Shown here: one piece after another, positions 1 to 64,000 of the stretch
How the letters are laid out: each line of letters opens with the position of its first letter
Position numbering within the stretch: the first letter of the stretch is position 1
Assembly (NCBI RefSeq): GCF_902859645.1
Contig: NZ_CADIJR010000012.1
Span: 1 to 64,000, forward strand
DNA from: Achromobacter insuavis
GTDB lineage: Bacteria > Pseudomonadota > Gammaproteobacteria > Burkholderiales > Burkholderiaceae_B
Direction: 5' to 3'
DNA length: 64,000 nt
Position numbers and translations under genes: made by a program
Notes under the pieces: generated by a model
What the model was told of the DNA's origin: nothing
Seen by the model: only the letters and a program-made list of their open reading frames with translations
The model's database searches: none

Positions 1-216
1 CGCCTGCGCGGCGGGTTGCGGCTGGGGACTGACGGCCGCGGTGCGCTGCTGGGCGTCGACCGGCGCGCACGCGGCGGTGAACAGCGCCAGCAAGGGCAGC
101 CAGCGGCGCAGGCCAGCGCGGGCGTCGGCGCCGCGCGGGGATTTCCCGCCGGTTTTCTGATACCGTCCGGATTGCGGGGCCCGGACTGCCGTCATGGGGT
201 TGCGCGCGGCCTTCAT
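1..216 (-). CDS. Secreted protein, N-terminal part (possible lytic transglycosylase), cut by window edge
   Basis: Only the first 72 codons are inside the window; the gene runs off the left edge. The reading frame opens with a charged, Arg-rich stretch followed by a hydrophobic core (RRWLPLLALFTAACAPVDAQ), which is a Sec-type export signal; the LFTAAC segment could also be a lipobox. A second Met lies seven codons further in, but AAGG is placed before the first ATG. The gene is divergent from ygfA. Soluble lytic murein transglycosylase genes often lie beside ygfA in related genomes, so that is the best guess, but no catalytic domain is visible here and the function is inferred from position only. 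Confidence 0.5.
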   Translation of the reverse strand, partial: MKAARNPMTAVRAPQSGRYQKTGGKSPRGADARAGLRRWLPLLALFTAACAPVDAQQRTAAVSPQPQPAAQA

Positions 217-245
217 GCGCGGACCTTGGCGGCGGCTTGCGGGTC

Positions 246-353
246 GGCGCAGTGATAGGCGCAAAGACAGGCGTGGTGATACGCGCGGTCATTGGCGCGG
301 TTGCCGACGCGGTGGTTCGCGCGCAGGTTCGCGCCGTTATACGTGTTATCGCT
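246..353. repeat. Degenerate 12-bp tandem repeat, nine units
   Basis: Read in steps of 12 bases, the sequence gives nine related units, for example GGCGCAGTGATA, GGCGTGGTGATA, CGCGCGGTCATT, GGCGCGGTTGCC and CGCGCCGTTATA, with a rough consensus SGCGCGGTKATW. The block fills most of the 183-bp gap between the divergent secreted-protein gene and ygfA. No function is evident. Confidence 0.6.
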
Positions 354-399
354 GACCCGCATTGTCGCCTTCATTTTTCACCCCTGTTACAGCTACCGC

Positions 400-1074
400 A
401 TGACTACGCAAAATACTCCAGAGGATACCGCAAGCCAGCTACGCACGCGATTGCGGAAACTGCGTGCCGAATTGCCCGAAGACCAGCGCAGCCGCGGCGG
501 CCTGCTGATGCGCGCGCGCCTGTTCACCTGGCTCAACGTGGCCCGAGACGAAGCCGTCCGCGCCGGCCGGCCCGCCCCCCGCACCGTGGCCGCCTTCTGG
601 CCCATGGAAGACGAGCCCGACCTGCGTCCGTTGCTGGAGCAGTGGACGGAAAACGGTGTCACGGTGGCGTTGCCGGTGGTGCGTGAACGCAACGCGCCCC
701 TGGCCTTCCTGCCCTGGACGCCCGACGCCGAACTGCGCGCCGGCCCCTACGGCATCCAGGAACCGGTGCACGGCGCCGAAGTGCTGCCCGACGTGCTGCT
801 GGTGCCCACCCTGGGTTACACCGAATCCGCCGACCGCCTGGGCTATGGCGGCGGCTACTACGACCGCACCCTGGCGGCGCTGCGCGACCGCGGCCATGCC
901 TTCACCGCCATCGGCGTGGCCTGGAGCTGCGGCGAGCTGGATGCCGACTACGCGCCGGCCGCGCACGACTTCCGCCTGGACGCCGTCATCACTCCGGACG
1001 GCTGGGTGCCGCATGTGCCCAACGAGCAACCGGGCCCGGGCGGCACCACGCTGCACCACTACACCCTGCGCTGA
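400..1074 (+). CDS. ygfA: 5-formyltetrahydrofolate cyclo-ligase
   Basis: Converts 5-formyl-THF to 5,10-methenyl-THF with ATP, returning the storage folate to the one-carbon pool in the cytosol. The 224-residue protein carries the family's GYGGGYYDRTL signature near residue 150, plus a conserved C-terminal region (FRLDAVITPDGW). The ATG at 400 gives the normal family length; the open frame upstream (from 292) would add an unrelated arginine-rich leader made of the 12-bp repeat. In many proteobacteria 6S RNA lies next to this gene; I could not recognise it here. Confidence 0.9.
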   Translation: MTTQNTPEDTASQLRTRLRKLRAELPEDQRSRGGLLMRARLFTWLNVARDEAVRAGRPAPRTVAAFWPMEDEPDLRPLLEQWTENGVTVALPVVRERNAPLAFLPWTPDAELRAGPYGIQEPVHGAEVLPDVLLVPTLGYTESADRLGYGGGYYDRTLAALRDRGHAFTAIGVAWSCGELDADYAPAAHDFRLDAVITPDGWVPHVPNEQPGPGGTTLHHYTLR

Positions 1075-1092
1075 CGCACCAGTCTCGCCCAA

Positions 1093-1119
1093 GGGCTTGC
1101 ACCAAAACGGTGCAAGCCC
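1093..1119. promoter_or_regulatory. Perfect 11-bp dyad, NtrC-type site candidate
   Basis: GGGCTTGCACC and its exact complement GGTGCAAGCCC flank AAAAC. The core TGCACC-N5-GGTGCA matches the NtrC enhancer pattern. It lies 19 bp after ygfA and about 315 bp upstream of the predicted sigma-54 start. It could instead be the ygfA transcript end, but no T-run follows. Confidence 0.5.
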
Positions 1120-1394
1120 TATGATCTGCCCCTGATATTGCCGATTGCCGCCTCGCGCGGCGTCCCCCGCGGGCGACCCCCGCGTCGCCCGCGCGGCCCG
1201 TCCGCCCTGCCGTCGTCACCCCTCGCCGCCAGGATTCCGACCCGTTTCACCCCGGCGTTGCCGCCATTCACCCCCAAGCGGGGCCTGCCGTCCCGCTTGC
1301 GCCATCAAACCCGCCGTTCATCCGGAGGGTAGCCATCCGCCGCCGACGAGAGGATATTTACCTCCAGGGCGGCCCCCGCGCGCCCCAGCCCAAG
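1120..1394. other. Intergenic stretch before the sigma-54 promoter
   Basis: This GC-rich stretch lies between the dyad and the promoter of the ATP-grasp/Anbu operon. I see no coding frame with convincing codon use and no second NtrC-like dyad. The distance would allow looping by an enhancer-binding protein. Confidence 0.4.
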
Positions 1395-1411
1395 CTGGCA
1401 TGCGGGTTGCT
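1395..1411 (+). promoter_or_regulatory. Sigma-54 promoter
   Basis: CTGGCATGCGGGTTGCT matches 15 of 17 positions of the RpoN consensus YTGGCACGRNNNTTGCW, with the invariant GG (1397-1398) and GC (1409-1410) exactly 12 bp apart. Transcription would start near 1422, about 70 bp before the ATG at 1491. This excludes the longer frame opening at 1407. Confidence 0.65.
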
Positions 1412-1423
1412 TATTCAGTCAGA

Positions 1424-1442
1424 CCGGTCCTGCACGGACCGG
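1424..1442 (+). promoter_or_regulatory. Hairpin at the 5' end of the predicted mRNA
   Basis: CCGGTCC and GGACCGG pair perfectly around the loop TGCAC. If transcription starts near 1422, this hairpin forms the first 20 nucleotides of the message and could protect it from 5' decay. It has no T-run and does not look like a terminator. Confidence 0.45.
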
Positions 1443-1490
1443 ACAACGGCCGCGCCCAAGCCGGCCGTCAGCATCTGCAACGGAGGAGCC

Positions 1491-2921
1491 ATGAAGGACA
1501 GACCATCCCGTCCCGCCGCCTATGACGAAATGCGCGACAGCGCCGGCGGCATACGCTCCCATTACCAGGCCTTCGAGCGCTGGCACCAGGAGCAATCGGC
1601 GGAAGCCATGGCGGCGCGCCGCCTGGAGGCCGACCTGAGTTTCCGGCGGGTCGGCATCACCTTTTCGGTGGCCGGCGACGCCGCCGGCACCGAACGCCTG
1701 ATCCCGTTCGACATGATCCCGCGCATCATCCCCGCCGACGAGTGGCGCGGCCTGGAAGCCGGCCTGAAGCAGCGGGTGCGGGCGCTGAACATGTTCATCC
1801 ACGACATCTACCACGGCCATGACATCGTCCGCGCCGGCGTGGTGCCGGCCGAGCAGGTGTTCCTGAACGCCCAATACCGCCCCGAGATGCAGGACGTGGA
1901 TGTGGCCGAGGACATCTACTGCCACATCGCCGGCGTCGACATCGTGCGCGCCGGCGCCGGCGAGTTCTACGTGCTGGAGGACAACCTGCGGGTGCCGTCC
2001 GGCGTGTCGTACATGCTGGAGAACCGCAAGATGTCGATGCGCCTGATGCCCGCCGCGTTCAGCCGCATCAAGGTCGAGCCGGTGGCGCACTACCCCGACC
2101 TGCTGCTGGACAACCTGCGCGAAGTGGCGCCGCATGGCGGCGACGATCCCACCGTGGTGGTGCTGACGCCCGGCATGTACAACTCGGCCTACTTCGAGCA
2201 TGCCTTCCTGGCGCAGCAGATGGGCGTGGAGCTGGTGGAGGGCCAGGACCTGTTCGTCGAACAGAACACGGTGTACATGCGCACCACGCAGGGACCGCGC
2301 AAGGTCGACGTGATCTACCGCCGGCTGGATGACGACTTCCTCGATCCGCTGTCGTTCCGCGCCGATTCGGCGCTGGGCGTGCCGGGCCTGCTGTCGGTGT
2401 ACCGCGCCGGCCGCGTGACGCTGGCCAACGCCATCGGCACCGGCATTGCCGACGACAAGTCCACCTACCTCTACGTGCCGGACATGATCCGCTTCTACCT
2501 GGGCGAGGAGCCGATCCTGTCGAACGTGCCCACGTGGCGCTGCGGGCGGCCGGACGAGCTGTCGCACGTGCTGGCCAACATGCATGACCTGGTGGTCAAG
2601 GAAGTGCACGGCGCCGGCGGCTACGGCATGCTGGTCGGCCCGTCGGCCACCCGCGCCGAGGTCGAGGCGTTCAAGGACCGCGTGCGCGCCAACCCCGCCA
2701 ACTACATCGCGCAACCCACGCTGGCGCTGTCCACGGTGCCGACCTACGTCGAGTCGGGCGTGGCGCCGCGCCACGTCGACCTGCGCCCCTATGTGCTGTG
2801 CGGCAAGGACATCCGCACCGTGCCGGGCGGCCTGTGCCGCGTGGCGCTGACCGAGGGCTCGCTGGTGGTCAACAGCAGCCAGGGCGGCGGCACCAAGGAC
2901 ACCTGGGTTCTGGAGGAATAA
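1491..2921 (+). CDS. Circularly permuted ATP-grasp protein (COG2308)
   Basis: This 476-residue protein belongs to the permuted ATP-grasp family (old DUF404/DUF407), thought to ligate amino groups to carboxyl groups of peptides or amino acids using ATP. Visible features: an N-terminal QRVRALNMFIHDIY region, a central EDNLRVPSGVSYMLENR block typical of the family, and a C-terminal VKEVHGAGGYGMLVGP nucleotide-binding loop. A strong Shine-Dalgarno (CGGAGGAG, 1480-1487) sets the start. It is the first gene of an operon with an alpha-E protein, a transglutaminase and Anbu, a group known to occur together. The substrate is not known. The sigma-54 promoter upstream suggests control by nitrogen status. 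Confidence 0.85.
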   Translation: MKDRPSRPAAYDEMRDSAGGIRSHYQAFERWHQEQSAEAMAARRLEADLSFRRVGITFSVAGDAAGTERLIPFDMIPRIIPADEWRGLEAGLKQRVRALNMFIHDIYHGHDIVRAGVVPAEQVFLNAQYRPEMQDVDVAEDIYCHIAGVDIVRAGAGEFYVLEDNLRVPSGVSYMLENRKMSMRLMPAAFSRIKVEPVAHYPDLLLDNLREVAPHGGDDPTVVVLTPGMYNSAYFEHAFLAQQMGVELVEGQDLFVEQNTVYMRTTQGPRKVDVIYRRLDDDFLDPLSFRADSALGVPGLLSVYRAGRVTLANAIGTGIADDKSTYLYVPDMIRFYLGEEPILSNVPTWRCGRPDELSHVLANMHDLVVKEVHGAGGYGMLVGPSATRAEVEAFKDRVRANPANYIAQPTLALSTVPTYVESGVAPRHVDLRPYVLCGKDIRTVPGGLCRVALTEGSLVVNSSQGGGTKDTWVLEE

Positions 2922-2923
2922 CG

Positions 2924-3910
2924 ATGCTGAGCCGAACCGCCGACAACCTGTTCTGGATGTGCCGCTACACCGAGCGCGCCGAGAACACCGCCCGCATGCT
3001 GGACGTGAACCTGCAGATGTCGCTGCTGCCGCAGGACGCGCAGACGCGCGAAGGCTCGTGGAACGCCGTGCTGCGCATCTCCGAGCTGCAGCGGCTGTAT
3101 CACGCCAAGCACGCCGCGGTGTCGCCGCAGGATGTGCTGCAGTACATGGTGCGCGATGCCGAGAACCCCTCGTCCATCTACAGCTGCATGCGCGCCGCCC
3201 GCGAGAACGCCCGCGCCGTGCGCGGCAGCCTCACCACCGAAGTCTGGGAGACCTACAACACCACCTGGCTGGAGCTGCTCAAGCACCTGCACACCGGGCT
3301 GCTGGAACGCAACCCGGGCGAGTTCTTCGAGTGGGTCAAGTTCCGCTCGCACCTGGCGCGCGGCGTCACCATCGGCACCATGCTGGAAGACGAAGCGCTG
3401 TACTTCCTGCGCATCGGCATGCACCTGGAGCGCGCCGACAACACCGCGCGCATGCTGGATGTGAAGTTTCACGAACGCGATGGCGACGGCACGCCGCAAC
3501 AGCAGCAGGAAGGCCGCGGCGAGCAAGGCGCGTCCGGCTCGCTGCAAAGCGAGTTCTACCGCTGGTCGGCGCTGCTCAGTTCGATGTCCGGGCTGGAGAT
3601 CTACCGCAAGGTCTATCGCGACGTGATCACGCCCGACCGCGTGGCCGAGCTGCTGATCCTGCATCCGGACATGCCGCGTTCGCTGCTGGCGGCGATGCGC
3701 GCGGTGGCCGACGACCTTGCGCGCGTCTCGAACCAGCGCTCGACCGAGACCGAGCGGCGCGCCGGCATGCTGTGCGCCGAGCTGCAGTTCGGCCGCGTCG
3801 AGGACATCCTGCACAACGGCCTGCACCAGTACCTGGAACACTTCCTGGACCGCATCAACGACCTGGGCAACCGCATCAGCCAGGACTTCCTGGTGCCGCT
3901 GTCGGCATGA
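2924..3910 (+). CDS. Alpha-E domain protein (COG2307)
   Basis: 328 residues, all-helical alpha-E family. The start LSRTADNLFWMCRYTERAEN is the family signature, repeated in part near residue 165 (HLERADNTARML). The gene begins two bases after the ATP-grasp stop and shares its ribosome site TGGAGGAATAACG, so translation is probably coupled. Alpha-E proteins occur almost only beside permuted ATP-grasp and transglutaminase genes and are presumed partners in making or modifying a peptide; no catalytic residues are established. Residues 184-200 form a Gln/Gly-rich linker (GTPQQQQEGRGEQG) that may be variable. Confidence 0.85.
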   Translation: MLSRTADNLFWMCRYTERAENTARMLDVNLQMSLLPQDAQTREGSWNAVLRISELQRLYHAKHAAVSPQDVLQYMVRDAENPSSIYSCMRAARENARAVRGSLTTEVWETYNTTWLELLKHLHTGLLERNPGEFFEWVKFRSHLARGVTIGTMLEDEALYFLRIGMHLERADNTARMLDVKFHERDGDGTPQQQQEGRGEQGASGSLQSEFYRWSALLSSMSGLEIYRKVYRDVITPDRVAELLILHPDMPRSLLAAMRAVADDLARVSNQRSTETERRAGMLCAELQFGRVEDILHNGLHQYLEHFLDRINDLGNRISQDFLVPLSA

Positions 3911-3924
3911 CAAAGGAGACAGGC

Positions 3925-4728
3925 ATGAAACAGATCATCACGCACGTCACGCACTACCGCTACACCGCGCCCGTCACCTACAGCATCCAAACCCTGCGGC
4001 TGACGCCGCGCGACGACGAGCACCAGCGCGTGCTGCGCTGGCACATCGAGGCGCCCGGCGCGCTGGAGCAGCAGGTGGACGCCTACGGCAACATCACCCA
4101 CACGCTGACACTGAACCGTCCGCACACCGAGATCGAACTGCGCGTGGTCGGGCAGGTGCTGGTCGGCTCGCTCGCGCAGGGCGCGCTGGGCGGCGAGGAC
4201 AGCCGCCTGCCGGTGCACGCCTATTGCGTACAGACGCCGCTGACGCAGGCCGACGACACCATCCTGTCCTTCGCCCGCGACGTGCTGCCGGACGGCCTGA
4301 ACGCGCCGGCGGACGTACTGACGCTGGCCAGCGCCATCTACGACCGGGTGGCTTACGAGCCGGGCACCACCGACGTCACCACCGCCGCCGGCCAGGTGCT
4401 GGCGCTGGGCCATGGCGTCTGCCAGGACCATGCTCACCTGTTCCTGGCCTGCGTGCGCGGCCTGGGCGTGCCGGCCCGCTACGTCAGCGGCTACCTGTAC
4501 ACCACCGCCGAACACGCCGCCAGCCACGCCTGGGCCGACGTCTGGCTGCCGGGCGTCGGATGGACCAGCGTGGACGTCACCAATCGCCAATTCGCGTCCG
4601 ATTGTCACTGCCGCCTGGCGGTGGGGCGCGATTACGACTCGGCCTCGCCGGTGCGCGGCGTGCGCAGCGGCGGCGGCGACGAATCCATGGAGATCAGCGT
4701 GCAGGTCCAGACCGCCTCACAGCAATAA
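3925..4728 (+). CDS. Transglutaminase-like cysteine protease family protein
   Basis: 267 residues: an N-terminal beta domain (HYRYTAPVTYSIQTLRLTPR, the bacterial transglutaminase N-terminal region) and a C-terminal papain-like core. The catalytic triad is readable: Cys about residue 166 (GVCQDHAHL), His about 201 (SHAWADVWL) and Asp about 217 (SVDVTN). No signal peptide, so it acts in the cytosol. AAAGGAG lies 8 bases upstream of the ATG. In this operon it probably cleaves or cross-links the product of the ATP-grasp enzyme; whether it hydrolyses or transfers amides cannot be told from sequence. Confidence 0.88.
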   Translation: MKQIITHVTHYRYTAPVTYSIQTLRLTPRDDEHQRVLRWHIEAPGALEQQVDAYGNITHTLTLNRPHTEIELRVVGQVLVGSLAQGALGGEDSRLPVHAYCVQTPLTQADDTILSFARDVLPDGLNAPADVLTLASAIYDRVAYEPGTTDVTTAAGQVLALGHGVCQDHAHLFLACVRGLGVPARYVSGYLYTTAEHAASHAWADVWLPGVGWTSVDVTNRQFASDCHCRLAVGRDYDSASPVRGVRSGGGDESMEISVQVQTASQQ

Positions 4729-4743
4729 AACCCCGGCCGGCCG

Positions 4744-4771
4744 CGCCGCAATACAATTGCGGCGTGGTTTT
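4744..4771 (+). terminator. Hairpin with T-rich tail between transglutaminase and anbu
   Basis: CGCCGCAA and TTGCGGCG pair around TACAA (4744-4764), followed by a T-rich run up to TCCTATTTTT. It looks like an intrinsic terminator or attenuator inside the operon. The loop also holds TACAAT (4752-4757), so a -10 element for anbu overlapping the hairpin is an alternative; no good -35 is seen. Confidence 0.5.
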
Positions 4772-4786
4772 CCTATTTTTCCGATC

Positions 4787-5650
4787 ATGACCTACTGCGT
4801 AGCAGCCCGCCTCGATTCCGGCCTGGTGTTCCTGTCCGACTCCCGCACCAACGCCGGGGTCGACCAGATCAGCGTATTCCGCAAGATGACCGTCTTCGAG
4901 CGTCCGGGCGAGCGCATGATGGTGCTGATGACGTCCGGCAACCTGGCCGTCAGCCAGGCCGTGCTGAACGCGCTGGCGCGCCAGCACGACGAAGGCGGCG
5001 AAACCGTCTGGAACGCGCCCGACATGTTCGAGGCCACCCGCCGAGTCGGCGCCGCGGTGCGCGCGGTCTACCAGCGCGAGGCCGCGGCCCTGCACGAGCA
5101 GGGCGTGGACTTCAACGTCAGCCTGATCTTCGGCGGCCAGATCGGCGCCGAGCGCTGCCGCCTGTTCCAGGTGTATTCGGCCGGCAACTTCATCGAGGCC
5201 GGCTCCGAATGCCCGTACTTCCAGATCGGCGAGGCCAAGTACGGCAAGCCCATCCTGGATCGCGTGCTGCGCCCGGACACCACGCTGGACGAGGCCGCCA
5301 AGTGCGCGCTGATCTCGATGGACTCGACGCTGCGCTCGAACATCTCGGTCGGCCTGCCGCTGGACCTGCTGGTGTACGACACCAACGCGCTGCGCGTCAC
5401 GCACTTCGCCAGCATCGACGAGCACAACGAGTATTTCCGCATGATCCGCGGCACCTGGGGCGAACGCCTGCGCCAGGTCTTCGCCGAGATCCCCGACCCG
5501 CTCTGGGCCAGCCCCGAGGACCCCGCCTCGCTGGTCCCCGCCAGCCGCGTCCACCAGCCCCTGCGCGCCGAACCCGTGGACGTGCCGCAGGCGGTCTATC
5601 CCGCGCCGCAGGTGCTGGCGGAGGATCCGGGGAAGGATCAGCCGAACTAG
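4787..5650 (+). CDS. Anbu, proteasome-like (ancestral beta-subunit) peptidase
   Basis: 287-residue Ntn-hydrolase of the Anbu family, a self-assembling relative of HslV and the 20S proteasome beta subunit. After removal of Met1 the chain begins TYCVAARLDSGLVFLSDSRT, exposing Thr1 as nucleophile; Asp17 (FLSDSR) and Lys32 (VFRKM) complete the proteasome-type active site. It lies 58 bp after the transglutaminase gene. The longer open frame upstream overlaps that gene and is rejected. Anbu is commonly encoded with ATP-grasp, alpha-E and transglutaminase genes, as here. The C-terminal 35 residues are Pro/Ala-rich and look disordered. Its native substrate and any partner ATPase are unknown. Confidence 0.88.
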   Translation: MTYCVAARLDSGLVFLSDSRTNAGVDQISVFRKMTVFERPGERMMVLMTSGNLAVSQAVLNALARQHDEGGETVWNAPDMFEATRRVGAAVRAVYQREAAALHEQGVDFNVSLIFGGQIGAERCRLFQVYSAGNFIEAGSECPYFQIGEAKYGKPILDRVLRPDTTLDEAAKCALISMDSTLRSNISVGLPLDLLVYDTNALRVTHFASIDEHNEYFRMIRGTWGERLRQVFAEIPDPLWASPEDPASLVPASRVHQPLRAEPVDVPQAVYPAPQVLAEDPGKDQPN

Positions 5651-5815
5651 GGAATAGGGGCGCAGGACCCGTCCCACCGTATAAACCCGGCTTTCCCCTT
5701 CCCTAAGCCCGGCTTGTAAAACCGCAAATTCTCATCTTCCGGCTGGCGCGCCACACTGGCGCCAGCCCGCCATGCCTTGCCTTGCGGGTTGCGATAACAC
5801 CGATAAGGACGAGAC

Positions 5816-6814
5816 ATGACCCCTATTTTCCCGCGCGCCTGGCGGCGCCTGGCCGGGCCGTTGCTGGCCCTGGGCTGCCTGGCCGGCGGTCCCGCCGCGG
5901 CCCAGAGCAGCTATCCCAACCACCCCATTTCGCTGGTCGTGCCGTTCGCGGCGGGCGGTCCCACCGACGTGGTGGCGCGCAGCCTGGGCGCCGCCATGTC
6001 GAAGACGCTGGGCCAGAGCATCGTGGTCGAGAACCGTCCCGGCGCGGGCGGCACGCTGGCGGCCACGCACGTGGCGCGCGCCGCGCCCGACGGCTATACC
6101 TTCCTGATCCACCACAACGGCATGGCCACGGCGCCGGCGCTATACCGCAAGCTGCCGTTCAATCCGTTGACCGATTTCACCTATGTCGGCCAGGTGGCGG
6201 ACGTGCCCATGACGCTGTTGGGCCGCAAGGACCTGCCGCCGGGCGACATGGTCGAATTCATCAAGTACGCGCGCGCCAACGGCAACAAGATCAACCTGGC
6301 CAACGCCGGGCTGGGCGCGGTGTCGCAGCTGTGCGGCATGCTGCTGCAGGAGGCGCTGGGCACGCAATTCACGACCATTCCGTATGCCGGCACCGCGCCC
6401 GCGCTGACTGCGCTGCTGGGCGGCCAGGTGGATGTGCTGTGCGACCAGACCACCCAGACCATTCCGCATATCAAGGCGCAGCGCGTGAAGCTCTATGGCG
6501 TCACCACGCTGGACCGCATCAAGACCTTGCCGGATGCGCCGACCCTGCAGGAGAACGGCCTGAAAGGCTTCGAGGTCAAGGTCTGGCACGGCGTATATGG
6601 CCCCAAGGGCACGCCGCCCGAGGTGATCGCCAAGTTCAACGAGGCCTTGCGCGCGGCGCTGAAAGACCCGGCATTCACGCAGAAAATGGCCGAACTGGGC
6701 GCCGAGATCGTGCCTGAATCCAAGCAGACGCCTGCGGGGCTGCAGAGCTGGCTGCAGTCCGAAGTGGACAAGTGGGGCCCGGTCATCCGCAAGGCCGGGG
6801 TGTACGCGGACTGA
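5816..6814 (+). CDS. Bug-family tripartite tricarboxylate transporter substrate-binding protein
   Basis: 332 residues with a signal peptide (RLAGPLLALGCLAGGPAAAQ) and the Bug-family start of the mature chain (YPNHPISLVVPFAAGGPTDV). Bug proteins are periplasmic receptors, greatly expanded in Bordetella and relatives, that bind carboxylates, amino acids or nicotinate-like compounds. AAGGA precedes the ATG by about 8 bases. No TctA/TctB membrane genes are nearby, so it is an orphan receptor, as is usual for this family; the ligand cannot be predicted. Confidence 0.88.
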   Translation: MTPIFPRAWRRLAGPLLALGCLAGGPAAAQSSYPNHPISLVVPFAAGGPTDVVARSLGAAMSKTLGQSIVVENRPGAGGTLAATHVARAAPDGYTFLIHHNGMATAPALYRKLPFNPLTDFTYVGQVADVPMTLLGRKDLPPGDMVEFIKYARANGNKINLANAGLGAVSQLCGMLLQEALGTQFTTIPYAGTAPALTALLGGQVDVLCDQTTQTIPHIKAQRVKLYGVTTLDRIKTLPDAPTLQENGLKGFEVKVWHGVYGPKGTPPEVIAKFNEALRAALKDPAFTQKMAELGAEIVPESKQTPAGLQSWLQSEVDKWGPVIRKAGVYAD

Positions 6815-6921
6815 CCCGCCGGGCTCGCGCCATCGACGGGCGATGGCGCGATCTCGCCGACGGGCCGGGGCGGCAGGACGCGCCTGATGGCAGCCCCGTA
6901 AGGCAACCGTGTGACGACATC

Positions 6922-6949
6922 AAAAAAAAGGCCGGCATGCATGCCGGCC
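6922..6949 (-). terminator. Intrinsic terminator of metF
   Basis: On the minus strand a perfect 20-base palindrome (GGCCGGCATG/CATGCCGGCC, 6930-6949) is followed by eight T residues (the A-run 6922-6929 on the plus strand). It sits 33 bp downstream of the metF stop. Confidence 0.9.
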
Positions 6950-6981
6950 TTGCCGTTGCCGCGCGGTGCGCGGCGTGAGCA

Positions 6982-7824
6982 TCACACGCCCAGTTCCTTC
7001 CACACCGCCAACGGCGCTTCCGCGTGGTTGAGCGTGTAGAAATGCAGGCCCGGCGCGCCGTTGTCCAGCAGGTTCTGGCACAGCTCGGTGATCACGTCCA
7101 CGCCGAAAGCGCGGATCGAGGCCTTGTCGTCGCCCAGTTCCGCCAGGCGCAGGCGGATCCAGCGCGGCACTTCGGCGCCGCACATTTCCGAGAAGCGCAG
7201 CAGCTGGGAGTGGTTCGTGATCGGCATGATGCCCGGCACGATCGGCACCCGCACGCCCTTGGCCTGGGCCCGGTCGACGAAGTCGAAGTAGGCATCGGCG
7301 TTGAAGAAGTACTGGGTGATGGCGGCATCGGCGCCGGCTTTGACCTTGGCCACGAAGTGATCCATGTCGGCCGACACGCTGGCCGCCTGGGGATGCATTT
7401 CGGGATAGGCCGCCACTTCGATGTGGAACCAGTCGCCGGTTTCCTCGCGGATGAAGGAAACCAGTTCGTTGGCGTAGCGCAGTTCGCCGGCGTCGCCGCC
7501 CATGCCCGAAGGCAGGTCGCCGCGCAGGGCGACCACACGCCGCACGCCTTCGTTCTTGTAGGCCTGCAGGATTTCGCGCAGGTCCTGGCGCGAGGCGCCG
7601 ACGCACGACAGGTGCGGCGCCGCATCGCAGCCCAGGTTGCGCAGCGTGCGCACGGCATCGGCCGTGCCGGCGCGGGTGGAACCGCCCGCGCCGAAGGTCA
7701 CGCTGACGTACTTGGGCTGGATCGCCAGCATCTGCTTGGCCGCGCGGACCAGCCGTTCCTGGCCGGCGAGGTCGCGCGGCGGGAAGAATTCCAGGCTGAA
7801 TGCAGGGGAAGTCGAGTCGGACAT
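6982..7824 (-). CDS. metF: Methylenetetrahydrofolate reductase
   Basis: 280-residue FAD enzyme that reduces 5,10-methylene-THF to 5-methyl-THF, the methyl donor for methionine synthase. Family marks: FSLEFFPPRD at the start, SVTFGAGGSTR near residue 43, and KAGADAAITQYFFNAD near residue 165. It lies at the end of a minus-strand cluster ahcY - holin-like gene - metF, tying methyl-group supply to SAH recycling. It has its own terminator downstream. Part of its transcription may come from the SAH-riboswitch promoter of ahcY, though the 137-bp palindromic gap before it could interrupt read-through. Confidence 0.95.
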   Translation of the reverse strand: MSDSTSPAFSLEFFPPRDLAGQERLVRAAKQMLAIQPKYVSVTFGAGGSTRAGTADAVRTLRNLGCDAAPHLSCVGASRQDLREILQAYKNEGVRRVVALRGDLPSGMGGDAGELRYANELVSFIREETGDWFHIEVAAYPEMHPQAASVSADMDHFVAKVKAGADAAITQYFFNADAYFDFVDRAQAKGVRVPIVPGIMPITNHSQLLRFSEMCGAEVPRWIRLRLAELGDDKASIRAFGVDVITELCQNLLDNGAPGLHFYTLNHAEAPLAVWKELGV

Positions 7825-7870
7825 ATCGGATCAGTTATCCATAGCGCCACGCGCATCGCATGAAACAGGC

Positions 7871-7955
7871 GCCGCCCCCTCGGGGTGTCGCGGAGCCGGC
7901 TTTGCCGGCCCGCTGGCACGCCCCCTTGAGGGGGAGCGCGTAGCGCTCGGGGGGT
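7871..7955. repeat. Cluster of short hairpins, possible extragenic palindromic element
   Basis: Four small inverted repeats stand in a row: CCCCTCGGGG (7877-7886), GCCGGC-TTT-GCCGGC (7895-7909), CCCCC-TTGA-GGGGG (7921-7934) and GAGCGC-GTA-GCGCTC (7934-7948). The pattern resembles dispersed intergenic repeats of Alcaligenaceae, but I found only this copy in the window. Confidence 0.45.
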
Positions 7956-7961
7956 GGGAAT

Positions 7962-8297
7962 TCAAGGAATCAGTTTGGTCAGCAGACCCGAGATGATGCT
8001 GTACAGGATCGCGCCGCCCACGGCCCACCAGAACCCGTTGACCTGGAAGCCCTTCAGCACGGAGCCGACGAACCAGAACAACAAGGCGTTGATGACGATG
8101 AGGAAGAGACCGAGCGTGACGATCGTGATGGGCAGCGTCAGCAGCACCAGAACCGGCTTGACCAGCATGTTGACCAGGCCCAGCACCAGCGCGGCGATGA
8201 GCGCCGATCCGAAGCTGGCCACGGTGATGCCGGGCAGCAGGTAGGCCACCACCAGCAGGGCCACCGCGTTCAGGATCCAGACGAGAATCAATGCCAT
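7962..8297 (-). CDS. Phage-holin-family / YvlD-like small membrane protein
   Basis: 111 residues with four hydrophobic segments: LVWILNAVALLVVAYLLPGI, SALIAALVLGLVNMLVKPVL, LTLPITIVTLGLFLIVINAL and WWAVGGAILYSIISGLL. The pattern and the NMLVKPVL motif fit the DUF360/YvlD group, labelled phage holin family in databases although not part of a prophage. It is located between ahcY and metF, an order common in Burkholderiales, so it is probably co-transcribed with ahcY from the riboswitch promoter. Its role is unknown. Confidence 0.85.
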   Translation of the reverse strand: MALILVWILNAVALLVVAYLLPGITVASFGSALIAALVLGLVNMLVKPVLVLLTLPITIVTLGLFLIVINALLFWFVGSVLKGFQVNGFWWAVGGAILYSIISGLLTKLIP

Positions 8298-8416
8298 GTT
8301 CGACCTCCAGTATTGACGCTCCGCGGCCCCGTCATCGCCAGGCGATGCGGGGAAGCCCCGCGGACCGGAAAGCCCGCGCCGACATGGCGCGGTACTTCCC
8401 TATTTTGCTACAAGCA

Positions 8417-9835
8417 TCAGTAGCGGTAGTGATTCGGCTTGTAAGGACCTTCGACCGGCACGCTGATGTAGTCGGCCTGATCCTTGCGCAGCGTGGTCAG
8501 GTTCACGCCCAGCTTCTTCAGGTGCAGGCGCGCGACCTTCTCGTCCAGGTGCTTGGGCAGCACGTAGACTTCGCCCGACTTGTAGGCTTCGTTGCGCGTG
8601 AACAGTTCGATCTGGGCGATGGTCTGGTTGGCGAACGACGACGACATCACGAACGACGGGTGGCCGGTGGCGCAACCCAGGTTCACCAGGCGGCCCTGGG
8701 CCAGCAGGATGATGCGCTTGCCGTCCGGGAAGATGACGTGGTCGACTTGCGGCTTGATCTCTTCCCACTTGCAGTCGGCCAGGCCGGCGACGTCGATTTC
8801 GTTGTCGAAGTGGCCGATGTTGCAGACGATCGCCTGGTCCTTCATGGCGTTCATGTGGTCACGCGTGATGACGTGGAAGTTGCCGGTAGCGGTGACGAAG
8901 ATGTCGCCGTGGGCGGCGGCTTCTTCCATGGTCACGACCTTGAAGCCTTCCATGGCGGCCTGCAGGGCGCAGATCGGGTCGATTTCGGTGACCCACACCT
9001 GGGCGCGCAGGGCGACCAGCGCCTGGGCGCAACCCTTGCCCACGTCGCCGTAGCCGGCGACCACGGCGATCTTGCCGGCGACCATCACGTCAGTGGCGCG
9101 CTTGATGCCGTCGACCAGCGATTCGCGGCAGCCGTACAGGTTGTCGAACTTGGACTTGGTGACCGAGTCGTTGACGTTGATGGCGGCGAAGGCCAGCTCG
9201 CCCTTCTGCGACATCTGGTACAGGCGGTGCACGCCGGTGGTGGTTTCCTCGGTCACGCCTTTGATCAGGGCGAGGCGGGTCGAGTACCACTTCGGATCAC
9301 GCTCCAGCGTTTTCTTGATGGCGGCGTACAGCACGCGCTCTTCTTCGCTGCCGGGGTTGGCCAGCACCGAGATGTCCTTCTCGGCCTTGGTGCCCAGGTG
9401 CAGCATCAACGTGGCGTCGCCGCCATCGTCGAGGATCATGTTGGCGTTCTGGCCATTGGGCCATTCGAAGATCTTGTGGGTGTACTGCCAGTACTCTTCC
9501 AGCGTTTCGCCCTTGACGGCGAAGACCGGCGTGCCCGACGCGGCGATGGCGGCGGCGGCGTGGTCCTGGGTGGAGAAGATGTTGCACGAGGCCCAGCGCA
9601 CTTCGGCGCCCAGGGCCACCAGCGTCTCGATCAGGACGCCGGTCTGGATGGTCATGTGCAGGCTGCCGGCGATGCGGGCGCCCTTGAGCGGCTGCTTGGC
9701 GGCGAACTCTTCGCGGATGGCCATCAGGCCGGGCATTTCGGTTTCGGCGATGGCCAGCTCGCGGCGGCCCCAGCCGGCCAGCGACATGTCGGCGACGAGG
9801 TAGTCGGAGAAGGATTTATCGGTTACAGCGTTCAT
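8417..9835 (-). CDS. ahcY: Adenosylhomocysteinase
   Basis: 472-residue NAD-dependent hydrolase that splits S-adenosylhomocysteine into adenosine and homocysteine, relieving product inhibition of methyltransferases. Seen: the NAD loop [16 protein letters not shown], the substrate region [15 protein letters not shown], and the conserved C-terminus PNHYRY. The ATG at 9835 gives the normal family N-terminus ([20 protein letters not shown]); a longer open frame upstream runs through the riboswitch and is not coding. Expression should rise when SAH accumulates, through the riboswitch in its leader. Confidence 0.96.
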
Positions 9836-9940
9836 GGTGTTGTAGGCTCCACGTGAAAAACGAACGGCGCACGATACGGCCGGACAACGCGAAACCACCA
9901 CGACAATCGAGTGCTCGCCTTTTCCGCCATACGCGACAAA

Positions 9941-10082
9941 GGTGAGCGCCGTTGCTGTAACGCCGCGCATGGCGCGACGTTTGAACAAGGATTCCTGAGC
10001 CTGGCGAACCGGGTTCCGCGGGTCATGGGCCAGGGCATGGTCCATGACGGGAACCGCAGGGTCGTCGCAGCGCTCCTCAGGA
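9941..10082 (-). ncRNA. SAH riboswitch in the ahcY leader
   Basis: On the minus strand the conserved pieces appear in order: TGAGGAGCGCTGCGACG, then a variable hairpin (GTCATGG paired with CCATGAC, inside GGTTCC/GGAACC), then CGCCAGGCTCAGG closing the first stem, and finally CAACGGCGCTCACC. The last piece pairs with the GAGCGC part as the pseudoknot. It ends about 105 bases before the ahcY ATG. This class binds S-adenosylhomocysteine and switches ahcY on. Confidence 0.9.
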
Positions 10083-10091
10083 TTGCCGAGC

Positions 10092-10097
10092 ATTGTA
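10092..10097 (-). promoter_or_regulatory. -10 element of the ahcY promoter
   Basis: TACAAT on the minus strand lies just upstream of the riboswitch, so transcription would begin within a few bases of its first stem. A weak -35 (TTCCCC) is 17 bp further upstream. Confidence 0.6.
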
Positions 10098-10169
10098 CCG
10101 GTTTGGCCTGCCTGGGGGAATGCCCGGCGGGCGGGAGCGACGGCAGGCCGCCCCGTCCCTGAACGCGGC

Positions 10170-11210
10170 TCAGCCCGCCTGGATCAGCGGTTTGGCCAGT
10201 TCCGCGCCCGGCGTCAGCGGCACCAGCGACGCCAGCAGGTCCGAGGCCACCGAATCCCAGCTGCGCGTCAGCGCATGCTCGCGCACCGCGTGCCGGTCCA
10301 GCGTCAGCGCGGCGCGACAGGCATGCGCCAGGTCCTCGTCGAGGAAACCGGTGACACCTTGCGCCACCACCGCCAGCGGCGCCTCGCTGCGGAACGCGGC
10401 CACCGGCGTGCCGCAGGCCATGGCCTCCAGCATTACCAGACCAAAAGTATCCGTCAGGCTGGGAAAGACGAACACATCGGCCGCGCTGTAAAAGGCCGGC
10501 AAGGCGTCATCGTTCTGCATGCCGAGGAACACGGCCTCGGGAAAGCGCTTCTTCAGCCGCGCCTCGTCGGGACCGGCGCCGACCACCACCTTGCTGCCGG
10601 GCAGGTCCAGCGACAGGAACGCGTCCAGATTCTTCTCGCGCGCCACGCGGCCGACCGACAGGAAGACCGGCCGCGGCAGGTCCTGGAACGCCTGGCCGGG
10701 GGTCGGCTGGAACTTGCGCGGATCGACCCCGCGCGACCAGACGCGCAGGTTGGCGAACTCGCGCCGCACCAGGATGTCGCGCACCGTCGGCGTCGGCACC
10801 AGCACGCATTGCGACGGCCGGTGGAACCAGCGCAGGAAGCGCCACGGCAGCGCGGCGGGAATGCCCATGCGCGCCTGCAGGTAGTCGGGGAACATGGTGT
10901 GGAACGAAGTGGTGAAGCGCCAGCCGCGCGACAGCGCCATGCGCCGCGCCGCCAGGCCCAGCGGGCCTTCGGTGGCGATGTGCAGGGCGTCGGGGACGAT
11001 GTCGCCGAGGATGCGGCGCAGTTGCCGCCCGGGCTGCAGGCACAGGCGCAGGTCCGGCTCGGACGGGGCCGGCACGGTGCGGCTGCCCTGGGGATTCACC
11101 ACGATCAGTTCGTGGCCCCATTCGGTGAGGATCTGCTGCATGGTCGTCCAGGTGCGGACGACGCCGTTGACTTGCGGATGCCAGGCATCCGTAACCAGGA
11201 CGATGCGCAT
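10170..11210 (-). CDS. Glycosyltransferase family 4 (GT-B fold)
   Basis: 346 residues. N-terminal acceptor domain starts [20 protein letters not shown]; the C-terminal nucleotide-sugar domain holds [17 protein letters not shown] and the family signature [19 protein letters not shown] with its paired acidic residues. It resembles GDP-mannose-dependent alpha-mannosyltransferases of the PimB/MgtA type, which glycosylate membrane lipids or extend polysaccharides at the inner face of the membrane. The ATG at 11210 is chosen; a TTG start at 11231 would add seven residues, and neither has a clear Shine-Dalgarno. It stands alone, between ahcY and a DUF1289 gene, so the acceptor is unknown. Confidence 0.82.
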
Positions 11211-11297
11211 GATGGGGCCGGAAGTGGGCAATAGCGCGATTTAGCCCGCGGCATGTGACATGCTCAAGACCGCGCCCCCCGCGGCCGCCCGCCGCCG

Positions 11298-11534
11298 CTA
11301 GTTGTTGCGGCGCGGATACCCCTGGGCCTTGATGCGGACCCAGACCTCGCGCTTTTCCTCTTCGGTCATGAAGACCCAGTTGGCCACTTCCATGGCGGTG
11401 CGGCCGCAGCCCCTGCAGATGTCGTCGAACAGCGTGGAACAAACGGCAACGCAGGGGGAATCCGAGGTCCGGAACGCGCGTTGCGCGTCCTCGGGCTCAG
11501 GCAATTCGGTCAGATCGGCAAAGGAAGCATTCAT
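11298..11534 (-). CDS. DUF1289 small cysteine-containing protein
   Basis: 78 residues with the DUF1289 pattern: SPCVAVCSTLFDDICRGCGRT followed by EEEKREVW. The four cysteines (CxxxC...CxxC) probably bind zinc or an Fe-S cluster. Members are widespread in proteobacteria and have no settled function. It is separate from the hydrolase gene upstream (75-bp gap) and need not belong to that operon. Confidence 0.85.
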   Translation of the reverse strand: MNASFADLTELPEPEDAQRAFRTSDSPCVAVCSTLFDDICRGCGRTAMEVANWVFMTEEEKREVWVRIKAQGYPRRNN

Positions 11535-11609
11535 GGCCGAAGGTTACCACCAGGGTTGCGTCCCTTTTTGGATGTCCCTACCCCCTGCCGTGGCTTGATT
11601 GACAGCCGG

Positions 11610-12503
11610 CTAGCCGCGGTCCCAGCCAAAAAAATCGGACACCTCGCGCAACAAGGCGTCTGGCGTTTCCTCGGCCAGGTAGTGGGCGCCAGGCAGCGAT
11701 CCGCCGGAGACGTCGTCCGCCACCGCGCGCCACAGGCCCAGCACGTCGAAATTGCGCCCCACCGCGCCGCGTTCGCCCCACAGGACGCGCAACGGCAGGC
11801 GCAGGCGCTCGCCCGCCGCGCGTCCCTGGCGGTCGTGCTCCAGGTCGAGCGTGGCCGAGGCGCGGTAGTCCTCGCAGATGCCGGTGGCCCAACCAGGCAG
11901 GCGCGCGGTGCGCTCGTACTCGGCCATCGCTTCGTCGGAAAAATGCGCCAGGCCGCCGGGGCGGCCGCCCATGACCGACCGCAGGTAGAACACCGGGTCG
12001 CGCTCGATCATGGTCTCGGGCATGGGCGCCGGCTGGATCAGCCAGAACCAGTGGTAATAGGCCTGGGCGAAGGCGCGGGTGGTGTTCTCGTACATGTCCA
12101 GCGTCGGCGCGATATCCAGCAGCATCATGCGTCCGACGGCGTCGGCATGGTCCAGCGCCAGGCGGTGCGCGACGCGGGCGCCGCGGTCGTGGGCCAGCAC
12201 GTCGAAGCGTTCATGCCCCAGGGCGCGCATCAGCGCCACCATGTCGGCGGCCATGGCGCGCTTGGAATGGGCCGCGTGGTCGGGCGACGCGGCGGGCTTG
12301 TCGCTGTCGCCGTAGCCGCGCAGGTCGGCCGCGACACAGGTGTGGCGGCGCGTCAGTTCGGGCCACACCCGGTGCCAGATGGCGTGGGTCTGCGGATGGC
12401 CATGCAGCAGCAGCAGCGGTGGTCCCTGGCCGTCGATGCGGGCGGCGATGTGGATGCCATTGACCTCGTGGCGGCGCACGGGAAGATCGAAGAAAGCGGT
12501 CAT
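11610..12503 (-). CDS. Alpha/beta hydrolase, fluoroacetate-dehalogenase type
   Basis: 297 residues. Every active-site residue of characterised fluoroacetate dehalogenases has a counterpart: nucleophile Asp106 and carboxylate-binding Arg107 and Arg110 (HDRGARV), general-acid-loop Asp130 (LLDIAPT), halide-binding His151-Trp152 (YYHWFWL) and Tyr213 (CEDYRA), and catalytic His274 (PGAHYLAEE). Such enzymes hydrolyse the carbon-halogen bond of 2-haloacetates through an Asp ester; some relatives act as epoxide hydrolases. It is the last gene of a LysR-controlled operon with a Bug receptor and a LeuCD-type hydro-lyase, suggesting use on a small carboxylic acid. The true substrate is unproven. Confidence 0.8.
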   Translation of the reverse strand: MTAFFDLPVRRHEVNGIHIAARIDGQGPPLLLLHGHPQTHAIWHRVWPELTRRHTCVAADLRGYGDSDKPAASPDHAAHSKRAMAADMVALMRALGHERFDVLAHDRGARVAHRLALDHADAVGRMMLLDIAPTLDMYENTTRAFAQAYYHWFWLIQPAPMPETMIERDPVFYLRSVMGGRPGGLAHFSDEAMAEYERTARLPGWATGICEDYRASATLDLEHDRQGRAAGERLRLPLRVLWGERGAVGRNFDVLGLWRAVADDVSGGSLPGAHYLAEETPDALLREVSDFFGWDRG

Positions 12504-12532
12504 TGCGGTCTGTGCCTCTCAGTCTGTGGCGT

Positions 12533-13171
12533 TCATTGGCCGAGCCGGTCGCGCACGCGGCGCGCCACGTCTTTCATCCAGGGATGCCGGGCCCAGTGGC
12601 CAGCCTCGAAGTGTTCCACATCCGGCAACTGCTGTAACGAGGCGCCCACCATGTCCTGCCCCTGCGAGAACATGCGGCGGTGCCGCGCCGGCAGGTCGAA
12701 ATTCCCGATCCAGCCGTCCGCGGCCCGCACCGTGCCCGCCAGCGCGTCGATCTCGACGCGGTTGCCGGCGGGATCGGACACCCGCGCCAGCAACGCATCG
12801 ACCTCGGCCGGCGGCAGGCTCACCAGCAGCAGGCCGTTGTTGAGGGCGTTGAAATAGAAAATCTCGCCGAAGCTGGCCGCCACGACCGCGCGGATACCGT
12901 ACTGCATCAGGCCCCAGACCGCGTGTTCGCGGCTGGAGCCGCAGCCGAAATTGGGCCCCGCCACCAGCACGGAGGCGCCGGCGTAGGCGGGCTGGTTCAG
13001 CACGCAGTCCGGCCGCGGCGCGCCGTCGGCGTCGAAGCGCAGGTCATAGAGCAGGCCGCGGTCCAGCCCGGCCTTGTCGATGATGCGCAGGAACTGCTTG
13101 GGCATGATCTGGTCGGTGTCCAGATTGGAGTACGGCAGGGGCGCGGCGACGCCGCTGATGATCTGGTTCAT
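12533..13171 (-). CDS. leuD: LeuD-type hydro-lyase small subunit
   Basis: 212-residue swivel domain of an isopropylmalate-isomerase-type enzyme. Family motifs: LDTDQIMPKQFL near the start, NFGCGSSREHAVWGL, and SFGEIFYFNALNNGLL. The ATG overlaps the leuC stop as ATGA, so the two subunits are translationally coupled. The setting (Bug receptor, LysR regulator, dehalogenase-like hydrolase, no leuA or leuB) points to a paralog working in carboxylate catabolism rather than the leucine-pathway copy. Relatives of this kind hydrate maleate, citraconate or dimethylmaleate; which of these applies cannot be read from sequence. Confidence 0.88.
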   Translation of the reverse strand: MNQIISGVAAPLPYSNLDTDQIMPKQFLRIIDKAGLDRGLLYDLRFDADGAPRPDCVLNQPAYAGASVLVAGPNFGCGSSREHAVWGLMQYGIRAVVAASFGEIFYFNALNNGLLLVSLPPAEVDALLARVSDPAGNRVEIDALAGTVRAADGWIGNFDLPARHRRMFSQGQDMVGASLQQLPDVEHFEAGHWARHPWMKDVARRVRDRLGQ

Positions 13172-14589
13172 TGCAGGTTCTCCAGGTCGCGCACGTCGAC
13201 GATGCGGCCGGCCAGCGCGGCGGCGGCGGCCATGGCCGGACTCATCAGATGGGTGCGTCCGGCGCGGCCCTGGCGGCCCTCGAAGTTGCGGTTGGTGGTG
13301 GATGCGCAGCGCTCGCCCGGCCGCAGCACATCGTCGTTCATGGCCAGGCACATCGAACAGCCCGGCTGGCGCCATTCGAAGCCGGCGTCGACCAGCGTGG
13401 CGGCGATGCCCTCGGCCTCGGCCTGGGCGCGCACCGCGCCCGAGCCCGGCACCACCATGGCGCGCACGCCATCCGCCACCCTGCGGCCGCGCACGATATC
13501 GGCCACCACGCGCAGGTCCTCGATGCGGCCGTTTGTGCACGAGCCGATGAAGACCCGCTCGATCGGCACGCCGGCGATCGGCGCGCCGGGTCGCAGGCCG
13601 ATGTAGTCCACGGCCTTTTCCAGCGCCAGGCGCGCCAGCGCGTCCGGCTCGGCCTGGGGATCGGGGACCGTGCCGGTGATCGGCATGGCCTGGTCGGGGC
13701 TGGTGCCCCAGGTCACGAAGGGCGCGATCCGCGCCGCGTCGAAGACATGCTCGGCGTCGAACACGGCGTCGGCATCCGTGCGCAGCGTGGCCCAGTAGGC
13801 CCGCGCCTGCGCCAGCTCGGCCGCATCCAGGTGCCGCGCGCGGGCCGCGACATAGGCGTCGGTGGTGGCGTCCGGCGCGATCAGCGCGGCGCGCGCGCCG
13901 GCCTCCACGGTCATGTTGCACAGGGTCATGCGCGCCTCCGCCGAGAGGCCGTCGATGGCGCTGCCGCAGAACTCCACGGCGTGGCCGCGCGCGCCCTGCG
14001 CGCCGATGCGGTGCACCACGTAGATCACCAGATCCTTGGCCGAGACGCCCACGCCCAGGCGGCCATCGACGCGGATGCGCATGTTGCGCGCGACCCGGTA
14101 GACCAGCGTCTGCGTCGCCAGGATGTGTTCGACTTCCGAGGTGCCGATGCCGAAGCCCAGCGCCCCCAGCGCGCCGTAGGTGGTGGTGTGGCTGTCGCCG
14201 CACAGCACCACCATGCCCGGCAGGATCATGCCGTGCTCGGGCGCGATCACGTGCTCGATGCCCTGCAGCGGGTCGGTGGTGTCGAACAGCGCGATGCGCT
14301 GCTCGTCGCAATTGCGCTTGAGGTTGCGGGCCTGGCGCGAGGAAGCGTCATCCGGAATCACGCGCAGCGCGGCCGGCACAGGGTGGGTGGGGATGATGTG
14401 GTCCACCACCGCCATCTGTTGCCCGGGCCGCAGGACGTCGCGGCCACGGGCGGCCAGGCCGCTGAAGGCCTGCGGACTGGTGTACTCGTTCATGATGTGC
14501 AGATCGACGTACAGCAGGATGTGCTCGTCGTCGATGCGGGCCACCTCATGGCTGGCCACCAGTTTGTCGTATAGCGTCATGCCGGGCAT
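13168..14589 (-). CDS. leuC: LeuC-type hydro-lyase large subunit, 4Fe-4S
   Basis: 473 residues, aconitase fold. The [4Fe-4S] ligands are visible as FIGSCTNGRIEDL and PGCSMCLAMND (CxxC), with the substrate loop VVLCGDSHTTTYGALGALGFG and the HIMNEYTSPQAF N-terminal motif. The ATG at 14589 has AAGGAAG about 8 bases upstream; the TTG six codons earlier lacks such a site. It works with the leuD product that follows. The operon lacks other leucine genes, so a catabolic isomerase or hydratase is more likely than leucine synthesis. The gene symbol marks the family, not the proven pathway. Confidence 0.88.
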   Translation of the reverse strand: MPGMTLYDKLVASHEVARIDDEHILLYVDLHIMNEYTSPQAFSGLAARGRDVLRPGQQMAVVDHIIPTHPVPAALRVIPDDASSRQARNLKRNCDEQRIALFDTTDPLQGIEHVIAPEHGMILPGMVVLCGDSHTTTYGALGALGFGIGTSEVEHILATQTLVYRVARNMRIRVDGRLGVGVSAKDLVIYVVHRIGAQGARGHAVEFCGSAIDGLSAEARMTLCNMTVEAGARAALIAPDATTDAYVAARARHLDAAELAQARAYWATLRTDADAVFDAEHVFDAARIAPFVTWGTSPDQAMPITGTVPDPQAEPDALARLALEKAVDYIGLRPGAPIAGVPIERVFIGSCTNGRIEDLRVVADIVRGRRVADGVRAMVVPGSGAVRAQAEAEGIAATLVDAGFEWRQPGCSMCLAMNDDVLRPGERCASTTNRNFEGRQGRAGRTHLMSPAMAAAAALAGRIVDVRDLENLQ

Positions 14590-14651
14590 GTCGGTGCTTC
14601 CTTGCAAAAAGACGCGCCCGCGCGGGGACGCGATGAAACTTGCGGCGGCGC

Positions 14652-15632
14652 TCAGTTGGCCTCGATGCCGGCGTCCTTGACGATGCCGGCCCAGCGCGTC
14701 ATCTCGCCCTTGACCATGGCATCGGTCTCGGCGGGCGTGGAGACCAGCGGATCGAAGCCCTCGCGGCGCATGCGTTCGGACAGCTCGGGCGATTGCAGCG
14801 CCTGCGCCAGCCTGGCGTTGAGCGTGTCCACCACCGCCTGCGGCGTGCCGGCGGGCGCGCTGATCACGAACCAGGTGGTGAAGGCGTAGCCGGGCAGGCC
14901 GGACTCGGCGATGGTGGGCACGTCCGGCAGCAGCGGCGACCGCGCGGTGCCGGTCACGCCCAACGCCTTGAGCTTCTTGCCATCGACCTGCGGCTTGGCC
15001 GCCGACAACACCGGAAAGCTCATCTGCACCTGGCCGCTGATGGTGTCCACCATGGCCGGGCCGCCGCCCTTGTAGGGCACGTGCAGCATCTGCGTGCCGG
15101 ACACCGACTTGAACAGCTCGGCGGCCATGTGGAAGGTGCTGCCGGTGCCGGCCGAGCCAAAGCTCAGTTCATTGGCGGGGCGCGCGCGGATGTAGTCGAG
15201 CAGTTCCTTGACGTTGTTCACCGGCAGCGACGGCGCCACGGTCAGCACGTGCTGCGACGTGCCGACGGTGCCGACCGAGCGCAGGTCGCGCACGGTGTCG
15301 AACGGCATGGTGCGGAACAAGGCCGGATTGATCGCCAGCGACATGGTGTTGATGGCCAGCGTGTAGCCGTTCGGCTCGGCGCGGGCCACCGCGGCCATGC
15401 CGATGTTGCCGGAGGCCCCGGCGCGGTTCTCGACGATCACGCTCTGGCCCAGGGCCTTGCCCCAGGCGTCGGAGATCAGGCGGGCGGCGATGTCGACGCT
15501 GCCGCCGGGCGCGAACGGCACCATCAGGGTGACGGGCCGCTGGGGAAAGGCGTCGGCCGCGGCGGCCGGCGCCATCCAACAGGAAGCGACGGCAAGCACG
15601 CCCAGGCTGCGCAACAGGTGGGGAATCTTCAT
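14652..15632 (-). CDS. Bug-family tripartite tricarboxylate transporter substrate-binding protein
   Basis: 326 residues with a signal peptide (LGVLAVASCWMAPAAAADA) and the mature Bug signature FPQRPVTLMVPFAPGGSVDI and VIVENRAGASGNIGM. It is the first gene of the minus-strand operon Bug - leuC - leuD - hydrolase, and is divergent from a LysR regulator 131 bp away. It probably captures, in the periplasm, the carboxylate that the following enzymes act on. No TctAB genes are linked. Confidence 0.9.
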   Translation of the reverse strand: MKIPHLLRSLGVLAVASCWMAPAAAADAFPQRPVTLMVPFAPGGSVDIAARLISDAWGKALGQSVIVENRAGASGNIGMAAVARAEPNGYTLAINTMSLAINPALFRTMPFDTVRDLRSVGTVGTSQHVLTVAPSLPVNNVKELLDYIRARPANELSFGSAGTGSTFHMAAELFKSVSGTQMLHVPYKGGGPAMVDTISGQVQMSFPVLSAAKPQVDGKKLKALGVTGTARSPLLPDVPTIAESGLPGYAFTTWFVISAPAGTPQAVVDTLNARLAQALQSPELSERMRREGFDPLVSTPAETDAMVKGEMTRWAGIVKDAGIEAN

Positions 15633-15763
15633 GGGTGGGTCTCCTCGTGGACGGCCGCGTCGGGCGGCTCTAGATGTCGGTCAACCCAGTGTATAAGCCC
15701 ACTTCATTCTTATAATTAGCTAAATACCTAAATCTTTATTAAATCTGATTTATAAATAACGCC
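15633..15763. promoter_or_regulatory. Divergent control region of the LysR gene and the Bug-leuCD operon
   Basis: This 131-bp gap is strikingly AT-rich in its right half (15709-15757), unlike the surrounding GC-rich DNA. It contains ATTTATAAAT-like palindromes and T-N11-A arrangements suited to LysR-type binding, but no single box stands out. Confidence 0.5.
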
Positions 15764-16687
15764 ATGGATGCGCTCTCCGACCTGGCCTTCTTCTCGCTGC
15801 TGGTCAAGCACGGCAACCTGTCCGCGGCCGCGCGCGAGCTGGGGCTGACGCCGCCGGCGGTCAGCACGCGGCTGGCCAAGCTGGAACAGCGCCTGGGCGT
15901 GCGCCTGCTCAATCGCAGCACGCGCCGCGTCAGCGTCACGCAGGAAGGCGAGCTGTATCTGGCGGAAGGCGGCCGCATCCTGGCGGACCTGCAGGCGCTG
16001 GAGCGCTCGGTCTCCAGCAGCCGGGCGCAGCCGCAGGGGCTGCTGCGCCTGAACGCCACCTTCGGTTTCGGCCGCGCCTACGTGGCCCCGGCCGTCTCGG
16101 ATTTCGCCCGACAGTACCCCGAAGTCGAGGTGCAGTTGCGCCTGACCGACCGGCCCCTGAACCTGATCGAGGAAGGTTTCGACGTGGCGGTGCGTTTTGG
16201 CGACCTGCCCGACGCGCGCCTGACGGCCCGCAAGATCGCCTCCAATCGGCGGCTGCTGTGCGCCTCGCCGCGCTACCTGGAGAGCTTCGGCGAGCCGCGC
16301 GCGCCGGGCGAGCTGCAGCGCCACCGCTGCATCGTGGTGCGCGAGAACGATGTCGCCTATGGCACCTGGCGGCTCGAGTCCGGCCAGCGCGCCGAGACCG
16401 TGAAGGTGCGCGGCCCGGTCAGTTCCAACGACGGCCAGAGCGCGCTGGAATGGGCCCTTGACGGCCACGGCATCGTCATGCGGTCGGAATGGGAGACCGC
16501 CGACCACCTGCGGGCCGGCCGCCTGCGGCAGATCCTGACGGAATGGTCGACGCCGCCGGCCGACATCCACGTGCTGTACCCGGAGCGCCTGAACCTGCCG
16601 GCCAAGACGCTGGCCTTCGTCGATTTCCTGGCGCAGCGCTTCGCCCGCCACCTGCGCGCGCCGGGCTCGCAGGCCGCGGTGTGGTGA
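15764..16687 (+). CDS. LysR-family transcriptional regulator
   Basis: 307 residues: an N-terminal winged helix-turn-helix (LSAAARELGLTPPAVSTRLA, about residues 19-38) and a periplasmic-binding-type effector domain from about residue 90 (LLRLNATFGFGRAYVAPAV), close to the AaeR/DsdC-like LysR branch. It is divergent from the Bug-leuC-leuD-hydrolase operon and is almost certainly its regulator, probably sensing the pathway's substrate or an intermediate. Confidence 0.92.
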   Translation: MDALSDLAFFSLLVKHGNLSAAARELGLTPPAVSTRLAKLEQRLGVRLLNRSTRRVSVTQEGELYLAEGGRILADLQALERSVSSSRAQPQGLLRLNATFGFGRAYVAPAVSDFARQYPEVEVQLRLTDRPLNLIEEGFDVAVRFGDLPDARLTARKIASNRRLLCASPRYLESFGEPRAPGELQRHRCIVVRENDVAYGTWRLESGQRAETVKVRGPVSSNDGQSALEWALDGHGIVMRSEWETADHLRAGRLRQILTEWSTPPADIHVLYPERLNLPAKTLAFVDFLAQRFARHLRAPGSQAAVW

Positions 16688-16705
16688 CGCGCACTGCGCG
16701 AGCGC

Positions 16706-17329
16706 TCAGATCTCGTCGATGGCGGTGCTGGCCGGCATGTCGCCGATGGCGTAGCGGTCGCGCGTGGTGACGTAGAAGCTGGCGCCAAAGCGGCCCACCG
16801 GAAAATACTCCTGCAGCCGCACGCGCCAGGTGTCCGTGTCGATCAGGCCGTCGCGCGCATGCAGCCAGCGCACCTGGCCGATGAAGATCTGGCGGCTGGC
16901 GGTTTCCAGGGTCTCGAACAAGGTGCATTCGAACGCCACCGGCGCCTGCGCGATGCGCGGCGGCGCCACCCGCTGGCTGGGCGCGGCGTCCAGGCCGGCA
17001 TGCGCCAGCTCGCTGACGTCCGCCGGCAGGCGGTCGCCGCAGCGGTGCATTTTCTCGGCCATGGCCTCGTCGGTCAGGTGCACCACGAACTCGCGGTCCC
17101 GGGCGATGTTGCGCGCGGTGTCTTTCAGGTTGCCGTCCTCGAGCCGGTTGATGCTGACCATGACGATGGGCGGATCCTCGCCCAGCATGTTGAACATGCT
17201 GAAGGGCGCGGCGTTGACCACGCCGGTCTCGGACAGGGTGGTGATCAGCGCGATCGGCCGCGGCACGATCAGGCTGGCCATCAGCTTGTAGCGCTGGTAT
17301 TCGGTGATTGAATCGAAGTCGATATCCAT
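16706..17329 (-). CDS. Flavin reductase family protein (FMN-binding split barrel)
   Basis: 207 residues with the flavin-reductase-like fold: LIVPRPIALITTLSETGVVN at residues 21-40, APFSMFNMLGEDPPIVMVSI, and a late FIGQVRWLHA strand. This branch often supplies or stores FMN and has poorly known roles. It starts one base after the GntR stop and is therefore in an operon with it. No partner monooxygenase is encoded nearby, so what it serves is unclear. Confidence 0.85.
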   Translation of the reverse strand: MDIDFDSITEYQRYKLMASLIVPRPIALITTLSETGVVNAAPFSMFNMLGEDPPIVMVSINRLEDGNLKDTARNIARDREFVVHLTDEAMAEKMHRCGDRLPADVSELAHAGLDAAPSQRVAPPRIAQAPVAFECTLFETLETASRQIFIGQVRWLHARDGLIDTDTWRVRLQEYFPVGRFGASFYVTTRDRYAIGDMPASTAIDEI

Positions 17330-17330
17330 G

Positions 17331-18095
17331 TCAGGCCATTCCCAGCATCTGGGCCAGGGTTTGTGCGGGCTGCGGGCGCTCCAGGCTGATGCGCCGCTCC
17401 AGGTCCGCGAGATGGTTGTCGTTGATCTTGACCGCCTCGGCCACCTGCCCCCGTTCCATCAGATCGACGATCTGCACGTGTTCGCCATGCTCGCAGGCCG
17501 CGTTGCCGGGCGGTTCATACAAGGCCACGATCAGCGAGCAGCGCGACACCAGTTCGGCCAGATAGCCGTGCAGGATCCCGTTGCCGGACAACTCGCCCAG
17601 GCGCACATGAAAGGCGCTGGCCTGCCGCGCCCAGGCGGGCTGGCCGGCGCGGTGCAGCAAGGCGTGCTCATCGCGCAACTGCTTGCGCAGCGAGGCGTAG
17701 TCGGCCTTGGTGGCGCGCGCGGCCGCCAGCGGCACGAGGGCCGCTTCCAGCGCGCGCCGCGCCTCGAAGATCTGGCGCGTGTCCTCGGCCGTGGGCTCGG
17801 CCACCACCGCGCCGCGATTGTGGTGCAGGTCGACCACGTGCTCGTGCGCCAGGCGCTGCAGCGCCTTGCGCGCGACGGAGCGCGACACGCCGAAGATGTC
17901 ACACAGCGCCGCCTCGGGCAGCTTGGTGCCGGGCGTCAGCCGCTGGCTCATGACGCTTTCATAGACCGCCTCGCAGATGCGGCGCTCCATGTCGGCATCG
18001 GGAGCCGCGTCCTCCAGGTGTTCGGACACGGCGGCGGCGGCGCGGCGCGCAGGCGTCGCCTTGGGACGGGATTTGGCGGGATCGCGGGTAGGCAT
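17331..18095 (-). CDS. GntR-family (FCD) transcriptional regulator
   Basis: 254 residues: winged helix-turn-helix at about 60-95 (LPEAALCDIFGVSRSVARKA) and an FCD effector domain with the metal-binding His pattern (HVRLGELSGN, EHVQIVDLM, INDNHLADLE). The ATG at 18095 is preferred over an open frame running upstream into non-coding sequence. It lies between a polysaccharide deacetylase gene and the flavin reductase gene, across from an ABC importer operon; it probably controls both directions. The inverted repeat at 19212-19262 is a candidate operator. Confidence 0.88.
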   Translation of the reverse strand: MPTRDPAKSRPKATPARRAAAAVSEHLEDAAPDADMERRICEAVYESVMSQRLTPGTKLPEAALCDIFGVSRSVARKALQRLAHEHVVDLHHNRGAVVAEPTAEDTRQIFEARRALEAALVPLAAARATKADYASLRKQLRDEHALLHRAGQPAWARQASAFHVRLGELSGNGILHGYLAELVSRCSLIVALYEPPGNAACEHGEHVQIVDLMERGQVAEAVKINDNHLADLERRISLERPQPAQTLAQMLGMA

Positions 18096-18129
18096 GGCGG
18101 ACTCGGTGGCAACGAAGGCAAGGGGTCGA

Positions 18130-19089
18130 TCAACGGGAAGGCAGTCCGGGCGCCGGCGACAGGCCATCGACGTGCCGGCAGATCTGGCCGGGCGTGGCAA
18201 ACCAGATCTCGCCCCGGTCGCGCGCGGCCGCCAGCGGGGCCAGCGCCCGGCGCAGGTGCCGCAGGCGATAGGGCTGCCCAACGATGTAAGGATGCAGCGC
18301 GATGCCCATCACCAGAGGCTGGCGCTGCGCCTGGAGCCGCATTTCCTCGAACTGGTCGAGAATCATATCGGCAAAGTCGCGTGCGTCCATCTTGCGGCCC
18401 ATGATCATGGGAATGTCGTTCAGCTCCTGCGGGTAGGGAATCGCCCACAGGTCGCCGGCGCGCGTGCGCATGCGCGTGGGCTGGTCGTCGTGGCACCAGT
18501 TCAAGGTGTAGCGATAGCCGGTCTCGGCCAGCAGGTCCGGGGTTGCGCGGCTCTCCGAAATCCAGGGCGACAGCCAGCCGGTCGGGGCGCTGCCGGCGTG
18601 GCGGCCGATGCGGTCGCGGCAATGTTCCAGCAGCGCCCTTTCCTCGGCCTCGCCCAGCCCTCCCTGCCGATGCGCGTTGCTGTAACCGTGGCCGATCAGC
18701 TCATCGCCACGCGCCAGGCAGGCGTCCACCAGCTCGGGGCAATGGTCATACAGCGCGGTGTTGATCAGCGCCCCCGCGGGCAGCCCCAACGCGTCAAACA
18801 GTTCCAGGCAGCGCCACGCGCCGACCCGGTTGCCGTACTCGCGCCAGGCGTAATTGAGCACGTCCGGGTGCGGCGAGGCCGGGCCCAGCTCGGCGCCCAG
18901 CCCCTCGCCAAAAGCGAAATGCTCGATGTTGAACCCCAGGTAGACGGCCAGCCGCGCGCCATTCGGCCAGGCGTAGTCCGCGCGCTCCGTGATGGGCTGG
19001 TAGGCGAAGCGGTCGTGGCCGGCCAGCGGCGCGGGCGTCCAGGGCGCGGCAAGCCCCGCATTAGTGCCTTGAAGCAGGGATGGATTCAT
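18130..19089 (-). CDS. Polysaccharide deacetylase / PuuE-like amidohydrolase
   Basis: 319 residues of the NodB/polysaccharide-deacetylase fold. The PuuE-type features are NIEHFAFGEG, RVGAWRCLELFDALGLPAGA, LIGHGYSNAHRQGG and a late ALHPYIVGQPYR with the conserved His. Relatives of this sort include cofactor-independent allantoinase and other amide hydrolases. There is no signal peptide, which argues for a small cytosolic amide substrate rather than cell-wall glycan. It is divergent from the ABC importer, so it may process what that importer brings in. Start at the ATG 19089, with a weak AGGA upstream. Confidence 0.78.
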   Translation of the reverse strand: MNPSLLQGTNAGLAAPWTPAPLAGHDRFAYQPITERADYAWPNGARLAVYLGFNIEHFAFGEGLGAELGPASPHPDVLNYAWREYGNRVGAWRCLELFDALGLPAGALINTALYDHCPELVDACLARGDELIGHGYSNAHRQGGLGEAEERALLEHCRDRIGRHAGSAPTGWLSPWISESRATPDLLAETGYRYTLNWCHDDQPTRMRTRAGDLWAIPYPQELNDIPMIMGRKMDARDFADMILDQFEEMRLQAQRQPLVMGIALHPYIVGQPYRLRHLRRALAPLAAARDRGEIWFATPGQICRHVDGLSPAPGLPSR

Positions 19090-19211
19090 TTTGGTGCAAA
19101 TCCTGATGCATGATTGTGAACAAAACCCTGGATTTTTGAAAACAAAAACAGGATCCAACGTCGACAAACCACCGGCTTCCCCCTGGCGCATGCCCCCGTG
19201 GGTCGGGTGGC

Positions 19212-19262
19212 ATGGATCTTGCATCGGGAACGGCAGCAGCACCTCTCCCATGCAAGATCCAT
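19212..19262. promoter_or_regulatory. Long-armed inverted repeat, operator candidate
   Basis: ATGGATCTTGCAT and its exact complement ATGCAAGATCCAT are separated by 25 bp, giving 13-bp perfect arms. The element ends 23 bp before the ABC substrate-binding-protein gene. In RNA it would form a hairpin covering the leader; in DNA the arms could bind two regulator dimers, GntR being the nearest candidate. Confidence 0.55.
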
Positions 19263-19285
19263 TCCACTTTTCCAGGAGTGCCCCG

Positions 19286-20476
19286 ATGCGTCCCACCCGC
19301 CGTTCCTTCATGCTCCGCGCCACCGCCGCCGCCTTGTTCGCGGCGGGCCTGGCCGCGCAACCCGCGCTGGCCGCCGATCCGATCAAGATCGGCCTGATCA
19401 CCGCCCTGTCGGGGGAATCGGCGCGCGCCGGCGAGGCCTTGACGCGCGGCATGACCATCGCCATCGACGAGATCAACGCCAGGGGCGGCCTGCTGGACGG
19501 ACGCCAGGTCGTGCTGGTGCGGCGCGACGACGAAGGCAACCCGGCCAAGGGCATGGCCGCGGCGCGTGAGCTGATCTACAAGGAAAAGGTCGCCGTGCTG
19601 TTCGGCGGCCTGGACACGCCGGTGTCGATGGCCATCGTGCCCATCGTCAACCAGGAAAAAGTGCCCTTCATGGGACCCTGGGCCGCCGGCACCGCGATCA
19701 CGCACAACAAGGGCAACCCCAACTTCGTGTTCCGCGTCTCGGCCATGGACGAGATCGTCGACAGCGCCATGGTGCAGTACGCCCGCAAGACCTTCCAGAG
19801 CGCCAAGCCGGGCATGATCCTGGTGAACAACCCCTGGGGCGAATCGAACGAAAAGGGATTGGATGCCGCGTTGGCCGCCGCCAAGATCACGCCGGCGGGC
19901 GTCGAGAAATTCCAGCCTGCCGACCTCGACATCACGCCGCAGCTGAGCCGCCTGAAGGCGGCGGGCGCCGACACACTGTTCCTGGTGGGCAACGTCGGGC
20001 CGTCGGCGCAGGTGGTGAAGTCGCTGGACCGCATGGGCTGGAAGGTGCCGGTGGTGTCGCACTGGGGCCCGGCCGGCGGCCGCTTCACCGAACTGGCCGG
20101 CCCCAACGCCAAGAACGTGCACTTCGTGCAGACCTACAGTTTCTTCGGCAAGCAGGGGCCGGTGGGCGAGAAAGTGATGCAGGCGCTCAAGGCCAAATAT
20201 TCGGACATCAAGGGCCCGCAGGACATCACCCCGGCGGTGGGCGTCGCCAATGCCTATGACGGCATGCAACTGGCGGCGCTGGCGATCACGCAGGCCGGCT
20301 CCACCGACGGCGATGCCGTGCGCCAGGGCTTCTACAAGATCGGCAAGTACGACGGCCTGATCAAGACCTACGAGCAGCCTTTCACGCCGGCCTCGCACGA
20401 CGCCTTGCGCGAAGACGACTACGTGTGGACGCACTTCGTCGACAACCGCATCCTGCCCGTCAAGGGCGCGCAATAG
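19286..20476 (+). CDS. ABC importer substrate-binding protein (branched-chain amino acid type)
   Basis: 396 residues, Peripla_BP_6 family. The start has twin arginines and a hydrophobic core (RRSFMLRATAAALFAAGLAA) ending in an Ala-x-Ala site, and the mature chain begins DPIKIGLITALSGESARAGE, the LivJ-type signature. The CCAGGAG site before the ATG at 19286 supports the start. First gene of an operon with a LivH-type permease and a fused permease-ATPase. Ligands of this class include amino acids, amides and aromatic acids; the neighbouring deacetylase and amidase suggest an amide or acyl compound, but this is a guess. Confidence 0.9.
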   Translation: MRPTRRSFMLRATAAALFAAGLAAQPALAADPIKIGLITALSGESARAGEALTRGMTIAIDEINARGGLLDGRQVVLVRRDDEGNPAKGMAAARELIYKEKVAVLFGGLDTPVSMAIVPIVNQEKVPFMGPWAAGTAITHNKGNPNFVFRVSAMDEIVDSAMVQYARKTFQSAKPGMILVNNPWGESNEKGLDAALAAAKITPAGVEKFQPADLDITPQLSRLKAAGADTLFLVGNVGPSAQVVKSLDRMGWKVPVVSHWGPAGGRFTELAGPNAKNVHFVQTYSFFGKQGPVGEKVMQALKAKYSDIKGPQDITPAVGVANAYDGMQLAALAITQAGSTDGDAVRQGFYKIGKYDGLIKTYEQPFTPASHDALREDDYVWTHFVDNRILPVKGAQ

Positions 20477-20493
20477 GCGCCGGGGAGACACGC

Positions 20494-21371
20494 ATGCTGT
20501 GGATGTCCGCCATCGTCAGCGGCCTGGGGCTGGGTAGCATGTATGGGCTGATGGCCCTGGGCTTCTACCTGACCTACGCCGTGTCCGGCACGGTCAATTT
20601 CGCCCAGGGCAGCTCCATGATGCTGGGCGCGGTGCTGACCTATACCTTCGCGCAGACGCTGGGCTGGCCGCTGCTGGCCGCCCTGCCGCTCGCGCTGGCC
20701 TTGTGCGCGTTGTATGGCCTGGTGGTCGAGCGGCTGGCGGTGCGGCCATTCGCCAGCCGCGGCTCGAACGCCTGGCTGATGTCGACGGTGGCCCTTGGCA
20801 TCGTGCTGGACAACCTGGTGATGTTCACCTTCGGCAAGGAGCCCCGCAGCTTGCCATCCCCGCTGGCGCAAGCGCCGCTGGAAATCGGCGGACTGGGCCT
20901 GGGGGTCTATCCGCTGCAATTGCTGATTCCCCTGGTGGGACTGGCATTGGCCGCCGCCCTGCATGCGCTGTCGCGCCGCACGCGCTGGGGCGTGGCGCTG
21001 CTGGCCGTGGTGCAGAACCCGAACGCCGCGCGGCTGATGGGCATTCCGGTGCGGCGCGCCATCATGGCGGCCTTTGCCGTCTCGACCCTGTTCGCGGGCG
21101 TGGCGGGCGCGCTGGTCGCGCCGCTGTTCAACGTCCAGGCCGACATGGGGACGCTGTTCGGCCTGAAGGCTTTCGTGGTCGCCATCCTCGGCGGCATTAC
21201 CAGCGCCTGGGGCGTCATGCTCGCCGGCCTGCTGTTTGGCGTGGCCGAAGGGCTGATCACCGTCGCGCTGGGTTCCGGCTACACCCAGATCATCAGCTTC
21301 GCGCTGGTCATCGCCATTCTGGCCATGCGGCCCAACGGATTGTTCGGCCGCGCGGCCGTGAGGAAAGTCTG

Positions 21372-21372
<1 letters not shown>
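20494..21372 (+). CDS. Branched-chain-amino-acid-type ABC permease (LivH family)
   Basis: 292 residues with eight or nine hydrophobic segments. The start SGLGLGSMYGLMALGFYLTY and GTVNFAQGSSMMLGAVLTY are the LivH hallmarks, and the coupling helix region RLMGIPVRRAIMAAF is present. It starts 17 bp after the binding-protein gene behind GGGGAGA and ends with a one-base overlap with the next gene (TGATG). Confidence 0.92.
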
Positions 21373-23861
<2,489 letters not shown>

Positions 23862-23912
23862 GGCGCGACAGCCCGGCGCGCCACGCGCGTCGGGTTTCCT
23901 GCCGCGGCAGGC

Positions 23913-24884
23913 TCAGGCGGCGTCGGCGCCCAGCCGCGCGCCTTCGCGCACGATGCCGCAGCGCTTGTAGGCGCGCATCACCACGCCCACCTCGCTGGCC
24001 AGCACGCCATCGAGCTCGCCCAGCCTGCGCGTGACCACGTCCCACAGGTGCAGGCTGTCGCGGCACAGCACATGCCAGAACAACTGCGAGGCGCCGCTGG
24101 TGCCGAACAGGCAACGCGTGTTCGGATCCAGCGCCAGGTGCGCGGCCAGGGCGTCGACGACCTGCGGACGCACCTGCACCGAGATCACCGCCTCGACCGG
24201 AAAGCCCACCAGGGCCGGTTCGACCTCCACGCGGAAGCTGAGCGCGCGCCGCTCGACCAGGTGCTGCAACAGGCGCTGGGCGGTCGGCTCGCTGACCTCG
24301 GCGTGGGCCGACAACTCGGCCAGGCTGGCGCGGCCGTCGCGCATCAGATGGGCCACGATGCGCTGCTCGGGCTCGGTCAGCGCCAGCGGGGCCTGGCTGG
24401 CCGGATCCGGCGCCTCGGGCGCCGCGCCGTCGGCCTGGATGCGCCACTGGCCGGCGCGGCGGAACGGCCGCAGCACCAAGCGCGCTTCGACCTGCTCGAC
24501 GCCGTCGATGGACGGCAGCACGCGCGTCACCACGTCGGGCATGTCGGCGGCATCCGCCAGCGTCAGCTCCGCCATCAGATCGGCCGTGCCGGCCAGCGTC
24601 ACGACCAGCTGGGTGATGCCGAGCCGCGCCAGGGCCTCGGCCGCTTCGGCCACGCGGCCCGAGCGGCAGCGCACCCAGGCGTGCAGCACCACGCCGCGGC
24701 CCGTGGCCAGCGGATCGGCCTCGGCGATGACGCGCAGGGCGTCGGCATCCATCAGCCGCTTGATGCGGCGCGCCACCGTGCGCTCGGCAATGCCGGTGGC
24801 CGCGCCCAGCTCGCGCCAGGAGGCGCGCGGGTCGGCCTGCAGGGCGATCAGGCAGGCCAGATCGGTGTCATCGAGCGCCGGCAT
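23913..24884 (-). CDS. Lrp/AsnC regulator with two tandem Lrp units
   Basis: 323 residues, about twice the usual Lrp length. Unit 1: helix-turn-helix SWRELGAATGIAERTVARRI (about 22-41) and an effector half ending near residue 150. Unit 2 starts around residue 168: helix-turn-helix SLAELSAHAEVSEPTAQRLL, then a second effector half. The ATG at 24884 has TAAGGGT upstream; two earlier Met codons (24914, 24920) lack a ribosome site. It is divergent from an MFS carrier plus amidase operon and is its likely regulator. Confidence 0.87.
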   Translation of the reverse strand: MPALDDTDLACLIALQADPRASWRELGAATGIAERTVARRIKRLMDADALRVIAEADPLATGRGVVLHAWVRCRSGRVAEAAEALARLGITQLVVTLAGTADLMAELTLADAADMPDVVTRVLPSIDGVEQVEARLVLRPFRRAGQWRIQADGAAPEAPDPASQAPLALTEPEQRIVAHLMRDGRASLAELSAHAEVSEPTAQRLLQHLVERRALSFRVEVEPALVGFPVEAVISVQVRPQVVDALAAHLALDPNTRCLFGTSGASQLFWHVLCRDSLHLWDVVTRRLGELDGVLASEVGVVMRAYKRCGIVREGARLGADAA

Positions 24885-24995
24885 TAGGGGCTTACCCTTA
24901 CTTGACGTGACCATATTCATTAATCTAACGTTCGCGCATTGATAAAAACACAAAATTTAACGGTCTATTTGACCAAAAATAAAACCGAGGACGTT
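24885..24995. promoter_or_regulatory. Divergent control region of the Lrp gene and the MFS-amidase operon
   Basis: A 111-bp AT-rich gap between divergent starts. It would hold both promoters and the Lrp sites; A/T runs such as AAAAACACAAAATTTAA suit Lrp-type bending, but no defined box is recognised. Confidence 0.4.
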
Positions 24996-26300
24996 ATGAG
25001 TACCCCTTCCGCAACCCTGCGCGCCACGCAGGGGGCAAACGCCGCGCCCGTGTCGCGCGCCCGCACGATTCTGGCCGGTAGTGTAGGCAATGCGGTGGAA
25101 TGGTTCGATTGGACCATCTATGCGTCATTCGCCATCTTCTTCTCGAAGCAGTTCTTTCCCGATGGCAACGAGACCACCGCCCTGCTGGCCACCTTCGGCA
25201 TTTTCGCCGTCGGCTTCTTCATGCGCCCGGTCGGCGGCTGGGTGCTCGGCATCTTCTCCGACCGCTACGGCCGCAAGGCCGCGCTGGGCCTGACCATCCT
25301 GATGATGGCCGGCGGCTCGCTGATCATCGCCGTCACCCCGACCTATGCCACCATCGGCCTGGCCGCGCCGCTGCTGCTGACCGCCGCGCGCCTGCTGCAA
25401 GGCCTGTCGCTGGGCGGAGAGTATGCCTCGGCCACGACCTTCCTGGCGGAAATGGCGCCGCCCAACAAGCGCGGCTTCTATTCCAGCTTCGTCTTCTTCA
25501 GCGCCGCCGTGGGCATCCTGGCCGCGTCCGCCGTGGGCTGGCTGCTGACCTCGACCCTGACCAAGGCCGAAATGGCCGACTGGGGCTGGCGCATCCCGTT
25601 CTTCCTGGGCGCGCTGGGCGGCCTGGCCGGCATGTGGATCCGCCGCGCGATTCCGGAAACCGAGGCCTTCTCGCACGCCAAGAAGGCCGGCATCGAAAAG
25701 CAGCCGCTGCGCACCCTGCTGCGCGAGCATCCGCGTGAAGTGCTGCGCATCGTCGGCTTCTCGATCCTGACGACGTTCGCCTTCTATATCTTCGTGGCCT
25801 ACGTGCCGACCTACGCCATCCGCCAGGTCAAGGCCGATCCGCAGGTCGCGTTCGCCGCCAACACCGTCGCGCTGATCGTCTTCATGCTGGTGCAGCCCGT
25901 GTTCGGCATGCTGTCCGACCGCATCGGCCGCAAGCCGCAGCTGATCTTCTTCGCCGCCGGCTACCTGGTGTTCTTCTACCCGCTGATGACCACGCTGGGC
26001 CCGTCGTTCGGCTCGATCCTGGCCGTGGAACTGTTCGGCCTGGTGCTGTACGCCATGTACACGTCGATCGCGCCGGCCATCATGTCGGAGCAATTCCCCA
26101 CCAGCGTGCGCGCCGTCGGCATCGGCACCCCGTACAACCTGGTCGTGGCGCTGCTGGGCGGCACCACCCCCTACCTGCTGACCTGGTTGCAGAGCAAGGG
26201 CATGGAGCGCTGGTTCTTCTATTACGTGCTGGCTGGCGCCGTGATCACGTTGATCACCTTCATCCGCATGCCTGAAACCCGCGGCCAATCGCTGAAGTAA
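24996..26300 (+). CDS. MFS transporter, metabolite:H+ symporter (MHS) family
   Basis: 434 residues with twelve predicted membrane segments. Typical MHS motifs: GNAVEWFDWTIYASFAIFF near residue 30, GGWVLGIFSDRYGRKAAL (the MFS motif A loop), and PVFGMLSDRIGRKP in the second half. Relatives import dicarboxylates, ketoglutarate, shikimate or betaines. CGAGGA lies 5-10 bases before the ATG. It is followed by an intrinsic terminator and then an amidase gene; the pair probably takes up and cleaves one compound. Confidence 0.9.
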   Translation: MSTPSATLRATQGANAAPVSRARTILAGSVGNAVEWFDWTIYASFAIFFSKQFFPDGNETTALLATFGIFAVGFFMRPVGGWVLGIFSDRYGRKAALGLTILMMAGGSLIIAVTPTYATIGLAAPLLLTAARLLQGLSLGGEYASATTFLAEMAPPNKRGFYSSFVFFSAAVGILAASAVGWLLTSTLTKAEMADWGWRIPFFLGALGGLAGMWIRRAIPETEAFSHAKKAGIEKQPLRTLLREHPREVLRIVGFSILTTFAFYIFVAYVPTYAIRQVKADPQVAFAANTVALIVFMLVQPVFGMLSDRIGRKPQLIFFAAGYLVFFYPLMTTLGPSFGSILAVELFGLVLYAMYTSIAPAIMSEQFPTSVRAVGIGTPYNLVVALLGGTTPYLLTWLQSKGMERWFFYYVLAGAVITLITFIRMPETRGQSLK

Positions 26301-26333
26301 GACCCGCTCAGGCCCTGACGCCCCGCATCAACG

Positions 26334-26371
26334 CTTTCCGGTTCCGCCAGGACCGGAAAGCTTTTCCTTTT
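26334..26371 (+). terminator. Intrinsic terminator after the MFS gene
   Basis: CTTTCCGGT and ACCGGAAAG pair perfectly around a 9-base loop, followed by CTTTTCCTTTT. It ends only 11 bp before the amidase ATG, so it may act as a partial terminator or attenuator for the amidase. Confidence 0.75.
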
Positions 26372-26381
26372 CGTGAGAGCC

Positions 26382-27809
26382 ATGCCAGACCAAGACACCG
26401 CCCTGCATTTCCGAGAAGCCCGCGAACTCGCCCGCGCCATCCGCGCGGGGGAACTGAGTTCGCGCCAGGTCACCACCCATTTCCTGGATCGCATCGCCCG
26501 CGCGCCCGACCTGGCCGCGTACAGCGTGGTCACCGCCGAACGCGCCCTGGCCCAGGCCGAAGCGGCCGACCGGCTGCTGGCCGCCGGTATTTCGATGGGC
26601 CCGCTGCATGGCGTGCCGGTGGCGGTGAAGGACAGCGTGCAATGGGCGGGCACCGTCGCCAGCGGTGGCTCGCAAGCCCGGCGCGACATCGTCAGCGATG
26701 AAACCTCCGCCGCCGTGCGCGGCCTGTCGGCGCAGGGCATGGTGATCCTGGGCAAGACCCGCATGACTGAATTCGCGTTCGGCCTGTCGGGCCAGAATCC
26801 GACCCAGGGCACGGCCCGCAACCCCTGGGACGCGGTCACCGCGCGCGCGCCCGGCGGCTCGTCCAGCGGCGCCGGGGTCGCGGTGGCGGCCGGCCTGGCG
26901 CCGCTGGCGCTGGGCGGCGACACCGGCGGCTCGGTGCGCGCCCCCGCCGCGCTGAACGGCGTGGTGGGCTACAAGCCGTCATCGGGCGTCATCAGCCGCG
27001 CCGGCTGCCTGCCGCTGTCGGACACCCTGGACGTGCTCGGCCCCATCGCCCGCAGCGTGGCCGACGCCCGCTTGCTGACCCAGGCGCTGGCCGGCCCCGA
27101 CATCGACGACGACGCCACCCTGGCGCTGCCAGCGGCCTGCATCGCCGCCCTGCGCCGCCCCGCCGCGCCGCGCGGCAGCGCCGTCGCCGTGCTGGCGCCG
27201 CAGGCCTGGCCCGCGCCGCTGGCCGATGAAGGCCTGCGGATCTGGCACGAGGCGCAGGAGCGCCTGGATCAGGCCGGCCTGACGCCCGAAACCTGGCATC
27301 CGCCCGCCTCGCTGTCGTTCGCCCGCATGGCGGACGACAATTCGCTGGTGCTGGCCTACGAGGCCTACCGCTACTTCGGCGCGCTGGCCGAAGACCCGGC
27401 CCAGCCGCTGTGGGACGTGGTGCGCGCGCGCATCGCCGCCGGCGGCCGCATCGCCCGGGCCGACTACGAGGCGGCGCTGCAACGGCGCCAGGCCGACATG
27501 GCGACGTTCGCCGCCGCCATGCAGGGCATCGATGCCCTCCTGATGCCGGCCTGCGACCAGGCGGCCCAGGCACTGGACGCGGCCGACGTCCGCCACGCCG
27601 GCTTGGGCAGGCTGCTGCGCCCGGCCAACTTCCTGGGCGCGGCCGCGATCGCCCTGCCGGCCGGCTTCGACGAGGACGGCATGCCGATGGCGGTGCAGTT
27701 GCTGGCGCCCGCCGGCGGCGACGCGGCCCTGCTGGATCGGGCCGCGATGCTGGAACCAGTGCTGGCGCCGGTCGCGCGGACCCCGGATCTATCGGCCTGG
27801 GGCCTCTGA
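26382..27809 (+). CDS. Amidase (amidase-signature family)
   Basis: 475 residues. The Ser-cisSer-Lys catalytic set is readable: Lys in VPVAVKDSVQW (about residue 81), the Gly/Ser-rich loop APGGSSSGAGVAVAAG (about 155-170) with the cis-Ser, and the nucleophile in LGGDTGGSVRAPAALNG. Such enzymes hydrolyse amides to acid and ammonia and include aryl-amidases and GatA-like proteins; without GatB/GatC here it is a stand-alone catabolic amidase. It follows the MFS carrier and probably acts on its cargo. Confidence 0.9.
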   Translation: MPDQDTALHFREARELARAIRAGELSSRQVTTHFLDRIARAPDLAAYSVVTAERALAQAEAADRLLAAGISMGPLHGVPVAVKDSVQWAGTVASGGSQARRDIVSDETSAAVRGLSAQGMVILGKTRMTEFAFGLSGQNPTQGTARNPWDAVTARAPGGSSSGAGVAVAAGLAPLALGGDTGGSVRAPAALNGVVGYKPSSGVISRAGCLPLSDTLDVLGPIARSVADARLLTQALAGPDIDDDATLALPAACIAALRRPAAPRGSAVAVLAPQAWPAPLADEGLRIWHEAQERLDQAGLTPETWHPPASLSFARMADDNSLVLAYEAYRYFGALAEDPAQPLWDVVRARIAAGGRIARADYEAALQRRQADMATFAAAMQGIDALLMPACDQAAQALDAADVRHAGLGRLLRPANFLGAAAIALPAGFDEDGMPMAVQLLAPAGGDAALLDRAAMLEPVLAPVARTPDLSAWGL

Positions 27810-27829
27810 CCGCGACGCTCGCGCCCATG

Positions 27830-27857
27830 AAAAAGCCCCGGCATGCCGGGGCTTTTT
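27830..27857. terminator. Bidirectional intrinsic terminator between amidase and metK
   Basis: A 20-base palindrome AGCCCCGGCA/TGCCGGGGCT (27834-27853) is flanked by A-run on the left and T-run on the right, so it can end transcripts from both convergent genes. Confidence 0.92.
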
Positions 27858-27875
27858 CTACTTCGAAAGGGTGCG

Positions 27876-29039
27876 TTACACGCCCTTCTTCAGTTCCTGG
27901 ACCTTGTCCGTGGCTTCCCACGAGAATTCCGGCTCGGAACGGCCGAAGTGGCCATACGCGGCGGTCTTGGTGTAGATCGGGCGCAGCAGGTCGAGCATGT
28001 TGACGATGCCCTTCGGACGCAGGTCGAAGTGCTCGCGCACCAGCTTGGCGATCTGGTCGTCGGGAATGACGCCGGTGCCTTCGGTGTAGACGGTGATGTT
28101 GATGGGCTCGGCCACGCCGATGGCGTAGCTGACCTGCACCTGGCACTGGCGCGCCAGGCCGGCGGCCACGATGTTCTTGGCCACGTAGCGGGCGGCGTAG
28201 GCGGCCGAACGGTCGACCTTGGACGGATCCTTGCCCGAGAACGCACCGCCACCGTGCGGGCATGCGCCGCCGTAGGTGTCGACGATGATCTTGCGGCCGG
28301 TCAGGCCGCAATCGCCCTGCGGGCCGCCGATGACGAAGCGGCCGGTCGGGTTGACCAGGAACTTGGTCTTGGGCGTGATCAGGCCGTCGGGGAAGCTGGG
28401 CTTGATGATGTCTTCGATCACGGCTTCGCGGATGGTCTCCTGCGAGACTTCCGGCGCGTGCTGGGTCGAGAGCACCACGGTGTCGACTTCGGCCGGGCGG
28501 CCGTCGACGTAGCGGAAGGTCACTTGCGACTTGGCGTCCGGGCGCAGCCACGCCAGGCGGCCGTCCTTGCGCAGTTCGCTCTGGCGCTGCACCAGGCGGT
28601 GCGCGTACCAGATCGGGGCCGGCATCAGGTCGGGGGTTTCGTCGCAGGCGTAGCCGAACATCAGGCCTTGGTCGCCCGCGCCCTGGTTCAGGTAGTCTTC
28701 CGAGCTGCGGTCCACGCCCTGGGCGATGTCCGGCGATTGCTTGTCGTAGGCGACCAGCACCGCGCAACCCTTGTAGTCGATGCCGTACTCGGTGTTGTCG
28801 TAGCCGATGCGGCGGATCGTGTCGCGCGCGACCTGGATGTAGTCGACGTTGGCGGTGGTGGTGATTTCACCGGCCAGCACGACCAGACCCGTGTTGCACA
28901 GGGTCTCCGCGGCCACGCGGGCGTTCGGGTCCTGGGTGAAGATGGCGTCCAGAATCGCGTCGGAAACCTGGTCGGCTACCTTGTCGGGGTGCCCTTCGGA
29001 AACGGATTCGGAGGTGAAGAGAAAGTCGTTATTGGCCAC
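27876..29039 (-). CDS. metK: S-adenosylmethionine synthetase
   Basis: 387 residues; makes SAM from methionine and ATP. Motifs: [15 protein letters not shown] at the start, [12 protein letters not shown] for ATP binding, and [19 protein letters not shown] in the C-terminal half. There is no usable ATG at the family N-terminus; the GTG at 29039 lies 7 bases after AAAGGACG and gives the exact family start [12 protein letters not shown]. The gene has a leader of perhaps 180 nt with a hairpin next to the ribosome site. Confidence 0.96.
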
Positions 29040-29226
29040 AGATGCGTCCTTTGATGTCCGGTACAGCCGGAACTTAGGTTCACGAGGCGCGTTGCACCCC
29101 GGACTGCATGGAATACGCTGATCTGGGCGCGACGCTTTAGCGGATTTGGCAAGCGACGCGCAACGCGCCGGGATCCTGCCGTCGCCCCGCAAGTTGTCGG
29201 TTAACTCGGCGACGGGTCGATTTTAA
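29040..29226 (-). promoter_or_regulatory. Leader region of metK
   Basis: Reading toward metK: a possible -10 (TTAAAAT, 29220-29226) and about 180 bases of leader ending in a hairpin TCCGG-CTGTA-CCGGA (29057-29071) directly before the ribosome site AAAGGA. No known SAM riboswitch class was recognised. The same gap must hold the promoter of the divergent acyltransferase gene. Confidence 0.4.
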
Positions 29227-29315
29227 GCGAAAATGCGGTTCTTATGCTTGTGTCACGGGTGGGGTCTTTCGCCCGAGCACCGGCACCACCATGCCCGATA
29301 TCGCCCATTTGCCGC

Positions 29316-30182
29316 ATGCTGCTCGCCCTGTTCCGCCTGTTCGCATCCCTGCCCCTGCCCGTCGCGCACGCGCTCGGGCGCCTGCTCGGCCGCATCGCGT
29401 ATGCGTTTCCCGGCAAGTACCGGCGCCGCCTGCGGGCCAATGCGACGCAGGCCGGCTACCCCGACGCGGCCTTTGCCCGCCGCGCGGCCGGCGAGGCCGG
29501 CGCCATGATCCTGGAGATGCCGCGGGTCTGGTTCCGCAATGAACAAAGCCTGGCCCAGGTCGTGTCCGACGACAACGACGTGGTGGCCGCGGCCCGCGCC
29601 GAGAACCGCGGCATCCTGTTCCTGACCCCTCACCTGGGCTGTTTCGAGATCACCGCGCGCTATCTGGCCCGCCTGATGCCCATGACGGTGATGTTCCGCC
29701 CGCCGCGCAAGGACATCCTGGCGCCGTTGCTGGAAACCGCGCGCAACGGCTCCGCGGTCAACGCCGTGCCGGCCACCATGCAGGGCGTGCGGGAATTCGT
29801 GCGGGCCCTGCGGCGCGGCGAGTCGGTTGGCATGCTGCCCGACCAGGCGCCGGGCGTCGGCGACGGCGTCTGGGCGCCATTTTTCGGACGCATGGCCTAC
29901 ACCATGACCCTGCCCGGCAAACTGGCCACCCAGACCGGCGTCCCCATCATCCTGACCGCCGGCGAACGCCTGCCGGGCGGCCGCGGCTGGCGCATCCACT
30001 ACGTGCGGGTGCCCGAGCCGCTGCCCGCCGATCCGCAAGCCCAGGCCGCGCTCCTCAACGCCGCCATGGAAACGCTGATCCGCCGCTGCCCGCAGCAGTA
30101 TCTCTGGAGCTACAACCGCTACAAGACCCCGCGCGGCGCCCCGCCCGCCCCCGCCGACGACGCGGCCACCGCGCCCCACTGA
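29316..30182 (+). CDS. lpxL: Lipid A biosynthesis lauroyl/myristoyl acyltransferase (first copy)
   Basis: 288-residue LpxL/HtrB-family late acyltransferase that adds a secondary acyl chain to lipid A at the inner membrane. The catalytic H-x4-E motif is HLGCFE (about residue 111), and MLPDQAPGVGDGVWAPFFG is the second conserved block. An N-terminal hydrophobic segment (LLALFRLFASLPLPVAHALG) anchors it. The ATG at 29316 is chosen because the open frame upstream adds a non-family leader. It is followed 49 bp on by a second family member. Confidence 0.88.
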   Translation: MLLALFRLFASLPLPVAHALGRLLGRIAYAFPGKYRRRLRANATQAGYPDAAFARRAAGEAGAMILEMPRVWFRNEQSLAQVVSDDNDVVAAARAENRGILFLTPHLGCFEITARYLARLMPMTVMFRPPRKDILAPLLETARNGSAVNAVPATMQGVREFVRALRRGESVGMLPDQAPGVGDGVWAPFFGRMAYTMTLPGKLATQTGVPIILTAGERLPGGRGWRIHYVRVPEPLPADPQAQAALLNAAMETLIRRCPQQYLWSYNRYKTPRGAPPAPADDAATAPH

Positions 30183-30231
30183 AGCCGGCGCCCACGCCCC
30201 GCCGCCCTGGTCTCAAGCTCCCCACCTGTCC

Positions 30232-31122
30232 ATGAAAGAATCGAAAACGCGCACGCTGGTCAATCTGCTGAAATGGTTCGGCCGCATGCGGCCGTCCACC
30301 CGGCTACGCATCGGCGCCGCGCTCGGCTGGCTGGCCATGCGCCTGGCCAAATCGCGCACCCGCATCGTGCGCCGCAATCTCGAACTGTGCTTTCCCGAGC
30401 AACCCGAGGAAGTGCGCGAACGCTGGGTGCGCGAGCACTTCCGGGCGCTGGCGCAGTCCATCGTCGACCGCGGCGTGCTGTGGTACGGCACCCCCGAAGC
30501 CATCAAGGACATGGTCACGCAGAGTGGCGCCGACCGCATCAATGAACTGACCGCCCAGGGCCGCGCGGTGATCCTGCTGGCGCCGCACTTCATCGGCCTG
30601 GACGCGGCCGCCACCCGCCTCACCATGGAAGTGCCGAGCGCGGCCACCATGTACACGCCGCAGAGCGACCCGCACATCGACGCCGTGGTGGCCGCCGGCC
30701 GCGCCCGCTTCAACGAGGTGTTCCTGGTCAGCCGCAAGGACGGCGTGCGCGACCTGATCCGCCACCTGCGCGCGCCGCGCCCGGTGTACTACCTGCCCGA
30801 CATGGACTTCGGCCGCCAGGGCGCCGTGTTCGCGCCGTTCTTCGGCATCCAGGCGGCGACCCTGCTGGCCACCGCGCAGCTGGCCAAGAAATGGGACGCG
30901 GCCGTGCTGCCGATCCTGGATTTCTGGAACCCGGAGACTGGCCGCTACCACGCCGAGGTGCTGCCGCCGCTGGAGAACTTCCCCGGCGACGATACGCTGG
31001 AAGAAGCCACGGCGCGCCTGAACCGCGAGCTGGAGGGCTGGGTGCGGCGCTGCCCCAGCCAGTATTACTGGGTCCACCGCCGTTTCAAGACCCGTCCGCC
31101 GGGCGAGCCCAAGATCTACTAG
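30232..31122 (+). CDS. lpxL: Lipid A biosynthesis acyltransferase (second copy)
   Basis: 296 residues, same family as its upstream neighbour but clearly diverged: the catalytic motif is HFIGLD (H-x4-D, about residue 123) and the second block reads [19 protein letters not shown]. Bordetella species carry two lpxL genes in tandem that add different secondary acyl chains to lipid A; this pair fits that arrangement. Which acyl chain each adds cannot be read here. Confidence 0.88.
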
Positions 31123-31162
31123 GGCAGGCCCGCGCCGGGGCGGTTTCCCGGGCCAGAATGGG

Positions 31163-31168
31163 CGATAA
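31163..31168 (+). promoter_or_regulatory. -10 element close to the dapF start
   Basis: GATAAT ends 7 bases before the dapF ATG, with only C residues between and no Shine-Dalgarno. If used, it gives a leaderless or nearly leaderless dapF mRNA. No good -35 is visible. Confidence 0.45.
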
Positions 31169-31175
31169 TCCCCCC

Positions 31176-32069
31176 ATGAACTGGAACTTCACCAAAATGC
31201 ATGGCGCGGGCAACGACTTCGTCGTCCTGGACGGGGTCCGCCAGGCCATCGAAATGACGCCCGAGCGCGCCCGCGCGCTGGGCGACCGCCACTTCGGCAT
31301 CGGCGCCGACCAGATCCTGCTGGTCGAACGCGCCACCCGGCCCGACGCCGACTTCCGCTACCGCATCTTCAATTCCGACGGCAGCGAGGTCGAGCACTGC
31401 GGCAACGGCGCGCGCTGCTTCGTGCGCTTCGTGCACGAGCAGGGCCTGTCCGACCGCAACCCGCTGCGCGCCGAGATCGCCACCGGCATCCTGGTGCTGG
31501 ACGAGGGCGACGACGAGCAGGTCACGGTCGACATGGGCAGCACCCGCTTCGACCCGGCCGCGTTGCCGTTCGACACCTCCGGGCTCGCCTCCCGCACCGA
31601 AGGCCAGGACACGCTGTGGGAGCTGGAACTCGACGTGCCCGCCGGCCTGCCGCGCAGCGTGGCCCTGTCGGCCGTGGCCATCTCCAACCCGCACGCCGTG
31701 CAGGTGGTGGATAACGTCGACACCGCGCCGGTCGCCATCGTCGGTCCGCTGATCGAGAACCACCCGCGCTTTGCCCGCCGCGTCAACGCCGGTTTCATGC
31801 AGATCGTCGATCGCCACAACATCCGCCTGCGCGTGCACGAACGCGGCGCCGGCGAGACGCTGGCCTGCGGCACCGGCGCCTGCGCCGCCGTCGCGGCCGG
31901 CATCCGCCGCGGCCTGCTCGATTCCCCGGTGCGCGTGCAGACGCGCGGCGGCGTGCTGACCATCGCCTGGAACGGCGACCAGCTGCGCATGACCGGACCG
32001 GCCGAATCCGTCTTCACGGGGCAGGTCGACATCGACAAGCTCGTCTTCTCCATGGCGCTGAACCGATAA
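31176..32069 (+). CDS. dapF: Diaminopimelate epimerase
   Basis: 297 residues; converts LL- to meso-diaminopimelate for lysine and peptidoglycan. The two catalytic cysteines lie in [10 protein letters not shown] (about residue 73) and [11 protein letters not shown] (about residue 230), with the opening [13 protein letters not shown]. It heads the conserved trio dapF - DUF484 - xerC, with a 4-base gap to the next gene. Confidence 0.95.
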
Positions 32070-32073
32070 CCCC

Positions 32074-32751
32074 ATGACCGATACCGCTTTCACCGCCCAG
32101 GACATCGCCAACTTCCTGCAGGAACACCCCGGCTTCTTCGACGAGCACGCCGACGTCTTCGCCACGCTGCAGGTGCCGCACCCGCACGGCTCGCGCGCCA
32201 TTTCGCTGGGCGAACGCCAGATCCTCACGCTGCGCGAACGCAACCGCGAACTCGAGTGGCGCCTGAACGAGCTGGTGCGCAACGCCACCGCCAACGAAAC
32301 CATCGGCAGCCACATCTCCAAATGGTGCTGCCGCCTGCTGTCCGAACCGGATCCGCAATTGGTGCCCGGCGAAATCGCCCTGGGCCTGGCTGAACAATTC
32401 GAACTGAACCACGTGGCGCTGCGCCTGTGGAACCTGCCCGAGCTGCCCGACACCGGCTATGGCGAACCCGTCACGCAGGACGTGCGCACCTTCACCGACA
32501 GCCTGAAGACGCCGTACTGCGGCACCGACACAGCCTTCGAAGCCGTCGGCTGGCTGGACGCCAAGCCCAAGTCGCTGGCCCTGGTGCCGCTGCGCCTGGA
32601 GGCCGAAGGCGCCAGCGTCGGCCTGCTGGTGCTGGGGTCGGACGACGCCGAACGCTTTACGCCCGAGATGGGCACCGCGTTCCTGGAAGCCATCGGCCAG
32701 TTGGCCTCGGCGGCGCTGCACCGGCTGAACCCGGCCGCGCCCAAGGCCTGA
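32074..32751 (+). CDS. DUF484 family protein
   Basis: 225 residues of the DUF484 family (E. coli YigA), with a GAF-like fold in the C-terminal part. The opening AQDIANFLQEHPGFFDEHAD and SLGERQILTLRERNRELEW (a coiled-coil helix) are typical. It always lies between dapF and xerC in many proteobacteria, as here; its function is unknown. Confidence 0.9.
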   Translation: MTDTAFTAQDIANFLQEHPGFFDEHADVFATLQVPHPHGSRAISLGERQILTLRERNRELEWRLNELVRNATANETIGSHISKWCCRLLSEPDPQLVPGEIALGLAEQFELNHVALRLWNLPELPDTGYGEPVTQDVRTFTDSLKTPYCGTDTAFEAVGWLDAKPKSLALVPLRLEAEGASVGLLVLGSDDAERFTPEMGTAFLEAIGQLASAALHRLNPAAPKA

Positions 32752-32758
32752 GCCGATC

Positions 32759-33760
32759 ATGACGGCGGGGGCCCCGGAACACGCCATGCCAACGCAAGCG
32801 CCGGACGCCCCCCTGCCCGATCCGATGGCCGCCTGGCTGCGCCATCTGGAAAGCAATCGCCGCTATTCGCCCCACACGCTGGACGGCTACCGGCGCGAGC
32901 TGCGCTTCCTGATCGAACTGGCCGAACGCGCCAAGCTGCCGCTCGACAAGCTCGGCAACGGCCACATCCGCCAATTCGTCGCGCGGCTGCATGCGCAGGG
33001 CCGCGGCCCGCGCAGCCTGGCGCGCACGCTGGCGGCCTGGCGCGGCTTCTACCAATGGTGGGCGCCGACGATCGGCCTGGCCGGCAACCCGGTGGCCGGG
33101 GTGCGCGCGCCCAAGGCGCCGCGCGGCCTGCCCAAGGCCCTGTCGGTGGAACAGACCCAGGCCTTGCTGGATCGCCCTGCGGCCAAGGTCGCCACCGAGC
33201 CGGCCGCCCTGCGCGACCAGGCCATGTTCGAATTGCTGTATTCCAGCGGCCTGCGGCTGTCGGAACTGGTCGGGCTGGACCTGCGCTACACGCGCTCGGC
33301 CGAGCATGAATCGCGCGGCTGGCTCAGCCTGGAAGAGGCCGAGGTGATCGTGCTGGGCAAGGGCGGCAAGCGCCGCTCGGTGCCGGTGGGCCAGGCCGCT
33401 TTGGCGGCGCTGCGGCGCTGGATCGACGTGCGCGAGCAGTTGGCGCCCCCGGCCGCTTCGGCCGACGATGCCGCCGCTTTGTTCCTCGGCGCCCGCGGCC
33501 GGCGCATCTCGCCGCGCGTGGTGCAATTGCAGCTGGCCCGGATCGCGCAGGCCGCCGGCCTGCCGACCCATGTGCATCCGCACGTGCTGCGCCACAGCTT
33601 CGCCAGCCACGTGTTGCAATCGGCGCAGGACCTGCGCGCCGTGCAGGAAATGCTGGGCCACGCCAACATCTCGACCACCCAGATCTATACCCGGCTGGAC
33701 TTCCAGCACCTGGCGCGGGCGTACGACCAGGCCCATCCGCGCGCGGGCCGCAAGTCCTGA
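32759..33760 (+). CDS. xerC: Tyrosine recombinase XerC
   Basis: 333-residue site-specific recombinase that, with XerD, resolves chromosome dimers at dif. All catalytic residues are visible: Arg in SSGLRLSEL, Lys in GKGGKRRSVP, HxxR in HVLRHSFASH, His in MLGHANIST and the nucleophile Tyr in TQIYTRLDF. The N-terminal SAM-like core-binding domain starts at about residue 22. An internal ATG at 32786 is an alternative start nine codons later. Its position after dapF-DUF484 supports XerC over XerD. Confidence 0.93.
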   Translation: MTAGAPEHAMPTQAPDAPLPDPMAAWLRHLESNRRYSPHTLDGYRRELRFLIELAERAKLPLDKLGNGHIRQFVARLHAQGRGPRSLARTLAAWRGFYQWWAPTIGLAGNPVAGVRAPKAPRGLPKALSVEQTQALLDRPAAKVATEPAALRDQAMFELLYSSGLRLSELVGLDLRYTRSAEHESRGWLSLEEAEVIVLGKGGKRRSVPVGQAALAALRRWIDVREQLAPPAASADDAAALFLGARGRRISPRVVQLQLARIAQAAGLPTHVHPHVLRHSFASHVLQSAQDLRAVQEMLGHANISTTQIYTRLDFQHLARAYDQAHPRAGRKS

Positions 33761-33762
33761 AC

Positions 33763-33784
33763 GCGGCGGCGTTTCAGCCGCCGC
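33763..33784. terminator. Hairpin between convergent xerC and NicO genes
   Basis: GCGGCGGC and GCCGCCGC pair around GTTTCA. The hairpin covers the end of the NicO gene and the 13-bp gap after xerC. It lacks a T-run, so it is a weak terminator at best, perhaps Rho-assisted. Confidence 0.4.
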
Positions 33785-34889
33785 CGGCCAGCATGCCGCC
33801 CAGCAGCAGCACGCCCAGCGCCAGCACCGCCAGCGCCGCCAAGGCTTCCACCCCGTAACGCAAACGCGCCGCCGCGACGCCCGACAGGCGCGCGCCCAGC
33901 GCATTGGCCGCGCCGCCGGCCGCGACCGCCAGGCAGGCCAGCGCCGCCACCGTCAGGCCCGTGCCCAGGCCCATCGCCAGGGCCGAGGCCACCCCGGCCA
34001 GAAAGAATCCCTGCGACAGCGCGAACACCAGCACGATCAGCGCGCCGCTGCAGGGCCGCAAGCCCACGGCGAAAATGGCCGACCAGGCGCGGCGCCAGTT
34101 CAACGGCCCCGCCACCTGCTCCGGCGGCGGCACATGGGCATGGCCGCAGCCGCAATCGTCGTGATGGTCATGCGGATCAACGTGCGCGTGACCATGGCCC
34201 TCTCCACGAACCTCGCCCTGGGCAATCGGCGCCGGCGCGTGGATCGCAATGGCGCGCAAGGCCGCGGCCCCCTTCAGGGCCGGCGCCGCCACGGCAGGCG
34301 ATGCGACCACCGCGGCCGCACGGGCCGGACGCCGCCGCAACAGCGGCCGGATCGCCTTGATCCAGACCAGCCACGCGCCCAGCAGGGTCACCAGCCCATA
34401 CGAAGCCAGCTCCAGCCAGCGCGTGGCCTGGTTCATCGCCGCGGCCGTGGCGTTGAACACCAGCGCCAGCACCGCCACCATGGCGATCGCCACCAGCGCC
34501 TGCACCAGCGACGACACCAACGCCAGCAGCGCGCCGTTGCGCGCGGTCTGCCGGTTTGCCAGCACATAAGAGGAAATCACCGCCTTGCCATGGCCCGGGC
34601 CGAGCGCATGGAACACGCCGTAGGCGAACGACAGCCCGATCAGCAGCCAGGCGCCGCCATCGGCCTGCCAGGCGCGCACCGCCGCCGTCAACTGGCGGTA
34701 GAAATGGGTCTGCCACACCGAAACCTGGCCGAAGACGCCCGCCAGCCAACCGGGACCGCCCAGGCCGGCGCCGCTCTCCGGCACGCCGAAGGGATGCGCG
34801 CCCTGCGCGTCGGCCAGGCCGGCCCAGGCCATCGCGGCCAGCGCGAACAGCCACGCCAGCGCGGCGGCCGGACGCCGCGCTACGAACAT
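33774..34889 (-). CDS. NicO-family nickel/cobalt (divalent metal) permease
   Basis: 371 residues with a signal-like N-terminus and about six membrane segments. Hallmarks are the HALGPGHGKAVISSY motif in the first half and VGLRPCSGALIVLVFAL in the second. Between them is a His/Asp/Cys-rich loop (HGHAHVDPHDHHDDCGCGHA, about residues 215-240) able to bind metal. The family is described for nickel and cobalt uptake or efflux. Here it is last in the znu operon and overlaps the DUF1007 gene by 10 bp, so zinc or a broader metal role is possible. Confidence 0.88.
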   Translation of the reverse strand: MFVARRPAAALAWLFALAAMAWAGLADAQGAHPFGVPESGAGLGGPGWLAGVFGQVSVWQTHFYRQLTAAVRAWQADGGAWLLIGLSFAYGVFHALGPGHGKAVISSYVLANRQTARNGALLALVSSLVQALVAIAMVAVLALVFNATAAAMNQATRWLELASYGLVTLLGAWLVWIKAIRPLLRRRPARAAAVVASPAVAAPALKGAAALRAIAIHAPAPIAQGEVRGEGHGHAHVDPHDHHDDCGCGHAHVPPPEQVAGPLNWRRAWSAIFAVGLRPCSGALIVLVFALSQGFFLAGVASALAMGLGTGLTVAALACLAVAAGGAANALGARLSGVAAARLRYGVEALAALAVLALGVLLLGGMLAGGG

Positions 34890-35563
34890 TGCACCTCGAT
34901 ACGGTGCGTCAGCCCCTTGGTGATGGCGAAAAGCTCTTCCGGCAGCGCGTCCGGATCGGCCGGGATCGCGGCCAGTTGCTGCATGGTGTTCCAATCCAGT
35001 TCCTTGGGCTTGCGGTAAGCCTGCTTGCAGGCCGCCGCGCCGGGTCCGCCCAGCGCGACCGCCCCCTTGTCGTCGAAGGCGTAGGCCACGAAGTAGGTCG
35101 GGTCGTAGATGTCCACCTGCGCGCCCGCGGCGTCCAGCGCGGCGGGCTCGGCCAGCGGCAGCGTGAACGCCAGCGCCAGCCGGCCGGTCTTGGCGTTCCA
35201 GGTCACGCGCGCATCGCGCGGCGCGGCGAACACCGCGCTCTTGCCCGCCACGGTGACCCGCGTGAAGTAATGCGACACCGGTTCGCCCAGCGCCTTCATC
35301 CAATCCTGCGCCATGCCTTTCAGGGTGTCTTCGGGCAAGGCGCCGCCCTTGCCCTTCTTGAGTCCCTGCGTGGCATAGGCGCCGAACATCTCATCGAACA
35401 GCCAGACCTGGCGCACCGCCGTCACGCGATGCTGCTCGTCCAGGTCGATGACGGCGCGCGCGTCGATCCACATATGCGGGTGGGCGCCGGCGGCGCCGGC
35501 CGCCAGCGCGCCCGCCACGGCGATCAGGGCTGCAAGGCCGCGGCGAGTTGACGAACGTTCCAT
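34880..35563 (-). CDS. DUF1007 periplasmic metal-related protein
   Basis: 227 residues with a signal peptide (RGLAALIAVAGALAAGAAGA) followed at once by HPHMWIDARA, the DUF1007 signature whose two His may bind metal at the new N-terminus. Family members are found fused to or next to NicO permeases. The start lies 40 bp inside the end of znuA and the stop overlaps the NicO start, so all three are translationally linked. Probably a periplasmic metal-binding partner of the permease. Confidence 0.87.
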   Translation of the reverse strand: MERSSTRRGLAALIAVAGALAAGAAGAHPHMWIDARAVIDLDEQHRVTAVRQVWLFDEMFGAYATQGLKKGKGGALPEDTLKGMAQDWMKALGEPVSHYFTRVTVAGKSAVFAAPRDARVTWNAKTGRLALAFTLPLAEPAALDAAGAQVDIYDPTYFVAYAFDDKGAVALGGPGAAACKQAYRKPKELDWNTMQQLAAIPADPDALPEELFAITKGLTHRIEVQCS

Positions 35564-36510
35564 TCAAACATTTCCAGGTAGGTGGCGCCGGGCTGTCCGG
35601 GCTTGGACAGGGCATCGGAATACAGCGTACCACCCACCTTCGCGCCGGTTTCACGCGCGATCTGCTGCACCAGGCGCGGGCTGGTGATGTTCTCGATGAA
35701 CACCGCCGGCACCTTGTCGCGCTTGACCTGCTCGATGATGCGGGCCACGTCGCCGGCGGACGGCTCGGCTTCGGTCGAGATGCCCATCGCCGCGATGAAG
35801 CTCACGCCATAGGCATCGCCGAAATAGCCGAACGCATCATGCGAGGTGACCACCTTGCGGCGCTCCGCCGGAATCGCCGCGAAGGTCTTGCGCACGGCCG
35901 CATCCGCCGCCTGCACGCGGGCGATGTAGGCATCGGCGCGCTTGCGGTAGGCATCGGCATGGGCCGGATCGGCGGCGGCCAGGCCGTCGGCCACGTTGCG
36001 CGCGTAGATCACGCCGTTGGCCAGGTTCTGCCAGGCGTGCGGATCGGCGTCGTGGTGGTGATGGCCGCCGTGGTCGTGGGCATGGCCATGATCGTGGTCC
36101 TTGTCGTCATGCTTGTCACCGTGCTCGTCGCCATGGCCCGCGAACTTGCGCGGCGTCACGCCCTTGGAGGCGACCACGGTCGGCCCGGCAAAGCCGGAGG
36201 CCTTGACCAGGCGCGGCAGCCAGGCCTCGAAGTCCAGGCCGTTGACAAACAGCACCTTGGCGGCCGCCAGCTTCTTGGCGTCGGCGGGCGTGGGTTCGTA
36301 TTCGTGGGCATCGCCGTCCGGGCCCACCAGCGTGCTCACCTTGATGTCGGCGCCGCCGACTTCCTGCACGATGTCGCCCAGGATCGAGAAGCTGGCCACG
36401 ACCGGCAACGGTTCGGCCGCCTGCGCCGCGCCGAAGGCGGTGGACAGCCACAGGCCGGCCGCGGCCAGCATGACACGGCGGCGCGCCAGCGCCGGAAAGA
36501 GGGAAGGCAT
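35524..36510 (-). CDS. znuA: Zinc ABC transporter substrate-binding protein
   Basis: 328-residue cluster A-I receptor. Signal peptide RRVMLAAAGLWLSTAFGAAQA; the mature chain starts EPLPVVASFSILGDIVQEVG. The zinc site uses His in DAHEYEPTPAD (about residue 69), a His in ADPHAWQNL (about 159), a His in TSHDAFGYFG and the late Glu/Asp. A His/Asp-rich loop (HGDEHGDKHDDKDHDHGHAH) between them is typical of ZnuA and distinguishes it from manganese receptors. AAGGAG precedes the ATG at 36510. Confidence 0.93.
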   Translation of the reverse strand: MPSLFPALARRRVMLAAAGLWLSTAFGAAQAAEPLPVVASFSILGDIVQEVGGADIKVSTLVGPDGDAHEYEPTPADAKKLAAAKVLFVNGLDFEAWLPRLVKASGFAGPTVVASKGVTPRKFAGHGDEHGDKHDDKDHDHGHAHDHGGHHHHDADPHAWQNLANGVIYARNVADGLAAADPAHADAYRKRADAYIARVQAADAAVRKTFAAIPAERRKVVTSHDAFGYFGDAYGVSFIAAMGISTEAEPSAGDVARIIEQVKRDKVPAVFIENITSPRLVQQIARETGAKVGGTLYSDALSKPGQPGATYLEMFEWNVRQLAAALQP

Positions 36511-36529
36511 GGTGAATCTCCTTGAGAGT

Positions 36530-37396
36530 TCAGGCCCGGCGCGAGACGCGCGGCGCCCGCAGCAACCCGCCATGCGGGCCGCAGACGATGGAAAACAGGT
36601 AACAGACGCCGGCGGCCAGGATGATGGCGGGCGAGGCCGGCACGTTGAAGTGGTACGACACCAGCAGGCCGGCGACCGACGCCGCCACGCCGACGCCCGC
36701 GGCCAGCGGCAGCTGGCCGGCGGCGGAACGCAACCAGAATCGGGCGGCGGCCGCCGGCAGCATCATGATGCCGACCACCATCAAGGTGCCCAGCACCTGG
36801 AAGCCCGCCACCAGGTTCACCACCACCAGCACCAGGAAGATCATGTGGACCCAGCCGCCACGCCCGCCACTGGCGCGCAGGAAGGCCGGATCCAGGCACT
36901 CCGCCACCAGCAGCCGATAGAGCGCGGCCAGCGCCAGCAGCGTGACGCTGGCCGTGATCGTGACCAGCAGCAGCGACGCGTCATCCAGCCCCAGCACCGT
37001 GCCGAACAGCACGTGCAGCAGATCCATGTTGGAGCCGCGCAGCGACACCAGCAGCACCCCCAGGCCCAGCGAGATCAGGTAGAACGCGGCGAAGCTGGCG
37101 TCCTCGCGCAGCGGCGTCAGGCGCGCCACCAGACCGGCCAGCAGGGCCACCACCAGGCCGGTGATGATGCCGCCCAGCATCATGGCCCACAGCGACAGGC
37201 CCGATAGCAGGAAGCCGGCCGCCACGCCTGGCAGGATGGCGTGCGACATGGCGTCGCCCATCAGGCTCATGCGCCGCAGCACCAGGAACACGCCCAGCGG
37301 CGCCGCGCCCAGCGACAGCGAGCAGGCGCCGGCCAGCGCGCGCCGCATGAAGCCGTAATCGATGAAGGGCGCCACGACCCATTGCAGCACGCTCAT
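36530..37396 (-). CDS. znuB: Zinc ABC transporter permease
   Basis: 288 residues with eight or nine membrane segments, ABC-3 family. Characteristic stretches are RRALAGACSLSLGAAPLGVF near the start, RRMSLMGDAMSHAILPGVAA and GTLMVVGIMMLPAAAARFW. Its ATG overlaps the znuC stop as ATGA, and znuA follows after 19 bp. Confidence 0.93.
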   Translation of the reverse strand: MSVLQWVVAPFIDYGFMRRALAGACSLSLGAAPLGVFLVLRRMSLMGDAMSHAILPGVAAGFLLSGLSLWAMMLGGIITGLVVALLAGLVARLTPLREDASFAAFYLISLGLGVLLVSLRGSNMDLLHVLFGTVLGLDDASLLLVTITASVTLLALAALYRLLVAECLDPAFLRASGGRGGWVHMIFLVLVVVNLVAGFQVLGTLMVVGIMMLPAAAARFWLRSAAGQLPLAAGVGVAASVAGLLVSYHFNVPASPAIILAAGVCYLFSIVCGPHGGLLRAPRVSRRA

Positions 37397-38115
37397 GCGT
37401 AGGCCCTCGCGTGCCATTGGCGCGCCGTCTTCAGGTGCGCATCGGTCAGGACCGACCCCGTGTCGCCCCAGGCCACCACCGACCCCGACAGCAGCAGGCA
37501 CTGCGGAAAGTGCTCGCGCACCAGGTCCATGTCGTGCAGCACCGCGATCACCGAACGGCCCTGGCCGTGCAAGCCGCACAGCAGCGCCATCAGGTCATCG
37601 GCGGTATGGCTGTCGACCGCCGCGAACGGTTCGTCCAGCAGCAGCACCGGCGCGTCCTGCACCAGCATGCGGGCAAACAGGGTGCGCTGCATCTGGCCGC
37701 CGGACAACGTATCCACGCCGCGGCCGGCCATGTCCGCCAGGCCCACGGTCTCCAGCGCCTGCATGCAGCGGTCGATCTCGTCGCCGCCGTAGCGCCGCCA
37801 TCCGCCGACCCGGCGCCAGGCGCCCAGGGCCACCAGATCGAACACCGTCACGGGAAAGGCGCGGTCCAGCTCGGCGGCCTGCGGCAGCCAGGCCAGCTCG
37901 GCGCGGCCGGCGCCGCCGATGCCGACGCTGCCCGACATCGGCCGCAGCACGCCCATGATGCCCTTGAGCAGGGTCGACTTGCCGGCGCCGTTGGGCCCGA
38001 CCACGGCGGTCATGGCGCCCGGCTCGAAGCGGCCCGAGATGCCGCGCAGCACCGCATGGCCGTGCCACCCGAAGGAGGCATCGCGCAGTTCGATGGGGAT
38101 CTGGGCGGGATTCAC
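37393..38115 (-). CDS. znuC: Zinc ABC transporter ATPase
   Basis: 240 residues: Walker A VVGPNGAGKSTLLK, signature DTLSGGQMQRTLFARML, Walker B VLLLDEPFAAVDS and H-loop AVLHDMDLV. I place the start at GTG 38115, because it overlaps the stop of a small upstream ORF as GTGA (38112-38115), a typical coupled start, and GGTGG lies just upstream. An earlier in-frame GTG (38154) would add 13 residues. The operon continues into znuB. Confidence 0.9.
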   Translation of the reverse strand: MNPAQIPIELRDASFGWHGHAVLRGISGRFEPGAMTAVVGPNGAGKSTLLKGIMGVLRPMSGSVGIGGAGRAELAWLPQAAELDRAFPVTVFDLVALGAWRRVGGWRRYGGDEIDRCMQALETVGLADMAGRGVDTLSGGQMQRTLFARMLVQDAPVLLLDEPFAAVDSHTADDLMALLCGLHGQGRSVIAVLHDMDLVREHFPQCLLLSGSVVAWGDTGSVLTDAHLKTARQWHARAYA

Positions 38116-38282
38116 CGCGGCCACCAATCCAGCGCCCAGCCGGTCAACGCCCACAGCGCGGCGACCGCCACCAGGGCGAAGGCCATGCGGCGCCAGGCGG
38201 ATACGAGGAAGGCGGAACGGGACAGCACGCCGGACCCCGGCGCGGCGCCGGGCCGCGGGGGCAGGAGCGAGAAATGGGACAT
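38112..38282 (-). CDS. Small single-pass membrane protein at the head of the znu operon
   Basis: 56 codons. The N-terminal half is Pro/Gly/Ser-rich; residues 34-53 form one hydrophobic helix (AFALVAVAALWALTGWALDW) ending in WWPR. Positive residues (AWRRM) before the helix suggest the N-terminus stays in the cytosol. The stop overlaps the znuC GTG by four bases, which argues that it is translated. It begins just downstream of the Zur-type operator. There is no clear Shine-Dalgarno for the first ATG. I do not recognise the family; a transporter-associated micropeptide is a reasonable guess. Confidence 0.55.
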   Translation of the reverse strand: MSHFSLLPPRPGAAPGSGVLSRSAFLVSAWRRMAFALVAVAALWALTGWALDWWPR

Positions 38283-38300
38283 GACGACAGCAAGCGCTAA

Positions 38301-38325
38301 AACATTATTATGTTATATCATAACC
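38301..38325. promoter_or_regulatory. Zur operator between znu operon and zur
   Basis: Two overlapping AT-rich dyads: AACAT-TATT-ATGTT (38301-38314) and GTTATA-T-CATAAC (38312-38324). The second fits the Zur box core (TGTTATAWTATAACA). A minus-strand promoter with -35 TTGATT (38337-38342) and -10 TGATAT (38315-38320) would be covered by it. Confidence 0.72.
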
Positions 38326-38418
38326 AAACCGGCTTGAATCAACGGCTTTCGCCCGCACCTGGGTGTTTTCTGCTACCTTCCAGGCATCTCGCGCGCGTCG
38401 CGCGCGTTCCTTATTCAG

Positions 38419-38934
38419 ATGAAGCCCTCCATGCCCGCTCCGCCCCGTTCCCCCCGCAGTGACACCGTAGGCGCCCAACTCAGCGTCGCCGAGGCGCTGT
38501 GCGAACAACGCGGCCGCCGCCTGACCCCCATCCGCCGCAAGGTGCTGGAGCTGCTGCTGCGTCATGGCCGCAGCCTGAAGGCTTACGAACTGCTCGAAGC
38601 GATGCGCGAGGTGCACCCGGGCGCCGCGCCCCCCACCGTGTACCGTGCGCTGGACTTCCTGATGGACGAAGGCCTGATCCACCGGCTGGACGCGGTCAAC
38701 GCCTGGAGCGCCTGCCACGATGTCGGCGGCGCGCCCCACGACCTGCTGGTGGTCTGTACCGGCTGCGGCGCGGTGGCCGAAGTGTCCGACCCCGCCATGA
38801 GCCGCCAGCTGGCCGAGCGCGTCGCCCAGACGGGCTACGTCCTGGCCACCCATGAGACCGAGATCCGGGCCCTGTGCCCGCAGTGCCAGAAGCAGCAGCC
38901 GGCCGACGCCGGGCACCACCACCATCATCACTGA
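38419..38934 (+). CDS. zur: Zinc uptake regulator, Fur family, with natural His6 tail
   Basis: 171 residues. The winged helix holds LTPIRRKVLELLLRHGRSLK and the recognition helix PPTVYRALDFLMDEGLIHRL (about 72-92). Structural-zinc cysteines are in VCTGCGAVAEV and LCPQCQ. The protein ends GHHHHHH, a native run of six histidines directly before the stop. It is divergent from the znu operon with the operator between, so it probably represses both znu and itself when zinc is ample. The Fur-family call is certain; zur rather than fur rests on the znu context. Confidence 0.9.
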   Translation: MKPSMPAPPRSPRSDTVGAQLSVAEALCEQRGRRLTPIRRKVLELLLRHGRSLKAYELLEAMREVHPGAAPPTVYRALDFLMDEGLIHRLDAVNAWSACHDVGGAPHDLLVVCTGCGAVAEVSDPAMSRQLAERVAQTGYVLATHETEIRALCPQCQKQQPADAGHHHHHH

Positions 38935-39286
38935 GACGCGCGGCGCGGCCTGTCGCATGACGGGCCCCTGCCCCCGCCGTCCACCCGCGCTCATCCGGAC
39001 CCTTGAAATCCGGAAAATCGCCCCAAAATAGTGATATCGCCCGATACTTGACGGCGTACAGCCGCGATCTGGGCGGCTACGGCCCCCGGGTTGGCCCGGG
39101 GTTTGCCCCCTGCCCCCGACTGTGCTGTAATCCTGCGTCCGGCCGCGATCGGCGGCCCTCGCAGCCTGTGGCAGTAACATCGGCCGAGCGATGTCTGGCA
39201 GGCCATCGGCACCCGCCGCCGCCCGCCAGAACCCAGCGCTTGACCGCCGTGTCTAACCGCCTTTACTTCACGCAAGCAGCTTCGCC
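38935..39286. other. Intergenic region between zur and the COG0523 GTPase gene
   Basis: 352 bp with no convincing coding frame. It holds a sigma-70-type promoter candidate: TTGCCC (39103-39108), 17-bp spacer, TGTAAT (39126-39131), which would leave a 5' leader of about 150 nt. A hairpin GGCCGC/GCGGCC lies in that leader (about 39143-39159). I see no clear second Zur box. Confidence 0.45.
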
Positions 39287-40417
39287 ATGAACACCCCGCG
39301 CAGTTTGGACAAAATGGTTCCCGTCACCATCCTCACCGGCTTTCTCGGTGCGGGCAAGACCACCCTGCTCAAGCGTATCCTGACCGAATTCCACGGCCGC
39401 CGCGTCGCGGTCATCGAAAACGAATTCGGACCGGAAAGCATCGACAACGACCTGCTGGTGCAGGACAGCGACGAAGAAATCATCGAGCTGTCCAACGGCT
39501 GCGTCTGCTGCACGGTGCGCGGCGACCTGATGCGCACCCTGTCCGACCTGCGCGCCAAGCGCGAGGCTGGCGCCCTGAATTTCGAACGCGTCATCCTGGA
39601 AACCACCGGCATGGCCAACCCCGGCCCGGTGTGCCAGACGTTCTTCATGGACGACGACATCGCCGAGTACTACCGCCTGGACGCGGTGGTCACGGTGGTC
39701 GACGCCAAGCACGGCATGGCGACGCTGGATGAACAGCCCGAAGCCCAGAAGCAGGTCGGCTTCGCGGACCGCATCCTGATCTCCAAGAAAGACCTGGTCA
39801 ACGACGTCGACTACGAAGCGCTGCGCGCCCGCCTGCTGCGGATGAACCCGCGCGCGCCCATCACCGCGGTCAACTTCGGCGACGCCGACCTGAAGTCGAT
39901 CATCGACATCAGCGGCTTCAACCTGAATTCCATTCTCGACATCGACCCGGACTTCCTGGCCGATGAGCACCCCGATGCCGCCCACAGCCATGCCCACGGG
40001 CACGGCCACGATCATGACCACGGCCATGACCATCACGGTCACGACCATGACCACGATCACGACGGCGACTGCGGGGCGCACTGCAATCACGCGCATCATC
40101 ACCACCCCAAGCACGACGACGAAATCGGCGCGTTCGTGTTCCGCTCCAACAAGCCGTTCGATCCCGCGCGCCTTGAGGAATTCCTGGGCGGCGTGGTGCA
40201 GGTCTATGGTCCCGACCTGCTGCGCTACAAAGGCATCCTGTACATGAAGGGCATCAACCGCCGCATGTTGTTCCAGGGTGTGCACATGATGATGGGCGCC
40301 GAACCCGGCAAACCGTGGACCGCGGCCGAAAAACCGTCCACCAAGATGGTCTTCATCGGACGCAAGCTGCCCCAGGAGATTTTCACCCGGGGCTTGGAGC
40401 AGTGCCTGGCGGGGTAA
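39287..40417 (+). CDS. CobW/COG0523-family GTPase, zinc chaperone type
   Basis: 376 residues. P-loop GFLGAGKTTLLK (about 18-29), metal motif GCVCC (Cys72, 74, 75), switch ETTGMANPGPV, and SKKD for guanine recognition. A long His/Asp loop (HSHAHGHGHDHDHGHDHHGH and on, about 228-275) precedes the C-terminal CobW domain (IGAFVFRSNKPFDPARLEEF). Family members deliver zinc to client enzymes when zinc is scarce; the adjacent zur-znu genes and the lack of cobalamin-ring genes support zinc over cobalt. Confidence 0.9.
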   Translation: MNTPRSLDKMVPVTILTGFLGAGKTTLLKRILTEFHGRRVAVIENEFGPESIDNDLLVQDSDEEIIELSNGCVCCTVRGDLMRTLSDLRAKREAGALNFERVILETTGMANPGPVCQTFFMDDDIAEYYRLDAVVTVVDAKHGMATLDEQPEAQKQVGFADRILISKKDLVNDVDYEALRARLLRMNPRAPITAVNFGDADLKSIIDISGFNLNSILDIDPDFLADEHPDAAHSHAHGHGHDHDHGHDHHGHDHDHDHDGDCGAHCNHAHHHHPKHDDEIGAFVFRSNKPFDPARLEEFLGGVVQVYGPDLLRYKGILYMKGINRRMLFQGVHMMMGAEPGKPWTAAEKPSTKMVFIGRKLPQEIFTRGLEQCLAG

Positions 40418-40544
40418 TCCCCTTTCCGGATAACGTGACGCGGTGCGACGAAGGCAGTACTGTGAGGGTACGAACAGCGTAGGCAGCAAACACGGACCGG
40501 GAAGACAAGCCCGCGCCAGGATCGATTCATAGTGGAGTGTTTTC

Positions 40545-41009
40545 ATGGCTACCAAGGCAGCAACCAAAAAATCAAGCAAGTCGACGAGCGATACGGCGAT
40601 TGATCTGCCCAGCGAGAAGGAATTGCTGGCCATGCCCGAGTCCGACTACATGAACGAACGCCAGCTGGCGTTCTTCAAGGAACGGCTCAAACAACTCGAA
40701 CAGGACATCCTGGCCAACGCCGGCGAAACCACCGAGCACCTGCGCGAAACGCAGTTCGTGCCCGATCCCGCCGACCGCGCCACCATCGAGGAAGAACACG
40801 CCCTCGAGCTGCGCACCCGCGACCGCGAGCGCAAGCTGCTCAAGAAGGTGCAACAGTCCATCGCCCGCATCGACAGCGGCGAATACGGCTGGTGTGAGGA
40901 AACCGGTGAACCCATCGGCATCCCGCGCCTGCTGGCCCGTCCCACCGCCACCCTGTCGCTGGAAGCGCAGGAACGGCGCGAAATGCGGCAGAAGCTGTAC
41001 GGCGACTGA
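40545..41009 (+). CDS. dksA: DksA-type RNA polymerase-binding regulator with one zinc-finger cysteine
   Basis: 154 residues: a Lys/Ser-rich N-terminus, a coiled coil (about 40-110) with the tip residues DPADRA that enter the polymerase secondary channel, and a C-terminal globule. The usual four-cysteine finger is reduced to a C-T-S-A set: GWCEETGEPIG and TLSLEAQERRE keep one Cys. This is the same residue set described for zinc-independent DksA forms such as Pseudomonas DksA2. It works with ppGpp in the stringent response. Its position next to a zinc operon fits a zinc-sparing design. Confidence 0.9.
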   Translation: MATKAATKKSSKSTSDTAIDLPSEKELLAMPESDYMNERQLAFFKERLKQLEQDILANAGETTEHLRETQFVPDPADRATIEEEHALELRTRDRERKLLKKVQQSIARIDSGEYGWCEETGEPIGIPRLLARPTATLSLEAQERREMRQKLYGD

Positions 41010-41040
41010 TCCGTCCCGTTATTCAAACGCCACATCGAAA

Positions 41041-41072
41041 GGCTATGCTGGTTTCCAGCATGGCCTTTTTTT
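41041..41072 (+). terminator. Intrinsic terminator of dksA
   Basis: GGCTATGCTGG and CCAGCATGGCC pair (one mismatch) around TTT, followed by seven T residues. It begins 31 bp after the dksA stop. Confidence 0.9.
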
Positions 41073-41147
41073 CGTCTCGGCGCCGCCGCGAGATGAAGCC
41101 GCCTCCCCCGGCGACAGCAAGGGGCCATCACGGATTGGCCCGCAAGC

Positions 41148-41172
41148 CTTGATTTCGCTCGCATCGCCCCCA
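41148..41172 (+). promoter_or_regulatory. Heat-shock (sigma-32) promoter of hslVU
   Basis: CTTGAT (consensus CTTGAA), 13-bp spacer, then CCCCCA (consensus CCCCAT). It lies 27 bp before the hslV ATG, and GAAAGGAAGG-like sequence supplies the ribosome site. hslVU is a heat-shock operon in proteobacteria. Confidence 0.6.
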
Positions 41173-41198
41173 GCTAGTCCTTTCAAAGGAAGGAACGC

Positions 41199-41738
41199 AT
41201 GGAACAATTTCACGCCACCACCATCGTGTGTGTGCGCCGCGGCAACCGCGTCGCACTGGGCGGCGATGGCCAGGTCACCCTGGGCAACATCGTCATCAAG
41301 GGCACGGCGCGCAAGATCCGCCGCCTGTACCACGACAAGATCCTGGCCGGCTTCGCCGGCGCCACCGCCGACGCGTTCACGCTGCAGGAACGCTTCGAAG
41401 CCAAGCTCGAAAAACACCAGGGCAACCTGATGCGCGCGGCGGTCGAACTCACCCGCGACTGGCGCACCGACCGCGTCCTGCGCCGGCTCGAAGCCATGCT
41501 GATCGTGGCCGACGCCGAGCACACGCTGGTGCTGACCGGCAACGGCGACGTGCTCGAGCCCGAGCACGGCCTGGCCGCCATCGGCTCGGGCGGGGCCTAT
41601 GCCCAGTCCGCCGCGCTGGCGCTGCTGCGCAACACCGACCTGCCGCCCGAGACCATCGTCAAGCAATCGCTCGAGATCGCCGGCGATCTCTGCATCTACA
41701 CCAACCAGAACCACGTCATCGAGACGCTGGGAGACTGA
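41199..41738 (+). CDS. hslV: ATP-dependent protease subunit HslV
   Basis: 179 residues. A six-residue propeptide is followed by [20 protein letters not shown]; Thr7 becomes the N-terminal nucleophile after processing. Lys39 region ([10 protein letters not shown]) and [14 protein letters not shown] are typical. HslV forms a double hexamer that degrades proteins unfolded by HslU, encoded 73 bp downstream. It is a distant relative of the Anbu peptidase encoded at the other end of the window. Confidence 0.96.
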
Positions 41739-41811
41739 CGCCCGCGACGCGGCGCCCGCGCGGCGCCGCGCCCCGTTCTCCCGCCCAGCCCCGCTTCAAG
41801 GATCCGCCCTC

Positions 41812-43146
41812 ATGTCCGCCTCCAACATGACGCCCGGAGAGATCGTCTCCGAACTCGACAAGTACATCGTCGGCCAGAACCGCGCCAAGCGCGCGGTGGC
41901 GGTGGCCCTGCGCAACCGCTGGCGCCGCCAGCAGGTGGCCGAGCCGCTGCGCCACGAAATCCACCCCAAGAACATCCTCATGATCGGCCCCACCGGCGTG
42001 GGCAAGACCGAGATCGCGCGCCGCCTGGCCAAGCTGGCCAACGCGCCGTTCATCAAGATCGAGGCCACCAAGTTCACCGAGGTGGGCTACGTCGGCCGCG
42101 ACGTCGACACCATCATCCGCGACCTGACCGAATACTCGATCAAGCAGACCCGCGAACTGGAAATGCGCCGCGTGCGCACCCAGGCCGAGGACGCCGCCGA
42201 GGACCGCATCCTCGACGCGCTGGTGCCGCCGCCCCGCGGCGCCTCGGGCGAGCCCGAGCGCGGCGAGGACAACAGCGCCCGCCAGACTTTCCGCAAGCGC
42301 CTGCGCGAGGGCAAGATCGACGATCTCGAGATCGAGATCGAAGTGGCCCAGGCCGCGCCGCAGATGGACGTCATGACGCCCCCCGGCATGGAAGAAATGG
42401 CCGAGCAGCTGCGCGGCATGTTCGCCGGCATGGCTCGCGACAAGAAGAAGTCCAAGAAGATGAAGGTGCGCGAAGCCTTCAAGCTGATCGTCGACGAGGA
42501 AGCCGCCAAGCGCGTCAACGAGGAAGACCTGCGCACCACCGCCATCAACAACGTCGAACAGAACGGCATCGTGTTCCTGGACGAGATCGACAAGATCGCG
42601 GCGCGCCAGGAAAGCGGCGGCGCCGACGTCTCGCGCCAGGGCGTGCAGCGCGACCTGCTGCCGCTGGTCGAGGGCACCACCGTCAACACGCGCTACGGCA
42701 TGGTCCGCACCGACCACATCCTGTTCATCGCCTCGGGCGCCTTCCACCTGGCGCGTCCGTCCGACCTGATCCCCGAGCTGCAAGGCCGCTTCCCGATCCG
42801 CGTCGAGCTGGAATCGCTGACCGCCGAGGACTTCGTTCGCATCCTGAGCGATACCGACGCCTCGCTGACCAAGCAATACACGGCGCTGCTGGCCACGGAA
42901 GACGTGCAGCTGGAATTCACCGACGAAGGCGTGCGCCGCCTGGCCGAACTGGCCTACGACGTCAACGAGACCACCGAAAACATCGGCGCCCGCCGCCTCT
43001 ACACCGTGATGGAAAAGCTGCTGGACGAACTGTCGTTCGACGCCACCGCCTCCGGCAACAAGACGGTGAAGATCGACGCCGCCTACGTCAACGCGCAACT
43101 GGCCGAAGCCGCCAGCAGCCAGGACCTGGCCCGCTACGTGCTGTAA
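41812..43146 (+). CDS. hslU: ATP-dependent unfoldase HslU
   Basis: 444-residue AAA+ ATPase. Opening [17 protein letters not shown], Walker [15 protein letters not shown] (about 60), pore loop GYVGRDVD, the charged I-domain (about 110-240), Walker [13 protein letters not shown], sensor and [16 protein letters not shown] arginine region, and the C-terminal tail DLARYVL that docks into HslV. ATG at 41812 gives the family start; the open frame upstream overlaps hslV. Confidence 0.96.
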
Positions 43147-43150
43147 CGGA

Positions 43151-43180
43151 GTAGGTGCGAAATTGTACTTTCGCACCTAC
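43151..43180 (+). terminator. 12-bp perfect hairpin after hslU
   Basis: GTAGGTGCGAAA and TTTCGCACCTAC pair exactly around TTGTAC, four bases after the hslU stop. No T-run follows, so it may be a 3'-end protecting structure or a repeat-type element more than a classical terminator. It marks the left border of the lower-GC region. Confidence 0.6.
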
Positions 43181-43304
43181 TACCTTGAAATTTCCGCATG
43201 GTAAAAACCTCAATTGTGCTGCTGCGGCACAACGGGCATCCTGTCTAACGCAGTCCAATGCGACATAGTCAAAGCAACGCTACGGCATCCAATTGAGGAA
43301 TAAA

Positions 43305-43973
43305 TTGACAGATAATCAAAAGAGCGCTTTCACTAGCGGTGGAGAAGGCGACAGATTCTTCGAACGAAATCGAAGCGAGTTTCAGAAAATGGTCCTCTCG
43401 TCCGAACTCGGGCCTGCCAATCGTCTGTATTTTCCGTATCTGAAAGCGGGCAACCGAATTCTTGAAATTGGCAGTTCTTCAGGCACCAACCTGTCGCTTC
43501 TAACCCGCGATATCGATGTGGAAGCCTATGGCATCGATCCCTCCGAAGCAGCGGTAGCCAAGGGGCGTAGCGAGTTTCCTCAGCTACATTTGAGCGTGGG
43601 AACCGCTGATGAACTTGCATTTCCCGACGGCCATTTTGATTTCATCGTTTTCGGCTTCTGCCTCTACCTGGTAGACAGGGCGCTCCTGACGAAGACCATA
43701 GCGGAAGCGGATCGCTGCCTCAAGGATGGCGGCCATATCGCAATTACCGATTTTCGCCCCGATGTGCCGACCGCACGCCCCTATAAGCATCTTGACGGCC
43801 TGATATCGTACAAATTCCCATACGAAAAGCTGTTCACGGCTTTCCCCCAATTCCAACTGATCGAGTGCCGCACGTTCAGTCATGGCACGGAGGCTTATCA
43901 CGCCGACCCCCAGGAACGCGTGTCCGCCAGCATCATCCGCAAGAGCCTCAAAGAAGGCTATCAAAAACTCTGA
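43305..43973 (+). CDS. Class I SAM-dependent methyltransferase
   Basis: 222 residues. SAM-binding motif I is NRILEIGSSSGTNLSLL (about residue 49), followed by GIDPSEAAVAKGR and a post-motif DGHFDFIVFGFCLYLVDR. The likely start is TTG 43305, seven bases after GAGGAA; an earlier TTG (43293) lacks a site. Base composition is clearly lower in GC than hslU next door, and codon choice is less biased, suggesting transfer. Similar enzymes occur in polysaccharide loci, and rml genes lie downstream, but the target is unknown. Confidence 0.8.
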   Translation: MTDNQKSAFTSGGEGDRFFERNRSEFQKMVLSSELGPANRLYFPYLKAGNRILEIGSSSGTNLSLLTRDIDVEAYGIDPSEAAVAKGRSEFPQLHLSVGTADELAFPDGHFDFIVFGFCLYLVDRALLTKTIAEADRCLKDGGHIAITDFRPDVPTARPYKHLDGLISYKFPYEKLFTAFPQFQLIECRTFSHGTEAYHADPQERVSASIIRKSLKEGYQKL

Positions 43974-44023
43974 GGAATGCGTTGGCGCCAGCCGTTCGCG
44001 GCTTGGCGCCACATTCCCGAGCC

Positions 44024-44323
44024 CTAGTTGGAAATAGCCGTCACGACATACTTGCCGTCTTTGCGTTCGGCTGTGAAACGCACTTTGTCACCAGCCTTGA
44101 TCTTCGCCAATAGCGAGGGATCCGCCTGATACACCAAAGTCATCGCGGGCAAGTCCAACGCGGCGATCGCCTCGTGCTTGATCGTGACTTTCCCAGCGGC
44201 GGGATCTACCCGCCGCACTTCTCCGCTGGCTTCAGCCTGCTGGGCGAACGCGAACGGTCCCGCCAGCACCGCCGTCGCGGCAGTAATAGCCACGGGAAAC
44301 ACCAATCTGCGGTTAAATGACAT
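44024..44323 (-). CDS. CusF-like periplasmic copper-binding protein
   Basis: 99 residues with a signal peptide (RRLVFPVAITAATAVLAGPFA) and a small beta-barrel domain: SGEVRRVDPAAGKVTIKHEA then LDLPAMTLVYQ and IKAGDKVRFTAER. Against CusF, the metal His (His50) and first Met (Met61) are kept, while the cation-pi Trp is Leu58 and the second Met is Leu63. The ATG at 44323 follows GGAG by nine bases. No cusCBA genes are nearby. It probably binds copper or silver weakly, or has another ligand. Confidence 0.75.
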   Translation of the reverse strand: MSFNRRLVFPVAITAATAVLAGPFAFAQQAEASGEVRRVDPAAGKVTIKHEAIAALDLPAMTLVYQADPSLLAKIKAGDKVRFTAERKDGKYVVTAISN

Positions 44324-44421
44324 TGCGCTATTCTCCATACACCGCACCGACCTGCCCACGGGACGGCCGACGCTCACAGTGCTAGGATACCGCCCTTTCG
44401 TGCAACCCTTCGGAGCCATGC

Positions 44422-44979
44422 ATGGCCAATCGTTTATCCGTAATTGCAACTCGCACGGGCGATGACGGCACCACTGGGCTGGGAGACGGTTCACGCGCAC
44501 GCAAGAACGCCCCGCGCGTCGCTGCGCTCGGGGATGTCGATGAACTGAACAGCATGATCGGCCTGCTGTTGACAGAGGCCTTACCCCCTGATGTCGCGAC
44601 GGATCTGGTTACGATCCAGAACGATCTGTTCGATATGGGAGCTGAACTGTGCATCCCCGGCCACGTCGCCATCACTGAGACCCAAGTGGCGCACCTGGAT
44701 ACGTGCCTGCAACGCTATAACGGTGCCTTGCCCGCGCTGCGCGAATTTATCCTGCCAGGAGGCAGCCGTTCCGCGGCCTGCGCCCATGTGGCGCGCACCC
44801 TGTGTCGCCGTGCCGAGCGTACCGTCATCACCCTCAGCGACACGGAATCTGTTGGCGCACCGGTCCGCCAGTATTTGAACCGCCTTTCCGATCTGCTGTT
44901 CGTGCTGGCACGCTACATCAATCAATCTCAGAATGTCCCGGATGTATTCTGGAGTAGTAGGCACGCTCGCCCCGAATGA
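44422..44979 (+). CDS. Cob(I)alamin adenosyltransferase (PduO type)
   Basis: 185 residues that transfer the adenosyl group of ATP to reduced cobalamin. Motifs: the N-terminal ATP loop TRTGDDGTTGLGDGSR, DELNSMIGLLL, LREFILPGGSRSAACAHVAR and the late RQYLNRLSDLLFVLARY. GCTAGGAT (about 44381-44388) upstream looks like an extended -10. It is divergent from the CusF-like gene. No other cobalamin gene is in the window. Confidence 0.93.
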   Translation: MANRLSVIATRTGDDGTTGLGDGSRARKNAPRVAALGDVDELNSMIGLLLTEALPPDVATDLVTIQNDLFDMGAELCIPGHVAITETQVAHLDTCLQRYNGALPALREFILPGGSRSAACAHVARTLCRRAERTVITLSDTESVGAPVRQYLNRLSDLLFVLARYINQSQNVPDVFWSSRHARPE

Positions 44980-45043
44980 TGAACGACTATGCGACACCAT
45001 CGGTCGCGGCATTGCATTCGCCCGAAAGGGGGCTTGACCTATC

Positions 45044-46123
45044 ATGACCATCATCGTCACTGGAGGCGCCGGATTCATCGGCTCCAATTTCGTCATTGAC
45101 TGGCTGGATGGGCAAGACGAGCATGTGGTCACGCTCGACAAGCTGACCTATGCCGGAAACCCAGAGAATCTTGATGCGTTGGCGGGCGACCCTCGCCATA
45201 GTTTCGTGCAGGGAGACATCGCAGATGCCGCGCTGATGCGCCAGCTACTCCTGCAACATCAGCCCCGCGCTCTCCTGAATTTCGCTGCAGAATCACACGT
45301 CGACAGGTCGATCGATAGTCCCGAGGATTTCATCCAGACCAATGTGGTCGGCACCTTTCGCCTGCTCGAAGCTGCGCATCAATACTGGAAGACCTTGGCA
45401 GGCGAAGCACGAGACACGTTTCGCTTTCTCCATGTATCGACAGATGAGGTCTACGGCACACTGCTGCCCGACGAAGCACCATTTAGCGAAAATACCCGCT
45501 ACGCGCCCAACGGCCTATACGCTGCGAGCAAAGCTGCCAGCGATCACTTTGTGCGCGGCTATCATCAGACCCACGGCCTCCCCGTACTGACGACGAACTG
45601 CTCGAACAATTATGGGCCCCGTCAGTTTCCGGAAAAATTGATCCCGCTGACGATACGCAACGCGCTCGCGGGCAAGACCATCCCCATCTATGGCGATGGT
45701 CGCCAGATCAGGGACTGGCTGTATGTGAGCGACCATTGTCGGGCACTGCAACGCGTGCTGGAACACGGGCAACCCGGGCGGACCTACGCCATCGGCAGCC
45801 GGACAGAGAAAAGCAATCTCGACGTCGTGCTATCCGTTTGCGCACTCCTGGACCGCTTGCGACCACTGACGGGCGGTGCCACCTACCAACACCAGATCCG
45901 ATTTGTGGACGACCGTCCCGGACATGACCGCAGGTACGCGATCAATCCCTCGAAGACCGAGCGAGAATTTCACTGGCATGCTCGAGAAACCTTCGAAACA
46001 GGCCTGCTCAAGACGGTGCAGTGGTATCTCGACCATCCGGCTTGGGGCACCCATGCCGATCTGGCTACGCCGCCCCGCTGGCTGAGCGGCGAGCCAACGG
46101 ACCCCACCCCTTCCCTCGAATAG
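45044..46123 (+). CDS. rmlB: dTDP-glucose 4,6-dehydratase
   Basis: 359-residue extended SDR. NAD loop VTGGAGFIGSNFV, catalytic STDEVYG (Thr-Asp-Glu) and YAASKAASDH (Tyr-x3-Lys), and the sugar-binding NCSNNYGPRQFPEKLIPL. Makes dTDP-4-keto-6-deoxyglucose. It is followed five bases later by rmlC; codon use is less GC-biased than the flanking housekeeping genes. Confidence 0.95.
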   Translation: MTIIVTGGAGFIGSNFVIDWLDGQDEHVVTLDKLTYAGNPENLDALAGDPRHSFVQGDIADAALMRQLLLQHQPRALLNFAAESHVDRSIDSPEDFIQTNVVGTFRLLEAAHQYWKTLAGEARDTFRFLHVSTDEVYGTLLPDEAPFSENTRYAPNGLYAASKAASDHFVRGYHQTHGLPVLTTNCSNNYGPRQFPEKLIPLTIRNALAGKTIPIYGDGRQIRDWLYVSDHCRALQRVLEHGQPGRTYAIGSRTEKSNLDVVLSVCALLDRLRPLTGGATYQHQIRFVDDRPGHDRRYAINPSKTEREFHWHARETFETGLLKTVQWYLDHPAWGTHADLATPPRWLSGEPTDPTPSLE

Positions 46124-46128
46124 CCTAA

Positions 46129-46674
46129 ATGAAAGCCACGCCACTCTCGATCCCCGACGTCATCCTGCTCGAACCTGTGGTCCATGCGGATGACCGCGGG
46201 TATTTCTTCGAGAGCTTCAACAGCGTGACTTTTTCCGCAGCAACCGGCGTGCACGCTGATTTCGTACAAGACAACGAATCACTGTCGATCCGTGAGACGC
46301 TGCGAGGCCTACACTATCAAATCCAGCAACCGCAGGGAAAATTGGTCCGTGTCATGCAAGGCCGGATCTATGACGTTGCAGTCGATCTGCGCAGGTCTTC
46401 TCCTCATTTCGGCCAATGGGTGGCCGTGGAGCTTTCAAGCCGGGATCGGCGCCAACTCTGGGTTCCTCCGGGCTTTGCCCACGGTTTCTTGACCCTGAGC
46501 ACCCAGGCAACCGTGCTATACAAAGCCACGTCGCATTATGCGCCTGAACATGAGCGGTGCATCATCTGGGACGACCCATCCTTGGACATCAGGTGGCCGC
46601 TGACGCGCACACCACTGCTGTCGGAAAAGGACAAGAGGGGCAAACACCTGCACTTGGCAAGCGTCTACCCCTGA
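46129..46674 (+). CDS. rmlC: dTDP-4-dehydrorhamnose 3,5-epimerase
   Basis: 181-residue cupin. Conserved segments: HADDRGYFFESFN, QDNESLSIRETLRGLHYQ with the catalytic His, KLVRVMQGRIYDVAVDLR with the Lys and Asp, and WVPPGFAHGFLTLS. Works on the product of rmlB. It ends 15 bp before the convergent lipA stop. rmlD, needed to finish dTDP-L-rhamnose, is not in the window. Confidence 0.94.
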   Translation: MKATPLSIPDVILLEPVVHADDRGYFFESFNSVTFSAATGVHADFVQDNESLSIRETLRGLHYQIQQPQGKLVRVMQGRIYDVAVDLRRSSPHFGQWVAVELSSRDRRQLWVPPGFAHGFLTLSTQATVLYKATSHYAPEHERCIIWDDPSLDIRWPLTRTPLLSEKDKRGKHLHLASVYP

Positions 46675-46689
46675 AAGACAAAGCGTGGA

Positions 46690-47694
46690 TCAGTTCACGC
46701 CAGCAGCGTGAGCCTGCTCATCCGCATGATACGAAGAGCGTACCATTGCGCCGACCGCCGCATGCGAGAAACCCATGGCATAGGCTTCGTGCTCGAACAT
46801 CGCGAACGTATCGGGATGCACATACCGCAACACCGGCAGGTGATGCTCGGAGGGCTGCAGGTATTGACCGATCGTGATCATGTCCACGTTGTGCGCACGC
46901 ATGTCGCGCATGACCTGTAGGATTTCTTCATCAGTCTCTCCCAGGCCCAGCATCAGGCCGGACTTGGTGGGGACTTCCGGGTGCAGCGTCTTGAACTCGG
47001 CCAGCAGCTTGAGCGAGTGCGCATAGTCGGAGCCAGGGCGTGCTTGCTTGTACAGGCGCGGCACGGTCTCCAGGTTATGGTTCATTACGTCGGGCGGGCC
47101 CGCATTCAGGATGGTCAGAGCGCGATCCAGGCGTCCACGGAAATCTGGCACCAGAACTTCGATACGCGTGGAGGGAGACAATTCGCGAATCTTGGTGATG
47201 CATTCGACGAAATGGCCCGCACCACCATCGCGCAGGTCATCGCGATCAACCGACGTGATCACTACATACGACAGCTTCAACGCCGCGATCGTGCGCGCCA
47301 GGTTGACAGGCTCTTCGGTATCGAGTGGATCCGGACGACCATGCCCGACATCACAGAAGGGGCAGCGGCGTGTGCACTTGTCGCCCATGATCATGAACGT
47401 GGCAGTGCCCTTGCCGAAGCACTCGCCGATGTTCGGACACGAGGCTTCTTCACAAACGGTATGCAGATTGTGTTCCCGCAGGATGCGCTTGATGTCATAG
47501 AAGCGCGACCCCGGAGCGGCGGCCTTCACGCGGATCCACTCGGGCTTCTTGAGGCGTTCGGCCGGGATGATCTTGATTGGAATGCGGGCCGTCTTGGCCT
47601 GAGACTTCTGCTTTTGCGTCGCGTCATAGCTAGCCGCCGCGGGCGCGGGCGCCGGCTCGCCGGGAGAGACCTGAGAATCGACCTGTGTAGACAT
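46690..47694 (-). CDS. lipA: Lipoyl synthase
   Basis: 334-residue radical SAM enzyme that inserts two sulfurs into the octanoyl group on lipoyl domains. Auxiliary cluster [12 protein letters not shown] and radical-SAM cluster [10 protein letters not shown] are both complete, and the C-terminal RSSYHADE supplies the Ser ligand. The first 30 residues are a variable Ala/Pro-rich leader. Codon use matches the core genome. It normally follows lipB directly; here Sel1, rmlA and a LacI-like gene lie between, and rmlB-rmlC sit on its other side. Confidence 0.96.
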
Positions 47695-47818
47695 AAGACA
47701 CCTTCTGGGCCGGCGCTCAGGGCGTCCGACCAGGGGAAAAACCAGTATTTTACTCCCCACAAGTGGATCCCTCCTCCGTCCGAAGGGAAAGGGTGCGTTT
47801 GAGGTATCGTTCGATCGT

Positions 47819-48670
47819 ATGAATACCCATGCGCGCGCCCCTGCTGCCTTACTCGCTGGAACGCCCGACCGGCGGCCAGTTCTCATACTCATCGCGGACG
47901 ATGCTCCAGCCCATTTCGTCTTCGACGCATTGCTAGGAGCATCCCGCGAACTCGGGTTCGCCGGCCTATTTTCAACCCTGATCCCGGTATCGGCGTCCCG
48001 GCCGTTGGATGGCCCCGCGTTGGCCAGCATGGATCCTGCCGGCATCCTCCTGCTGGCGCTCCCAGGCCTGCCGGACCAACAAACGACATTGCGTGGCCTG
48101 CAGATCCCATGCGTGCAGACCTGGTCGGCGGTGGATGTTGCCGATAGCGCCATAACTCCGGACAATGTTCTCGGCGGACGCATGGCGGCCAGGCATCTGG
48201 CCGCCCGGAAGTACTCGAAAGTCGCTTGCATCAGCGGCGATAGCGTCTGGGAAGCCGAACGCCGGACCGGCTTCCTCGCCGAAGCCAGCACACTCGGCAT
48301 GGAAGTGGCGGCCGACGTCGTCCAGAGCGGGTTGAACACGCTGCAGGATGGGCGCCAGGCCTTCCTGCGGCTGCTCACGACTTACACATTGTTTGACGCG
48401 GTATTCTGCTGCGGAGACCACAGCACAGCCGCCACCGTTTCAGAAGCCCACAACCGTGAACTTGTTGTCCCACAAGATCTCGCTATCCTGGGTTTCTCCG
48501 ACAATGGTGACGCAGCCCAGTGGGTTCCCGGCCTGTCTACGGTCGGCGTCGATGCGGAACGTCTCGGCGGGCTGGCTGGCCGGTTGCTGCTGGACCGCAT
48601 GGCGGGCAGGCGTGAGGCAGGGCAACGAGATCTGGTCCCCCCCGAGCTGACCGCAGGCATCAGCAGCTAA
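47819..48670 (+). CDS. LacI-type periplasmic-binding-fold protein without DNA-binding domain
   Basis: 283 residues. From residue 18 the chain follows the LacI/PurR effector domain: [59 protein letters not shown] and [20 protein letters not shown]. The roughly 60-residue helix-turn-helix that should precede it is missing: the frame begins at ATG 47819, and lipA starts on the other strand 124 bp upstream. No signal peptide either, so it is a cytosolic sugar-sensor-like protein. It lies just before rmlA (16-bp gap) and may modulate or has decayed from a regulator. Confidence 0.75.
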
Positions 48671-48686
48671 GCAGCGGAGGCAGCAT

Positions 48687-49568
48687 ATGAAAGCCATCAT
48701 CCTGGCGGGCGGCAAAGGCACGCGGCTCTATCCGTTGAATCTGGTGGCCAGCAAGCAGTTGCAGGCGGTCTATGACAAGCCGATGATCTACTATTCCCTC
48801 ACCGTCCTGGTGGCGAGCGGGATCCGCGAGTTCTGCCTCATCACTACCCCATATGACCTGCCACGCTTCGAGGCGCTGCTTGGCGACGGTTCCCAGTGGG
48901 GCATTTCCATCGAATATCGCGAGCAGCCCCGGCCCGAAGGCATCGCGCAGGCATTCCTGATCGCGGAATCATTCATCGGCGACGACAAGGTCGTGTTGAT
49001 GCTGGGAGACAACATCTTCTCGGGTGGAGATGCCTTTCCCCGCGCCCTGGCAGACTTCGAATCAGGCGCCAGTATCTTCGCCTACCGCGTCAAAGATCCC
49101 CAGCGCTACGGTGTCATAGAGTTCGATGTGCAGGGAAAAGCACTGTCAATCGAGGAGAAGCCGGCCAAACCTCGCAGCAATTATGCGGTACCAGGCGTCT
49201 ACATCTACGACAATCAGGTCGTCGGCATTGCGCGCGCCTTGCGGCCTTCCGCGAGGCACGAGCTTGAGATCACCGATGTGAACCGCGCCTATCTCGAGCT
49301 CGACCAGCTACGAGTCCATCGGCTGAGCCGCGGATTCGCATGGCTCGACGCGGGTACCAGTACCGCCTTGCAAGAAGCGTCATCCTACATCCAGACCATC
49401 GAAAAACGGCAGGATGTCAAAATAGGCTGCCCAGAAGAAGCCGCGCTCATGCGCGGATTCTTGTCGATCTCGCAATTCGAGGCCCTGCTGCAAACCATGC
49501 CGGAATGCGAATACCGGGCATATCTACAGCGCGTAGCTGAAGACGTGCGCCGACAGCAGTCACCCTGA
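48687..49568 (+). CDS. rmlA: Glucose-1-phosphate thymidylyltransferase
   Basis: 293 residues. Nucleotide-binding start KAIILAGGKGTRLYPLNLVA, then QLQAVYDKPMIYYSL, the metal-binding LMLGDNIFSGG and KDPQRYGVIEFD with EEKPAKPRSNYAVPG. Forms dTDP-glucose, the substrate of rmlB. GGAGG precedes the ATG. It is separated from rmlB-rmlC by lipA and the LacI-like gene, an unusual split of the rml set, and is convergent with the Sel1 gene. Confidence 0.95.
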   Translation: MKAIILAGGKGTRLYPLNLVASKQLQAVYDKPMIYYSLTVLVASGIREFCLITTPYDLPRFEALLGDGSQWGISIEYREQPRPEGIAQAFLIAESFIGDDKVVLMLGDNIFSGGDAFPRALADFESGASIFAYRVKDPQRYGVIEFDVQGKALSIEEKPAKPRSNYAVPGVYIYDNQVVGIARALRPSARHELEITDVNRAYLELDQLRVHRLSRGFAWLDAGTSTALQEASSYIQTIEKRQDVKIGCPEEAALMRGFLSISQFEALLQTMPECEYRAYLQRVAEDVRRQQSP

Positions 49569-49591
49569 CGCGGGGCTTTCGGCCGCGGCCA

Positions 49592-50350
49592 TCAAGGCCG
49601 AGCGCCCCCGGCGCTCAGATAAGGCTCGAAAAAGGCCGCCGCGGAGTCCTGCCCCGCATCCAGCAACATCGCGTGCGCCTCAACCAGAAAAGCACTCGTG
49701 GCCGTCTCTGGAACACGCGCCAGCCATTGAGCCGCCTCCCGCTTATCGCCGCGCAGCAGCAGCATGCGGCCCAGGTGAAACATGCCGCGGAAGTCGCCGC
49801 CCTCGGCGCAGCGCTGGTAGCAGTCGAACGCGCGCTCCAGGTCCTGCTCGACCACGTCGCCCGTTTCGTAGAAGCGGCCGACCACGCCGATGGATTTGAC
49901 GTGTCCGGCCTGCGCGGCCTGCTGGTACAGCGCCAGCGCCGCCGCGCGGTTCTGCACCACGCCGCCGCGGCCGCTCTTGAGCATGTGGGCGTAGTTGTAC
50001 ATGCCCCAGTCCAGCCCGCGATCCGCGGCCAGCCGGAACCAGTAGGCCGCCACGGTATCGTCCGGCGCGATGCCCCAGCCGTTTTCGTAGCAGCGGCCGA
50101 TCATGTTGATGGCCATGAGATGGTCGGCATTGGCGGCGCGCTTGAACCAGGCCAGCCCTTCGGCCTGATCCTGAGGCACGCCGACGCCGTCGAGCAGCAT
50201 CTGGCCGAAGATGGTCTGCGCCTCGACCAGGCCCATTTCGGCCGCCGTGCGGATCCAGGCGGCATATTGCGGCGCCGGCCCGGCGCGCAGGCTGGCCAAT
50301 TGCTCGGGGGTGGTCGCGGCCACGTCGGCCGGGGTATAGCTTGTCTTCAT
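49592..50350 (-). CDS. Sel1-repeat (TPR-like) protein
   Basis: 252 residues with about five Sel1 repeats, e.g. [60 protein letters not shown] and [20 protein letters not shown]. No signal peptide is present, so it is cytosolic, a likely scaffold for protein contacts. Its ATG overlaps the lipB stop as ATGA, so it is translated with lipB. Its partner is unknown. Confidence 0.85.
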
Positions 50351-50991
50351 GCGGGTGTCCTTGCCTGGCGCCACAAGCGGGTCAGGTTGCGAGCCAGCGC
50401 GTCGCCCACCTCGGTGGGCTCGCGCCGCACGCTACAGGACGCCATGTCGACCGTGCGCAGGCCGGCGTACCCGCAGGGATTGATGCCCAGGAACGGCGCC
50501 AGGTCCATCGCCACGTTCAGCGACACGCCGTGATAGGCGCGGCCGTTGCGGATCTTGATGCCCAGCGCGGCGATCTTGGCCAGGTCGCCGCCCTCGGGAT
50601 GCGCCACGTACACACCTGGCGCGCCCGGCTTGCGGCAGGCGCCGGGCAGGCCCATCTCGTCCAGCGTGTCGATCACCGCCGATTCCAGCAGGGCCACGTA
50701 CTCCTTCACGTACATGTCGACCCGGCGCAGGTCGAACAGCGCGTAGGCCATCACCTGGCCGGGGCCGTGGTACGTGACCTGGCCGCCGCGGTCGCAATGG
50801 ACGATGGGGATGGCGCCCGGATTGAGCACGTGCTCGGGCAGGCCCGCCTGGCCCAGCGTGTAGACCGGGGCATGCTCGCACAGCCAGATTTCATCGGGCG
50901 TCTCGGCCGACCGCTGGTCGGTGTACGCCTGCATGTCCCGCCACACGGACAGGTAGTCCGCGGGCCGCGCCAGCCACTTGATCACAGCCAC
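50347..50991 (-). CDS. lipB: Lipoyl(octanoyl) transferase
   Basis: 214 residues; moves octanoate from acyl carrier protein to lipoyl domains. Motifs: the [18 protein letters not shown] block, catalytic Lys in [14 protein letters not shown] and catalytic Cys in INPCGYAGL. The start is GTG 50991, with AAAGG five bases upstream and the DUF493 stop six bases away. It belongs to the order dacA - dat - ybeD - lipB (- lipA). Confidence 0.94.
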
Positions 50992-50997
50992 TTGCCT

Positions 50998-51270
50998 TTA
51001 CAGGACGATCGACACCATCGGGTGGCCGTGCAAGGCCTGGTACAGGCTGTCGAGCTGCTCGCGCGAGGTGGCGCGCACCGTGAAGGTCAGGCCCATGTAG
51101 TTGCCGCCCTTGCTGGGCCGCATCTCGACCGTGGCGGCATCGAAGCCCGGGTCGAAGCGCAGCACGACCTCGGTCAGCGTCTGCGCGAACTCCGGATGAT
51201 GCTTGCCCATGACCTTGATGGGAAAGTCACTGGGGTACTCGATGAGGGATTCTTCGGGCGGAATATGCAT
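50998..51270 (-). CDS. ybeD: DUF493 / YbeD family protein
   Basis: 90 residues with an ACT-like fold: ESLIEYPSDFPIKVMGKH at the start and SLYQALHGHPMVSIVL at the end are the family marks. It sits directly upstream of lipB in many proteobacteria and is thought to regulate lipoate or related metabolism; no catalytic function is known. Confidence 0.92.
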   Translation of the reverse strand: MHIPPEESLIEYPSDFPIKVMGKHHPEFAQTLTEVVLRFDPGFDAATVEMRPSKGGNYMGLTFTVRATSREQLDSLYQALHGHPMVSIVL

Positions 51271-51375
51271 GATGGATGGCCTGGAACGTCAAACTATCTA
51301 TATGGGGGCAGGCATCGTGCAGGCAAGGCCCGCCGCCGGCGCGGGGGGCCGCCAGGGCCGCCCCGCGTGGCCGTT

Positions 51376-52242
51376 CTAGAGTGCGGCGATGCGGGCATCA
51401 TAACCCGCGCGCAATTGCTCAAAAACGGGGCCAGGCTTACCCGAACCCACCGGCCGGCCGTCCAGCGACACGATCGCCAGCACTTCCTTGGTGGCCGAGG
51501 ACAGCATCAGTTCGTCGGCCCGCGCGACCTCGTCCTGGGTGATGCGGCGCGCCTCGAACGGGATGCCGGCTTCGGCCGCCAGCTCGCCCATCAGGCCATA
51601 GCGGATGCCTTCCAGGATCAGGTTGTTCTTGGGCGGGGCCAGCAGCTTGCCGCCGGAGACCACCCAGATGTTGGTGGACGAGCCCTCGGTGAGGAAGCCA
51701 TCGCGGAACTGCAGCACTTCGTCGACGTGGGCGTCGACCGCCTGCTGCTTGGCCAGCACGTTGCCCAGCAGCGACACCGACTTGATCTCGCAATGCAGCC
51801 AGCGCTCATCGGGAATGGTGATGGCCGACAGCCCCCGCGCGCGGGACGCGGCCGACGGCGGCGCCCAGGCCGAGATCATGCCGAACACCGTCGGCTTGAC
51901 CGGCTCGGCCGGGAACTGGTGGTCACGCTTGGCCACGCCGCGCGTGACCTGCAGGTAGACGATGCAGGTGTCCAGGTTCGAGCGCGCCAGCAGCTGCTCG
52001 ATCAGGTCGATCCAGCCGGCGCGGTCGAACGGCTGGGCGATGCGCAGGGCCGCGAGGCTGCGGTCCAGGCGGTCCAGGTGTTCGGCCATGCGGAAGGCAT
52101 TGCCGCGGTAGACGGGCACCACTTCGTAGATGCCGTCGCCGAAAATGAAGCCGCGATCGAGCACCGAGATCTTGGCCTCGTCGATACGCAAAAACTCGCC
52201 ATTGAGAAACACCTGGCTTTCGCCCGGCACGCCCGGAATCAT
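51376..52242 (-). CDS. dat: Aminotransferase class IV, D-amino-acid transaminase type
   Basis: 288 residues, PLP fold type IV. VLDRGFIFGDGIYEVVPVYR near the start, the PLP Lys in LHCEIKSVSLLGNVLAKQ, and TEGSSTNIWVV for phosphate binding. CAGGAG is seven bases before the ATG 52242; an upstream GTG-type start is less good. Its place beside dacA supports a D-alanine transaminase supplying or recycling D-Ala/D-Glu, though branched-chain activity cannot be excluded from sequence. Confidence 0.87.
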   Translation of the reverse strand: MIPGVPGESQVFLNGEFLRIDEAKISVLDRGFIFGDGIYEVVPVYRGNAFRMAEHLDRLDRSLAALRIAQPFDRAGWIDLIEQLLARSNLDTCIVYLQVTRGVAKRDHQFPAEPVKPTVFGMISAWAPPSAASRARGLSAITIPDERWLHCEIKSVSLLGNVLAKQQAVDAHVDEVLQFRDGFLTEGSSTNIWVVSGGKLLAPPKNNLILEGIRYGLMGELAAEAGIPFEARRITQDEVARADELMLSSATKEVLAIVSLDGRPVGSGKPGPVFEQLRAGYDARIAAL

Positions 52243-52339
52243 GAGCCGCTCCTGAGAATCAAATGGATAGGGACGGGCCACCCGGCCCGCCCCTTCTTGG
52301 TAAAGCTTACACCCGCGACCGCGCCCGTGGCGCGTCCGC

Positions 52340-53602
52340 TTACTGGAACCAGCGCTTGACGGTGTCGACCATGCGGCCGAAGAAGCCCGCGCGTTCGACG
52401 GCGTCCTGCACCACCAGCGGCTCGGTGCGCAGCACCTTGCCGTCCAGCGTGAACTGCAGCGTGCCGACCTGCTGGCCCTTGGTCAGCGGCGCGATCAGGG
52501 GATCGGTGCGCTGCGCCACGGGCTTGAGGTCGCCGGCCTTGCCGCGCGGCACCGCGATCGAGACCGGGTTGGGCGGGCCGAGCTTGACGTTCTCGGCGGT
52601 GCCTTCCCAGACGCGGGCGTCGATGCCGGGCTGGCTCTTGTCGAACAGCTTGACCGTGTCGAAGTTCTGGAAGCTCCAGTTCAGCAGCTTCAGGCTTTCC
52701 TCGGCGCGCGTGGCTTCGCTGTCGGTGCCCACCACCACCACCAGGATGCGGCGGTCGCCGCGCACCGCGGTCGACACCAGGCAGTAGCCGGCCGAATCGG
52801 TGTGGCCGGTCTTCATGCCGTCGACCGACGGATCGGCCCACAGCAGGCGGTTGCGGTTGGGCTGGGTGATCTTGTTGTAGGTGTAGCTCTTCTGCTTGTA
52901 GTAGTGGAAGAACTGCGGGTGATCGGTGATCAGGTGAGCCGACAGCGTGGCCAGGTCGCGCGTGGACGTCATGTGCTGCGGATCGGGCAGCCCGGTGGCG
53001 TTCATGAAATGGGTGTTGCGCATGCCCAGGCGCTCGGCTTCCTGGTTCATGAGCGAGGCGAATGCGGTTTCGCTGCCGCCGACCGCTTCGGCCAGCGCGA
53101 CCGAGGCGTCGTTGCCCGACTGCACGATCATGCCCTGGTTCAGCTCATCGACAGTGACCGGCTTGCGCGGTTCGATGAACATGCGCGAACCGCCAGTGCG
53201 CCAGGCGTGCTCGGACACCGGCACGGTCTGCTCCAGCGTCAGGCGCTTCTCTTCGAGCGCGTTGAACACGACGTAGGCCGTCATGATCTTGGTGAGCGAG
53301 GCCGGCTCGACCTTCATGTCGGGATTCGACGCCGCCAGGGTCTGGCCGCTGTTCACGTCGATCACGATCCAGGCCTTGGCCGCGATGGTGGGCGCCGGCA
53401 CCGCCGACACATCGCCCACCGGCACCACGCCCGTTGCCGTCGGCGCGGGGGCCGTGGCGCCCGCGGCCGCCGGCGTCGCGGCGGGCGCCTGCTGGGACCA
53501 GGCCGGCAGCGACGTCGCGAGCATCGCCGACAACACCGCGCCAGCCAAGGCGCGACGGGCAAAAACAACGGGGAAGTGAGCGGAGTGAGGCAAATTCTTC
53601 AT
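52340..53602 (-). CDS. dacA: D-alanyl-D-alanine carboxypeptidase (PBP5/6 family)
   Basis: 420 residues. Signal peptide about residues 1-36 (ALAGAVLSAMLATSLPAWSQ), then an Ala/Pro/Thr-rich linker longer than usual, then the penicillin-binding core with SLTKIM (SxxK), QSGNDASVAL (SxN) and DGMKTGHTDSAG (KTG). The C-terminal domain ends in an amphipathic helix (GFFGRMVDTVKRWFQ) that anchors it to the inner membrane. It trims the terminal D-Ala from peptidoglycan stem peptides and heads the dacA - dat - ybeD - lipB cluster. Confidence 0.94.
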   Translation of the reverse strand: MKNLPHSAHFPVVFARRALAGAVLSAMLATSLPAWSQQAPAATPAAAGATAPAPTATGVVPVGDVSAVPAPTIAAKAWIVIDVNSGQTLAASNPDMKVEPASLTKIMTAYVVFNALEEKRLTLEQTVPVSEHAWRTGGSRMFIEPRKPVTVDELNQGMIVQSGNDASVALAEAVGGSETAFASLMNQEAERLGMRNTHFMNATGLPDPQHMTSTRDLATLSAHLITDHPQFFHYYKQKSYTYNKITQPNRNRLLWADPSVDGMKTGHTDSAGYCLVSTAVRGDRRILVVVVGTDSEATRAEESLKLLNWSFQNFDTVKLFDKSQPGIDARVWEGTAENVKLGPPNPVSIAVPRGKAGDLKPVAQRTDPLIAPLTKGQQVGTLQFTLDGKVLRTEPLVVQDAVERAGFFGRMVDTVKRWFQ

Positions 53603-53755
53603 CGGCAACGTGGGTCCAGGAAAGACGCCCGCTGGCGCGGGGCAAGTGGCTGACAATTATAGGCAGTCGATGAGACCCGTCCGGCCCGGGATGGGTTCCT
53701 TGGGCATTTAAAACATGCAACTTGATGCAACGCGCCGCATTGCGCGGCGCGCCGC

Positions 53756-54409
53756 TCAATCAAGCTTGACCTTCAGGTGCGCCTGCACCAGCTGGCGCAA
53801 CACCAACAGCTTGCCGTGGAAAAAGTGCGACGCGCCGGGGATCACCACCACCGGGATCGAACGCGGGCGAGCCCAGTCCATGGCTTCCGACAAGGGCACG
53901 ACCTCGTCTTCCTCGCCATGCACCATCAGCGTGTCGCCGGGCACCTGGACCTCGTGCGACTGGAAACGGTTGACGGCGGGGCCCATCAGCATCAGCGCGC
54001 TCGGCAGCACCGCATCGCCCTGGTCGGCCAGTGCGGCATAGGTTTGCGCGGCCACGGCCGTGCCGAACGAAAAACCGGCCAGCACCCAGGGCGCCTGCGC
54101 CAGTTCCGGGTGCAGCTCGCGCATCTGCGCCACCACGGCCAGCATGTCCTGGGTTTCGCCGACCGACTTGTCGAACGCGCCTTCCGACAGGCCGACGCCG
54201 CGGAAATTGGGCCGCACCGCCACCAGGCCGTGCTGGACACAGGCGCGCGACAGCGTGGTCACCACCTTGTTCTCGCGCGCGCCGCCCTGCAGCGGATGCG
54301 GATGCAGCACCAGGGCCCAGCCCCGCGGCGTGCCGTCAGGCCAGTCCAGCGCGCAGTCGATGCGGCCGGCGGCGCCGGTAAAGGCGTGGGTTTGGGTGCT
54401 TGCGGGCAT
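53756..54409 (-). CDS. Alpha/beta hydrolase
   Basis: 217 residues, small dienelactone-hydrolase/YsgA-like group. Seen: VLHPHPLQGGARENKVVTTL near residue 34, RPNFRGVGLSEG, the nucleophile elbow AGFSFGTAVA (Ser about 114), MVHGEEDEVVP (Asp) and PGASHFFHGKL (His). The HPHPLQGG pattern is typical of a widely distributed family of unknown substrate. It precedes, on the same strand, no obvious partner; dacA lies downstream and the Mla-type operon upstream (33-bp gap). Confidence 0.85.
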   Translation of the reverse strand: MPASTQTHAFTGAAGRIDCALDWPDGTPRGWALVLHPHPLQGGARENKVVTTLSRACVQHGLVAVRPNFRGVGLSEGAFDKSVGETQDMLAVVAQMRELHPELAQAPWVLAGFSFGTAVAAQTYAALADQGDAVLPSALMLMGPAVNRFQSHEVQVPGDTLMVHGEEDEVVPLSEAMDWARPRSIPVVVIPGASHFFHGKLLVLRQLVQAHLKVKLD

Positions 54410-54442
54410 AGGAAAACTCGTGCTGCGTGGAAAAGGAAGATG

Positions 54443-55048
54443 TTAACCGGCGGGTCGGGCCGCGGCCTTCGGTTGCGTGGCCAGCCATTGCGCCAGCTGG
54501 TCGGCGGCGTCGTCGGTGGCTTGGCGCAGGGCGGCCACGCCGCCCGCGGCGTCCTGCGTGGGCGCGGGCGCCCGCGTCGCGATGCGCAGCTGGCCGACCA
54601 CGGCACGGCCGTTCAGCAGCACCGCCTGCAGCAGCACACGGCCCTCGCTGGCCGACCCGTCGGGCGTGAACACCTGCTCGAACTGCGACAGGTAGACCTG
54701 CACCTGCGGCGTCTGGCCGTTGGCGCGGTCGGCCAGCACCGGCCCCTGGCGCGACAGACGCTCGAGCAGGCGCTGGCGCACCAGGTCGGACGGCGACGAG
54801 GCCCAGCGGTAGGTGGCATAGGATTGTGGCGCGGCGCTGTCGCCGACGCGCCAGATCACGCCGGTGCCGGACAGCGCCGGCACCGCCGAGAACGTCAGCG
54901 CGATGGGCTCGCGCGCCGGCAGCTGCGGCGCCGGCCGGGCGTCCAGGCCCAGATCGAATACGGCCGGCGGCGCGCCGACGCGGCCCACGCCGCAACCGGC
55001 CAGCGCCAGGGTCAGGATCAGGATCAGGATCGCGCTACGCATCTTCAT
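54443..55048 (-). CDS. PqiC/ABC-transport auxiliary lipoprotein
   Basis: 201 residues. Lipoprotein signal with lipobox LALAGCGVG (Cys about 19), then the ABC_trans_aux domain (PAVFDLGLDARPAP, VYLSQFEQVF, LRIATRAPAP). Such lipoproteins sit at the outer membrane and join MlaD/PqiB-type rings. Its ATG overlaps the mlaD-type stop as ATGA; it is the last gene of the lipid transport operon. Confidence 0.86.
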   Translation of the reverse strand: MKMRSAILILILTLALAGCGVGRVGAPPAVFDLGLDARPAPQLPAREPIALTFSAVPALSGTGVIWRVGDSAAPQSYATYRWASSPSDLVRQRLLERLSRQGPVLADRANGQTPQVQVYLSQFEQVFTPDGSASEGRVLLQAVLLNGRAVVGQLRIATRAPAPTQDAAGGVAALRQATDDAADQLAQWLATQPKAAARPAG

Positions 55049-56001
55049 TTCGGCTGTCTCCCAAAACCGGCGAAGCCGGCCTCGCCCGGCCCGGGCGCCG
55101 CCGGCGCCGGCCCGAACAATAACGATTGCGGCGTGTTGTCCACGCGGCGCAGGGTGTAGGTGGCGCCGCGCGCGGCCTCGGTGACGCTGGCCGCCATGCC
55201 GGTGATGGCCGGCAGCGTCTCGTTGTCCAGGCGCGAGGCGGCATAGGCGATGTCGCTGAGGCTGCGCGTGGCCATGGCCAGCGCGCCGTCGGGCGCGTTC
55301 AGGCGCGCCAGCGACTGCCGCGCCTGTTGCGCCAGATCCGCCACTTCGCGCGCGGCGCGGTCCGCCTGGCGCGAGGTGCTGCCCAGCGACTCGACCAGCG
55401 GCCCCAGCTTGGCCAGGGTCGGCGCCAGGTCGCGGCTGGCCTCTTTCAACGACTGGGTGATGTCAGTGGCGTTCTGCAGGCTGGCGGTCAGCGCCTGCAC
55501 GTTCTGTTCGCTCAGCAGGCGGCGCAGCTGCTCGGTGGCGTCTTCGACGTTGGAAATCAGCCGTCCGCCGCGCTGCTCGATGCGGTCCAGGAAGCCCGGA
55601 CGCAGCGGAATCGCCGCGGGATTGGCCTCGGTCGACGCCAGCCGCTTGAACGAACTGCCGTCGTCGCGCAGTTCGACGTTGGCCATGCCGGTCACGCCCT
55701 GCACGCCCAGTTCGGCCCAGGTCGACTCGGTGATCGGCGTGTTCGGCGCCACGCCGATGCGGATGCGCACCTGGCCCGGCTTGTCGGGGTTGAGCGCCAG
55801 CGACTGCACCTTGCCCACCGGCACCCCCTGGTAGCGCACGGTCGACTGCGGATTGAGCCCGCTGACGGCGGTCGCCGAGATGATTTCATAGGTTTGCAGT
55901 TTGGTCCGGTCGCGGCCGATCCAGACGGCCACCAGCGCAGCGGCGGCCAGCAGGACCAGCGTGAAGATGCCGGCCATGAGCGCGTGACTACGGTTTTCCA
56001 T
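55045..56001 (-). CDS. MlaD/MCE domain protein
   Basis: 318 residues. One N-terminal membrane anchor (ALMAGIFTLVLLAAAALVAV), an MCE domain (about 38-115: TAVSGLNPQSTVRYQGVPVG and ITESTWAELGVQGVTGMANV), then a long helical tail (about 140-300) predicted to form a periplasmic needle or ring extension. It is longer than E. coli MlaD (183 residues). Works with the permease and ATPase encoded just upstream to move phospholipids between membranes. Confidence 0.9.
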   Translation of the reverse strand: MENRSHALMAGIFTLVLLAAAALVAVWIGRDRTKLQTYEIISATAVSGLNPQSTVRYQGVPVGKVQSLALNPDKPGQVRIRIGVAPNTPITESTWAELGVQGVTGMANVELRDDGSSFKRLASTEANPAAIPLRPGFLDRIEQRGGRLISNVEDATEQLRRLLSEQNVQALTASLQNATDITQSLKEASRDLAPTLAKLGPLVESLGSTSRQADRAAREVADLAQQARQSLARLNAPDGALAMATRSLSDIAYAASRLDNETLPAITGMAASVTEAARGATYTLRRVDNTPQSLLFGPAPAAPGPGEAGFAGFGRQPK

Positions 56002-56827
56002 GATGCGTTCCCTTCGGCGCCATGTCCCCGAGCGCGCGCAAGCCGCGCTCGCCCAGGAAGAATGTATGTATGAACGGGTGGTCGACCTTCAGCACTTCCG
56101 GCACCGTGTCGCAAACGATCACCCGCTTGTCCGCCAGCACGGCGACACGAGTGGCCAGCGCGAGCAGCGTGTCCAGATCGTGCGTCACCATGACGACGGT
56201 AAAGCCCAACTGCCGGTGCAGGCTGCGCACCAGGTCCACGAATTCGTCCGAACGCAGCGGATCCAGGCCCGCCGTGGGTTCGTCCAGGAACACCAGTTCC
56301 GGGTCCAGCGACAGCGCGCGCGCCAGCGCCACGCGCTTGATCATGCCGCCGGACAGGTCGGACGGCCGCTTGTCGGCATCCTGCGCCGACAGGCCGACCA
56401 TCGCCAGGCGGCACATCACCACATCGTGCACCAGGTCCTCCGGCACCGTGCGCAGCTCGCGCAGCGGCAGCGCGACGTTGTCGTACACCGACAGCGCCGA
56501 AAACAGCGCGCCCGCCTGGAACAGCATGCCCCAGCGGTACGACAGGCGCCGGCGTTCGCTCGGCGTCAGTTCCGACAACGTGCTGCCCAGCACCCGGATG
56601 GTGCCGGCCGCCGGCCGGTCCAGCCCGATGATCTGCCGCAGCAGCACCGTCTTGCCCGTGCCCGACCCTCCCACCAGCACCAGGATCTCGCCCGGAAAGA
56701 CGGTCAAGTCCAGATTGTCGTGCACCACGTGGTCGCCGAAGGCGGTCCGCAGGCCGCGCACGGTGATGACCGGGGCGACCGTGACGTGCTCTTCGGTGAA
56801 CAGGCGTTGTTGCTCGGCGCCGGCCAT
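55988..56827 (-). CDS. MlaF-type ABC ATPase
   Basis: 279 residues: Walker A LVGGSGTGKTVLLRQI, signature PSDLSGGMIKRVALARAL, Walker B LVFLDEPTAGLDP and H-loop MVTHDLDTL. The GGMIKR signature variant is characteristic of Mla/Mce ATPases. Starts with a one-base overlap with the permease stop (TGATG) and overlaps the mlaD-type gene by 14 bp. Confidence 0.92.
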   Translation of the reverse strand: MAGAEQQRLFTEEHVTVAPVITVRGLRTAFGDHVVHDNLDLTVFPGEILVLVGGSGTGKTVLLRQIIGLDRPAAGTIRVLGSTLSELTPSERRRLSYRWGMLFQAGALFSALSVYDNVALPLRELRTVPEDLVHDVVMCRLAMVGLSAQDADKRPSDLSGGMIKRVALARALSLDPELVFLDEPTAGLDPLRSDEFVDLVRSLHRQLGFTVVMVTHDLDTLLALATRVAVLADKRVIVCDTVPEVLKVDHPFIHTFFLGERGLRALGDMAPKGTHHGKP

Positions 56828-57960
56828 CAGATGCCCACCGAACTGAAAATGACCGCGTACAGCGCGTCCAGCAGGATCACCCCGGTGATCGAGGTGACCA
56901 CGGAGGTGGTGGTGCCGCGCCCCAGGCTTTCCGTATTGGGCTGGATGCGCAGGCCGAAATGGCAGGCGATCAGCGCGATCAGGATGCCGAAGGTCACGCC
57001 CTTCAGGATGCCGATCCAGTAATTGGTCAGGGAAATGGCGTCGGGCAGCGACTGCAGGAACCATTGCGCCGACACCCCCAACTGCACCTGCGCGGCCAGC
57101 ATCCCGCCCAGGATCGCCATGGCGTCGGTCCACAGCACCAGCAGCGGCATGGTCACGGCCAGCGCCACCACCCGCGGCAGGATCAGCCGCTGGCCATGCG
57201 AAATGCCCATCACCAGCATCGCGTCCAGTTCCTGCGTGACCCGCATGACGCCGATCTGCGCGGTGATGGCCGACCCCGAGCGGCCCGCCACCAGGATGGC
57301 CGCCAGCACCGGTCCCAGCTCGCGCACGATCGACACGCCGAGCAGCCGCACGATGAAGCGGTCGGCGCCGATCATCTGCAACTGCTGGGCGGACAGGTAC
57401 GACAGCACCACGCCGATCAGGAAGCCCACCAGCGCGGTGATGCCCAGCGCCTGCGCCCCCGTGCGGTAGACCTGGGCCGAGATCTCGCGCCACGGGCCGC
57501 GCGACGGGCGCCGCAGCATGCCGAACAGGTCCAGGATCAGTTGCCCCAGCATGATCAGCAGCGCGCGGCCGTTCTCGGCCGCCTGCAGCACGGCATCGCC
57601 CACGGCGCGCAGCCAGCCCCACGAGGGCTCGGGACGCGGCGGCGCCTGCTTGCCGCCCTTGTTCGTCGCCAGGGCGGTGAACACATCCTGCTGGCCGGCC
57701 GACCAGCGCACGCGCTCGGGCAGCTTTTCATCCCAGGCCTGCCAGATCAGCAGTGCGCCGATGGTGTCGAGGCGGCTGATGCCCTGCAGGTCCCAGCGCA
57801 CGCCGGCGGCGGCGGCCTTGGCCATGGCCGCGCGGCGACGCTCGACCTCGCCCGGCTCGGCCAGCGCCAGCACGCTCCAGTCGCCCCCGACGTGACACAC
57901 GCCCGCTTCCTGGCGGAAGGGCGCGGCGGCGGTGGACGCGGACGGGGCGGAATGCGGCAT
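56827..57960 (-). CDS. MlaE-type permease with N-terminal STAS domain
   Basis: 377 residues. Residues 1-90 form a STAS-like domain (GVRWDLQGISRLDTIGALLI); the rest is the MlaE permease with five membrane segments and the hallmark ILVAGRSGSAITAQIGVMRVT. STAS-MlaE fusions occur in many Burkholderiales, replacing a separate MlaB. The ATG at 57960 is the likely start, but no Shine-Dalgarno is seen; an open frame continues 17 codons upstream. First gene of the lipid transport operon, divergent from birA. Confidence 0.88.
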   Translation of the reverse strand: MPHSAPSASTAAAPFRQEAGVCHVGGDWSVLALAEPGEVERRRAAMAKAAAAGVRWDLQGISRLDTIGALLIWQAWDEKLPERVRWSAGQQDVFTALATNKGGKQAPPRPEPSWGWLRAVGDAVLQAAENGRALLIMLGQLILDLFGMLRRPSRGPWREISAQVYRTGAQALGITALVGFLIGVVLSYLSAQQLQMIGADRFIVRLLGVSIVRELGPVLAAILVAGRSGSAITAQIGVMRVTQELDAMLVMGISHGQRLILPRVVALAVTMPLLVLWTDAMAILGGMLAAQVQLGVSAQWFLQSLPDAISLTNYWIGILKGVTFGILIALIACHFGLRIQPNTESLGRGTTTSVVTSITGVILLDALYAVIFSSVGI

Positions 57961-58042
57961 GAATGCAGGGTCGCAATGCAAAATGTATCGCCCATCATAT
58001 ACGCTGCGCACGACGCGGCGCGAACGCGGCCCGCGCGTGCCC

Positions 58043-58048
58043 TACAAT
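58043..58048 (+). promoter_or_regulatory. -10 element adjacent to the birA start
   Basis: TACAAT ends 7 bases before the birA ATG, with no ribosome site in between. Transcription would begin at or just before the ATG, giving a leaderless message. The -35 region is poor. Confidence 0.5.
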
Positions 58049-58055
58049 CGGCGCC

Positions 58056-58910
58056 ATGTCCGCTCAAGTCCGCCCCACCGACCTGCCCGCGCCCGACGAT
58101 CTCGCGCGGATGCTGGGTTCACGCCTGCCCGCTTTCCAAGATGTCGCCTGGACGTCCAGCACCGGCTCCACCAACGCCGACCTGCTGGCCCGCGCCCGCG
58201 CCGGCGCCGGCGCCGGCAAGCCCTGGCTGCTGGGCACCCATCTGCAGGAAACGGGCCGCGGCCGCGCCGGCCGCCCCTGGCAGAACCGGGTGGGCGCGGC
58301 GCTGATGTTCTCGTGCGCCTTCGACGTGCACCTGCCGGCCGCCCAGTTGCCGGCGCTGTCGCCGCTGGCCGGCCTGGCCGCCTGCGAGGCGCTGCGCGCC
58401 GTGGCCGGCCCGGGCGCCGAGGGCCTCTGCATGAAATGGCCCAACGACGTGCAATGGCACGACGCCAAGCTGGCCGGCGTGCTGGTCGAAACCACCCGCA
58501 ACCCGGGCGGCCGCGAGACCGGCTACACCGTCGTCATCGGCATGGGCGTCAATCTGGTCGATGCCGGCGCGCTGTCGCAGGCGCTGGGCCGCCAGGTCGC
58601 CGACTGGGCCTGTGTCACCGAACACGCGCCGGGCCATGCCGCCACCGCCGCGGACCTGGTCTGCGCCGCGGCGACCGCCTGGCACGAGGCCGTGCGGACG
58701 CTGGAGCGCGAAGGTTTCGCCGCCTTTTCCAGGCGCTTCGACCAGGTCGACGCGCTGGCCGGCCGCCCGGTCAACGTGCTGGACAAGGGCGACGTGGTCC
58801 TCAGCGGCACCGCCTGCGGCGTCGACGGCCAGGGCCGCCTGCTGGTGCAAACGCCCCAGGGCGCCATGCCGATCTCGGTCGGTGAAATCTCGATTCGACG
58901 CCAAGCATGA
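58056..58910 (+). CDS. birA: Biotin-[acetyl-CoA-carboxylase] ligase, no repressor domain
   Basis: 284 residues. The ligase core shows [15 protein letters not shown], the biotinyl-AMP loop [34 protein letters not shown] and a C-terminal SH3-like domain. The N-terminal helix-turn-helix of E. coli BirA is absent, so it attaches biotin but does not repress biotin genes. Its stop overlaps the coaX start (ATGA). The open frame upstream of 58056 is not family-like. Confidence 0.93.
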
Positions 58911-59713
58911 TCATCCTCATCGATTCCGGCAACAGCCGCCTCAAAGTGGGCTGGCTGGACCCCAGCAGCCCGGACATGCCGCGCGAGCCGGCCGCCGTCG
59001 CCTTCGACGGCCTGGACCTGGACGCCCTGGACCGCTGGCTCGCCGCCCTGCCGCAACGGCCATCGCGCGCGCTGGGCGTGAACGTGGCCGGCGCCGAGCG
59101 CGGCGCCGCGATCTCGGCCATCCTGCAGCGTCATGGCTGCGCGGTGACCTGGGCCACCTCGCAGGCCACCTCCCTGGGGCTGGTCAACCACTACAAGACG
59201 CCGTCGCAGCTGGGCGCGGACCGCTGGGCCTCGCTGCTGGGCGTGCTGTCGCGCCTGCCCGGCGCCCATCCGCCCTTCCTGCTGGCCAGCTTCGGCACCG
59301 CCACCACCATCGACACCGTGGGACCGGACAACGTCTTCGCCGGCGGCCTGATCCTGCCGGGCCCGGCGATGATGCGCAACGCGCTGGCCCACGGCACGGC
59401 CAACCTGCCGATCGCGGACGGCCAGGTGGTGCCCTACCCCACCGACACGCACGAGGCCATCGCCTCCGGCATCGCCGCCGCGCAGGCCGGCGCGGTGGTG
59501 CGCCAGTGGCTCGCCGGCCGCCAGCGCTACGGGCAGACGCCGCAGATCTTCGCCGCCGGCGGCGGCTGGCCCGAGGTGCACTCGGAAATCGAACGCCTGC
59601 TGGCCGATGCCGGCGGCGCATTCGGCGCCGCGCCGGTGCCGATCTACCTGAACCACCCGGTTCTGGACGGGCTGGCCGCCGTTGCGCGCGCCAACCTGGC
59701 AGCGAACGCCTGA
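58907..59713 (+). CDS. coaX: Type III pantothenate kinase (Baf)
   Basis: 268 residues of the ASKHA fold: [17 protein letters not shown] (phosphate loop), [13 protein letters not shown], and [24 protein letters not shown] with the catalytic Asp. Catalyses the first step of coenzyme A synthesis and is not inhibited by CoA. In Bordetella pertussis the gene was named baf, Bvg accessory factor, and also lies directly after birA. Translationally coupled to birA by a four-base overlap. Confidence 0.94.
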
Positions 59714-59725
59714 CGGGGCCGCGGC

Positions 59726-59890
59726 ATGCGAGTGCTCTTCATCCTGATCCTGCTGGCCAACCTGGGCGTCTACGCGCTCGGCCAGGGCTGGCTGGGCGTG
59801 CGCCCGGAAGACGAGGGGCGCGATCCGCGCCGTTTCAGCCAGGAACTGAACCCCGGCGCGGTCACGCTGGTGCCGCGCAAGCCTGCCTGA
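59726..59890 (+). CDS. Short membrane-anchored ORF, SPOR-protein N-terminus without the SPOR domain
   Basis: 54 codons, starting 12 bp after coaX. Residues 2-20 are a membrane helix (RVLFILILLANLGVYALGQG); the remainder is polar and ends GAVTLVPRKPA. In many Burkholderiales coaX is followed by a gene whose product has just this beginning (a helix with LLLLAN, then acidic linker and a QxxP-type segment) and goes on to a C-terminal peptidoglycan-binding SPOR domain. Here a stop follows directly and no SPOR domain remains. It may be a natural short form or a remnant. Codon use looks like a real gene. Confidence 0.6.
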   Translation: MRVLFILILLANLGVYALGQGWLGVRPEDEGRDPRRFSQELNPGAVTLVPRKPA

Positions 59891-59911
59891 CGGCCTGACA
59901 GGCCGCCAGCC

Positions 59912-61240
59912 TCAGCGCAGCCAGGGCGCCAGCGCTTCCATCGTCCGCGCCGTGGCGCCGGCATGGCTGGCGAACCAGGCGCGCGCCGCGTCGCCGGCCG
60001 CCTGCCTGGCGGCGGGATCCGCCACCAGCGCCAGCGCGGCCGTCACGGCCTGCTCCGGATCCGGCTGGCGCTGCGCCGCGCCGGCCTCGATGGCATCGCT
60101 GGCGGCCTGCTGGAAGTTGAACGTGTGCGGCCCGACGATGACCGGCACCCCGGCGGCGCAGGCCTCGATCAGGTTCTGGCCGCCCAGCGGCGCGAAACTC
60201 CCCGCCACCACCGCCACGTCCGCGGCGGCGTAATAGAACGCCATTTCACCCAGGGTATCGCCCAGCAGCACCACCGTCTCCGGGCCGGGTTCCTGTCCCG
60301 ATGACCGTCGCACGTGGGCCAGGCCGGCCTGCGCCAGCAGCGCGGCGGCCTCGTCGAAACGCTGTGGATGGCGCGGAATCAGCAGGAACAGCGGCCCGCC
60401 GGGCGTGGCGTGGCGCTTGAGGGCGTCGATGAACGGCGCATCCTCGCCCTCGCGCGTGCTCGCCACGGCGATCACCGGACGACCCAGTCGGGCGCGCCAG
60501 GCCTGTCCCGCCTCGACCTGGGCCGCGGGCAGTGACAGATCGAACTTCAGATTGCCGGACACGGAGGGACGCGGCGCACCGGCCCGGGCCAGCCGGCCGG
60601 CATCCGGCGCCGTCTGCGCCAGCACCAGGTCCAGCCCCGCCAGCGCCTCGCGCATCACCCCGCCCATGCGGCCAGCCTGCCGCAGCGACGATTCCGAGAA
60701 CCGCGCGCTCACCAGCGCCATCGGCAGCTTCGCGCGCCGCGCCGCGGCCAGCAGGTTGGGCCAGATCTCACGCTCGATCAGGATGCCGCAACGGGGCGCG
60801 GCGGCGGCCAGGAAACGCCGCGTGGCGCCGGGAAAATCGTAGGGCAGCCAGGCCTGGCGCAATTGGCCGCGGGCGATGGCGTCCGCGAACAGGCGCGCGC
60901 CCTCGGCCCGGCCGGTGGCGGTGATGTGAGTCAGCAGCACCGGCAGGCCGCGATCCAGCAGGGCCTGCAGCAGTGGCTGCGCGGCGCGGGTCTCGCCCAG
61001 GCTGACGGCGTGGACCCAGACCGGGGCTTGCGCGGTTTCGGCGGCCGCTGTCGCGCCACCGGCCTCGGCCCGACCTGACGCGGCCCGGCCTAGCGCGGCC
61101 CGGCCTGACGCGGCCCGACCAAACCGCTCCGGCGAGAAGATCTGCCATTCGCCGCCGGCGCGCTTGGCGCGGCGGGCCATCCACAGCCAGATCAGGGGGG
61201 CCAGCGCCCGCAACCCCAGGGTGTAGACGGCGCGATTCAT
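59912..61240 (-). CDS. waaA: 3-deoxy-D-manno-octulosonic acid transferase
   Basis: 442 residues; adds Kdo to lipid A precursor at the inner membrane. N-terminal anchor, then the acceptor domain with VHAVSLGETRAAQPLLQAL (catalytic Glu), IEREIWPNLLAAARRAKLP, and donor-domain motifs SGNLKFDL, RHPQRFDEAA and SFAPLGGQNLIEACAAGVP. Residues about 40-62 carry an added Gly-Arg-Ala-rich repeat coded by a 15-bp tandem repeat; this segment is not in the usual family alignment. One base separates it from the waaC stop. Confidence 0.94.
   Translation of the reverse strand: MNRAVYTLGLRALAPLIWLWMARRAKRAGGEWQIFSPERFGRAASGRAALGRAASGRAEAGGATAAAETAQAPVWVHAVSLGETRAAQPLLQALLDRGLPVLLTHITATGRAEGARLFADAIARGQLRQAWLPYDFPGATRRFLAAAAPRCGILIEREIWPNLLAAARRAKLPMALVSARFSESSLRQAGRMGGVMREALAGLDLVLAQTAPDAGRLARAGAPRPSVSGNLKFDLSLPAAQVEAGQAWRARLGRPVIAVASTREGEDAPFIDALKRHATPGGPLFLLIPRHPQRFDEAAALLAQAGLAHVRRSSGQEPGPETVVLLGDTLGEMAFYYAAADVAVVAGSFAPLGGQNLIEACAAGVPVIVGPHTFNFQQAASDAIEAGAAQRQPDPEQAVTAALALVADPAARQAAGDAARAWFASHAGATARTMEALAPWLR
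61065..61124. repeat. 15-bp tandem repeat, four units, inside waaA
   Basis: Four units of about GCGGCCCGGCCTGAC follow one another (61065, 61080, 61095, 61110); units 2 and 3 differ at two bases. Because 15 is a multiple of three, gain or loss of a unit keeps the waaA frame and changes a five-residue block. Confidence 0.75.
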
Positions 61241-61241
61241 A

Positions 61242-62279
61242 TCACTGTGCCGCCAGCGCCTGCTCCAACGAAGCCATCACGGCCTCGCGTGAAGGCGAAG
61301 CGCCGCGATCGCCGAGGCTGGCCGTATAGTTGGAGCCAACCAACGGGGTACGAACAGGCGTGGACGCACGATAGATACCTATGGTCGGTCGGCCAAGGGC
61401 GGCCGAGAGGTGGGTCAACCCGCTGTCCAGGCCTACCATCAAGCGCGCTCCCGCCAACAGGCGAGCAACGGAGGTCAGATCCATACGTGGCATGACCTCG
61501 GTACCGTCCATGCCAGCGACCAGCAATCTGGCACGCTCGGCTTCCTGTTCGTTGCCGGCCAACAATTTCAACGTACAACCGGCATCACGCAACCGCCGGA
61601 ATACCGCCCGCCAGTCTTCTTCCGGCCATAGTTTATCGTCGCGGCTGGCCGACGGCATGATCACTGCGTAGCCACGATCATTGTCCAGATGGTGTAGTCG
61701 TGGCAAATCAGTGGCATTCAGGCCTTCGCTGCCAACTACGTGGGCGAGATCGGTGGGCTGTCCCGCCTGGCGTGCAAAAGACTGCAACCCGAAATCCGGC
61801 AGGCCGCCGTGTTGATACCCGAAGGTCAATGCCGCCAGCTTGCGTTGCCGAATGACCGCAGGCTGCCAGAACTCCACCCGGTGCCGCACGTTGTAAAACA
61901 AGGAAGCCAACGGCTCCCGGGCGGATCGCCAGTCCAAGCCGTGGCGCACACCGCGCGCCTGGCGTACCAGCCAGGCCGACTTCAGCAGGGCCTGCATATC
62001 CAGAACAATGTCGTACTGCTTGGCGCGCAACCGATCCCGCAACGCCCTGCGCTCGGACCGCACCTGCCCTGACCACCAAGCCTTGCGCCAACGGCGATGA
62101 GCAACCTTGATGACCTCTTTCACCGCCGGATGCCACAGCGGAATCTCGGCAAACGCCTCTTCGACGATCCAATCTATCTCGGCGTCGGGAACATGCCTCG
62201 CAATATCGGAAATTGCTGGCAGCATATGGACGAGATCGCCCAATGACGAGGTACGAACGAGAAGAATGCGTGTTGGCAT
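61242..62279 (-). CDS. waaC: Lipopolysaccharide heptosyltransferase I
   Basis: 345 residues, GT9 family. ILLVRTSSLGDLVHMLPAIS at the start, DIVLDMQALLKSAWLVRQAR, and donor-site GARLMVGLDSGLTHLSAALG with RPTIGIYRAS. Adds the first L,D-heptose to Kdo. Base composition is visibly less GC-rich than waaA. It is the first gene of the waaC-waaA pair; the polysaccharide locus begins 164 bp upstream. Confidence 0.92.
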   Translation of the reverse strand: MPTRILLVRTSSLGDLVHMLPAISDIARHVPDAEIDWIVEEAFAEIPLWHPAVKEVIKVAHRRWRKAWWSGQVRSERRALRDRLRAKQYDIVLDMQALLKSAWLVRQARGVRHGLDWRSAREPLASLFYNVRHRVEFWQPAVIRQRKLAALTFGYQHGGLPDFGLQSFARQAGQPTDLAHVVGSEGLNATDLPRLHHLDNDRGYAVIMPSASRDDKLWPEEDWRAVFRRLRDAGCTLKLLAGNEQEAERARLLVAGMDGTEVMPRMDLTSVARLLAGARLMVGLDSGLTHLSAALGRPTIGIYRASTPVRTPLVGSNYTASLGDRGASPSREAVMASLEQALAAQ

Positions 62280-62443
62280 CGATAAGAGCTAAAGAGATCC
62301 GGGCTGGCCCCCCCCGGGAAACTGGCCTGGCGCCGATCAATCCGAAGACGAACCAAAAGCGTAATCTCGGAATTTACAACAAACCCGTGATGCGGCATCG
62401 GCGCAACCCTGTCGGGCGGTGTAATACCCCCCAGGCCACGGTA

Positions 62444-64000
62444 TCAATGCACGCGAACGTCCCCTTCCGCGCCACGCTCCAGATGTATCCAATCGACAAT
62501 ACCGCCATTCGGCCGGTAACCCGACACCAGCGCCAGCAGGAATGCACGCACCGCAGGAATGTCGTTCACTCTCAAGGCGCACTGCAGTTCCTCGAGCTTG
62601 CCCTGCAACACGTGCCAGGGCAGACAATCTTCATGAGCCTTCATGATGCGCGAATGCTGGGTCGGCTCGGGATTATCTCCGATCAGCAATTCCTCATAGA
62701 GTTTTTCACCTGGCCGCAGCCCGGTGACTTCAAGCGCGATATCGCCATCAGGCTCCTGCGCCGTCCTGATGGTCAAGCCGGACAGTTCCACCATCCGTCG
62801 TGCCAGATCGACAATCTTCACTGGCTCGCCCATGTCCAGTACGAAAACGTCGCCGCCATTGGCCATGGCGCCGGCCTGGATCACCAGTTGCGCGGCCTCG
62901 GGAATGGTCATGAAATAGCGCGTGATTTCGGGATGCGTCAATGTAACCGGGCCGCCCGCCTTGATCTGCTGACGAAACTTGGGAACCACTGAGCCTGAAG
63001 AGCCCAGTACATTGCCAAAACGTACCATCGAGAACTTGGTCGACGTATCTTCCGCCGCCAGCGCCTGCAGCACCATTTCCGCCAGCCGTTTGGTCGCTCC
63101 CATGACGTTGGTGGGACGCACCGCCTTGTCGGTACTGATCAGAACAAAGTCAGCGACTTTCTGGGTGATTGCGGCTTTGGCGACGATCAGCGTTCCCAGT
63201 ACATTGTTGCGTACCCCCTCGGCAGGATTGTGCTCCACCAGTGGCACATGCTTGTATGCTGCGGTGTGATAGACCGTATCCGGCCGCCAGGCCGCCATGA
63301 TTTCGCCCAAGCGGATCTCGTCACGCACCGAAGCCAGCAACGGCACCAGCCTGAATGTCGGACCGCCGGTATCTGCCAGCAAGGCGGTCAGTTCCTGGTG
63401 CAACTCATACAACGCGTATTCGTTCTGTTCCACGAGCAATAGCGCAGACGGCGCAAGATTCACGATCTGGCGACACAATTCACTACCAATCGACCCCCCC
63501 GCGCCTGTCACCAGGACCGTCTTGCCCGCGATATTCCGGGCGAGCAGCTCAGGATGAGGCTCCACCGGCTCCCGACCTAGTAGATCGTCGATATCCAGTT
63601 CCCGTACGTCAGCAATGCTGACCCGCCCCTGGGCCAGATCGGTCACGCTCGGCAACGTACGCACCGAAACCTTGGCCGGCAGTACGCGTTGCAGAATTTC
63701 GTTGCGGCGATGCCGTCCCGCGGAAGGCAGCGCCAACAGAACATCATCGACTTCCAGTGACGCGACCAGCATGGGCAGATCGGTCGGCGAATAGACAGCC
63801 AGGCCATTCAAGATCCGGCCATGAAGACGTTCGTCATCGTCCAGGAAACCCACCACCCGCATTTCAGGACCATTGGCCATGGCGGCTGCGAGCTGGCGGC
63901 CGGCCGAACCCGCGCCGTAGATAAGCGCCTTGCGCAGAGCATTGCGTTGCAGCTGGCCACGGTACAGCCCCCCCAGCCAATATCGTGCGATAACCCGAGA
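62444..64000 (-). CDS. WbpM/FlaA1-type nucleotide-sugar dehydratase, C-terminal part, cut by window edge
   Basis: The last 518 residues are inside the window; the N-terminal membrane domain (usually four helices) lies beyond the right edge. Two Rossmann units are visible: KALIYGAGSAGRQL near the cut, and VLVTGAGGSIGSELCRQIV for the catalytic SDR domain. The SDR Tyr-x3-Lys is replaced by VMGATKR after LISTDKAVRPTN, the hallmark of UDP-GlcNAc 4,6-dehydratases of the WbpM/PglF group. Likely makes a 6-deoxy-4-keto precursor for O-antigen or related glycan. In Bordetella such a gene (wlbL) ends the wlb LPS locus. Confidence 0.9.
   Translation of the reverse strand, partial: SRVIARYWLGGLYRGQLQRNALRKALIYGAGSAGRQLAAAMANGPEMRVVGFLDDDERLHGRILNGLAVYSPTDLPMLVASLEVDDVLLALPSAGRHRRNEILQRVLPAKVSVRTLPSVTDLAQGRVSIADVRELDIDDLLGREPVEPHPELLARNIAGKTVLVTGAGGSIGSELCRQIVNLAPSALLLVEQNEYALYELHQELTALLADTGGPTFRLVPLLASVRDEIRLGEIMAAWRPDTVYHTAAYKHVPLVEHNPAEGVRNNVLGTLIVAKAAITQKVADFVLISTDKAVRPTNVMGATKRLAEMVLQALAAEDTSTKFSMVRFGNVLGSSGSVVPKFRQQIKAGGPVTLTHPEITRYFMTIPEAAQLVIQAGAMANGGDVFVLDMGEPVKIVDLARRMVELSGLTIRTAQEPDGDIALEVTGLRPGEKLYEELLIGDNPEPTQHSRIMKAHEDCLPWHVLQGKLEELQCALRVNDIPAVRAFLLALVSGYRPNGGIVDWIHLERGAEGDVRVH

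Follow-up and report, generated by a model that had tools for sequence, protein, structure and literature searches.

As has been described previously (Valas and Bourne 2008; Iyer et al. 2009, both as cited in the parts of PMC5666114 and PMC6376114 available to us), Anbu, the ancestral beta subunit, is encoded in a cluster of four genes, where it follows an ATP-grasp, an alpha-E and a transglutaminase gene. Within the available part of PMC5666114, Anbu expression is given as constitutive and moderate, and gene expression as unchanged under various conditions apart from nitrogen-limited P. putida, in which Anbu is raised (Hervas et al. 2008, as cited there and in PMC6376114). Both papers, in the parts available, also mention an increased turnover of protein, tagging, or the release of ammonia by the transglutaminase. 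The Anbu proteins or particles tested had no activity on the substrates used, and ATP-grasp enzymes make amide bonds via acyl phosphates (PMC6376114, available part). A related set of genes, I35_5080-5083 of B. cenocepacia H111, encodes a DUF404/407 protein (I35_5080), a DUF403 protein (I35_5081) and two transglutaminase-like proteins (I35_5082 and I35_5083), and under low ammonium its transcripts changed in an ntrC mutant by log2 -8.2, -9.4, -9.4, and -6.0, respectively. The portion of that paper at hand names these genes among the common sigma-54/NtrC targets, places 95% of the top 150 genes also under sigma-54, and in its table 1 has no gene named Anbu or proteasome (PMC5491218). In a literature search confined largely to non-subscription sources, no paper joining Anbu and NtrC was found and, judged by title and abstract among the matches listed, no promoter analysis of the Anbu cluster.

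The window analyzed here, a stretch of 64,000 nucleotides from the 6.82-Mb genome of Achromobacter insuavis, contains four same-strand genes in the order of the described Anbu cluster, the first three assigned by Pfam matches over cut-off and Anbu by matches to PDB sequences (Table 1). The Anbu translation, aligned to 5loy, possesses Thr1, Asp17, and Lys32(33) in mature numbering (residue numbers from the available part of PMC6376114), as in the described cluster, and has a C-terminal extension that reaches past the part matched in solved structures. A solved homologue of the ATP-grasp protein (3n6x) covers residues 9-475, while a search by sequence for a solved relative of the alpha-E protein returned none at E 0.1. 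Upstream of the ATP-grasp gene lies a gene for 5-formyltetrahydrofolate cyclo-ligase (TIGR02727). The closest named relatives, among 80 loci kept of at least 595 in named genomes, are Achromobacter spp., with an ATP-grasp protein 97% identical. The only match to Rfam was a SAH riboswitch elsewhere in the window. What distinguishes this account from that of the described Anbu cluster is a dissection of the regulation, with an NtrC/sigma-54 pair of sites before the core genes and a -10-like box at Anbu. The B. cenocepacia H111 set shares the ATP-grasp, alpha-E, and transglutaminase genes and their control by NtrC and sigma-54 but has a large transglutaminase protein in place of Anbu as the fourth gene, and the part of PMC5491218 available to us contains neither a dyad nor a conservation analysis of this homologous cluster.

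Table 1. Genes and putative regulatory sites of the Anbu cluster, in window coordinates.
Feature	Position	Strand	Basis
Putative NtrC-type enhancer, 12-bp perfect inverted repeat; core TGCACC-AAAAC-GGTGCA at 1098-1114	1092..1120	.	Pattern search; core shared with relatives
Predicted sigma-54 promoter TGGCATGCGGGTTGCTT (GG 1397-1398, GC 1409-1410)	1396..1412	+	12/13 scored positions; TGGCAC/TTGC consensus
Circularly permuted ATP-grasp protein, 476 aa	1491..2921	+	PF14403 (9e-169)/PF04174
Alpha-E protein, 328 aa, 2 bp past ATP-grasp	2924..3910	+	PF04168 (8e-97)
Transglutaminase-like protein, 267 aa, 14 bp past alpha-E	3925..4728	+	PF08379 and PF01841
14-pair hairpin with T-rich tail in the transglutaminase-Anbu gap, terminator-like	4739..4769	+	-26.1 kcal/mol, z -3.5
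TACAAT, putative -10 box of a separate Anbu promoter, within the hairpin	4752..4757	+	Comparison of relatives
Anbu (ancestral beta subunit), 287 aa	4787..5650	+	Five PDB sequences, best 5loy (2e-95)

The predicted sigma-54 site before the ATP-grasp gene has the exact GG-N10-GC spacing. The preliminary description had reported this site and spacing, both found again here, together with a match at 15 of 17 positions, a figure that was not reproduced with the 13 positions scored (the 17 were not given). From the position of the site, transcription would be expected to start near 1422, the same point as proposed before, and the perfect TGCACC-N5-GGTGCA dyad, previously placed about 315 bp upstream, was recovered with its center ~316 bp upstream of that start. 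The gap of 281 bp between dyad and promoter is the longest among 10 Achromobacter loci, the other nine having gaps of 75-201 bp.

Regions upstream of the ATP-grasp gene were compared among overlapping sets of loci, using part of the matches from the family (121 genomes, 40 matching at E 0.001), the order (300 genomes, 150 matching at E 1e-150), the class (369 genomes, 103 matching at E 1e-130), and named genomes (80 loci kept of at least 595, from one scan). The final counts exclude three duplicates (L210/L082, L055/L237, and L063/L107), and a locus that was too short (L129) and two fragmentary family matches (G012 and G051) were left out; start codons in the relatives' loci were assigned by script. 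With cut-offs of at least 11 of 13 positions within 165 bp for the sigma-54 site and at least 10 of 12 within 400 bp for the dyad, the sigma-54 site was present in 32 of the 43 Alcaligenaceae loci (antisense, 3/43; shuffles, 4/860) and in 53 of the 117 other loci, mostly Burkholderiales (antisense, 1/117; shuffles, 13/2340), and the dyad in 28/43 (shuffles, 25/860) and 53/117 (shuffles, 84/2340), respectively. The preliminary description had made its case depend on the conservation of both sites in related genomes; the comparison was run, and the two occur together above controls, in 21 of the 43 Alcaligenaceae loci and 26 of the 117 others (shuffles, 0/860 and 0/2340). Both are present in each of the 10 loci that belong to the window's genus or are named Achromobacter (the window, L199-L203, L079-L081, and L084). 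Counts made with slightly shifted limits agreed with these. One 20-locus sample was chosen after its promoters had been seen, which biases its sigma-54 count, and another included two loci (G168 and G211) already seen beforehand. Among the 27 best-scoring loci from the 103 matching genomes of the wider class, the order's own left out, 10 had a sigma-54 site (antisense, 0/27). At the cut-off, the site was absent from 11 of the 43 Alcaligenaceae loci (L209, L222-L229, L231, and L235) and from 64 of the 117 others, and the loci lacking it include most of the named genera that we take to belong to the Oxalobacteraceae.

Within the 6.82-Mb genome, 36 places fall within one mismatch of the dyad, three of them perfect, against eight for a reversed control. 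Among the 17 strict sigma-54 sites, five are preceded by one of these dyads at a distance of 42-102 bp, where by our arithmetic ~0.01 would be expected; the promoter in the window departs once from the strict pattern and is outside the 17. These five pairs precede glnA (TIGR00653), which is followed by ntrB and ntrC; nirB (TIGR02374); an SBP_bac_3 amino-acid-type binding protein; an NMT1/SsuA-type binding protein; and a small ABM-domain protein without an assigned role, such that four of the five stand before genes of uptake or assimilation. The ntrC gene scores 668.7 bits (cut-off, 558.6) and has its neighbors in frame. The dyad and sigma-54 promoter before the ATP-grasp gene are of the same kind as those at this organism's own glnA. 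A dyad alone is not proof, as the other two perfect dyads (L197 and L198) had no sigma-54 site of at least 12/13 within the 5.0 and 5.5 kb read.

It is very unlikely, though it has some evidence on its side, that the sigma-54 promoter is real and answers to a different enhancer-binding protein, with the dyad being a terminator or an unrelated repeat of the cyclo-ligase gene. The dyad directly follows that gene and has a stable predicted fold (-25 kcal/mol, z -5.0), long arms recur in L203 (14 bp) and L200 (10 bp), one of the two perfect dyads without a sigma-54 neighbor lies just beyond the end of ompA (NF045787), and the genome encodes two rpoN genes over cut-off and several NtrC-like proteins, each of which would suit such a reading. 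However, most relatives retain the core of the dyad without the outer arms, including those where no cyclo-ligase gene was found upstream, which is more in keeping with a site bound as DNA than with a hairpin in RNA; with no T run after positions 1092-1120 either, a terminator was dropped as the reading of the upstream dyad. Dyads with spacers altered to N3, N4, N6, or N7 seldom score (1-3 of the 43 and 3-7 of the 117 loci reach the cut-off), and both the pair at glnA and the dependence of the homologous genes on ntrC in B. cenocepacia (PMC5491218, available part) argue for NtrC itself. Control of the first three genes by NtrC and sigma-54 is considered highly probable. The regulation by RpoN and NtrC, and with it by nitrogen, that was first proposed for this locus stands on the conserved sites, on the pairs at the organism's own glnA-ntrBC and nirB, and on the log2 fall of 8.2 to 9.4 in the B. 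cenocepacia ntrC mutant (PMC5491218, as far as available); it is well supported, has precedent, and is not new in kind.

The distribution of the promoter does not follow that of Anbu. Taking clusters as lacking Anbu when none was found in the stretch read, a sigma-54 site of at least 11/13 was present in 27 of 29 Alcaligenaceae clusters with Anbu and five of 14 without, and in 24 of 59 and 22 of 37, respectively, of the others scored for gene content, or 27 of the 51 Anbu-less clusters overall. Restricting the latter to those with at least 5 kb read past the ATP-grasp start gave 4/11 for the Alcaligenaceae and 22/35 for the others. Two scanned Anbu-less clusters (L133 and L139) share the ATP-grasp gene and a sigma-54-type promoter (12/13 and 11/13, respectively) with this locus and differ from it in possessing a transglutaminase-DUF2126 amidoligase fusion and, in the stretch read, no Anbu; a third scanned locus contains a fused ATP-grasp/alpha-E paralogue. 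Judged from these occurrences, the sigma-54 promoter is a property of the core genes rather than of Anbu. The idea of a signal tied to the Anbu system itself is not supported, since it is also found before Anbu-less clusters, and for the same reason the reading in which the nitrogen signal is aimed at Anbu was dropped.

Anbu is further set apart by the gap that precedes it. Across 69 four-gene loci, in a set that still includes duplicates, the median intergenic gaps are 2, 13, and 75 bp, and in 59 of these loci the widest gap is the one in front of Anbu. Of the 29 Alcaligenaceae loci with Anbu, 24 have a TANAAT box 25-60 bp upstream of that gene (shuffles, 9/580, 2%), as do 26 of 59 others (shuffles, 62/1180, 5%); before the remaining genes, again with duplicates included, it was found in 0/44 Alcaligenaceae and 0/76 others for alpha-E (0/120), 0/35 and 0/56 for the transglutaminase (0/91), and 2/44 and 0/77 for ATP-grasp. 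The box is kept as TACAAT, TAGAAT, or TAAAAT, and 48 of the 50 found lie at -43 to -32. It occurred in only one of six Anbu genes outside the Burkholderiales and, in a further sample from that order, in one of 11. A sigma-70 scan of positions 1000-6000 gave no site, the box having emerged only from the comparison of relatives, and the search for a -35 box at 16-18 bp from it did no better than the control, for which reason the label of promoter stays tentative.

In Achromobacter this box sits inside a palindrome that folds as the terminator-like hairpin of Table 1. A similar hairpin was found in seven of 30 Alcaligenaceae gaps (shuffles, 0.8%), within this family in Achromobacter only, and a cruder pattern scan of 5 kb returned it as the single terminator-like site, where shuffles give 1.9 by chance. 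Elsewhere, certain families carry their own stems in front of Anbu (e.g., L096 and L108; uncounted). The strong hairpin with its T-rich tail and the lack of a -35 box would be compatible with TACAAT and the stem together forming an RNA element, acting in termination, processing, or translation control inside one transcript, rather than a promoter. This is nonetheless thought unlikely: the box keeps its position in lineages without the hairpin as well, as expected of a -10 box and not of a stem. A separate start for Anbu in the Alcaligenaceae is, on this comparison, somewhat favored, and such a start would probably be constitutive, in the Alcaligenaceae and some of their neighbors.

The preliminary description had treated all four genes, Anbu included, as a single sigma-54/NtrC operon, induced by nitrogen limitation, that makes or recycles a nitrogen-rich peptide. 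The same strand and order of the genes, the conserved sigma-54 promoter, and the induction of Anbu in nitrogen-limited P. putida (Hervas et al. 2008, as cited in the available parts of PMC5666114 and PMC6376114), to which a nitrogen-responsive Anbu here would be similar, all speak for it. Against one four-gene unit are the -10-like box of Anbu's own in most Alcaligenaceae, the larger gap, the terminator-like hairpin in Achromobacter, and the promoter before clusters without Anbu, and the nitrogen-rich storage peptide is unsupported; as a whole the single operon is regarded as improbable. The cited induction in P. putida does suggest that the insulation of Anbu does not hold in every case.

The reading that we prefer, and hold to be likely as a whole, is a nitrogen switch on the biosynthetic arm of a known Anbu-type cluster, with a separate start for Anbu and roles as ligase and hydrolase for the respective products. 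Under low ammonium, phosphorylated NtrC would bind the dyad core and, by looping across ~280 bp, activate sigma-54 polymerase at the promoter, and the ATP-grasp, alpha-E, and transglutaminase proteins would be made from one mRNA. Anbu would have its own sigma-70-type start at TACAAT, such that some Anbu may be present at all times, as we propose, while the hairpin would pass only part of the sigma-54 transcript. The ATP-grasp/alpha-E pair may activate a carboxyl group and form an amide or isopeptide bond, the transglutaminase may exchange or release side-chain amides, and Anbu may trim or undo the product, the whole serving as a scavenging or remodelling route in nitrogen shortage. The best reading of the enzymology, and an uncertain one, pairs an amide-ligating arm induced by starvation with Anbu acting as a standing hydrolase. 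Since ATP-grasp enzymes make amide bonds (PMC6376114, available part), and since the regulon's company consists of uptake and assimilation genes both in this genome and in B. cenocepacia (PMC5491218, available part), such an arm might be easier to reconcile with scavenging or remodelling amide nitrogen than with storing it, a preference that is put forward tentatively.

More speculative, and doubtful at present, is that the cluster comprises two regulons in one, in which starvation induces the conjugating arm only and Anbu acts as a standing deconjugase from its own promoter. If so, nitrogen status would determine the balance of tagging and untagging, and the cluster would be a bacterial counterpart to the ligase and hydrolase in protein tagging. 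The conservation of an NtrC/sigma-54 switch upstream of the core points to the condition under which the product should be sought, the putative separate start suggests studying Anbu and the ligase arm independently, and a poorly understood cluster gains a testable role in nitrogen shortage.

Within the window, the alignment of Anbu indicates a C-terminal extension of 47 residues past the portion matched in solved structures, and elsewhere an adenosylhomocysteinase gene (TIGR00936 match above the cut-off) is preceded by an SAH riboswitch. In another stretch of the same genome (C111), separate from the glnA-ntrBC locus, a second rpoN gene adjoins two NtrC-like enhancer-binding proteins.

Coordinates of the features in the window and in other stretches of its genome
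Feature	Stretch	Positions	Strand	Score
Anbu C-terminal extension	window	5507-5650		
SAH riboswitch (RF01057)	window	9937-10084	-	47.3 bits (cut-off 37)
Second rpoN locus	C111	2711-6632		
Perfect TGCACC-N5-GGTGCA dyad	L198	2572-2588		

Dyads of the TGCACC-N5-GGTGCA type are not in every case NtrC sites. In L198, a further stretch of the genome, an ompA gene (NF045787) ends just before the perfect dyad, and no sigma-54 site (at least 12 of 13 positions) was found near this dyad. Among homologous loci in other genomes, a recurring TGCACGAAAGCGGTGCA-type dyad, preceded by CTGGCA, occurs at about -128 from the ATP-grasp gene in L224-L226 and L101, clusters in which neither Anbu nor a sigma-54 site was recognised in the stretches read. 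Six loci (L127, L131, L132, L135, L138, and L150), two of them from Polynucleobacter, carry a TGCACY-N5-RGTGCA-type dyad at a constant distance of about -80 from ATP-grasp, with no sigma-54 site at 11 or more of 13 positions within 165 bp, and this dyad possibly represents another use of the same site.
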